Below, in pieces: positions 1 to 37,617 of a stretch of 37,617 nt of DNA (within the stretch, counting starts at the first letter, position 1; every line of letters starts with the position of its first letter). The notes under the pieces are model-generated. The model had not been told where the DNA came from and ran no database searches. It saw only the letters and a program-made list of their open reading frames with translations. The stretch covers positions 26,815 to 64,431 of the forward strand of contig DUEP01000002.1 in assembly GCA_011176535.1 (NCBI GenBank). The letters run 5' to 3'. This DNA comes from Anaerolineae bacterium (GTDB lineage Bacteria > Chloroflexota > Anaerolineae > Anaerolineales > DRMV01). The translations under genes and the position numbers were made by a program.

Positions 1-470
1 GCATACCAACTGTCGAACCGCACCAACTCAGGCTTGAAATCCTGCTCATAGGCGGTTTGCCACATCTGCCGGGAATGATCCTTTTTGCTCAGTCCGTCCT
101 GCGCCTTGTCGTAAATCCGGCAATCGACCGGCAGCCGCTCTGGACCCTGGCTCCAGAGCAAGGAAATCAGGTTGAGGCCTTGCACTACCCGCTGGTGTTT
201 CCCCGACCAATGCCGCCACCAAGCGCATCCGACGGGCATAAGGCTTGTCCAGGGTGGTATCATTCACCACAAGACCCCGACCTTCCGTTGGACGAACGGG
301 GCAACTTCCCGGCTATAAAGGCCGGGTGTCGGGCGGTATGCGCTGCAGCAGACAGGCGTAGGCATCATGCGCCGGTGCATGGGGCGCCCCGGCTTGGATC
401 GCGCCGCTTCGGTTGTGCTCAACACCTTCTGGGCGGCAATGAGAAACTGTAGAAGCCTGCCCACCGGCCA
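1..470 (-). pseudogene. Remnant of an IS4/IS701-type DDE transposase, frameshifted and truncated by the window edge
   Basis: Read on the minus strand, consecutive pieces in different frames give a transposase-like protein. They are FLIAAQKVLSTTEAARSKPG (about 440-385), a PAHDAYACLLQRIPPDT piece (about 370-320), SREVAPFVQRKVGVL (about 315-270), VNDTTLDKPYARRM (about 268-225), and an open stretch RIYDKAQDGLSKKDHSRQMW followed by AYEQDFKPELVRFDSWY running to base 1. The DDTTLDKPYA-like and RFDSWY signatures, each containing an acidic residue, are typical of IS701-like DDE transposases. At least three frame changes are needed, so no functional protein can be made. No terminal inverted repeat was identified, and the rest of the element lies left of the window. 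Assignment to the DDE superfamily is firm; the exact IS family is less certain. Confidence 0.75.
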
Positions 471-593
471 TCCATACCCACGGCCCGGACGCTCTATGGC
501 AGCTCTCCACCGATGCGCTGCGGGTAAAGCCCAAGCCGTTGAACCTTCCTCACCAGCCTTTGGTGTCCTCCAATCTCTGAAAGGAGTCGCCTT

Positions 594-1277
594 ATGAAGA
601 AGATCTTCGGTTGGCTGCTTCTGCTGCTTCTCCTCGCGGGCGTGGTACTCTTATTCGTCCAAATCCGCCTTGCCTTCCAACAGGTAGATCGGCGAGTCGA
701 AACCTTGAGCCAACCCATGCAGGCCATGAGCACGCAGATTGCCCGGATCCTACACCCCACCCCCACCGTGCTACCCGACCCGGTCACCATTATCCACAAA
801 GTGCGTAGCCTGGCTCGCTTGGAGACCGTGCAGTACACGGTGGAAAAGGTGGTCACCGCCGAAACCAATCAAGGGACGTTAGGCTTCCTCTTCGGCGACC
901 GCTTGCTCTTCGTCGCCCACGGCGTGGTCATCGCTGGAGTAGATCTGACCAAAATGCAATCCGAAGACCTCCAGTTGCGCGACGGGGTGCTCTATGTGCA
1001 CCTACCCCAGGCCGAAGTCTTCATCGCCACCTTAGACAACGAGAAGTCGTATGTGTACGACCGCGACACCGGCCTGCTGACCAAGGGTCAGGTGCACCTG
1101 GAGACGGAAGCCCGCCGCGAGGCCGAGCGCCTCATCCGCCAAGCCGCCCTGGAGGATAGGATTCTCGACACGGCGCAGCGCAACGCCGAGGCCTATCTCG
1201 ACCGTCTGTTCCGCAGTTTGGGCTTCCCAGAAGTGGTGTTCCTGCCCCCGACCCCTGAGGCGACGCCTACCCCCTGA
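594..1277 (+). CDS. DUF4230 domain-containing membrane-anchored protein
   Basis: The 227-residue product starts with a positively charged tip and one hydrophobic segment (about residues 4-24), then a short coiled region and a Pro/Thr-rich stretch (HPTPTVLPDP, about 58-67). The main domain (about 70-215) matches the DUF4230 pattern: a TVEKVVTAE strand, a hydrophobic strand around LLFVAHGVVIAGVDL, then VYVHLP-like and YDRDTGLL segments and a charged helix near the end (RREAERLIRQAALEDRIL). The protein is probably anchored in the membrane with its domain outside. The start is supported by AAGGAG at 581-586, 7 nt before the ATG. It is monocistronic and converges on the lipM-like gene. The biochemical role of DUF4230 is unknown. 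Confidence 0.8.
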   Translation: MKKIFGWLLLLLLLAGVVLLFVQIRLAFQQVDRRVETLSQPMQAMSTQIARILHPTPTVLPDPVTIIHKVRSLARLETVQYTVEKVVTAETNQGTLGFLFGDRLLFVAHGVVIAGVDLTKMQSEDLQLRDGVLYVHLPQAEVFIATLDNEKSYVYDRDTGLLTKGQVHLETEARREAERLIRQAALEDRILDTAQRNAEAYLDRLFRSLGFPEVVFLPPTPEATPTP

Positions 1278-1316
1278 AGCGCTTCTCTGCCAACCTTGAA
1301 TCTAACTACACACCTG

Positions 1317-2126
1317 CTACTTGCGTAACGTCCATGCGGGGGCGTCGTACTTCTCGTGGCGCAAGGCCACGGCGCGTGCATATTCCCCCTCGGTCAAGGT
1401 GCCGTACACCCAATGCAACCCAAAGCGCTGGGCGAAAGCTTGGCGAAAGGCCCTGGCCGCTTCAGCCCAGGAGACGATGCGCCCGGACGCCTCGGCCACG
1501 GTGGTGGCCCGGACGCGGACCTGCGCGGCAGCCCGCGCTCGCGCGGCCTCGTCGGGGTAGCGCAGCGCCTGCGCGATGCGGCCTATGTCCCCCCAGAGGG
1601 GCAGCGAACCGTGTTGCAGGATGGCCTTCTGCCGGCGCAATTGGGCGCTGCCCAGTAACTTGCGCCCGCCCACGGTGATCTCGTAGCGCGAGGGCTCCTC
1701 AAAGCAAATGGCTTTGCCATGCATGGGACGGCCCGGTTCGGGCGTGATGGTGGGCGTCAGCCCCAGCAGGCGCAGCGCGTCCACCAACGCCTCGGCCAGC
1801 TGGCGGTAACTGTCCAGCACGCCGCCCTGAGCCAGCGGATGCCCAGCGGGGAGCACGATGGCGTAAGTTAACTCGTCGGCGTGCAGCACGGCCCGCCCGC
1901 CCGTGGGGCGACGCACCAAATCCCAGCCCAGGGCCGTCAGGCGGGCCTGCTCGACTTCGGCGACCGACTGCCCCTGGCCCAGGGAGAGGCACGGCGGCGA
2001 CCAGGCGTACAGCCGCAGCGTGGGCGGCACGCGACCCGCCGCCACGGCCTCTAAGATGCCCTCGTCCACCGCCATGTTCCACGCCCCCCGCGCAGGGGGA
2101 TGCAAAAGCAAGCGAAACCGCTCCAT
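1317..2126 (-). CDS. lipM: Lipoate-protein ligase / octanoyltransferase family protein, LipM-like
   Basis: This 269-residue protein belongs to the BPL/LplA/LipB fold. It carries the family signature RRPTGGRAVLH (residues 72-82), the segment ICFEEPSRYEI with Cys141, and GGRKLLGSAQLRR with Lys156, followed by LQHGSL. In LipM octanoyltransferases a Cys in this position forms the acyl-enzyme and the Lys binds the acyl group, so transfer of octanoate from ACP to lipoyl domains is the likely reaction. A true LplA ligase would normally lack the Cys and carry an extra C-terminal domain, which is not present here. It lies 17 bp downstream of yigZ on the same strand and is probably cotranscribed. Its ribosome-binding site is weak. 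Acting on GcvH or dehydrogenase E2 subunits is inferred. Confidence 0.82.
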   Translation of the reverse strand: MERFRLLLHPPARGAWNMAVDEGILEAVAAGRVPPTLRLYAWSPPCLSLGQGQSVAEVEQARLTALGWDLVRRPTGGRAVLHADELTYAIVLPAGHPLAQGGVLDSYRQLAEALVDALRLLGLTPTITPEPGRPMHGKAICFEEPSRYEITVGGRKLLGSAQLRRQKAILQHGSLPLWGDIGRIAQALRYPDEAARARAAAQVRVRATTVAEASGRIVSWAEAARAFRQAFAQRFGLHWVYGTLTEGEYARAVALRHEKYDAPAWTLRK

Positions 2127-2143
2127 GACCGCTGTCTCAGGGG

Positions 2144-2809
2144 CTATTCAGCCCGATGCGCCTCCACAGGCAGCCGCACCAGGGCCGTCTCCAACACCAG
2201 GGCTTCCAACCGCCCGGCTGAGGCTTCGCGCAGGGTCGCCTGAAAAGCCGGGAAATCTTCCACCGCAAAACAGGCGGTGAGAGTCACCTCGGCGGCAAAA
2301 TCCTCGTCGAGCACCACCCCGCCATGCTGCGCCACCAGGCGACGCACCCGCTCCAGCCAGCCATAAGGCAGGCCCACCATCACGGTATGGCAACGCACTT
2401 TGCGGGCGCGGGGCACCGCGGCCACGGCCTCTTGCGCGGCCTGCGTGTACGCCCGCACCAGCCCGCCGATACCCAACTTGGTCCCGCCAAAATACCGCGT
2501 GACCACTAGCACCACATCGCCCAGGCCGCTGCCCCGCAGCACGCTGAGCACCGGGCGCCCTGCCGAGCCCGAAGGCTCGCCGTCATCCGACGTGTGGGCC
2601 ACCGCGCTGCTCCCACCGCCCACGATATAGGCCGGCACATGATGCGTGGCGTCTGGGTATGCCGCGCGAATGCGGGCGATGAAAGACCGGGCCTCCTCGA
2701 CCGTCTCGGCGGGGGCGATGGCGGCGATGAAACGCGAGTTGACCACCACGATTTCCCGCCGCACCTCGGCGGCCGGCACCAGATAGGAGGCTCCGCGTGC
2801 TTCGGGCAT
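2144..2809 (-). CDS. yigZ: YigZ/IMPACT family protein
   Basis: The 221-residue product has the N-terminal IMPACT (UPF0029) domain with HTSDDGEPSGSAGRPVL (72-88), followed by GLGDVVLVVTRYFGGTKLGIGGLVRAY, the diagnostic core of YigZ proteins. The C-terminal ferredoxin-like DUF1949-type region is also present (about 140-210). The family is linked to translation or ribosome-associated functions, but its activity is not settled. The start was placed at the ATG of MPEARG because a longer reading would run across the divergent promoter region, and because an extended -10 (TGGTATAAT) sits just 6 nt before this ATG. That arrangement would give a leaderless or near-leaderless mRNA. lipM follows 17 bp downstream. 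Confidence 0.88.
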   Translation of the reverse strand: MPEARGASYLVPAAEVRREIVVVNSRFIAAIAPAETVEEARSFIARIRAAYPDATHHVPAYIVGGGSSAVAHTSDDGEPSGSAGRPVLSVLRGSGLGDVVLVVTRYFGGTKLGIGGLVRAYTQAAQEAVAAVPRARKVRCHTVMVGLPYGWLERVRRLVAQHGGVVLDEDFAAEVTLTACFAVEDFPAFQATLREASAGRLEALVLETALVRLPVEAHRAE

Positions 2810-2815
2810 GGGGGG

Positions 2816-2824
2816 ATTATACCA
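2816..2824 (-). promoter_or_regulatory. Extended -10 promoter of yigZ, leaderless geometry
   Basis: Minus strand reads TGGTATAAT, a consensus extended -10 (TGnTATAAT). Only six bases, all C, separate it from the yigZ ATG, so transcription should start at or within a base or two of the start codon. No Shine-Dalgarno sequence fits in between. No good -35 is visible, as is common for extended -10 promoters. Confidence 0.6.
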
Positions 2825-2946
2825 GGGGGCGACATCCTCTCCGGGGAGCAGATAAACCCCAGGGTCCGGAAAGGCGGCGACATCCGGGGGTGGGGTACAA
2901 TATCCAGAGAACGGCAAATCCCCTATCCCCAACAAGAGGTTGTCCT

Positions 2947-4329
2947 ATGTCTACCCTGCTGGTGCGTCATGCCACGATATTGATCACCATGGACGATGAA
3001 CGCCGGGAAATCCCCGACGGCGGGATGTTCATCCGTGATGGTTTTATCGAACAGGTCGGCCCCACGGCCCAATTGCCGGACACCGCCGACGAGGTGCTGG
3101 ACCTCGAAGGCTATGTGGTGGCCCCCGGGCTCATCAACACCCATCACCACTTCTACCAGACCCTGACCCGGGGGGTTCCCCGTGCCCAGGATGCCAATCT
3201 GTTCCACTGGTTGAAGACGCTGTACCCCATCTGGGCGCGTATGACGCCGGAGCACATTCGCGTTTCCACGCAAACGGCCCTGGCCGAGTTGGCCCTCTCG
3301 GGCTGCACCACGGCCTTTGATCATCTTTACCTCTTCCCCAACGGGGCCCGTTTGGACGACGAAATCGAGGCCGCCCGCGAGGTGGGGCTGCGGCTGCACG
3401 CTTCGCGGGGCTCCATGAGCCTGGGGGAAAGCCAGGGCGGTCTGCCCCCTGACAGCGTAGTGGAGGACGAAGCGCACATCCTGCGCGATTCCCAACGCCT
3501 CATCGAGCGATATCACGATCCTAGCCCGGGCTCCACGCTGCAAATCGTGCTGGCCCCCTGCTCGCCCTTCAGCGTGACCGGCGACCTGATGCGCCAGAGC
3601 GCCCGGCTGGCGCGGGCGTACGGGGTGCGTCTGCACACGCACCTGGCCGAAACCGAGGACGAAGAGCAATTCTGCCTGGAGAAGTTCGGCTTGCGCCCGG
3701 TGGCCTACATGGAATCATTGGAATGGATCGGCCCGGATGTGTGGTTTGCCCACTCCATCTATGTCAACCAGGAGGAAATCGCCCACTACGCTAAGCACGG
3801 CGTGGGCGTGGCCCATTGTCCCACCTCGAACATGCGATTGGGGTCGGGCATCATGCCGCTGTACGAGATGCTCACCGCAGGGGTCAAGGTAGGCTTGGGC
3901 GTGGACGGCTCGGCCAGCAACGACGGCTCGCACATGTTGGAGGAGGTGCGCCAGGCCATGTTGCTGGCCCGGGTGCGGTCGGGCCTGTTGGGGTTCTCGC
4001 GCAGCGACGAGCAGGCCCCGCCGCTACTCACCGCCCGCCAGGCCCTGGAACTGGCCACGCGGGGCGGAGCGGCCGTGCTGGGCCGCGACGACATCGGGCA
4101 ACTGGCGCCGGGTAAGGCAGCTGACTTCTTCGCCGTGCGGCTGGCGCGCCTGGAGTACGCCGGCGCGCTGCACGATCCGGTGGCCGCGCTGGTCTTCGCC
4201 TCCCCCGTGCGCGCCGACTACACCGTGGTGGGCGGACGTTTGGTGGTTAAGGAAGGGCACCTGGTCACAGTGGATGTGCCGCGCCTGGTGGAGCGTCACA
4301 ATCGCCTGGCAGCCGCGCTGGTGACGTAG
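2947..4329 (+). CDS. Amidohydrolase of the 8-oxoguanine deaminase / TRZ-ATZ type
   Basis: The 460-residue product is a complete metal-dependent amidohydrolase. The first metal motif is NTHHHFYQTLTRG (64-76), followed later by LHTHLAETEDE, WFAHSIYV, GVAHCPTSNMRLGSG and GVDGSASNDG, which supply the remaining His and Asp ligands. HHHFYQTLTR and the VDGSASND stretch are close to those of 8-oxoguanine deaminases, which convert 8-oxoguanine to urate. Cytosine, guanine or s-triazine deaminases of the same superfamily are the alternatives. The start is the ATG of MSTLLVRHA, preceded by AAGAGG at 2934-2939; a longer reading would overlap the yigZ promoter. A TACAAT box at 2896-2901 may be its -10. The neighbouring aminotransferase is compatible with purine nitrogen recovery. 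Confidence 0.78.
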   Translation: MSTLLVRHATILITMDDERREIPDGGMFIRDGFIEQVGPTAQLPDTADEVLDLEGYVVAPGLINTHHHFYQTLTRGVPRAQDANLFHWLKTLYPIWARMTPEHIRVSTQTALAELALSGCTTAFDHLYLFPNGARLDDEIEAAREVGLRLHASRGSMSLGESQGGLPPDSVVEDEAHILRDSQRLIERYHDPSPGSTLQIVLAPCSPFSVTGDLMRQSARLARAYGVRLHTHLAETEDEEQFCLEKFGLRPVAYMESLEWIGPDVWFAHSIYVNQEEIAHYAKHGVGVAHCPTSNMRLGSGIMPLYEMLTAGVKVGLGVDGSASNDGSHMLEEVRQAMLLARVRSGLLGFSRSDEQAPPLLTARQALELATRGGAAVLGRDDIGQLAPGKAADFFAVRLARLEYAGALHDPVAALVFASPVRADYTVVGGRLVVKEGHLVTVDVPRLVERHNRLAAALVT

Positions 4330-4411
4330 TAGCCTCACGGGGACGGGCAAGGTGTCCCTCACAGGTCACCCATGCCGGTATCCCTGGGAGTCCCTCCAGC
4401 GGCCTCTCGGT

Positions 4412-4417
4412 TATAAT
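4412..4417 (+). promoter_or_regulatory. -10 box upstream of the class V aminotransferase
   Basis: A perfect TATAAT lies 32 nt before the ATG at 4450. The predicted leader of about 26 nt contains a strong Shine-Dalgarno region (GGAGGCAGGAG, 4437-4447). No convincing -35 is seen. The box suggests the aminotransferase has its own promoter within the 120-bp gap after the amidohydrolase. Confidence 0.5.
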
Positions 4418-4449
4418 GACCCCCCCACTTTTCCCCGGAGGCAGGAGAT

Positions 4450-5571
4450 ATGTCTCAGGAAACCTACACCGACCTGAACCCCCATCCGCGCATTCTGCTT
4501 GGCCCCGGCCCCAGCATGGTGCACCCGCGCGTGCTGCGGGCTATGGCCACGCCCCTGGTGGGGCACCTGGACCCCGATTTCCTGCAAATCATGCGTGAGG
4601 TCCAGGACCTGCTGCGCTATGTCTTTCGCACGCAGAACGAACTCACCATCCCGGTCTCAGGCACGGGCAGCGCGGGCATGGAAGCCGCGTTGTGCAACTT
4701 CATCGAGCCGGGGGACGCTGTGCTGATCGCGGTCAACGGCTACTTTGGCTTGCGGCTGGCCGATATGGCCGCGCGCTATGGGGTCGAGGTCCACACGGTG
4801 GAGCGGCCCTGGGGCGAAGTTTTTGACCCGGATGAAATCGAGTCGGCTTTGCAAAAGCGCCACTACAAACTGCTGGCCCTGGTGCACGCCGAGACATCCA
4901 CTGGCGCGCTGCAACACCACATCCGGGCCATCGCCGAGGCGGCGCACAAGCACGGCGCCTTGTTGGTACTGGATACGGTGACCTCCTTAGGTGGCGTGCC
5001 GGTGGAGATCGACGCCTGGGATGTAGATGTGGCGTACAGCGGCACGCAGAAGTGCCTCTCAGTGCCCCCCGGGTTGGCACCGCTCACCGTGTCCGAACGG
5101 GCGCGCGAAGTCTTGAGGAAGCGTAGAACCCCGGTGACCAACTGGTACCTTGACCTCACCCTGGTGGAGAAGTATTGGGGTGATGAGCGCACCTACCACC
5201 ATACCGCTCCCATCAGCATGATTTACGCTTTGCGGGAAGGGCTGCGCCTGGTGGCCGAGGAAGGCCTGGAGACCCGCTGGGCCCGCCACCGCGAGCACGC
5301 GCAGATGCTTTGGCAAGGGTTGCAGGGCCTGGGGCTTAAACTTCTGGTGCCTGAAGCCCATCGGCTGCCCACACTGACCACGCCTTTGGTGCCCGCCGGG
5401 GTGGACGAAGCCACGGTGCGCCGTCGGCTGCTGCACGAGTACAACATGGAAATCGCTGCCGGCTTTGGCCCGCTCAAGGGCAAAATCTGGCGCATTGGGC
5501 TGATGGGCTTCAGCAGCCGCCGTGAGCATGTTGCCTTGCTGTTGACCGCGCTGCGGGCCATCCTGGGCTGA
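4450..5571 (+). CDS. Alanine-glyoxylate aminotransferase family protein (class V, PLP-dependent)
   Basis: The 373-residue product fits the AGXT / serine-glyoxylate / ureidoglycine-glyoxylate (PucG) aminotransferase group. Landmarks are LLGPGPSMVHPRVLRAM near the N-terminus, the phosphate-binding turn VSGTGSAGMEAAL (69-81), LLVLDTVTSLGG with the PLP-contacting Asp, and YSGTQKCLSVPPG in which Lys201 should form the Schiff base. The YHHTAPISMIYALREGL segment near 257-273 is also typical. Glyoxylate is the expected amino acceptor; the donor (alanine, serine or ureidoglycine) cannot be decided from sequence. The oxidised-purine deaminase just upstream makes a purine-catabolic role attractive, but this is inference. 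The stop codon lies inside a copy of the intergenic repeat that starts here. Confidence 0.85.
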   Translation: MSQETYTDLNPHPRILLGPGPSMVHPRVLRAMATPLVGHLDPDFLQIMREVQDLLRYVFRTQNELTIPVSGTGSAGMEAALCNFIEPGDAVLIAVNGYFGLRLADMAARYGVEVHTVERPWGEVFDPDEIESALQKRHYKLLALVHAETSTGALQHHIRAIAEAAHKHGALLVLDTVTSLGGVPVEIDAWDVDVAYSGTQKCLSVPPGLAPLTVSERAREVLRKRRTPVTNWYLDLTLVEKYWGDERTYHHTAPISMIYALREGLRLVAEEGLETRWARHREHAQMLWQGLQGLGLKLLVPEAHRLPTLTTPLVPAGVDEATVRRRLLHEYNMEIAAGFGPLKGKIWRIGLMGFSSRREHVALLLTALRAILG

Positions 5572-5730
5572 CGCCAGGGGCTGAGTGGGGCCGCAGTCGA
5601 AGCCCGTCTTGACCGGCCAGCGTCACGATGTGCGCCCTTCGACTACGGGCTTCGCCCGCCGCTCAGGGTGCTGCACCAATGAAAGGTTAACGCCAGAGGC
5701 TGAGCAGAGGCACCGTAATCGGAGCCCCCA
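5569..5730 (+). repeat. Left copy of a dispersed inverted-repeat unit flanking the GIY-YIG gene
   Basis: A 47-bp segment (5569-5615) beginning at the aminotransferase stop is almost identical to 6142-6192. A second block (5637-5727) resembles 6084-6180. The unit contains two arms related as inverted repeats: a CTTCGACTACGG...CCGCTCAGG arm and a GGCTGAGCGGAGGC...CAGTCGAAG arm. This makes it a REP-like palindromic element. The block at 5690-5727 is the most diverged. Confidence 0.7.
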
Positions 5731-5753
5731 TTCCCAGCGCAAGGAGAAAGCAC

Positions 5754-6065
5754 ATGCCTTATGTGTACATCCTGCGCTGTGCTGACGGCAGTTACTACAC
5801 CGGCGTGACCACGGATTTAGCCCGACGATTGGAAGAACATCAACAAGGCCTAAATCCCCGAGCCTATACCTTTCGCCGCCGCCCTGTGAGGTTGGTTTGG
5901 GCCCATGAGGTGGCCACCTACGAAGAAGCGTTACGCTTAGAGCGTCAAATCAAAGGCTGGCGGCGGGCCAAGAAGGAAGCCTTGATCCGAGGAGATTTTG
6001 AAGCGCTCCATCAGTTGGTGACCGAGGAGCGCCGCCAGCGTGAGAGGCAGAAGCGCCGCGTGTGA
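5754..6065 (+). CDS. GIY-YIG nuclease superfamily protein (UPF0213-like)
   Basis: This 103-residue protein opens with PYVYILRCADGSYYTGVTTD, containing the YVYIL strand and the Y-x-G-V-T core of the GIY-YIG domain. It continues with LARRLEEH, in which Arg is the usual catalytic residue, a LVWAHEVATYEEALRLERQIKGWRR segment with the metal-binding Glu, and a basic C-terminal tail. Length and motifs match the stand-alone YhbQ/UPF0213 group, which has structure-specific or unspecific DNA cleavage in some members. AAGGAG at 5741-5746 supports the start. The gene stands alone between two direct copies of a palindromic repeat, which hints at a mobile or repeat-maintained cassette, although many such genes are simply solitary. 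Confidence 0.85.
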   Translation: MPYVYILRCADGSYYTGVTTDLARRLEEHQQGLNPRAYTFRRRPVRLVWAHEVATYEEALRLERQIKGWRRAKKEALIRGDFEALHQLVTEERRQRERQKRRV

Positions 6066-6080
6066 GAGGCCTGGAGCAGG

Positions 6081-6192
6081 GCACCCTCCGACTACAGGTG
6101 CTCACATGCCCTCCGCTCAGGGCGCTGGGTCTTGGAAGGGTTGACGCCAGGGGCTGAGCGGAGGCGCCGCAGTCGAAGCCCCGTCTTGACCG
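6081..6192 (+). repeat. Right copy of the dispersed inverted-repeat unit
   Basis: This block carries both arms in one piece: a CCTCCGACTACAGG...CCTCCGCTCAGGG arm (about 6084-6123) and the arm GGCTGAGCGGAGGCGCCGC followed by AGTCGAAG (about 6151-6178). It is in the same orientation as the copy at 5569-5730, so the GIY-YIG gene lies between direct copies. Confidence 0.7.
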
Positions 6193-6212
6193 CAAACGCC
6201 ACCTGGGCGCCT

Positions 6213-6281
6213 GGCGACTGAAGTCGCAGGTCACGGTTACGAAGTCCGCCTGCGCGGACTCTGAGCCGCCGTAGGGCGGCT
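6213..6281. repeat. Array of three short perfect palindromes
   Basis: Three hairpin-forming units follow each other: GCGACT-GA-AGTCGC (6214-6227), AGTCCGC-CTGC-GCGGACT (6243-6260) and GCCGCC-GTAG-GGCGGC (6265-6280). They are not coding and have no T-tracts. Such compact palindrome trains resemble intergenic repeat families seen in GC-rich and filamentous bacterial genomes. No function can be assigned. Confidence 0.55.
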
Positions 6282-6387
6282 TCGCAGATGTGGGTGCAGT
6301 TTCAACTGCTGTTTCCATTAAACTGTGGACCCCGCTCCTTAGTTTTACCCATGTCTCGCGGGGCATAACGGACGATTGAGCGCAATG

Positions 6388-6492
6388 GAGAGATCCCCTC
6401 CACTCCCCCCTCTTCCCCCCCTTGTGAAAGGGAGGAGAGGGGGAAGCGAAGCCCGGCCCAGCCGGGCGAAGCAGGGGGAGAGGTGGGGATCC
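6388..6492. repeat. Long imperfect palindrome rich in C and G runs
   Basis: The outer arms GAGATCCCCTCCACTCCCCC and GGGGGAGAGGTGGGGATCC are inverted relative to each other. Inner arms (CTCTTCCCCC / GGGAGGAGAGGGGGAAG, and GCCCGGC / GCCGGGC) are nested within. The block occupies the gap just before the FAD oxidoreductase and has no T-tract. It has the make-up of a REP-like element and shares C/G-run composition with the element near 28060. Confidence 0.55.
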
Positions 6493-6517
6493 GTCCCATC
6501 CACATGAGGTTCGTTTT

Positions 6518-7870
6518 ATGCCCGAGGTCACCATCATCGGCGCCGGGATCGCAGGAGTAAGCCTGGCCTATCATCTGAGCGTACAGGCCGGGATGCGCGA
6601 TGTCGTCCTGGTGGACCAAGGTGCTCCCCTCAGCCTGACCTCTGACAAATCCACCGAGGCCTATCGTAATTGGTGGCCCGGCCCCGACGATGCCATGATT
6701 CGGCTGATGAACCGCAGCCTGGATTTGCTGGAGGAACTGAACGCCGCCAGTGGTGGGCGTTTTGGCCTCAATCGTCGGGGGTATCTTTTCGCCACGGCGG
6801 ATCCTGCCAGAGTGGACGCCTGGGCCCAAACAGGGCAAGCCGCGGCCCACGGCGGCGCCGGGCCCCTACGATTGCACCCTGGCCCGGACCCCTACATCCC
6901 TGCCGTGCCCCAAGGTGCCCATCCTCCCCTCACGAGAGCGGATCTGATCACCGCCCCTGCCCTCATTGCCCGGCATTTTCCTTACCTGGCCCCGGAGACG
7001 GTGGCCGTGCTCCATGTCCGGCGGGCTGGGTGGCTTAGCGCACAACAGTACGGTCAATGGATGCTGGAGCGGGCCCGTCAGGCTGGCGTGCAGTTTTTGC
7101 AAGGGGAACTGGTCGAGGTGGAAGTGCGGCGCGGGCGCGTGCAGGCCGCGCGTCTGACCGATGGCACGCGCCTCCCCACCGCGCACTTCGTATTGGCCAC
7201 CGGCCCCTACCTCAAAGCCACCGCCGCCTTGCTGGGCGTCGATTTGCCTGTGGTCTGCGAACGGCACCTCAAAGTGGCGTTCTCCGAACCCCTGGGCGCC
7301 CTTCCGCGCGAGGCTCCGCTACTTATCTGGGCCGACCCTCAGCGTTTACCCTGGGACGAAGAGGAGCGCGCGGCTCTGGCCGAAGACCCTGAAGCGGCCT
7401 GGCTGCTGGGCGAGTTCCCCGCCGGGGTGCACATTCGTCCCGAGGGAGAAGGCGGCAGCCCAATGGTGCTGGCGTTGTGGGAATACCACACGCCGCGCTA
7501 CACCCAGCCGCGCTTCCCCGTGCCCGGCGACCCACTTTACCCGGAGATCGTGTTGCGCGGCTTGAGCACCATGTTGCCCGGGATGCGGCCTTACCTGACG
7601 CGCCTGCCGCGCCCCACGGTGGACGGCGGCTACTATGTCAAGGCACCGGACAACCGTCCCCTCGTCGGCCCGCTGCCGGTGCAGGGCGCCTGGGTGCTGG
7701 GGGCCCTTTCGGGGTTTGGTATTATGGCCTCCCAGGGTGTGGCCGATTTGCTGACGGCCTACCTAATCGGTCATCCGCTGCCCGGCTATGCCGCGGCTTT
7801 CGCCCCCGACCGCTTCACCCCGGAGTACCTGGCCCGCTGGGAGGCCAGCGCCGACGCATGGCAATTGTAA
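6518..7870 (+). CDS. FAD-dependent oxidoreductase of the DAO family
   Basis: The 450-residue product has an N-terminal dinucleotide-binding fold, EVTIIGAGIAGVSLAYHL (3-20, GxGxxG), and a conserved region LSLTSDKSTEAYRNWWPG that resembles sarcosine, dimethylglycine and glycine oxidase relatives. A FAD-contacting strand follows (HFVLATGPYLKA, about 228-239). The C-terminal FAD motif is VDGGYYVKAPDNRPLVGPLPV followed by VLGALSGFGIMASQGVADLL (about 368-410). It probably oxidises an amino acid or secondary amine in the cytoplasm. The specific substrate is not readable. TGAGG about 10 nt ahead supports the start. It is separated by 168 bp from panE on the same strand; that gap holds nothing recognisable. 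Confidence 0.8.
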   Translation: MPEVTIIGAGIAGVSLAYHLSVQAGMRDVVLVDQGAPLSLTSDKSTEAYRNWWPGPDDAMIRLMNRSLDLLEELNAASGGRFGLNRRGYLFATADPARVDAWAQTGQAAAHGGAGPLRLHPGPDPYIPAVPQGAHPPLTRADLITAPALIARHFPYLAPETVAVLHVRRAGWLSAQQYGQWMLERARQAGVQFLQGELVEVEVRRGRVQAARLTDGTRLPTAHFVLATGPYLKATAALLGVDLPVVCERHLKVAFSEPLGALPREAPLLIWADPQRLPWDEEERAALAEDPEAAWLLGEFPAGVHIRPEGEGGSPMVLALWEYHTPRYTQPRFPVPGDPLYPEIVLRGLSTMLPGMRPYLTRLPRPTVDGGYYVKAPDNRPLVGPLPVQGAWVLGALSGFGIMASQGVADLLTAYLIGHPLPGYAAAFAPDRFTPEYLARWEASADAWQL

Positions 7871-8038
7871 GCCAAGCGCGATGCATTTCGACTTGGGAGG
7901 TTGCCTGGCATCATCTTGAAATCGAGCGACCGACCAGACGCTTCCTGGGCGCTCCCAAACTCAAGGCGCCTACAGAGCCCGTATCCCCCGCAGAAGTTTT
8001 TGGGGTGGCTTAGCCCCCCTCACCCTCAGGAGGCAGGC

Positions 8039-8998
8039 ATGAACGGTCAAACAGAACCTCTGCGCGTCGCTGTCTTCGGCGCCGGTGGCGTAGGTGGCTA
8101 CTTCGGCGCCCGCCTGGCCGAGGCGGGATACCAGGTCACCTTTATTGCCCGGGGTGAGCACCTGCGGGCCATCCGGGAGCGCGGCCTGCGCGTGGAGAGC
8201 ATCCGTGGCGATGTGCATATTTTCCCAGCCCAAGCCACCGACGACCCCGCTGAAGTCGGGCCGGTGGACCTGGTGCTGGTCGCCACCAAGGCCTGGCAAC
8301 TCCCCGAAGCCGCTCTCGCCATGCGTCCCCTGGTAGAGCCGGGAACTGTGGCCCTGCCCCTGCTCAACGGCGTGGAGGCGCCGGAGGCGCTTTCCGCGGC
8401 GCTGGGACCGGAGCCCGTGCTGGGCGGATTGTGCAAAATATCGGCCTACAAAGCCGCGCCGGGGCTCATCCGCCATGTGGGCGTCGAGCCTGAAATCGTC
8501 TTTGGCGAACTGGACGGTCGCCGCACGCCGCGGGTTGAGCGCCTGGAACGGGTTTTTGCCGCCTGCCGGGGCGTCAAGGTGACGGTGCCGCCCGACATCC
8601 GCGCGGCCATGTGGGCCAAACTGACCTTCATCGCCGCCTTTAGCGCCGTGGGCGCGGTGACGCGGGCGCCTGCCGGGGTCATTCGCCGTCTGCCGGAGAC
8701 GCGTCGCCTGCTGGAAGCCGCCATGCGCGAAATTGTGGCCGTGGCCCAGGCCGTGGGCGTCGCCCTCCCTGATGAAGCCGCCGGGCAGGCCCTGGCCTTC
8801 ACCGATCGCATGGAGCCCCATGTCACCGCGTCCATGCAGCGGGACATCATGGAAGGCCGGCCCTCGGAACTGGAAGCCCAGGTGGGCGTGGTGGTGCGCC
8901 TGGGTCGCCAGGCCGAGGTGCTCACGCCGGTCAACGCATTTCTCTACGCTGCTTTGCTGCCGCAAGAACGGCGCGCGCGGGGCCTGGAGACCTGGTGA
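8039..8998 (+). CDS. panE: 2-dehydropantoate 2-reductase (ketopantoate reductase)
   Basis: The 319-residue product begins with a Rossmann fold, VAVFGAGGVGGYFGARLAEAG (10-30), and continues with LVLVATKAWQLPEAA and LPLLNGVEAPEAL, which contain the conserved Lys and Asn of the family. The catalytic-region helix is AAMWAKLTFIAAFSAVGAVTR, and the C-terminal substrate-binding part includes SMQRDIMEGRPSELEAQVG, a hallmark of ketopantoate reductases. The reaction is NADPH-dependent reduction of ketopantoate to pantoate for CoA synthesis. AGGAGG at 8028-8033 sets the start at the ATG of MNGQTEPL. The stop overlaps the folK start by one base (TGATG), so translation is probably coupled. Confidence 0.87.
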   Translation: MNGQTEPLRVAVFGAGGVGGYFGARLAEAGYQVTFIARGEHLRAIRERGLRVESIRGDVHIFPAQATDDPAEVGPVDLVLVATKAWQLPEAALAMRPLVEPGTVALPLLNGVEAPEALSAALGPEPVLGGLCKISAYKAAPGLIRHVGVEPEIVFGELDGRRTPRVERLERVFAACRGVKVTVPPDIRAAMWAKLTFIAAFSAVGAVTRAPAGVIRRLPETRRLLEAAMREIVAVAQAVGVALPDEAAGQALAFTDRMEPHVTASMQRDIMEGRPSELEAQVGVVVRLGRQAEVLTPVNAFLYAALLPQERRARGLETW

Positions 8999-9480
8999 TG
9001 CCGCGCGAGCACACCGCCTTCATCGCCCTGGGCACCAATCTGGGCGACCGCGAGGCAAACCTCCAGGCGGCGCGTGCTGCCTTGCGCCAGGTCGTGTGGC
9101 TCACCGGCGTTTCCCCCATCTACGAGACGACCCCCTGGGGCTACACCGACCAGCCCCCTTTCCTCAACCAGGTGGTCATGGGCCTGACGACGCTGCCTCC
9201 GCGCGACCTGCTGGCCTTTCTCAAAGCCACCGAGCGCCGGCTGGGACGCCAACCCACCTTTCGCTACGGCCCGCGCGAAATTGACCTGGACTTGTTGTTC
9301 TACGACCAGGCGGTCATCACAACGCCGGAACTTACCGTACCCCATCCGCGCCTGCACGAACGGGCTTTTGTGCTGGTGCCCCTGAATGACCTGGCTCCTC
9401 ACTGGCGGCACCCACTTCTAGGCCGTACCATGGCTGAACTGCTGGCCCAGGTGTCCCGCGGAGGCGTCCGCCGCCTCTAA
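8998..9480 (+). CDS. folK: 6-hydroxymethyl-7,8-dihydropterin pyrophosphokinase (HPPK)
   Basis: The 160-residue product is a standard-length HPPK. It starts AFIALGTNLGDREANL, has SPIYETTPWGYTDQPPFLNQVV in the pterin-binding loop, and carries the signature RYGPREIDLDLLFYD (about 88-102) with the two Mg-binding Asp residues, followed by VPHPRLHERAFVLVPL. It transfers pyrophosphate from ATP to hydroxymethyl-dihydropterin, supplying the substrate of FolP, which is encoded 116 bp downstream. The ATG at 8998 overlaps the panE stop; a GTG one codon earlier is a less likely start. Confidence 0.92.
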   Translation: MPREHTAFIALGTNLGDREANLQAARAALRQVVWLTGVSPIYETTPWGYTDQPPFLNQVVMGLTTLPPRDLLAFLKATERRLGRQPTFRYGPREIDLDLLFYDQAVITTPELTVPHPRLHERAFVLVPLNDLAPHWRHPLLGRTMAELLAQVSRGGVRRL

Positions 9481-9520
9481 TGCAACCTGCACCTTGCCAC
9501 CTTTGTCCTGCCTCTTCTGT

Positions 9521-9566
9521 CTTGCATCCTCTCCTGCATCTTCTATCCTGCATCTTCTATCCTGCA
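9521..9566 (+). repeat. 14-bp tandem repeat in the folK-folP gap
   Basis: The unit CCTGCATCTTCTAT occurs twice in a row (9533-9546, 9547-9560), followed by a partial copy (CCTGCA) and preceded by a degenerate one (CTTGCATCCTCT). It is pyrimidine-rich with no hairpin. It fills most of the spacer ahead of the folP ribosome-binding site. Confidence 0.65.
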
Positions 9567-9596
9567 ACCCTTATCCCTGTACCTCCAGGAGGTTCC

Positions 9597-10547
9597 ATGC
9601 CCCTACACACCCCCGAACTCCCCATTGGCCCCCGTACCTTTCGCTGGGGGGAACGCAGTTACATCATGGGCATCCTGAATGTGACCCCGGACAGTTTCTC
9701 CGGCGATGGCTTGCTGAAACGCGCTGACCCCGTGGAGGCGGCGCTGGCCCAGGCGCAGGTCTTTCTGGAGGCCGGGGCCGACATCCTGGACATCGGGGGG
9801 GAGAGCACCCGCCCGGGGGCGCAGCCCGTCCCTGTGAAAGAGGAGATCCGCCGCGTGATCCCGGTGGTGAGCGAGGTGGCCCGCCGGTTCCCCCAGGCCG
9901 TGATCTCTGTGGACACCTACAAGGCCGCCGTGGCTGAGGCCGCCCTGCAGGCCGGGGCCCATCTGGTGAACGACGTCTGGGGCCTGCGCGCCGATCCCTG
10001 CCTGGGCGAGGTGGTGGCCCGCTTTGGCGTCCCGGTGATTTTGATGCACAACCGCAGCACGCCGCAAAACGCCCAAGGGCGGGAGCGCTTAGGCGGGCGC
10101 TATGTGGGCGTGGCCTACGAGAACCTGCTGGAAGAGGTGAAGCGCGAGTTACTGGAAAGCGTGGCCCTGGCCCACGCGGCGGGCATCCCCGATGAGCGCA
10201 TCATCCTGGACCCTGGCATCGGGTTCGGCAAGACGGTGGAACAGAACCTGGAGTTGGTGGATCGCCTGGGGGAGGTGCGGGCCCTGGGGTATCCGGTGCT
10301 GTTGGGGCCTTCGCGCAAGTCCTTCATCGGCTACACGTTGAACCTGCCGCCAGAGGAGCGCCTGGAGGGCACGGCGGCCGCAGTGGCCGTAGGCATCGCG
10401 CGCGGCGCCGATATCGTGCGCGTGCACGATGTGGCGTTCATGGTACGGGTGGCCCGTATGACCGACGCCATCGTGCGGCGTGGGGGGGAAACCACCGAGG
10501 GACGCCCGGGAGGCGCCCCTCGGTGGTCCGCTAAATCAACCGCTTGA
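9597..10547 (+). CDS. folP: Dihydropteroate synthase
   Basis: The 316-residue TIM-barrel enzyme condenses hydroxymethyl-dihydropterin pyrophosphate with p-aminobenzoate. All signatures are visible: IMGILNVTPDSFSGDG (loop 1), GADILDIGGESTRPGA (loop 2), ISVDTYKAAVAEAAL, LVNDVWGL, VILMHNRSTP, ILDPGIGFGKTVEQN, LLGPSRKSFIG and IVRVHDV. The start at the ATG of MPLHTPEL has AGGAGG at 9587-9592; reading further upstream would translate the pyrimidine-rich tandem repeat. The last 23 or so residues (after MTDAIVRR) are a Gly-rich tail encoded by a hairpin that is probably the terminator of the convergent acyl-CoA dehydrogenase gene. The two genes overlap by 17 bp. Confidence 0.93.
   Translation: MPLHTPELPIGPRTFRWGERSYIMGILNVTPDSFSGDGLLKRADPVEAALAQAQVFLEAGADILDIGGESTRPGAQPVPVKEEIRRVIPVVSEVARRFPQAVISVDTYKAAVAEAALQAGAHLVNDVWGLRADPCLGEVVARFGVPVILMHNRSTPQNAQGRERLGGRYVGVAYENLLEEVKRELLESVALAHAAGIPDERIILDPGIGFGKTVEQNLELVDRLGEVRALGYPVLLGPSRKSFIGYTLNLPPEERLEGTAAAVAVGIARGADIVRVHDVAFMVRVARMTDAIVRRGGETTEGRPGGAPRWSAKSTA
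10491..10527 (-). terminator. Hairpin inside the 3' end of folP, just after the acyl-CoA dehydrogenase stop
   Basis: Perfect 11-bp arms ACCACCGAGGG (10491-10501) and CCCTCGGTGGT (10517-10527) enclose 15 nt. On the minus strand the hairpin starts only 3 nt after the acyl-CoA dehydrogenase stop at 10531, an ideal terminator location. The following T-tract is minimal (TT), so termination may be weak or partly Rho-dependent. On the plus strand it is translated as the folP tail. Confidence 0.5.
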
Positions 10548-11697
10548 GTTCTTTGATGACCCGTTTGGCGATGACCATGCGCTGCACCTCGCTGGTGCCT
10601 TCGCCGATGGTCATCAGGCGGGTGTCGCGGTACATGCGTTCCACCGGGTATTCGCGGCTGTAGCCGTAACCGCCGTGGATCTGGATGGCGTTGCGACAGA
10701 CCCGCTCGGCCATCTCGGTGGCGAAGAGTTTGGCCATGGCCGCCGCGTGGGTGTAGGGCCGCCCTTGTTCTTTGAGCCAGGCGGCGTGATAGATCATCAG
10801 CCGCGCGGCATGGATCTCGGTGGCCATATCGGCCAGCATGAACTGGATGGCCTGGTGCTTGGCCAGGGGTTTGCCAAAGGTGTGACGTTCCAGGGCGTAG
10901 CGCCGCGCCTCTTCAAAGGCGGCCTGAGCGATGCCCAGGGCCAGGGCGCCAATGCCCACCCGGCCGCCGTCGAGCACTTGGAGCGTCTGATACAACCCAC
11001 GGCCCACTTCGCCCAACAGGTTTTCCCGCGGCACGCGCACGTTTTCGTAGGTGATGGCGTGGCTGTGGCTGGTCCAGAGGCCCATTTTCTTTTCGGGCGG
11101 GCCGATGTACAGGCCGGGGATATCGGTGGGCACGATGATCATGCTCAGGCTTTTGCTGCTGCGCTCGGGCGCCGTGCGCACCAGGGTCACGATGTAGGCG
11201 GCGTCGGCCGCGTTGGTGATCCACATCTTGCTGCCGTTGATCACCCACTCGTCGCCGTCCAGTTCGGCTTTGGTCTGCAGGCCCTGGAGGTCCGAGCCGG
11301 TGTTGGGTTCGGTGAGCGCCAGGGCGGCCAGGGTGCCTTTTTGGCCGCTGGTGGCCGTGGGCAGGAAGCGCCGCTTTTGCTCCTCGGTGCCGAACATCAC
11401 GATGGGGGCCAGGCCCAGGCTGTTGTGGGCTGCCACCGTGAGGGCGGTGCCGCCGTCGGCCCAGCCCAGTTCCTCGATGGCGAGGGCCATGCTCACCGCG
11501 TCCAGTTCGCTGCCGCCGTAGGCTTCGGGCACGGTCATGCCCAGCAGGCCCAGTTGCTTCCCCCCTTTTTCCAGGGCGGGCCAGATCATTTCGTGTCGTT
11601 CACCGAATTCAGCGGCTTTAGGGCGCACTTCTTGCGCCGCAAACTGATGCACAGCGTCACGCCACATGCGTTGTTCGGGGGTCAGGTCAAAGTCCAT
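10531..11697 (-). CDS. Acyl-CoA dehydrogenase
   Basis: The 388-residue flavoenzyme has the standard layout: an N-terminal helical domain (FDLTPEQRMWRDAVHQFAAQEV), the middle beta domain with LALTEPNTGSDLQGLQTKA and WVINGSKMWITNA, and the C-terminal helical domain with ERHTFGKPLAKHQAIQFMLADM, QIHGGYGYSREYPVERMYRD and TIGEGTSEVQR. Glu366 in IGEGTSE is the expected catalytic base. It is closest in feel to short- or branched-chain acyl-CoA dehydrogenases; the chain length is not readable. GGAGGAGG lies just ahead of the ATG. It is the last gene of a minus-strand run with acyl-CoA synthetase and thioesterase genes, which points to fatty or branched acid oxidation. An electron-transferring flavoprotein is not encoded in the window. 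Confidence 0.92.
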   Translation of the reverse strand: MDFDLTPEQRMWRDAVHQFAAQEVRPKAAEFGERHEMIWPALEKGGKQLGLLGMTVPEAYGGSELDAVSMALAIEELGWADGGTALTVAAHNSLGLAPIVMFGTEEQKRRFLPTATSGQKGTLAALALTEPNTGSDLQGLQTKAELDGDEWVINGSKMWITNAADAAYIVTLVRTAPERSSKSLSMIIVPTDIPGLYIGPPEKKMGLWTSHSHAITYENVRVPRENLLGEVGRGLYQTLQVLDGGRVGIGALALGIAQAAFEEARRYALERHTFGKPLAKHQAIQFMLADMATEIHAARLMIYHAAWLKEQGRPYTHAAAMAKLFATEMAERVCRNAIQIHGGYGYSREYPVERMYRDTRLMTIGEGTSEVQRMVIAKRVIKELKRLI

Positions 11698-11738
11698 TTC
11701 CTCCTCCGAGGGATAAGGTTGTTGAGAGGGAGGGCTGG

Positions 11739-12217
11739 TCAGGGATACGCCAGCACCAGCACGCGCCCGTAGTTACGCCATTGACGGGCGAACGCTTCGG
11801 CATCGCGCCAGACCAGGTTGGGGTGGGGATGGGCGGAGTCCACAAAGCCCCAGCCTTGCTCCGGGTGGAAGGCGGCCAACACGGCAATGTGCGCCCAGAG
11901 GGGACGCCACTGGCCGAAGGCGGCAACAACACCCAGCCCCGTGACAACCCTTCGCGTAGCAGGTGGGGCGGGGCGGCCCAGCGCCACTCGGCGCGCAAGC
12001 CGTGTTGTCGCAGGGCGTCCACCACCCCCCAGGGGAAGGTGGCCCAGTTGGGAATGCGACGGATAAAAGGCAGGGGCCCCACCCAACGGGGGCGGTTGAG
12101 TTCGCGGGCCAGGGCACGGCCATCCACTCGGCGCTGCGTCAACGCGCTGAGCACCATGGCCGCTGCGAAAGGGCCGCAATGGTTGCTCTGGCCCTGCCAT
12201 TGATGTGCAGCCAGCAA
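11739..12217 (-). pseudogene. C39-like papain-fold peptidase gene with one frameshift
   Basis: The first frame reads HQWQGQSNHCGPFAAAMVLS, with a Cys in the CGP context typical of C39-like peptidases, and continues through PNWATFPWGVVDALRQHGLR to about 11922. The second frame continues AFGQWRPLWAHIAVLAAF, supplying the His, then GWGFVDSAHPHPN, supplying the Asp, to a stop at 11739. Inserting one base near 11920 restores a single protein of about 160 residues. The start is uncertain: a TTG at 12217 is the first candidate, and the frame stays open further upstream. Placed between the thioesterase and dehydrogenase genes, it may be cotranscribed with them. It could be intact in the organism if the missing base is a consensus error. 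Confidence 0.6.
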
Positions 12218-12264
12218 AGCCGGAAGATGCGGCGTGACGAGGTTGGGGGCCTCAGCTATGTCGT

Positions 12265-12768
12265 TCAGCGGGTCGGCCCTCCGCCGCCGTGGGCCTGTTT
12301 CGGGCGTACCATGCCTTCGGGCACCTCGACCAGCACGGCGTGGCCCTTGACCGTGACCACATCCCCGGCCCAGACCTCGGTCTCGACGACCACCTTGCGC
12401 CCCTTGTGCTCCACGATGCGCCCCTTGGCGACCAGTTCCACGCCTTGAGGCGTGGGCTTGAGAAAGTCCACTTTGAGCGAGGCGGTGACGAACCGTGGGG
12501 CAGGGTCAGTGTCACCGGGTTTGTGCCCCCGGGCCAGGTAGGCGGCCCAGGCCGCCGCGCCGGTGCTGTGGCAATCCACCAGCGAGGCCAGGAAGCCGCC
12601 GTACACATATCCGGGAATGGCGGTGTACTTTTCCTCCGGTCGATACCGGGTCACGGCGATCCCATCCTCCCAGGTCGTCTTGAAGTGATGACCGTGGGGG
12701 TTTAGCCGTCCACAACCGAAACACCAGGCTACATCGTCGGGGTACAGGTCTTGGATAAAGAAGTCCAT
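12265..12768 (-). CDS. PaaI-like hotdog-fold thioesterase
   Basis: The 167-residue product carries the CFGCGRLNPHGHHFKTTW opening found in a subgroup of hotdog thioesterases. The central helix region PGYVYGGFLASLVDCHSTGAAAWAAYL corresponds to the hotdog sausage with the catalytic Asp. The domain ends with SLKVDFLKPTPQGVELVAKGRIVEHKGRKVVVETEV. It probably hydrolyses an acyl-CoA in the cytoplasm. It lies 66 bp downstream of the acyl-CoA synthetase gene and shares its strand, which suggests a role in balancing acyl-CoA pools. A GAGGGAG box precedes the ATG. Confidence 0.82.
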   Translation of the reverse strand: MDFFIQDLYPDDVAWCFGCGRLNPHGHHFKTTWEDGIAVTRYRPEEKYTAIPGYVYGGFLASLVDCHSTGAAAWAAYLARGHKPGDTDPAPRFVTASLKVDFLKPTPQGVELVAKGRIVEHKGRKVVVETEVWAGDVVTVKGHAVLVEVPEGMVRPKQAHGGGGPTR

Positions 12769-12834
12769 GTTCGCTCCCTCGTCGTGAGTTTCCGAAAGGG
12801 GGGAAGCGGGCGCTGAGTACGCCTGCTTTCGACC

Positions 12835-14790
12835 CTATCGTGCTTTCTTGATTTCTTCCACCGCCTCGGGGTTGACCAGGGCGGAGGTGTCGCCGGGGTC
12901 CTGCCCCAGATAAGCCGCCCGGATCATCCGGCGCATCACCTTGGCGTTGCGCGTCTTGGGCAGGTCGCTGACGAAGAGCACAGCTTTCGGGGCCAGGGCC
13001 TTGCCCATAGCCTTGACCACCCGCTGCCGCAGCTCCTCACGCAGCACCTCCGAGGGCTCCTCGCCCGGCTTGAGCACGGCGAAGACCACCAAGGCGTTGC
13101 CCTTGACCTCGTCGGGGACGCCGATGGCGGCGGCTTCCATCACGGCAGGGTGCTCCACCACCACCGACTCCACCTCTGCCGGCCCCAGGCGCTTGCCGGC
13201 GACCTTGATGGTGTCGTCCGAGCGGCCCAGGATGTACCACATGCCGTCCTCGTCAATGGCCGCGAAGTCCCCGTGCACCCACACATTCGGCCAGCGGGAC
13301 CAGTAGGTGCGGATGTACCGGTCGGGGTCCTTCCAGAAGCCGCGGGTCATGCCGATCCAGGGAGCCTTGATGACCAGTTCGCCCACCTGGTTGCGCGCGG
13401 GCTGGCCGTTTTCGTCGAACACGTCGGCGGCAATGCCGGGGCAGGCAGCAGAGAAGGCGCAGGGTTTCAGCGGCAGGATGGGGTTGCCCATGACAATGCC
13501 GCCGGAAATCTCCGTGCCGCCGGAGTAGTTGATGATGGGTCGTTTGCCCTCGCCCACTTCCTGGAAGAGCCACATCCACGGATCGGGGTTCCATGGCTCG
13601 CCGGTGGAGGCGAAGAAGCGTAGGCTGCTCAGGTCGTGTTTCTTCACCGGTTCGATGCCGTGGGGGATGATGGCCCGCACATAGGTCGGCGAGAGGCCCA
13701 GGTGGGTGATTTTGTGGCGCTCCACCAGGGCCCACACCCGGTCCACCTCAGGGTAATTGGGGGCGCCGTCGTAGATGAAGAACGTGGCTCCCAGGAGCAA
13801 CGCGCCGAACACCAGCCAGGGGCCCATCATCCAGCCCATGTCGGTCATCCACCAGATGATGTCGCCGGGGTGGACGTCGGTGCCAAAGGCCATATCCTGT
13901 GCAGCCTTGATGGGGAAGCCACAATGGGTGTGCACCGCGCCTTTGGGCCTGCCCGTGGTCCCCGAGGTGTAAATCACCATGAGCACATCCTCGGCATCGG
14001 TGACCTCGGTTTCGGCCTCTTCGGGTTGGAAGGTGACAAAGTCGTGCCACCAGTGGTCGCGGCCTTCCTGTATTTGAACCGTGTTCCCGGCCCGACGCAC
14101 CACGATCATGTGTTTCAGAGTGGGCACCTGTTTGGCGGCCTTGTCGGCCACGGCTTTCATATCGACAATCTTGCCGCGGCGGAAGAAGCCGTCGGCCGTG
14201 ATCAGGGCCTTGGCATCGGCGTCCTTCAATCGTGTGACCACGGCGTCCACGCCATAGCCGCTGAACAAGGGCAGGATGATGCCACCGATCTTCGCCACGG
14301 CCAGCAGGGCGACCACGATTTCGGGAATCATGGGCATGTAGATACCGACGGCGTCGCCCTTGCCCAACCCCAGGGAACGCAAGGCGTTGGCCGCCTGGTT
14401 CACGCGCCGGTACAGGTCGCGATATGTATAAGAGCGGGTCTGTCCACCTTCGCCTTCATAGATGAACGCGACCCGCCCTTCGGTCTCGGTGCCCATGTAC
14501 TTGTCCAAAAGGTTATGGACGATGTTCATTTTGCCCCCAACGCACCATTTCGGCCACTGAATGCCTCGGGAAAAGTCCACAATTTGGGTGTAAGGCTCGT
14601 AAAACTGGATGCCCAGGTATTGCAACACCGCTTCGGTAAACCAGGCGATATCCTCGGTGGAACGGCGCATGAGTTCGTTGTAGTCTTTGATGCCATGTTG
14701 CCGCATGAAGGCGGTCAGATGCGCGCGCTCGATGTACTCCGGCGTGGGACGCCAAACGATCTCACCACCAAATTCAAAGGTGCCGCTCAT
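12835..14790 (-). CDS. AMP-dependent acyl-CoA synthetase (acetyl-CoA-synthetase-like)
   Basis: The 651-residue protein has the acetyl-CoA-synthetase architecture. An N-terminal ACAS_N region (about 30-95) contains WPKWCVGGKMNIVHNLLDKY. The ATP/AMP motif is YTSGTTGRPKGAVHTH (274-289). NYSGGTEISGG lies around 420, then WVHGDFAAIDEDGMWYILGRSDDTIKVAGKRLGPAEVE, and a C-terminal lid ends TRNAKVMRRMIR, where Lys617 is the acetylatable catalytic Lys. It forms acyl-adenylate and then acyl-CoA. The WWQTE motif of acetate-specific enzymes is replaced by SGGTE, so a substrate larger than acetate is likely. GGAGGAG precedes the ATG. It heads the acyl-CoA operon on this strand. Confidence 0.88.
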   Translation of the reverse strand: MSGTFEFGGEIVWRPTPEYIERAHLTAFMRQHGIKDYNELMRRSTEDIAWFTEAVLQYLGIQFYEPYTQIVDFSRGIQWPKWCVGGKMNIVHNLLDKYMGTETEGRVAFIYEGEGGQTRSYTYRDLYRRVNQAANALRSLGLGKGDAVGIYMPMIPEIVVALLAVAKIGGIILPLFSGYGVDAVVTRLKDADAKALITADGFFRRGKIVDMKAVADKAAKQVPTLKHMIVVRRAGNTVQIQEGRDHWWHDFVTFQPEEAETEVTDAEDVLMVIYTSGTTGRPKGAVHTHCGFPIKAAQDMAFGTDVHPGDIIWWMTDMGWMMGPWLVFGALLLGATFFIYDGAPNYPEVDRVWALVERHKITHLGLSPTYVRAIIPHGIEPVKKHDLSSLRFFASTGEPWNPDPWMWLFQEVGEGKRPIINYSGGTEISGGIVMGNPILPLKPCAFSAACPGIAADVFDENGQPARNQVGELVIKAPWIGMTRGFWKDPDRYIRTYWSRWPNVWVHGDFAAIDEDGMWYILGRSDDTIKVAGKRLGPAEVESVVVEHPAVMEAAAIGVPDEVKGNALVVFAVLKPGEEPSEVLREELRQRVVKAMGKALAPKAVLFVSDLPKTRNAKVMRRMIRAAYLGQDPGDTSALVNPEAVEEIKKAR

Positions 14791-14831
14791 GGTCTCCTCC
14801 GTCCGAGTGTGATATGGTCGGTGTGTATATT

Positions 14832-16058
14832 CTAAGTCCAGATGGCCGAAAAGACAAATTCGGTCAGGGCTTCAGAGGTCTTGGGGGCTGCTTTTTCTGC
14901 AGGCGTCGGGGTAACCAGCCGCTGCCAGTAAGCGCGCAAGACTTCGGCATCCTCTTTGGGAACCAGAAAGGTGACCACATCCCCCAAACAGAGCATGGTA
15001 TCGCCGTGGGGCATGATACCCTCGCCCTGACGCCGAATGTGAATAACCAGGAAGTCCCGCGGCAGGTTTAGCCGGGCCAACCGTTGGCCGATGATGGGCG
15101 GCGTATCGGGGGGACCGTGCACTGCAGTTCCACCGTCCCCGGCGGGGCACCCGGCAGCCGCCTGACCAGCAGCCCGCGCCGCACGGTGCCCAACTCGTAG
15201 GCGTGGACGAGGTCGTTGCGTTTGACCACGCCCAGCAGGCGATAGGGGTCGTCGCGGGCGGCCATGGGGACGCGAGAGATGTCGCGCGGGGCCATGCGTT
15301 GCAGCACGGCCCGCACCGGCTCGTCGGGGTAAACCACCACCACACGCCGGGTGGCGATGTCACGCACCCGCAGGTCTTCGGGCGGCACACTTTCGTGCCC
15401 TACCGCACGGCGATAGTCCTCCAGCGAGACGATGCCCCAGAGGCGCCCCTGCTCATCCACCACCGGGAAGCCGTGGGAGTTGGTCTGCAGGAACAGCCCC
15501 GCCAGGGCGCGAACGGGGCAGGTCGGGGCTGACCGTAACGGGGTGGGTATCCATCACTTCTTCCACCCGCACGGCGGCCAGCACATCCCCAAACGCCATC
15601 CGCCGGATCACCGAGGGGGCAGGGAGGCCACCACTACCGCGTGGCGAACTGTAAAGCGCCGAACTCGGCCAGGATGATTTCCAGGGCGAACATCACCCTG
15701 GCGATGGGGGCGTTGAAGTGGCGGCGATTCCTGCCGCTGCCCCACACGCCACCAGGGTGCGAATGCGGCGCTCGCTTTGGTGCATCCATTGGCCGATGGT
15801 CGAGCCCAAAGCCGTGCCGATTTGCACGATGGGGCCTTCGCGCCCCACTGAGCCTCCCGAACCGATATTGATGGAAGACGCCAGGGCTTTGATGATCACC
15901 ACCAGCGGCCGGATACGACCACCGCGCCCAGGCCGCCGCCCAACCCCACAACCAACGCCAGGGTCATCATCACGTGGCTTCATCGGTGACCCATTGGGGA
16001 GACCAGAGGCGCGTTTTCCGACCCGATTGTGGCGACATCCGTCCTCCACAAAGTTCAT
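14832..16058 (-). pseudogene. Decayed ClC chloride transporter paralogue with CBS and TrkA-C remnants
   Basis: Pieces on the minus strand align in order with the intact ClC protein encoded at 16178-18310. They are a VVGLGGGLGAV helix start (about 15960), then GGRIRPLVVIIKALASSINI and GSGGSVGREGPIVQIGTALG (filter region, about 15930-15820), LVACGAAAGIAAT followed after a shift by FNAPIARVMFALEII (about 15750-15680), then AVRVEEVMDTHPVTVSPDLP (about 15590), the CBS pair (15463-15125) and TrkA-C (15122-14832). Two large segments are missing: most of the region between the first helix and the GGRIRP stretch, and the whole C-terminal half of the membrane domain. There are at least four frame changes and a stop after LQFATR. 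It cannot encode a transporter. It is clearly related to its neighbour but diverged, so the duplication is not recent. Confidence 0.87.
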
Positions 16059-16103
16059 CCCGGCCCGACCTGATTGTATTGTACAACGAGATGAACTTCC
16101 GTG

Positions 16104-16139
16104 CGGGAAAAATATGAGCAGGGCGTCAGTGCCCTGCTC
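16104..16139 (-). terminator. Rho-independent terminator of the ClC transporter gene
   Basis: A perfect 9-bp stem, GAGCAGGGC (16116-16124) and GCCCTGCTC (16131-16139), encloses a 6-nt loop. On the minus strand it is followed by ATATTTTTC (16115-16107). It lies 38 nt past the ClC stop and separates the intact gene from the decayed copy. Confidence 0.75.
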
Positions 16140-16177
16140 GCTCGAATGCGCATCGAGTGGTGAAAAGGCCCGGAGGT

Positions 16178-18310
16178 TTACCCCTTGGCGGGCTTTTCCT
16201 CTGCTTGCCGTTCTGCCTGGGGCGGAGAAGCGGAAATCAACTGCTGCCAGAAGCGGTTGAGGGCCTCCACATCGCCGTCGCGGGCCAGCAGGGTGACCAC
16301 ATCCCCGGCCTGCAGCACCGTATCCCCGTGGGGCACGATACTCTCCCCGTCCCGATGGATGTGGATGATCAGGAACGCTTCAGGGATGTGCAACTCGGCC
16401 AGGGTCTTCCCCACGATGGGAGCGTCGGGTGGAATGGGGAACTGGGCTTCGGCGGTGCCTTTGGGCATGCCAGGCAGATGGCCCAGAGCAAAGCCACGGC
16501 GCACCATACCCAGGTCGTACGCACGCACGATTTCGTTGCGCCGCACCAGCCCCAGGAGTTTGCGCGGGTTGTCTCGCGCCACCACCGGCACGCGCGAAAG
16601 GTCGCGCGGGGCCATGCGCTGCAACACAGCCCGCACTGGCTCGTCGGGGTAGGCCACCACCACATCCCGCGTGGCGATATCCCGCACTTTCAAATCGGGG
16701 GGGATGCTTCCATCGGGCCGGAGGGCGTTGCGGTAGTCCGTGATGGAGACGATGCCCCACAACTCGCCTTTCTCGTCCACCACCGGGAAGCCATGGGAAT
16801 TGGTCTGTAGGAACAGGCCGGGCAACGCCTGCACGGGCAGGTCGGGGCTGACCGTGACCGGTTTGCGGTCCATCACCTCCTCCACCCGCACGGTGGACAT
16901 GATGTCCACATCCCGCCCGCGGAACAGGTGAATGCCCCGGCGGGCCAGTTTGAGGGTGTAGATGGATTCGTGGTGGAGGTGTTCGGCCAGGACCATGCTG
17001 ACCACCACGGAGGCCAACAGAGGGAGCAGAATGCGGTAATCGTCCGTCATCTCAAACACGATCATCACCGCCGTGAGCGGAGCCCGCGCCGCGGCCGCGA
17101 AGACGGCCGCCATCCCCACCGTCGCGTAGGCGCCCGGCCCGGAAATCCATTGGGGAACTAAGGAGTGCAATAACCAGCCGAATGCCCCTCCGGTCATCGC
17201 GCCCATGAACAGGGAGGGGGCAAACACCCCACCGGAGTTCCCCGAACCCAGGGTGAGGATGGTGGCCACCAGTTTCAGTACCAGCAAAGTAACCAGCAGC
17301 CACACCGACACCTCGCCCAACAGCGCCGCCTGAATGCTGGGATACCCCGAACCGTAAATCTGCGGCATCCCGGCCAACAAATCCCGGGCGTTGAGGCTCA
17401 GTTGCTCCGTCGGGACGCTCCCGCGGAGCAGGTAGGGATACCCAAAGCCCACAACCCCCATGATCACGGCCCCCGCGGCCGGCTTCAGCGCATCGGGGAA
17501 GCGCCAGTTGTCGAACAGGTCCTCCATGGCATAGAGCGTCTTGATAAACGCCACGCCCACCAAGGCCGCAATCAACCCCAAACCAAAATAAGCGATGATT
17601 TCCCACGGGCCAGCGAGGACATACGAAGGCACCGAAAAGGCCGGGCGTTCTCCCAAGAAGGCCCACGAAACGGTGGCGGCGGTCACCGCCGAGAAGATCA
17701 CGCTGGCCAAGTCTTCCAGCGAAAGTTCCCCGAGAATGATTTCCAGTGCAAAGAGCACGCCAGCGATGGGCGCGTTGAAGGTGGCGGCGATACCCGCCGC
17801 CGCACCGCAGGCCACTAAGTTGCGGATGCGCGACTCGGAGAACCGCAGCCATTGACCGATGGTGGACCCCAGGGCGGCGCCGACCTGGACGATAGGCCCT
17901 TCGCGCCCGGCCGAGCCCCCCGAACCGATGCAGGCTGCCGACGCGCCCACCTTGGCCACCACCACCACGGGCCGAATGCGACCACCTCGCAGAGCAATGG
18001 CTTCCATCACCTCCGGCACGCCGTGCCCTTTCGCCTCATGGGCCACATAGGCGATAATGGGCCCAGCGACCAAGGCGCCCAAAACCGGTCCCACGATGTA
18101 CCAGCCCCGCCCTAAATCGGGTAGCATGCCTGGCAACACGGCATAAAGCAAATGAGTCACCCACTCGATGAGCCGGATGAAAAACACAGCACCCAACCCG
18201 GTACCCAAACCGACCAAGAAGGACAATGTGAACATCACCGGGGTGCGAGAAGGCTGCAGGCGATCTAGCCAACGCGCCATGGGGTTGGGAGCACAACCAG
18301 TTGCAGGCAT
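16178..18310 (-). CDS. ClC-family chloride channel/antiporter with CBS pair and TrkA-C domain
   Basis: The 710-residue product has about ten to twelve hydrophobic helices (residues about 25-445), then a CBS pair (about 480-600) and a RCK_C/TrkA-C domain (about 625-690). Filter motifs are GHGVP (95-99), where ClC-ec1 has GSGIP, GSGGSAGREGPIVQ with gating Glu137, and GGVFAPSLFMGAMTG. The helix FALEIILGEL has no Glu where the inner proton-transfer Glu of ClC-ec1 would be, so coupling may differ. The CBS and TrkA-C domains suggest regulation by nucleotides. The start is the ATG at 18310, preceded by GGAGAAAGGG; a longer reading would enter the recA promoter region. A terminator follows at 16104-16139. 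Confidence 0.9.
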   Translation of the reverse strand: MPATGCAPNPMARWLDRLQPSRTPVMFTLSFLVGLGTGLGAVFFIRLIEWVTHLLYAVLPGMLPDLGRGWYIVGPVLGALVAGPIIAYVAHEAKGHGVPEVMEAIALRGGRIRPVVVVAKVGASAACIGSGGSAGREGPIVQVGAALGSTIGQWLRFSESRIRNLVACGAAAGIAATFNAPIAGVLFALEIILGELSLEDLASVIFSAVTAATVSWAFLGERPAFSVPSYVLAGPWEIIAYFGLGLIAALVGVAFIKTLYAMEDLFDNWRFPDALKPAAGAVIMGVVGFGYPYLLRGSVPTEQLSLNARDLLAGMPQIYGSGYPSIQAALLGEVSVWLLVTLLVLKLVATILTLGSGNSGGVFAPSLFMGAMTGGAFGWLLHSLVPQWISGPGAYATVGMAAVFAAAARAPLTAVMIVFEMTDDYRILLPLLASVVVSMVLAEHLHHESIYTLKLARRGIHLFRGRDVDIMSTVRVEEVMDRKPVTVSPDLPVQALPGLFLQTNSHGFPVVDEKGELWGIVSITDYRNALRPDGSIPPDLKVRDIATRDVVVAYPDEPVRAVLQRMAPRDLSRVPVVARDNPRKLLGLVRRNEIVRAYDLGMVRRGFALGHLPGMPKGTAEAQFPIPPDAPIVGKTLAELHIPEAFLIIHIHRDGESIVPHGDTVLQAGDVVTLLARDGDVEALNRFWQQLISASPPQAERQAEEKPAKG

Positions 18311-18487
18311 CGCCCTTTCTCCGCGTGAAGAGATGGCGTGTCGTCCATAGGGGCGATCACGCAGAGGATGTGCAGTCAAGCGGCCTCTATTTTACTACGC
18401 GCCAAGGGTTCCCTTCCACTCCAGATTCGTATAAAATGGGAGGGCAGCGGCGCGTTTTGCGGAAATCCCACGCGCCCTTTCGGCAAG

Positions 18488-18515
18488 TTGACTTTTAGAA
18501 CATCTGTGCTAAAAT
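18488..18515 (+). promoter_or_regulatory. recA promoter with -35 and -10
   Basis: TTGACT (18488-18493), a 16-nt spacer and TAAAAT (18510-18515) form a good housekeeping promoter. The start would fall near 18522, giving a leader of about 20 nt with GGGAGGAT at 18530-18537 before the recA ATG. Confidence 0.75.
18495..18512. promoter_or_regulatory. Candidate LexA (SOS) operator in the recA promoter
   Basis: TTAGAACATCTGTGCTAA is an 18-bp palindrome with 8-bp arms (TTAGAACA and TGTGCTAA, one mismatch) around TC. It fills the spacer between -35 and -10, a classic repressor position. It resembles the GAAC-N4-GTTC core of Gram-positive LexA boxes with one change. No lexA is in the window to support it. 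Confidence 0.55.
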
Positions 18516-18542
18516 AAGGGCACTTCACCGGGAGGATAGGCT

Positions 18543-19601
18543 ATGGCACGAAAACCAGACAACGGCACGGAAGACCCCCGGCGCGCGGTGCTGGAAGGCG
18601 CGCTGAGAGAAATCACCAAACGCTTCGGGGAAGGTGCCATCATGCGCCTGGGCGAGGCGCGCCATTTGCAGGTCGAGGCCATCCCTACTGGGGCGTTATC
18701 CCTGGACATCGCCCTGGGCGTCGGGGGCATCCCCCGGTCGCGGATCACCGAAATCTACGGCCCCGAATCTTCTGGCAAGACCACCCTCTGCCTGCACATC
18801 GTGGCCGAGGCTCAAAAACGAGGGGGCGTGGCCGCCTATGTGGACATGGAACACGCTCTGGATCCGGCTTACGCGGAGCGCATCGGCGTCAATGTGGACG
18901 AATTGTTCATTTCCCAACCGGATACCGGGGAACAGGCGCTGGAAATCGTTGAAACCTTGGTGCGCTCCGGCGCTGTGGATGTGGTGGTGATCGATTCGGT
19001 GGCTGCTTTGGTGCCGCGGGCCGAAATCGAGGGCGACATGGGCGACGCCACCATGGGCATGCAGGCGCGCCTGATGTCTCAGGCGCTGCGCAAACTCAGC
19101 GGGGCCATCGCCCAGACCCGCACCGCTGTCATCTTCACCAACCAATTGCGCCAGAAAATCGGCGTGCTCTTCGGCAATCCGGAGACCACCCCCGGCGGCA
19201 TGGCGCTGAAGTTCTACGCTTCGGTGCGCATGGACATCCGCCGCATCCAGAGCATCAAGGTCGGCTCGGAGATCATCGGCAACCGGGTGCGGGTGAAAGT
19301 GGTGAAGAACAAAGTCGCTCCGCCTTTCCGCCAGACAGAATTCGACATCCTTTACAACGAAGGCATCTCCCGGGAGGGCGACCTGCTGGACCTGGCCACC
19401 AACCTGGAGATCATCACCAAACGCGGATCGTTCTACTCCTACGGGGATCTGCGCCTGGGTCAGGGGCGGGAGAACGCCAAGACCTTCCTGCGACAAAACC
19501 CCGACCTGGCTGCCGAGATCGAGATGGCCGTCCGGCAGTGGTATGTGGAGCAAGAACTTTTGCCGCCCTCGGCGCTCCCCGGCGGGGCAGAAGAGGCGTA
19601 A
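18543..19601 (+). CDS. recA: Recombinase RecA
   Basis: The 352-residue product is a full-length RecA. The Walker A motif is GPESSGKT (73-80). Other visible blocks are [24 protein letters not shown], the Walker B strand [12 protein letters not shown], loop L1 ([22 protein letters not shown]), loop L2 ([37 protein letters not shown]) and the C-terminal acidic end. It catalyses strand exchange and activates LexA cleavage. It has its own promoter with a LexA-like palindrome and a strong terminator, so it is a single-gene unit. recX is not adjacent; it is about 6 kb downstream with rny. Confidence 0.99.
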
Positions 19602-19624
19602 ATCGCACCTTGGCACGGGCGTCG

Positions 19625-19656
19625 AGGACAGCGGGGAACGCCCCGCTGTCCTTTTT
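19625..19656 (+). terminator. Rho-independent terminator of recA
   Basis: A perfect 12-bp stem, AGGACAGCGGGG (19625-19636) and CCCCGCTGTCCT (19641-19652), closes on an AACG loop and runs into TTTTT (19652-19656). It begins 24 nt after the recA stop. Confidence 0.93.
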
Positions 19657-19691
19657 GCCCGTGCAGCACGCAGCATGGGAGGAGCATCACC

Positions 19692-20225
19692 ATGGGTCGT
19701 GGATGGTGGATTTGGTTCGCTGGGCTCCTTGTAGGTGGGGCGCTTTTCGCTGGCTGCCGTCGCCAGCCGCAGGGCGCCCCGTCCGGCGTGTTCGTCCCCC
19801 CTCCGGTGCAGATGGCCACGGCGGCCGTGGGCGCCGTCACGGCCACGCCACAACCCGCCTCCTTCCCCACCCCGACACCCCCCTGCCAGGATGCGCTGAC
19901 TTATCTGGAAGACCTCACCATCCCCGACGGCACGGTGGTCTCGCCGGGGGAGACGCTGGACAAGCAGTGGCGGGTGCGCAACAGCGGCACCTGCAACTGG
20001 GATGAACGCTACCACCTGCGCCTGGTCGATGGCGTGCCCCTGGGAGCCGAGAAGGAACTTCCTCTCTATCCTGCCCGCGCGGGAGCCGAGGCTGTGATCC
20101 GCATCCTTTTCACCGCGCCGGAAGAGCCCGGCCTCTACATCAGCACCTGGCAGGCGGTGAACCCGGACGGCCAGTACTTCGGCGACCCCATCTACATTCA
20201 AATTCGCGTGGCTTCTTCCCCCTGA
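19692..20225 (+). CDS. Lipoprotein with a NBR1-Ig-like domain
   Basis: The 177-residue product has a lipoprotein signal ending LFAGC (lipidated Cys22), then a Thr/Pro/Ala-rich linker (about 25-63). A single immunoglobulin-like domain follows (about 65-175): LEDLTIPDGTVVSPGETLDKQWRVRNSGTCNW, then LPLYPARAGAEAVIRILFTAPEEPGLYISTWQAVNPDGQYFG. Conserved Trp and NSGTCNW residues match the NBR1-Ig-like family, which is common as repeats in exported Chloroflexota proteins. It is probably anchored on the outer face of the membrane, with no known enzymatic role. GGGAGGAG lies 6-13 nt before the ATG. The next exported gene begins 29 bp after its stop. Confidence 0.8.
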   Translation: MGRGWWIWFAGLLVGGALFAGCRRQPQGAPSGVFVPPPVQMATAAVGAVTATPQPASFPTPTPPCQDALTYLEDLTIPDGTVVSPGETLDKQWRVRNSGTCNWDERYHLRLVDGVPLGAEKELPLYPARAGAEAVIRILFTAPEEPGLYISTWQAVNPDGQYFGDPIYIQIRVASSP

Positions 20226-20254
20226 CCCCGCTTTTCGAGGGAAAGGGAAGCGGG

Positions 20255-21156
20255 ATGCCCACTCACTGGAAAAGCCAGCCCCTGCCGAGCCCCACCCCAC
20301 GGTCTCCCCGCCCGGCGCCCGCATGGGGACTGCTGGGCCTGCTGATGACCGTCCTAGTCCTTTGGGGCGGGGCGGCATGGCCCCGGCCAGCACAGCCTCA
20401 TCCGAACCCGACGACGACCTTGCCGTCCCCCGCTTCGGTGCGCCCGCCCCTGGCCTTTACTCCCACCCCCACCCCCTGGCGACCGCAGCCTCCTACCCCC
20501 ACCTGGGATCCCTCCCCTACCCCGTCACTGACTCCTACTGCCGCCCCTTCGCCTTTCCCCACGCCCACATCCCAACCCACCCTGCCCGCGGAGGCCCACC
20601 TCACGGGCGTTGGCGGCCACTGGCCCCTCTACAACCTGAGTTGTGAGGCGGCCAGCGCCGTGGATTGGGCCGCCTTCTTCAGCGTCTCGCTCAGCGAAGA
20701 TGAGTTTCAACGCCAGTTGCCCCGCTCCGACAACCCCAATCGCGGCTTCGTCGGCAGCCCCTACGGCGTGTGGGGGCAGATCCCCCGCACGACTACGGCG
20801 TGCACGCCCCGCCGGTGGCGGCGCTGCTGCGGGCGTACGGCCTCCCCGCCCAAGTGGTCACCCACCTGGGATGGGACGGCCTGCGCGCCCAAATCGCTGC
20901 CGGGCATCCGGTCATCGCCTGGGTGGTGGGGGATTTGTGGGCCGGCACCCCAGTGACCTATCGCGCTGCTGACGGTCAGCAGGTCACCGTGGCGCCTTTC
21001 GAGCACACCGTGCTGGTGACCGGGCACACCGCCAGCACCGTGCGGCTCATCAACCGCGGTGTGGTGCAGGTGGTGCCCCGCTGGGCCTTTCTGCGCTCCT
21101 GGGAGGTGCTGGGGCAGATGGCCGTGATTTGGGGCGAAGAGCCGACGGCGCCTTAG
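20255..21156 (+). pseudogene. Exported C39-like peptidase with a single-base frameshift in a C run
   Basis: The first frame gives an N-terminal membrane segment (GLLGLLMTVLVLWGGAAW), a long Thr/Pro linker (about 50-110) and the start of a papain-fold domain, HWPLYNLSCEAASAVDWAAFF, with the expected catalytic Cys. It runs through NPNRGFVGSPYGVWGQIP to the C5 run at 20782-20786. The second frame picks up with PPHDYGVHAPPVAALLRAYG, then GHPVIAWVVG, EHTVLVTGHTA (catalytic His) and VRLINRG, ending at 21156. Adding one C to the run restores a protein of about 300 residues of the Peptidase_C39_2 type. It may be a consensus error, true decay, or a -1 slip on the C run. GGAAGCGGG precedes the ATG. Confidence 0.72.
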
Positions 21157-21165
21157 CCCCACGCC

Positions 21166-22026
21166 TCAGGGGGCATGCCGCCGCAGAATCTGCCGTACCG
21201 AGCCGTAGTAACTTTCCCCGAAAAGATTGAGGTGGTTCAACAGGTGATAGAGGTTGTAAATGGGAAGCCGCTCCCGCCACTCGGGCATCAGGGGGCGAAC
21301 CTCCTCGTAGGCGCGGTAGAAGGCCTCGGGAAAGCCACCGAAAAGTTGGGTCATGCCCAGTTCGGCTTCGGCCCAGCCGTAATGCGTGGCCGGGTCGATC
21401 AAAGCCGGCTGGCCGTGCTCATCCGGGATCACATTGCCGCTCCACAGGTCGCCGTGGAGCAGCGAGGCCGGTTGAGGCGGGACCAGTTCGGGCAAACGGG
21501 CGGCCAGCCGTTCCACCCGGCGCACATCTTCCTGGGGCAACAGCCCGCGCCGGTGGGCCAAGCGGGCCTGGAAGAGCAAACGGTGCTCGGCGAAGAAAGC
21601 GTAGCCGTCCTCAGTCCAGGGGTTGGGTTGAGGCATGCTGCCGATATAGTTGTCGTGGGCAAAGCCAAAGCGCGGGTTCGTATGGCGATGCAACGCGGCC
21701 AGTTGGCGGCCCAGGGTTTCCCAAAAGTCCGGTCGGCGTGAGGCCGGAGCTAGGTCTTCCAGGAGCAGGAAATCTTGCCCCCACAGATAAGGTCGCGGCA
21801 CCCGGGGACCGTCGGGCACGCGCAGCGCCTCCAGGCCCTCGGCCTCGCGGGCGAACATGTCCGGCGGCGCGCTGGGGTTGGTTTTGAGGAAGAAGGTGTG
21901 CCCGGAGGCCGTCACCAGCCGCGCCCCGTTGTTAATGCACCCCCCGCCCACGGGGGCGACCCGGACCACCTCGCCGTAGCCCTGGGCCTGTAACCATGCG
22001 GCCACCTGTTGGGGCACCACCGACAT
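21166..22026 (-). CDS. Fructosamine / ribulosamine 3-kinase family protein
   Basis: The 286-residue product has the aminoglycoside-phosphotransferase-like kinase fold. The N-lobe contains PVGGGCINNGARLVTASGHTFFLK with the ATP-binding Lys, then LLLEDLAP. The C-lobe has the catalytic loop LLHGDLWSGNVI (about 190-201) and LIDPATHYGWAEAELGMTQLFGGF with the metal-binding Asp. This match to the FN3K family is specific. Bacterial members phosphorylate ribulosamines or erythrulosamines on proteins, which leads to their spontaneous removal. It begins 2 bp after the phosphatase gene, an arrangement seen with bacterial deglycation kinases. Sugar preference is not readable. Confidence 0.9.
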   Translation of the reverse strand: MSVVPQQVAAWLQAQGYGEVVRVAPVGGGCINNGARLVTASGHTFFLKTNPSAPPDMFAREAEGLEALRVPDGPRVPRPYLWGQDFLLLEDLAPASRRPDFWETLGRQLAALHRHTNPRFGFAHDNYIGSMPQPNPWTEDGYAFFAEHRLLFQARLAHRRGLLPQEDVRRVERLAARLPELVPPQPASLLHGDLWSGNVIPDEHGQPALIDPATHYGWAEAELGMTQLFGGFPEAFYRAYEEVRPLMPEWRERLPIYNLYHLLNHLNLFGESYYGSVRQILRRHAP

Positions 22027-22028
22027 CC

Positions 22029-22532
22029 TTACGCCTCCTGCTCTGAGGATAACTGACCGCTTTCCAGCGCCTCCAACAACCCCTGCACCGAGCGATCGAT
22101 GACGCGATACACCAACTCAAACCCGTCTTCGCCGCCGTAGTACGGGTCCGGCACTTCACGTTCCCCATGGGCCTGGGGGTCGAACTCGCGCAGATAGCGC
22201 ACCTTGTGCCCCTGGCCGCGCAGGCTGGCCAGGGCCATCATGTGGGCGTAGGTGTCGTCGTCCATGACGAAGAACCAGTCGAAGCGGTCGAAGTCGTCGG
22301 GGTGAATCTGGCGTCCCCGATGGTCATAGTGCAGCCCATGGCGGGCGGCCACCCGGCGTATACGGGGATCGGGCGGTTCGCCGATATGCCAAGCACCGGT
22401 GCCGGCTGAGTCCACCTCGTATTTGTGGGCCACGCCGCGCTGTTCGGCGTAGTGCCAAAAGAGGGCTTCGGCCAGAGGACTGCGGATGATGTTGCCCAAG
22501 CAGACGAAACAGAGGCGAACAGGTTGAGTCAC
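22029..22532 (-). CDS. Low-molecular-weight protein tyrosine phosphatase family
   Basis: The 167-residue product has the P-loop VCLGNIIRSPLAEA near its N-terminus, with nucleophile Cys11 and Arg17, and the general-acid loop VPDPYYGGEDGFELVY near residue 130. The Cys found at the LGNIC position of many relatives is Ile here. A GTG at 22530-22532 is the best start, with GGAGG 8 nt before it. The gene is upstream of and nearly contiguous with the fructosamine-kinase-family gene. A known activity of the LMW-PTP-A branch is removal of the 5-phosphate from protein-bound ribulosamine 5-phosphate, giving the substrate of that kinase. That role is inferred here from gene pairing; a Tyr phosphatase role remains possible. 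Confidence 0.88.
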   Translation of the reverse strand: MTQPVRLCFVCLGNIIRSPLAEALFWHYAEQRGVAHKYEVDSAGTGAWHIGEPPDPRIRRVAARHGLHYDHRGRQIHPDDFDRFDWFFVMDDDTYAHMMALASLRGQGHKVRYLREFDPQAHGEREVPDPYYGGEDGFELVYRVIDRSVQGLLEALESGQLSSEQEA

Positions 22533-22574
22533 GCAAGTAACCTCCGTTGCAGGAAGGATGCACCACGCCCCCGA

Positions 22575-22580
22575 ATTATA
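22575..22580 (-). promoter_or_regulatory. -10 box of the phosphatase-kinase operon
   Basis: TATAAT on the minus strand lies 43 nt before the GTG of the phosphatase gene. The predicted leader of about 36 nt contains GGAGG. No strong -35 is visible. It is divergent from the promoter at 22602-22630. Confidence 0.55.
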
Positions 22581-22601
22581 CCCAATCCAAATCCAGGTCT
22601 T

Positions 22602-22630
22602 TTGACTTCCGCCTCTGGCCGTGCTATAAA
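22602..22630 (+). promoter_or_regulatory. Consensus housekeeping promoter upstream of a 33-codon ORF
   Basis: TTGACT (22602-22607), a 17-nt spacer and TATAAA (22625-22630) make one of the best-matching promoters in the window. The start would be near 22637, leaving a leader of about 27 nt before the ATG at 22664. Nothing else lies downstream on this strand before the convergent malic enzyme gene. Confidence 0.65.
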
Positions 22631-22663
22631 AAGCATCTCCCGCGTTTTTTTGAAGGGCAACCT

Positions 22664-22765
22664 ATGCTCGAGAAGGTGTACGAGGCCATCGGGAAAGCCA
22701 TCGCCATCATCCTCGGCTTGCAGATGGTCACCTCCCTGTCGAGCCATGCCTTCGTTTTTCCGTGA
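22664..22765 (+). CDS. Small orphan ORF, 33 codons, possibly membrane-associated
   Basis: Behind a consensus promoter is an ATG preceded by GAAGGG at 7 nt. The predicted peptide begins MLEKVYEAIGKAIAIILGLQ and then has MVTSLSSHAFVFP, which is a charged amphipathic start followed by a hydrophobic segment. I do not recognise a family. It stops 31 bp before the terminator hairpin of the convergent malic enzyme gene. It could be a small membrane protein, a leader peptide, or a chance ORF on a non-coding transcript. Confidence 0.4.
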   Translation: MLEKVYEAIGKAIAIILGLQMVTSLSSHAFVFP

Positions 22766-22796
22766 AACCGGCGGGATTCCGACAGGTACAAGGGTG

Positions 22797-22834
22797 AAAA
22801 AACGCCCCCGAAGGCCATCACGGCTCCGGGGGCG
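22797..22834 (-). terminator. Rho-independent terminator of the malic enzyme gene
   Basis: Perfect 8-bp arms CGCCCCCG (22803-22810) and CGGGGGCG (22827-22834) enclose 16 nt. On the minus strand the hairpin is followed by TTTTTTC (22802-22796). It lies 22 nt past the malic enzyme stop. Confidence 0.9.
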
Positions 22835-22856
22835 CGGTTGTACGGAAAGAGGGGGC

Positions 22857-25118
22857 TCATTCGCGGCTGGCGGCGTCCATCACCGCCACGGCGGTGATGT
22901 TCACGATATCGCGCACCTCGTCGCCGGTCTGAAGCACATGCACCGGCGCGCCCATACCCAGCAGGATGGGCCCGATGGCCTCGGCCTTGCCCAAGCGGGC
23001 GAGCAACTTATAGGCGATGTTGGCCGATTCCAAGTCGGGGAAGACGAGCACATTGGCGTCCTTGACCCGGCTGAAGGGGTAGCGTTGCTCGATGATCTCC
23101 GGCACCACCGCGGTGTCGGCCTGCATCTCGCCGTCCACGGCCAGGTCGGGCCGCTTTTGGCGGATGATCTCCACGGCGCGGCGCACTTTCTCGCTGAGCG
23201 GGTGCGGCGTGCTGCCAAAGTTGGAGAAGGAAAGCAGCGCCACGCGGGGCTCTAACTCCAACTGTTTGGCAAAGTCGGCGGCCAGGATGGCGATCTCGGC
23301 CAGGTCCTCGGCGTTGGGGTCGATGTTCACCGTGGCGTCGGTGAACAGGTACACCCGGTCGTTGACGATCATGATGTACAACCCGGCTGCCCTACCCACG
23401 CCCTCGCGGGTGTGGTGGATTTGCAGCGCCGGACGGATCACTTCGGGGTACTCGTAGGTCAACCCGGAAACGAAGGCGTCGGCGTCGCCCATCTTGACCA
23501 TCATCGGGCCGAGCACATTGGGGTCGCTCAGGCGCTTGTAGGCCAGGCTCAGGGTCACGCCCTTGCGCTGGCGCAGTTCGTAGTAGGCTTGCGCATATTC
23601 GTCCATGCGCTCGAAGGCACGCGGATCCACGATCTGCGGGTCGCAATCCAAGCCCAGGCGCTGGATCTTCTCGTGGATCACCTCGGGCCGACCAATGAGA
23701 ATGGGGATGCCGATGCCCTCTTCCGCGATCTGAGCGGCGGCGCGGAGAATCTTGTCCTCCTCACCTTCGGCAAAAACCACGCGCTTCTTGGTCTTGAGGC
23801 TCTTGGCCCGATTCATGAAGAAGTAGCGCACCTGCTGGCCCTTCCCCTGGCGGAAGGCCAACTGCTCGCGATACTCTTCGAGGTCGATGTGCTTGCGGGC
23901 CACGCCGGTTTCCATGGCCGCCTGGGCCACGGCTGGCGCTTCCCAGAGGAGCACCCGCGGGTCGAAGGGTTTGGGGATGATGTACTCCGGCCCGAACCTC
24001 AGGCTCTCCAGGCCATACGCTCGCAGCACACTATCGGGCACATCCTCCTTGGCCAGCGCAGCCAGGGCCTTAGCGGCGGCGATCTTCATCTCGTCGTTAA
24101 TGGCCCGGGCCCGCACATCCAGCGCCCCACGGAAGATGAAGGGGAAGCCCAACACATTGTTGATCTGGTTGGGGTAGTCCGAGCGCCCGGTGGCCACGAT
24201 GGCATCGGGCCGCACTTCTTTGGCCACTTCGTAGGGGATCTCGGGGTCGGGGTTGGCCATGGCAAAGATGATAGGCCGCTCGGCCATTTGCTTGACCATT
24301 TCCGGTTTGAGGATGTTGGCCACCGAGAGGCCGTAAAACACATCGGCGCCCACAATGGCTTCGGCCAGGGTGCGGGCGTCGGTTTCGACGGCGAACTCTT
24401 CCTTGTAGGGGTTCATGCGCTCTTTGCGGCCTTTGTAAATCACGCCCCGGCTGTCACACATGATGATGTTCTCTTTTTTGGCCCCTAACTTGACGGCCAA
24501 CTTGGCGCAGGCGACAGCCGAAGCGCCTGCCCCGGAGACCACAATCTTCACCTCATCGATGCGCTTGCCCACCAGTTCCAGGGCGTTGAGCAACCCGGCG
24601 GCGGAGATGATGGCCGTTCCATGTTGGTCATCATGGAACACGGGAATATCCAGCATCTCCTTGAGTTTTTCTTCCACATAGAAGCACTCAGGGGCCTTGA
24701 TGTCTTCCAGGTTGATCCCGCCAAAGGTAGGGGCGATGGCTGCCACGACGCGGATGAGTTCATCGGGATCGTGCGTATCCACTTCGATGTCAAAAACATC
24801 GATGTCGGCAAAGCGCTTAAATAACACGCCCTTGCCTTCCATCACCGGCTTGGAGGCAAGGGCACCCCGGTCACCCAAGCCCAGGATGGCCGTGCCGTTG
24901 GAGACCACGGCCACCAGGTTCCCCTTGGCCGTGTATTCATAGGCCAGTTCGGAGTCTTTTTCAATCTCTAACACGGGGACGGCGACGCCCGGGGTATAGG
25001 CCAGGGAGAGGTCACGCTGGGTGGCAAGTGGCTTGGTGGGTTCGACGGAAATTTTGCCAGGCTTCCCACCTAAGCGGTGATACTCTAACGCTTCTTCTCG
25101 GGTAATCTTACCGGCCAT
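22857..25118 (-). CDS. maeB: NADP-type malic enzyme with C-terminal phosphotransacetylase-like domain
   Basis: The 753-residue product is a MaeB-type fusion. The malic enzyme part (about 1-420) shows [15 protein letters not shown] with the catalytic Tyr, [33 protein letters not shown] with the catalytic Lys, [18 protein letters not shown], a dinucleotide fold [16 protein letters not shown], and [10 protein letters not shown]. The second part (about 435-753) is a PTA/PTB domain, including [17 protein letters not shown] and [20 protein letters not shown]. The enzyme decarboxylates malate to pyruvate; in known MaeB proteins the PTA domain regulates by binding acetyl-CoA rather than catalysing. 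AAAGGAG lies 6 nt before the ATG. The gene has its own promoter and a strong terminator. Confidence 0.95.
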
Positions 25119-25165
25119 AGGAAACTCCTTTTGGAAAAATTGAAAGTGAAGGATGAGCAGTTATC

Positions 25166-25209
25166 ACGGTTGACCCGAACCTATAGTTACAACCGTCACT
25201 AATATTATA
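25166..25209 (-). promoter_or_regulatory. maeB -10 box and a 7-bp inverted repeat at the transcript start
   Basis: Minus-strand TATAAT (25204-25209) predicts a start near 25197. Immediately downstream is an inverted repeat, ACGGTTG (25166-25172) and CAACCGT (25190-25196), with 17 nt between the arms. It would form a hairpin at the very 5' end of the mRNA or act as an operator. The leader is about 80 nt. Confidence 0.5.
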
Positions 25210-25275
25210 CACCTGACCTCGCCAGAAGTTACCCGGAAACGGGAAAAAGGGCGCTTTTTTTCGCAATTTTGATGG

Positions 25276-25523
25276 TATGATTAAGTAGGCAGCACCCTGA
25301 ATGTGACCCGCTTCGGCAACACGGTCACGGCGTTCCCCTTCTGGGTTGGCTTATTCCTGCCGCTGGACGGCAGTGTAGTTGACTCAAAGGAAATCCCGAC
25401 GGACTTGTTTCTCCGCCATCCCCTTTTCGGTGATGGGCGGGGCTCTCTTTGGAAAAGTTTGGGCTCCTCTTTAACACCCGAACCCGTGTGGGATGTCGTT
25501 AACCGCCGTGGCCGAGACTGGTC
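25276..25523 (+). promoter_or_regulatory. Long, structured leader ahead of recX-rny
   Basis: A TATGAT box (25276-25281) lies about 240 nt before the recX start. The intervening region holds three hairpins: GTGACC/GGTCAC (25303-25328), CTGCCG-CTGGA-CGGCAG (25357-25373) and CCGCCATC/GATGGGCGG with one bulge (25413-25440). An 87-codon ORF starting at 25303 runs through it and into recX in another frame, but has no ribosome-binding site or recognisable family. No known riboswitch was recognised. Confidence 0.4.
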
Positions 25524-26197
25524 ATGGCGGTTCTTCGTTCTATGGCGCGCAAAATCACGGCTTTGAAGGCACAAAAACGCAACCCCCAACGGGTCAATGT
25601 GTACCTGGATGGGGAATTCGCCTTCGGCCTGGCCCGCATCGTGGCCGCCTGGCTCCATGTGGGGCAGGAACTCAGCGAAGCCAAAATCGCCGAGTTGCTG
25701 CGCGCCGATGCCGCCGAGCAGGCTTACCAAAAAGCGTGGCGCTACCTGAGTTATCGCCCCCGCAGCGAAGCGGAGGTGCGGACTTACCTGGCGCGACGCG
25801 GCGTGGAGCCAGCCCTCATCGAGAGTGTGTTGGCCCGTTTGCGCGACCTCGGCCTGGTGGACGACGAAGCCTTCGCGCGGGCATGGGTGGAAAACCGGGG
25901 CACCTTTCGCCCGCGCGGACGGCGCGCCTTGCAGGCTGAACTGCGCCAGAAAGGCATCTCCCCCGACCTGGTGGAGCGTGCCCTGGCCGAGGTCGACGAA
26001 GAGCAACTGGCCCTGCAGGCGGGGCTGAAAGCGCTGCGGCGTTACGCCCGCCTGGAGTGGCCGGCTTTTCGTCAAAAGATGGGCGCCTATTTGGCCCGCC
26101 GGGGATTTGATTACGAAACCATCCGGGCCATCCTCCCCCAACTCTGGGAGCGGCGTCCTTCTTCCCCGGATGAACTTAGCGAAAAGGGAGCGAGACG

Positions 26198-26201
<4 letters not shown>
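25524..26201 (+). CDS. recX: Regulatory protein RecX
   Basis: The 225-residue product matches RecX. It has [26 protein letters not shown] at the N-terminus (about 11-36). Three-helix repeats follow: [59 protein letters not shown], then [23 protein letters not shown] and a third repeat ending about 205. RecX binds and limits RecA filaments. The start is ambiguous between the ATG at 25524 and one at 25542 (MARKITAL), neither with a strong ribosome-binding site. The stop overlaps the rny start by 4 bp (ATGA), so the two are translationally coupled. It is not linked to recA here. Confidence 0.9.
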
Positions 26202-27733
<1,532 letters not shown>

Positions 27734-27762
27734 CCCCCATGGCCGGACCCCTCGACTGCTCC

Positions 27763-27796
27763 CTTCCTCCAGGGTTTTGCTCCGCCCTGGGGGAAG
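27763..27796 (+). terminator. Candidate hairpin terminator after rny
   Basis: Twelve-base arms CTTCCTCCAGGG (27763-27774) and CCCTGGGGGAAG (27785-27796) pair with one G-U and a 10-nt loop. No T-tract follows, so it may terminate poorly or only stabilise the transcript end. The rest of the gap to 27988 shows no gene. Confidence 0.4.
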
Positions 27797-27988
27797 TTCC
27801 ATTAAAAGCCATTCGCCCCTGCCTGAGCCTCCGGGCTGCCTGGTAGGCTCCGACGGCCCGCAATGCCCCCGGCAAGCGGCACCGTGGGCCACACCCGCGA
27901 GGCCGCGCCTCAGGGTGCACCCCTGGAGATTCATTTGGCAACGCTTTAGCAACGGGGGGGAAATGAACAGAGGAGGGAACTCACCTGA

Positions 27989-28190
27989 TTGACTGACAAA
28001 ACGCTGCCCATCAGCCAATCTCTCCCATCCTCCGATGAGCCTCGCTGGCGCTTGGCTCATCCGCCCCCTTCCCTCCCTTGCCAAGGGCGAGAAGGGGGCG
28101 GCTTCGGCGACGGAGTCGCGTCGCCGAAACGGGGTAGGGGTAGGGAGAGATCAAACCCAGGGAACCCTCTCGACGAGATTTGTCAGTCAA
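27989..28190. mobile_element. MITE-like element with perfect 12-bp terminal inverted repeats
   Basis: TTGACTGACAAA (27989-28000) is exactly inverted at 28179-28190, and both ends share ATCTCTCCC about 20-25 nt further in. Inside are nested hairpins: TGAGCC/GGCTCA (28036-28059), CCGCCCCCTTC/GAAGGGGGCGG (28061-28101) and TTCGGCGAC/GTCGCCGAA (28104-28129). At about 202 bp it encodes nothing, so it would need a transposase in trans. No clear target-site duplication is seen. It sits 18 bp ahead of the next gene's start codon. Confidence 0.65.
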
Positions 28191-28208
28191 CGAGACAGGA
28201 GAGATACC

Positions 28209-29090
28209 ATGAGCCGCCAAAAAGGGTTCTGGCTTCTTCTGGCTTTCCTGGCCCTGCTCGGTCTGTGGGGCGGGTACCGCGCCGTCCGCGCCGGGGGAAA
28301 CCCGGCCAGCGATCACACGCCCGTAGTGCAGGCCCGTTTCACCGCCCATCTGGGGTTCGTGTTCTGGCAAGCCGATCCGGCCCTTCTCCTGCCGGAACGG
28401 GTGAGCCCCAGGTCGTCTGGCAAGCGGCGGAGGAGGCCGTGCCCACGCAACGACGCCGGGGCTTTGGGGGCACGGACGCCCACACCCCGGGGGTGATGAG
28501 CGCCGGCCTCATCTTTACGGGCGACTTCGACCGCCACCCTCCGCAAAAGGTGGAACTCCGCTTCCCCCACGGCGTCTCCCTGAGCGCCCCGGCCCAACCG
28601 GGAACGGCGTTGACGCCCAGCCCCAGGCGGGCGACGCCCCGCTCCGCGTGGACGAAGGCCTTTGGGCCGCGCCGTACCTCATCCTCTCGCTGTGCGTGGA
28701 TGCTCCGGATACGCGGGCATGGCTGCCGGAGATGCACTTCCAGGTGGGCGATGCGTCTTGGAAGATAGGTTATTTTGCCCTGCAGAACAAAGAGGCCCTG
28801 GGGCGCTCGACGCTTTTGTGCCATTTCCAGATCTACGATCTCAGCCGCGCACCGCTCTCCGGGTCAGGCACGGCCAAAGCGCGGCCAGGGCCTCCCAGGA
28901 AGGCACTGCAGAACTGCGCCTGCAAGGTTTTCGTCTCCAGCCCTATCACTGCCTCAGCGATGAGGAAGCGGAGCGTATCCGGCAGGCGCTGCCCGAGGCC
29001 TGGCAGCAGGGGCACTACGAAAGGGTGGCTTCCCAGGGGCCTCTCCTCTGGTACCCCACCGCGCCGCCCGACGCCTCGGCAGCCCAATAA
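28209..29090 (+). pseudogene. Exported protein of unknown family, broken by about three frameshifts
   Basis: It begins with an ATG preceded by ACAGGAGAG and a signal peptide or membrane anchor (QKGFWLLLAFLALLGLWGGYRAV). The reading frame changes near 28398 (continuing EPQVVWQAAEEAVPTQRRRGFGG and HTPGVMSAGLIFTGDFD), near 28625 (VDEGLWAAPYLILSLCVDAP, then MHFQVGDASWKIGYFALQNK) and near 28870 (ASQEGTAELRLQGFRLQPYH, then EEAERIRQALPEAWQQGHYE) before a stop at 29090. Joined, it would be about 290 residues. I recognise no domain. The MITE just upstream may have disturbed its expression. Either decay or clustered consensus errors could explain the shifts. Confidence 0.6.
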
Positions 29091-29190
29091 GAAGCATGGG
29101 AAGCCGCGATGCGCACGGTAGCCAGGCAGGTGTTCGTCCCCCGGTCAGTCCGGGTGTGGCTCACCGCCGCGCCTTAGGGCCAAAGCATAG

Positions 29191-29221
29191 GGCGGTTGGG
29201 CGCCCAAACCGCCCAACCGCC
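29191..29221 (-). terminator. Hairpin between the broken exported gene and the metallo-hydrolase
   Basis: Perfect 12-bp arms GGCGGTTGGGCG (29191-29202) and CGCCCAACCGCC (29210-29221) enclose 7 nt. On the minus strand it starts 9 nt after the hydrolase stop. There is no T-tract, so it is a candidate bidirectional terminator or a repeat element. Confidence 0.45.
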
Positions 29222-29230
29222 AAAGCGCTT

Positions 29231-29866
29231 CTACCCCCTGACAAAGGGATTGTGCGCCCGTTCATAGCCCACGGTGGTCTCCGGGCCGTGGCCAGGCAGC
29301 ACGCGCGTTTCCGCTGGCAGGGTGAACACCTGCCGACGGATACTGTGAAGCAGGATGGCGTGATCGCCGCCAGGTAGGTCGGTGCGGCCAATGCCTTCGT
29401 AGAAGAGTACATCCCCGCTGAACAGCACCTGCTCTTGCGCGCAGTACAGCACCACATGGCCGGGGGTGTGTCCCGGCGTGTGACGCACCTCGAAGGCGAT
29501 TTTCCCCACCGTAAGCCATTGCCCATGGGCCAGTTCCTCAGTAGAATTGGGCAATGAGCCGATGGAGAGGCCGAACCACTCGGCCCCGCCTTTCCTTTCC
29601 CACAGAGGTTTTTCCAACGGATGGAGCCAGACACGAGGTGTGGGGCTCACCCGGGCCAGCAACCCGGGGATGCCGCCAATGTGATCAAAATGGGCGTGGG
29701 TGACCCAGATGGCGACAATGCGCCATCCATGCTGCTGGGCCATCTGGGCGATGTCCTCTCCCGCGTCAGCCGGGTCGATGACCACCGCCTCACCCGAGGC
29801 CGGGTCGGCCACCAAATACGTGTTCGTCTCTACGGGGCCAAGGACCAACGGGACGATGTGCAGCAT
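29231..29866 (-). CDS. Metallo-beta-lactamase-fold hydrolase, glyoxalase II-like
   Basis: The 211-residue protein starts MLHIVPLVLGPVETNTYLV and has the zinc motif THAHFDHIGG (about 56-65), a second His in HTPGHTPGHVVLYC, the bridging Asp in VLFSGDVLFYEGIGRTDLPGG, and the late His in VLPGHGPETTVGYER. This is the layout of small glyoxalase-II-like thioester hydrolases. The substrate may be S-lactoyl-thiol or another thioester. The start at 29866 is supported by GGGAGGGG directly upstream; the TTG four codons earlier lies in that box. It is divergent from uvrB, with 65 bp between starts. Confidence 0.9.
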   Translation of the reverse strand: MLHIVPLVLGPVETNTYLVADPASGEAVVIDPADAGEDIAQMAQQHGWRIVAIWVTHAHFDHIGGIPGLLARVSPTPRVWLHPLEKPLWERKGGAEWFGLSIGSLPNSTEELAHGQWLTVGKIAFEVRHTPGHTPGHVVLYCAQEQVLFSGDVLFYEGIGRTDLPGGDHAILLHSIRRQVFTLPAETRVLPGHGPETTVGYERAHNPFVRG

Positions 29867-29919
29867 AACCCCTCCCAACAGTGAAGAGCAAACCAGGGAA
29901 AACGCCAGATGCAGGTGGG

Positions 29920-29925
29920 TATAAT
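29920..29925 (+). promoter_or_regulatory. -10 box of uvrB in leaderless position
   Basis: TATAAT lies exactly 6 nt before the uvrB ATG at 29932, the same spacing as for yigZ. No Shine-Dalgarno sequence can be in a transcript starting at that distance. No good -35 or LexA-like palindrome is visible around it. Confidence 0.6.
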
Positions 29926-29931
29926 GTTAAC

Positions 29932-31980
29932 ATGAAAACCTTTCAACTACACGCCCCTTTTGAGCCTACGGGAGACCAACCCGAAGCCATCCGCCGCCTG
30001 GTGGAAGGGGTGCGGAAGGGATACCGGCATCAGGTGCTGTTAGGAGCGACGGGCACGGGCAAGACGTACAGCATAGCCTCGGTGATCGCCCAACTCCAAC
30101 TACCCGCCTTAGTGCTGGCCCACAACAAAACCCTGGCGGCGCAACTGTACGCCGAATTCAAGTCCTTCTTCCCCGAAAACGCCGTCGAGTATTTCGTCTC
30201 CTACTACGACTACTACCAGCCCGAAGCCTACATCCCCCAGCAAGACCTGTACATCGAGAAGGACACCGAAATCAACGAGGAAATCGATCGCCTGCGCCTG
30301 GCGGCCACCACGGCCCTCATGTCGCGCAAGGATGTGATCATCGTGGCCTCGGTCTCGGCCATCTACGGCCTGGGCAGCCCCGAAGCCTATGGCCGCGCCG
30401 TCATCCACCTGGAAGTGGGGCAGATTTACCGTCGCAACGCCCTGCTGCGCCAGTTGGTGGAGAGCCAGTATCAGCGCAACGACCTGGAACTGCGCCCTGG
30501 CACCTTCCGCGTGCGCGGCGATACGCTGGAGGTCGCCCCAGCTTACGAGGAGGAGAAAATCTACCGCATCTCGTTCTTCGGCGACGAGGTGGAGCGCATT
30601 CTGGAAATCAACCCGCTCACCGGGGAGACCTTAGGGGCCTTGCTTTCGGTGACCATCTTCCCGGCCAAGCACTACCTCACCGAAGAGGAAAAACTCCAAA
30701 AGGCCCTGGCCGACATCGAACGCGAACTGGAAGAGCGGGTCGCCTGGTTCAAGGCTCAGGGCAAACTGCTGGAGGCCCAGCGCCTGGAACAACGCACCCG
30801 CTACGACCTGGAAATGCTGCGGGAGGTGGGCTACTGCTCCGGCATCGAGAACTATTCCCGCCATCTGGAACAACGCCCCCCGGGTTCGCCCCCCTGGACC
30901 CTGATGGATTACCTGCCCGCAGAGTATCTGCTCATCATTGACGAGTCGCACATGACCATCCCCCAGATTCGCGGGATGTACCACGGCGACCGCAGCCGCA
31001 AGCAAACCCTGGTGGCTTACGGCTTCCGCCTGCCTTCGGCCCTGGACAACCGACCGCTGACCTTTGAAGAGTTTGAACAAAAGATGGGCTACACCATCTA
31101 CACCAGCGCCACCCCCGGCCCTTACGAACTGCAGAAAGCCGACCAGGTGGTGGAGCAGATCATCCGTCCCACGGGCATTCCGGACCCCAAGGTGGAGGTA
31201 CGGCCCACCAAAGGGCAGGTGGAGGACCTGTTGGGCGAGATCCGCCAACGGATCCAGCGGGGCGAGCGTGTGCTGGTGACCACGCTGACCAAGCACATGG
31301 CCGAGAAACTGAGCGATTACCTCATGGAGCAGGGCATCAAGGTCCACTATCTGCATTCGGAGATTGATACTTTGGAGCGGGTGCAGATTCTCCGCGACCT
31401 GCGCTTAGGGGTGTACGATGTGGTGGTGGGCATCAATCTGTTACGCGAGGGGCTGGATTTGCCCGAAGTGTCTCTGGTGGCTATTCTGAACGCCGACAAA
31501 GAAGGCTTCTTGCGCAGCGCCACGGCGTTGATTCAGACCATCGGTCGCGCGGCGCGGCATGTGAACGGGAAAGTCATCATGTACGCCGACCGGGTCACCG
31601 AGGCCATGCGAGCCGCCATCGACGAGACCAACCGCAGGCGGGCCAAACAACTGGCCTACAACCGTGAGCACGGCATCACCCCGCAAAGCATCGTCAAGCC
31701 GGTGCACGACCTCACGGAGCGTGTGGCGGCCCAGGTGGCCGAAGAAGAGGCCCCATACCGGGTGAAGCACCCCGAGAAAATGGGCGTCGCGGAACTCAAG
31801 GCCCTCATCGCCGAGTTGGAGCGGCAGATGCACCAGGCCGCCGAAGCCCTGGAATTCGAAAAGGCCGCCGCCTTACGGGATCAGATATTCGAACTCAAAG
31901 CGCTGCTGGCCGAAATGCCCGGGTTGAGCCTTAGGGAACGCTTAGACCTGCTGAGCGAGGTGGAGCGGGCGAAGTCGTGA
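29932..31980 (+). CDS. uvrB: Excinuclease ABC subunit B
   Basis: The 682-residue product is full-length UvrB. It begins [17 protein letters not shown] and has Walker [11 protein letters not shown]. The damage-probing beta hairpin lies in [20 protein letters not shown]. Other helicase motifs include [51 protein letters not shown]-like and [19 protein letters not shown]. The C-terminal UVR domain ends the protein ([20 protein letters not shown]). It verifies DNA damage in nucleotide excision repair with UvrA and UvrC, neither of which is in the window. The start is the ATG of MKTFQLHA; upstream codons would cross the promoter. Confidence 0.97.
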
Positions 31981-32280
31981 GGTCGTGGAGTTGTGGGTCG
32001 TGGCATCGTGGGGCGTAGGGCGTGACGTTGGGATGAGGAAGACGCAGAGGGATAGGGAGGCGCAGAGGGCACAGAGGATTGTCGTCGCGTGGTTAGGTCG
32101 TGGCGTCGTGAAGCGTCAATGGCCGTCCTGTCATGGTGAGCGCCCCATGAACGGCACTTCGCACATTGCACATTGCACATCGCACCCCACCGGGTATCCG
32201 GGCATCAGGGCACTGGGCATCAAGGCATCCCCCTACCTCGAACCTCGGACATCGCACGCCGCACCTGACACTGGAGCACC
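31981..32280 (+). repeat. Low-complexity intergenic region with several short tandem motifs
   Basis: The 364-bp gap after uvrB contains no gene. It has GTCGTGG / GTGGCGTCGTG motifs (about 31981-32030 and 32084-32110), an ACGCAGAGGG and GCGCAGAGGGCACAGAGG pair (about 32041-32076), TTGCACA and CATTGCACAT repeats (about 32160-32182), and GGGCATCAGGGCA / GGGCATCAAGGCAT repeats (32198-32229). It looks like decayed repeat sequence. Confidence 0.5.
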
Positions 32281-32344
32281 AAGCATCTAGGCATCCCTAC
32301 AAGGACTTGTCCTGCCCTCAGATGAAGCCCGCGTTGGAGGTCGT

Positions 32345-32842
32345 ATGCCACGCAAAAACAATGTCATCCGCCTTTTAGAGCAACGGGGCATCCCCTACAA
32401 AGCCTTTGAACTGCCGCGGGAGAAGTTGGGCGCCCGGGAGGTGGCACAACGGCTGGGATTGCCCCTGGGCCAGGTCTTCAAGACCATCGTGGTCGTGCGC
32501 GAGGGGCGGGGCAAACCCATCCTGGCCGTGGTGCCCGGCGATCGTGAGGTGGACCTCAAAGCCCTGGCGCGGGCTGTGGGAGAGAAAAAGGTACACCTCC
32601 CCACCGAGCGGGAAGCCGAACGCCTGACCGGCCTGCAAGCCGGGGGCATCTCCCCCCTGGCCCTGGTGGGGCGGCGGTTTCAGGTGGTTTTTGACGACAC
32701 GGTGAAGCAGTGGGAGGCCATCCACCTTTCTGGCGGTGAGCGGGGGCTCAACCTGCGGATCCCGGTTCAGGCCCTTCTCACCCTGCTGAACCCGGTGGTG
32801 GCCCCCATCTCCCGGGGGGACAACTGGATAAAAAATCCATAA
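32345..32842 (+). CDS. ybaK: Cys-tRNA(Pro)/Cys-tRNA(Cys) deacylase YbaK-type
   Basis: The 165-residue protein has the YbaK/ProX editing fold: NNVIRLLEQRGIPYKAFELP at the N-terminus, LGLPLGQVFKTIVVVREGRGKPILAVVPGDREVDLKALAR with the conserved Lys, then GLQAGGISPLAL and FQVVFDDTV, and a terminal LRIPVQALLTLLNPVVAPI. The family hydrolyses mischarged Cys-tRNA(Pro) in trans. AGTTGGAGGT precedes the ATG. It is single, with the amino-acid transporter operon starting 129 bp downstream under its own promoter. Related prolyl-tRNA editing proteins of the same fold are the alternative. Confidence 0.88.
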   Translation: MPRKNNVIRLLEQRGIPYKAFELPREKLGAREVAQRLGLPLGQVFKTIVVVREGRGKPILAVVPGDREVDLKALARAVGEKKVHLPTEREAERLTGLQAGGISPLALVGRRFQVVFDDTVKQWEAIHLSGGERGLNLRIPVQALLTLLNPVVAPISRGDNWIKNP

Positions 32843-32859
32843 AAACCCCTCTAAGCACC

Positions 32860-32888
32860 TTGTAGGATTGATGGAGTTCCTCTATAAT
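32860..32888 (+). promoter_or_regulatory. Promoter of the amino-acid ABC transporter operon
   Basis: TTGTAG (32860-32865), a 17-nt spacer and TATAAT (32883-32888) predict a start near 32895. The leader of about 77 nt ends in the strong ribosome-binding site GAAGGAGGAGAG ahead of the ATG at 32972. Confidence 0.65.
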
Positions 32889-32971
32889 CCTTCCAAGTTA
32901 GGAAAAGGGTTTGGTTCCATGATGCCTTTCCCTGCTCCCTATCCCTTGAACCTCTCGAAGGAGGAGAGAAG

Positions 32972-34096
32972 ATGAAGAAAGTTTTAGGCTTACTGGCCGT
33001 GCTGGTGGTGCTGGCACTGGCCCTGGCCGCCTGTGGCGGCCAAAGTGCAGCCCCCGCGGAAAGCGGTGCCCAGCCTGTGCAGACCGTGATCGTCACGGTC
33101 CAGGTGCCCGCTGAAGGCGGGGCGGCTGCGCCCTCCGGTTATGGGGAAACCCTGAAGACCGTGAAGGAGCGCGGTAATGTGATCTGCGGCGTGAACGGCC
33201 AATTGCCCGGGTTCAGTTATGTGAATGCCCAGGGTGAATACGAAGGCTTTGATGTGGACTTCTGCCAGGCGCTGGCTGCTGCCATCTTTGGCGACCCCGC
33301 CAAGGTCGAATACCGTCCGCTGACCGCCAAAGAGCGCTTCACCGCCCTGCAGACGGGTGAAATCGATGTGCTCATTCGCAACACCACCTGGACGCTAAGC
33401 CGCGACACCGAACTGGGTGCCAACTTCGTGGCCACTACTTTCTACGATGGCCAGGGCATCATGGTATCCAAGGACAGCGGTGTGACCAAGTTAGAGGACC
33501 TCAACGGGGCCAGCATCTGCGTGGCCACGGGCACCACCACCGAGTTGAACCTGGCCGACCAGATGTCCGCCCGCGGCATCGACTACACCCCGGTGGTGTT
33601 CGAGACCGCCGACCAGGTCTTCGGCGCCTACGAAGAGGGCCGCTGCGACGCCGTGACCACCGACAAGTCGGGGTTGATCTCCCGCAAGATCACCCTGAAG
33701 AACCCGGATGCCCACATCATCCTGGACGAGACCCTTTCTAAGGAACCTCTGGGGCCCGTGGTGCGCCATGGTGACGATCAATGGTTCGACATCGTCCAGT
33801 GGGTGGTTTTCGCCACCTTCACCGGCGAGGAATTCGGCATCACCTCCCAGAATGTGGACGAGGTGAAGGCCACCACCCAGGACCCCAATGTGAAGAAGTT
33901 CCTGGGCCTGGAAGGCGAAATGGGCCAGAAGTTGGGCCTGGACAACAACTGGGCCTACAACATCATCAAGATGGTGGGTAACTACGCCGAGATCTACGAC
34001 CGCAACCTGGGCCCCGGCACGCCCTTCAACCTGCCGCGCGGATTGAACGCCTCGTGGAAGGACGGCGGCCTGATCTACGCACCGCCCATCCGCTAA
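32972..34096 (+). CDS. aapJ: Amino-acid ABC transporter substrate-binding lipoprotein (AapJ/BztA type)
   Basis: The 374-residue product has a lipoprotein signal ending ALAAC (lipidated Cys21), a short linker, then a SBP_bac_3 domain (about 55-355). Matching landmarks are LKTVKERGNVICGVNGQLPGFSYVNAQGEYEGFDVDFCQALAAAIF, LTAKERFTALQTGEIDVLIRNTTWTLSRDTELG, DLNGASICVATGTTTELNL and RCDAVTTDKSGL. The RNTTWTLSRD stretch is characteristic of the general L-amino-acid (Aap/Bzt) binding proteins. It delivers amino acids to the permeases encoded next. A terminator-like hairpin follows the stop, which should favour higher levels of this protein than of the membrane parts. Confidence 0.93.
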   Translation: MKKVLGLLAVLVVLALALAACGGQSAAPAESGAQPVQTVIVTVQVPAEGGAAAPSGYGETLKTVKERGNVICGVNGQLPGFSYVNAQGEYEGFDVDFCQALAAAIFGDPAKVEYRPLTAKERFTALQTGEIDVLIRNTTWTLSRDTELGANFVATTFYDGQGIMVSKDSGVTKLEDLNGASICVATGTTTELNLADQMSARGIDYTPVVFETADQVFGAYEEGRCDAVTTDKSGLISRKITLKNPDAHIILDETLSKEPLGPVVRHGDDQWFDIVQWVVFATFTGEEFGITSQNVDEVKATTQDPNVKKFLGLEGEMGQKLGLDNNWAYNIIKMVGNYAEIYDRNLGPGTPFNLPRGLNASWKDGGLIYAPPIR

Positions 34097-34108
34097 AGCG
34101 ATTTCCCA

Positions 34109-34150
34109 AGAGGGGGAGGCTGCTCGACTTCAGCCTTCCCCTCTTTTTTT
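34109..34150 (+). terminator. Intra-operon terminator between binding protein and permease genes
   Basis: Fourteen-base arms AGAGGGGGAGGCTG (34109-34122) and CAGCCTTCCCCTCT (34131-34144) pair with one mismatch around an 8-nt loop, followed by TTTTTTT (34144-34150). It lies 13 nt after the binding-protein stop and 45 nt before the next start. Confidence 0.88.
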
Positions 34151-34194
34151 CTGCTTGGTTGTGAAGTCCCTTTTGGCTGTTGGGGAGGAAGTCG

Positions 34195-35370
34195 ATGAGC
34201 ACAGAGAGTTTGCGTCGGGAAGGTATCCCCTTCTGGCGTGACGAGCGGGTTTTGCAGGTCCTCAGTCAAATCATCTTTCTGGTCGTGGTCGTGGCCGTGG
34301 GCTACTCCCTGTATCGGAACATGATGGTCGCATTGGCCAAACAGGGGTTGTTGCCCAGTTTCCACTGGCTGAAATTGACCGCCGGGTTCGACATCGGAGA
34401 GCATCTGATCTCCTACTCTCGCGCCAGCACCTATGGCCGCGCTTTCCTTGTCGGCATCCTCAACACCTTGCTGGTGAGTTTTTTGGGTATCATTTTCGCC
34501 ACTTTGTTGGGTGTTATTGTTGGCGTCGCCCGTCTTTCGGGCAACTGGTTACTCAGCCGCCTGGCTGCTTTTTATGTTGAGGTGCTGCGCAACATCCCCT
34601 TGCTGGTGCTCCTGGTCTTCTGGTACACCGGCCTGTTCCTGAAACTACCCCGCGCCAAAGAGGCAATGGTCCTGCCAGGGCCCATTTACCTCAGCAACCG
34701 CGGCGTGGCCATCCCCTGGGGGATCCCCACCGAGACCTTCCGCCTCTACCTTTGGGTGCTGCTCTTCGCCGTCGTTGCGGCGGCCATCGTGGCCTGGCGG
34801 CTCACCTTAATCGGCAAACGCACCGGGCGCCCTCCACTGGTCACTTTATGGACCATCGTGACCTTTCTGGTGATCGCCATCCTTGGCGGCTTGATCCTGA
34901 AGCCGCTGGCCTGGAGTTTCCCGGAACTCAAAGGGTTCAACACCGTGGGTGGGCGGAACCTGACCCCCGAATTCGCCGCTCTGCTCTCGGGACTGGTCAT
35001 CTACACCTCGGCCTACATCGGCGAAGTAGTCCGCTCCGGCATCCAGTCCGTGTCCAAGGGCCAATACGAAGCCGCGCGCGCCCTGGGGCTGAACGGTTTT
35101 CAGACCCTGCGATTGGTCGTCTTTCCGCAGGCCTTACGAGTCATCGTGCCGCCGCTGACCAGCCAATACCTCAACCTGACGAAGAACTCTTCCCTCGCCG
35201 TGTACATCGGCTATCCGGATCTCTACTCGGTGGCCGGCACCATCCACAATCAAACGGGGCGGGCCGTGGAGGTGACCTTGATGATGATGGCGGTCTACCT
35301 CTTCTTCAGCCTGGTGACCTCGCTGTTCATGAACTGGTACAACCGCAAGATCCGCTTTGTGGAGCGTTAA
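34195..35370 (+). CDS. aapQ: Amino-acid ABC transporter permease (AapQ type)
   Basis: The 391-residue membrane protein has an N-terminal helix (about 24-43), further helices from about 80 on, and an internal non-conserved insert (about 150-245) usual for AapQ proteins. The first permease block is FLVGILNTLLVSFLGIIFATLLGVIVGVARLS. The ATPase-coupling EAA loop is GIQSVSKGQYEAARALGLNGFQTLRLVVFPQALRVIVPPLTSQYLNLTKNSSLA. It forms the channel together with the next gene's product. The start is the ATG at 34195, 9 nt after GGGGAGG; the TTG five codons earlier lies over that box. Confidence 0.93.
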   Translation: MSTESLRREGIPFWRDERVLQVLSQIIFLVVVVAVGYSLYRNMMVALAKQGLLPSFHWLKLTAGFDIGEHLISYSRASTYGRAFLVGILNTLLVSFLGIIFATLLGVIVGVARLSGNWLLSRLAAFYVEVLRNIPLLVLLVFWYTGLFLKLPRAKEAMVLPGPIYLSNRGVAIPWGIPTETFRLYLWVLLFAVVAAAIVAWRLTLIGKRTGRPPLVTLWTIVTFLVIAILGGLILKPLAWSFPELKGFNTVGGRNLTPEFAALLSGLVIYTSAYIGEVVRSGIQSVSKGQYEAARALGLNGFQTLRLVVFPQALRVIVPPLTSQYLNLTKNSSLAVYIGYPDLYSVAGTIHNQTGRAVEVTLMMMAVYLFFSLVTSLFMNWYNRKIRFVER

Positions 35371-35373
35371 GCC

Positions 35374-36597
35374 ATGCAACAGCCCGTCAAAGCCTACACA
35401 CACGGTGAAGTGCTGCCACCCCCTACTGAGCGGTTCACCCTGCTGGGATGGCTGCACAAGAATTTGTTCAGCACCTGGTACAACGGCATTCTGACCCTGG
35501 TCACAGCGTACATTGTGTACCTTCTGGGAAAGTCGATTCTGGTGTGGGCTTTCACCCAGGCCGAATGGCAGGTGGTGCTGGTCAACATGCGCCTGTTCAT
35601 GGTCGGGCAATACCCCGTGGAACAGATCTGGCGCATCTGGCTGGCCGTCCACCTGGTGGCAGTGACCTTGGGGCTATTCTGGGGAGCCATGCTGGGCCGT
35701 CGCTATCTGCATGCCGGCGTGGTGGTGGCTGCCCTGCCCCTGCTGCTGGCCCTGGCGCCCAAGATGGCCCCTTCCGTGCGCCTCAATGTGGCCCTGTTCT
35801 CCGTGCTTGGGGTGGCCGCGTGGGCCTTGGGCTACACCCAACGGGAACGGCATTGGGTGCGCTGGCTCACCCGGTCGCTTCTCCTGGGGTACTTCCCCGT
35901 GCTCATCCTGTTGATTCGGGGCCTGGGGCCGGAAGGGTTCCTTCGCTATGTGCCCACCAACCTCTGGGGCGGTTTGCTGCTCACCTTCCTGCTCACCATC
36001 GTGGGCATCACCCTGTCCTTCCCCTTGGGCATCCTGTTGGCGCTGGGGCGACGCTCGACGCTGAAGGTGGTCCACCTGTTCAGCGTGCTTTACATCGAAA
36101 TCATCCGTGGCGTTCCCCTGGTCACGGTGCTGTTCATGGCCCAGGTGATGCTGCCCCTGTTTCTCCCGCCGGGGATGACCATCGACCGGGTGCTGCGCGC
36201 CATGGCCGGCATCGTGCTTTTCAGCGCGGCCTACATGGCCGAGAATGTCCGCGGCGGGCTGCAGGCCATCCCCCGCGGGCAATACGAAGCCGCCTGGGCC
36301 ATCGGGCTCAACGGCTTCCAAACCATGACGCTGATCATCCTGCCCCAGGCGCTACGCAATGTCATTCCGGTCATCGTGGGCCAGTTCATCGCCCTGTTCA
36401 AAGACACCTCACTGGTAGCCATCGTGGGCTTGCTGGATTTGCTGGGCATCGCCTCGACGGTGTTGGCCCAGCCGGAGTTCATCGGCAAGCAGCGCGAGGT
36501 GTATACTTTTATCGCGCTAATTTACTGGGTGTTTAGTTATGCCATGTCCTACGCCAGCCGCCGCCTGGAAGAGGCATTGGGCGTGGGTCAGCGATAG
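35374..36597 (+). CDS. aapM: Amino-acid ABC transporter permease (AapM type)
   Basis: The 407-residue product is the second permease. It has a long N-terminal extension with several hydrophobic segments (about 40-190), then the conserved domain beginning WGGLLLTFLLTIVGITLSFPLGILLALGR (about 205-233). It continues with FSVLYIEIIRGVPLVTVLFMAQVMLPLFL and the EAA loop GLQAIPRGQYEAAWAIGLNGFQTMTLIILPQALRNVIPVIVGQFIALFKDTSL. The start lies 3 bp after the previous stop, a close operon arrangement. Together with the partner permease it should form the heterodimeric channel. Confidence 0.93.
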   Translation: MQQPVKAYTHGEVLPPPTERFTLLGWLHKNLFSTWYNGILTLVTAYIVYLLGKSILVWAFTQAEWQVVLVNMRLFMVGQYPVEQIWRIWLAVHLVAVTLGLFWGAMLGRRYLHAGVVVAALPLLLALAPKMAPSVRLNVALFSVLGVAAWALGYTQRERHWVRWLTRSLLLGYFPVLILLIRGLGPEGFLRYVPTNLWGGLLLTFLLTIVGITLSFPLGILLALGRRSTLKVVHLFSVLYIEIIRGVPLVTVLFMAQVMLPLFLPPGMTIDRVLRAMAGIVLFSAAYMAENVRGGLQAIPRGQYEAAWAIGLNGFQTMTLIILPQALRNVIPVIVGQFIALFKDTSLVAIVGLLDLLGIASTVLAQPEFIGKQREVYTFIALIYWVFSYAMSYASRRLEEALGVGQR

Positions 36598-36622
36598 GCC
36601 ATTTTGAGTGGAGGAAACCCCC

Positions 36623-37438
36623 ATGACGATTGTGAAAACTTTTGACCTGGATGCCTTTCTACAACTCCCCGAAGAGGAACGCACCGCCGCCATTGAACGG
36701 CGTGAGGTGCCCATCATCATCGCCCGGGATGTGCACAAGTGGTACGGGCACTTTCACGCCCTGCGAGGTATCAACATGGAGATTTACAAGGGGGAGGTGA
36801 TTGTGATTTTCGGCCCCTCAGGGTCGGGGAAATCCACCTTCATCCGCACCATCAACCGCCTGGAAGCCCACCAGCGGGGTACCATCATCGTGGACGGCAT
36901 TGAACTGACCCACGATGTGCGCAACATCGAAAAAATCCGCATGGAAACGGGGATGGTGTTTCAACAGTTCAACCTCTTTCCCCACCTGACGGTGCTGCAA
37001 AACATCACCCTGGCCCCCATCCAGGTGCGCAAGTGGCCAAAGGAGAAGGCCGAGGAAGTGGCCATGCAACTGCTGGAGCGTGTGGGCATCCCCGACCAGG
37101 CCCACAAGTACCCCGGTCAGTTGTCCGGTGGCCAACAGCAGCGTGTGGCCATTGCCCGTGCCCTGGCCATGCAGCCCAAGATCATGCTCTTCGACGAACC
37201 TACCTCGGCCCTGGACCCCGAAATGATCAAGGAAGTGCTCGATGTGATGGAAGAACTGGCCGAGAGCGGGATAACCATGGTCGTCGTGACCCACGAGATG
37301 GGCTTCGCCAAAGCCGTGGCCGACCGGATGTTTTTCTTCGACCAGGGCCAGATTGTGGAAAGCGGCACACCGGAAGAAATCTTCACCAACCCCAAAGAAG
37401 ACCGCACCAAGTTGTTCCTCTCGCAAATCCTGCACTGA
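36623..37438 (+). CDS. aapP: Amino-acid ABC transporter ATP-binding protein (AapP/GlnQ type)
   Basis: The 271-residue ATPase has Walker [10 protein letters not shown] (about 70-78), Q-loop [18 protein letters not shown], the signature [16 protein letters not shown], Walker [16 protein letters not shown] and the switch [10 protein letters not shown]. This is the typical polar amino-acid importer family. A roughly 30-residue extension ([20 protein letters not shown], then a Glu/Arg-rich piece) precedes the usual ATPase start, which is longer than most GlnQ-like proteins. The ATG at 36623 has GTGGAGG ahead of it. It is the last gene of the operon; a hairpin at 37464-37495 follows. Confidence 0.95.
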
Positions 37439-37463
37439 CACTCACCAACAAATTATTCAATAC

Positions 37464-37495
37464 GCCGGGCCCTATCTCTGAAGTCGGGGCCCGGC
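37464..37495. terminator. Hairpin between the ABC operon and a convergent gene
   Basis: Perfect 9-bp arms GCCGGGCCC (37464-37472) and GGGCCCGGC (37487-37495) enclose 14 nt. It lies between the ABC operon stop at 37438 and the minus-strand stop at 37502, so it could serve both. There is no T-tract on either side. Confidence 0.5.
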
Positions 37496-37501
37496 ATATC
37501 A

Positions 37502-37617
37502 TCAACGGCGAGGCACGGGGTGTCCATTGACCAACACCTGGATACCCTCCGAAAGATTTAGCGGAATTTCCACTTCAAAAGATTGTAAGACCTGAACGCA
37601 CATTTGTTTGGGCGCAT
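37502..37617 (-). CDS. C-terminal part of a gene running off the window edge
   Basis: From the right edge to a TGA at 37502-37504 the minus strand has an open frame of 38 codons, including KQMCVQVLQSFEVEIPLNLS and EGIQVLVNGHPVPRR. The beta-strand-rich, amphipathic pattern and the convergent hairpin next to its stop suggest a real C-terminus. The family cannot be read from this piece. Confidence 0.45.
   Translation of the reverse strand, partial: APKQMCVQVLQSFEVEIPLNLSEGIQVLVNGHPVPRR

Follow-up and report, generated by a model that had tools for sequence, protein, structure and literature searches.

The recA gene of an Anaerolineae bacterium lies behind a promoter in which an 18-bp palindrome, TTAGAACATCTGTGCTAA, is predicted to be the operator through which the cell's own LexA represses recA, a reading to which we assign a probability of roughly 0.9. 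The palindrome was found in a stretch of 37,617 nucleotides (the window), which we analysed together with the rest of its genome (2.27 Mb in 129 contigs) and with relatives; those recA relatives that have names are Anaerolineales or Anaerolineae genomes of the Chloroflexota. The site, its promoter, a matching box at lexA, the LexA domains, the layout of the regulon and a conserved operator base were all observed directly. Judged by its sequence, the site falls into the Gram-positive (Cheo-box) class, GAAC-N4-GTTC, a class also in use in this phylum. An SOS box is thereby assigned to a large group of Chloroflexota, most of it uncultured, and our literature search found no dedicated LexA study for Anaerolineae. 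The finding is ordinary in kind; what deserves to be followed is a conserved asymmetry of the recA operator and a membrane-protein target.

We identified recA by its score against the TIGR02012 equivalog model (544.9 bits; cut-off 325.3). Its promoter is of the sigma-70 type, TTGACT-N16-TAAAAT, and the palindrome lies about 30 bp upstream of the start codon (Table 1). The first-pass annotation had described 8-bp arms with one mismatch between TTGACT and TAAAAT, exactly inside the spacer, where a repressor would block RNA polymerase. The arms and their mismatch are as described, and the 12-bp core does lie wholly within the spacer, at its -10 end, in the position from which a repressor would obstruct the polymerase; the right outer arm, however, reaches into the -10 hexamer and overlaps its first three bases. 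The likeness to Gram-positive SOS boxes, with one core base off, also held: seven of the eight bases of GAAC-N4-GTTC match, the left half-site being the consensus GAAC and the right one carrying G in place of T at its third position (18508). TG stands at -15/-14, one base ahead of the -10 hexamer, which is the arrangement of an extended -10 element.

Table 1 Features of the recA promoter region in the window
Feature	Position	Strand	Basis
-35 hexamer TTGACT, recA promoter	18488-18493	+	Sequence; TTGACn equally spaced in the boxed recA promoters of relatives
16-bp spacer TTTAGAACATCTGTGC	18494-18509		Sequence
Palindrome TTAGAACATCTGTGCTAA, 18 bp	18495-18512	.	Arms TTAGAACA / TGTGCTAA, 8 bp, one mismatched pair, 2-bp centre
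Predicted LexA operator core GAACATCTGTGC (GAAC-N4-GTGC), 12 bp	18498-18509	.	Box at the genome's own lexA; conservation at recA of relatives
TGC abutting the -10; putative TGn extended -10 element	18507-18509	+	Sequence; role inferred
-10 hexamer TAAAAT, recA promoter	18510-18515	+	Sequence
Ribosome binding site GGGAGGA	18530-18536	+	Sequence; start codon 6 bases on
recA, 352 aa, predicted target gene	18543-19601	+	Open reading frame; TIGR02012 equivalog; RecA tree

The 18-mer palindrome occurs once in the window with up to three mismatches allowed, and in none of 100 shuffles. A composite pattern that joins promoter and box (TTGAC, 4–6 bases, the core with at most one mismatch, TAnnnT) likewise gave a single match in the window and none in 300 Markov resamplings. 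The loose core alone, with up to one mismatch, is at chance level (10 seen against 12 expected), and the significance of the site therefore comes from its promoter layout and its conservation in relatives. Among the 79 recA upstream regions of relatives, 49 contain, within the promoter, a core that departs from the consensus at one position or none; shuffled core words gave an average of 0.83 loci. A chance palindrome within an ordinary promoter could be argued from the frequency of the bare core and from other members of the family, whose recA has no box, but the empty resamplings of the composite pattern and the conservation in place at 49 of 79 recA promoters leave this idea with a negligible probability, and the conservation in relatives already refutes it.

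The genome of the window encodes one LexA above the Pfam cut-off (G000:C107). Both of its domains, LexA_DNA_bind (43.7 bits) and Peptidase_S24 (65.6 bits), score above cut-off, and its closest solved structure is 3k2z, a LexA repressor. Against the TIGR00498 equivalog it reached 104.3 bits, slightly under the cut-off of 110.95. The protein keeps Ala-Gly at the expected place, the catalytic serine in GDSM and the lysine in TLKYY, as read from its sequence. We read it as a divergent LexA. The promoter of its gene, TTGACA-AGAACAGGAGTTCGCGT-TATGAT, contains a perfect GAAC-N4-GTTC, GAACAGGAGTTC, in the spacer.

A perfect GAAC-N4-GTTC follows TTGAC in 26 of the 27 lexA promoters that we read in the order. 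The sole exception (L052), from the same family as the window genome, is doubly altered (GCACAAATGTGC), and two lexA promoters (L028 and L029) have an additional second site that ends in GTGC; these occasional GTGC or GCAC half-sites suggest that LexA tolerates them. Across the phylum, 14 of 29 lexA upstream regions hold a perfect core and nine a core with one mismatch within 300 bp, counts that are upper bounds because no promoter filter was applied. The first-pass annotation had proposed that the recA palindrome might represent a lineage-specific LexA site, had recommended a search of lexA and repair promoters, and had held that absence of the motif from other repair promoters, together with a different motif conserved upstream of lexA, would speak against its proposal. 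We found the same motif at lexA, identical in type, and in the window's own genome no box in a recognisable promoter of a further classical repair gene beyond recA and lexA. The proposal of a lineage-specific site did not survive, given the perfect cores at the genome's own lexA, throughout the order and in those 14 phylum regions. GAAC-N4-GTGC as a LexA recognition sequence distinct from the Gram-positive one draws on the frequency of GTGC at recA, the doubly altered lexA promoter and the two second lexA sites. Against this, GTTC is kept in 26 of 27 lexA promoters and in 38 of 38 promoters of a membrane-protein family, mostly-GTGC boxes are limited to recA, and the GTGC variants are better read as half-sites tolerated by one LexA. 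We consider a separate recognition sequence very unlikely, and on the lexA and membrane-protein promoters we rejected it as the motif of this lineage.

The pattern TTGAC-N4..6-GAAC-N4-GTNC-TA is present in 162 of 201 genomes of the order, and its reversed control gave nine matches in all. The genes 3' of these boxes include recA, dinB, an IMS-family Y-polymerase and radA, and also FtsK-like ATPases, a LuxR-type regulator and the membrane-protein family. The layout of promoter and box is the same at dinB (L230), the IMS-family polymerase (L293) and radA (L329) of relatives, dinB and radA being named from reading the sequence. It could be supposed that a dimeric repressor other than LexA uses the site, since LexA binding is a prediction and one of the targets spread most widely through the order is an uncharacterised membrane protein, not a repair gene. 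This is extremely unlikely: lexA, recA and, in relatives, dinB, the IMS-family polymerase and radA form the classical LexA set, and the box agrees with the GAAC-N4-GTTC described in the literature (PMC3323433). A protein of about 190 aa (MPLPPKRFLAIGAHALS...; L218-L228, L249 and L252), seen in one family of the order and matching no Pfam model, has its start 12 bp downstream of a LexA-type promoter; by position only, it is possibly ImuA- or SulA-like.

Only two of the 49 boxed recA promoters have a perfect core. The other 47 all deviate at the third base of the right half-site, one of eight positions, with G in 36, A in 11 and C in none. In the order scan the third base is G in 32 of 35 recA boxes versus 17 of 94 others (Fisher test, 1e-14, which ignores the relatedness of the sequences) and T in all 38 membrane-protein boxes, none of which has G. 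These counts indicate that the odd base at recA is conserved across the order and is not noise, and that it is for the most part the recA operator that deviates in this way. In the common layout with a 16-bp spacer the third base is position -14, so that G makes a TGn before the -10 hexamer. A consensus TATAAT -10 accompanies nine of the 11 A boxes versus two of the 36 G boxes (Fisher test, 2e-6, kinship ignored), a pattern that fits compensation within the promoter. The RecA tree provides only four independent comparisons of the third base with the -10, consistent in direction and too few for significance, and relatedness could therefore explain the association. We dropped a link between G and the 16-bp spacer irrespective of gene: it is significant over all genes, but once recA is removed the significance is gone (3 of 10 vs 14 of 84, p 0.38).

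We tentatively propose that the altered base doubles as a weakened LexA half-site and as part of an extended -10 element. It may instead be that the conserved base serves solely to weaken LexA binding and keep basal RecA high, with the TGn as a by-product. This alternative, for which we would claim only tentative standing, gains from the A found in 11 of 49 recA boxes, which also breaks the half-site yet yields no TG, and from Bacillus subtilis, where the recA box is imperfect too. Pure weakening, however, could strike any of the eight core bases in either half-site, whereas all 47 deviations fall on the base at -14 (in the 16-bp-spacer layout) and never produce C. In our main reading, the recA site GAAC-N4-GTGC would be occupied by a LexA dimer, which between -35 and -10 would exclude RNA polymerase; upon DNA damage, RecA filaments would bring about self-cleavage of LexA at Ala-Gly, and recA would be transcribed. 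These steps of binding, repression and cleavage are modelled on established LexA biology. In the double role that we propose, the change from T to G would most likely leave LexA with a lower affinity for this box than for the one at lexA, and the same G, by creating TGn before the -10, would raise promoter strength and hence basal RecA. An apparent imperfection would become a testable rule, namely that degradation of the recA operator strikes a single fixed base, one that the promoter shares.

In Escherichia coli, a LexA operator also lies over the recA promoter. The repressor belongs to the same protein family as the one described here, but half-sites and spacing differ, and the E. coli LexA box, CTGT-N8-ACAG (PMC3323433), is not the motif of this site. 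In B. subtilis and Mycobacterium tuberculosis the motif of LexA is GAAC-N4-GTTC (PMC3323433), and the Gram-positive SOS box, or Cheo box, serves LexA of B. subtilis, M. tuberculosis and Staphylococcus aureus (PMC3323433, PMC11442139). The half-sites and 4-bp spacing at the genome's own lexA, the perfect left half-site at recA and the position over the core promoter are all as in the Cheo box, and, as in Cheo-box regulons, the targets include lexA, recA and, in relatives, Y-family polymerases. Unlike the Cheo box, the recA operator ends in a GTGC half-site on the right, a form kept throughout the order; unlike Cheo-box systems, the set of promoters detectable in this genome is small (recA, lexA and two membrane-protein paralogs) and leaves out uvrB and recX of the window. 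In the RegPrecise 3.0 paper, the Chloroflexi collection is given as five genomes and 30 TF regulogs, with LexA listed as a widespread regulator (PMC3840689), and a LexA regulog of this phylum is probably among them.

On the RecA tree, the RecA of the window is nested in its genome's own family (SH-aLRT 97). The other 15 recA genes that we read from this family have no promoter box and mostly have promoters resembling TTGCCA-N17-TACACT, so that this lineage can do without LexA control of recA. Presence and absence of the recA box require at least 11 changes on the tree. The simplest reading is that the genus of the window retained an ancestral operator and sister genera lost it; the tree is unrooted and the direction is not provable from it. 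Several relatives in the order have two recA genes (for example G025, G026, G027, G033, G035, G037, G038 and G040), and in one genome with two (L150 and L182) a perfect box precedes just one of the copies, with no box at its partner.

Scanning the window's genome with TTGA-N3..9-GAAC-N4-GT[GT]C gave five matches, against none for the reversed control. Four are promoters, those of recA, lexA and two membrane-protein paralogs (on C124 and C43), and the fifth (C5) is inside an open frame of 434 codons. Perfect GAAC-N4-GTTC cores number 29 in the genome; 24 fall within open frames longer than 250 codons and have no good promoter match, so a search for the motif without promoter context is uninformative. 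The remaining five are at lexA, at the two membrane-protein promoters, at a site on C46 and at the start codon of an mraZ-like gene. Upstream of uvrB (window position 29881) and recX (25524) there is no SOS box within one mismatch, and both genes appear to stand outside the LexA regulon here. The outcome is a short list of predicted LexA targets that includes a widespread membrane-protein family. On C46 (G000:C46:6539-6550) the perfect box lies just 3' of a -10-like hexamer, TACAAT, before a gene of 290 aa that has no Pfam match. The mraZ site (G000:C14:8838-8849), a perfect GAACATATGTTC, spans the start codon and adjoins an rsmH/mraW-like gene in a division cluster; both genes were named from reading the sequence, and the box, seen in a single genome, could be due to chance.

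The membrane-protein family (FNYSTTDFAL...FCGIDFAGIARLF) has a hydrophobic stretch over its first approximately 150 aa and a variable tail. Its members include the two paralogs of the window's genome (G000:C124:1803, L102; G000:C43:3630, L103) and proteins of relatives (L217-L325), and no Pfam, NCBIfam, PHROG or PADLOC model matched it. Together with recA it is one of the two most frequent boxed genes in the order scan. A bolder picture, which we hold to be less likely than not, is of a recA-promoter base under two pressures and of a LexA regulon that in this order is led, beside recA and lexA, by this family and not by repair genes, the family possibly being a new SOS checkpoint protein. In the window's genome, the boxed membrane-protein gene on C43 shares its end with an overlapping gene for an SLT-domain lytic transglycosylase (L103:2230-2967), and in one relative (L214) an SLT gene has a LexA-type box of its own, with GTGC.
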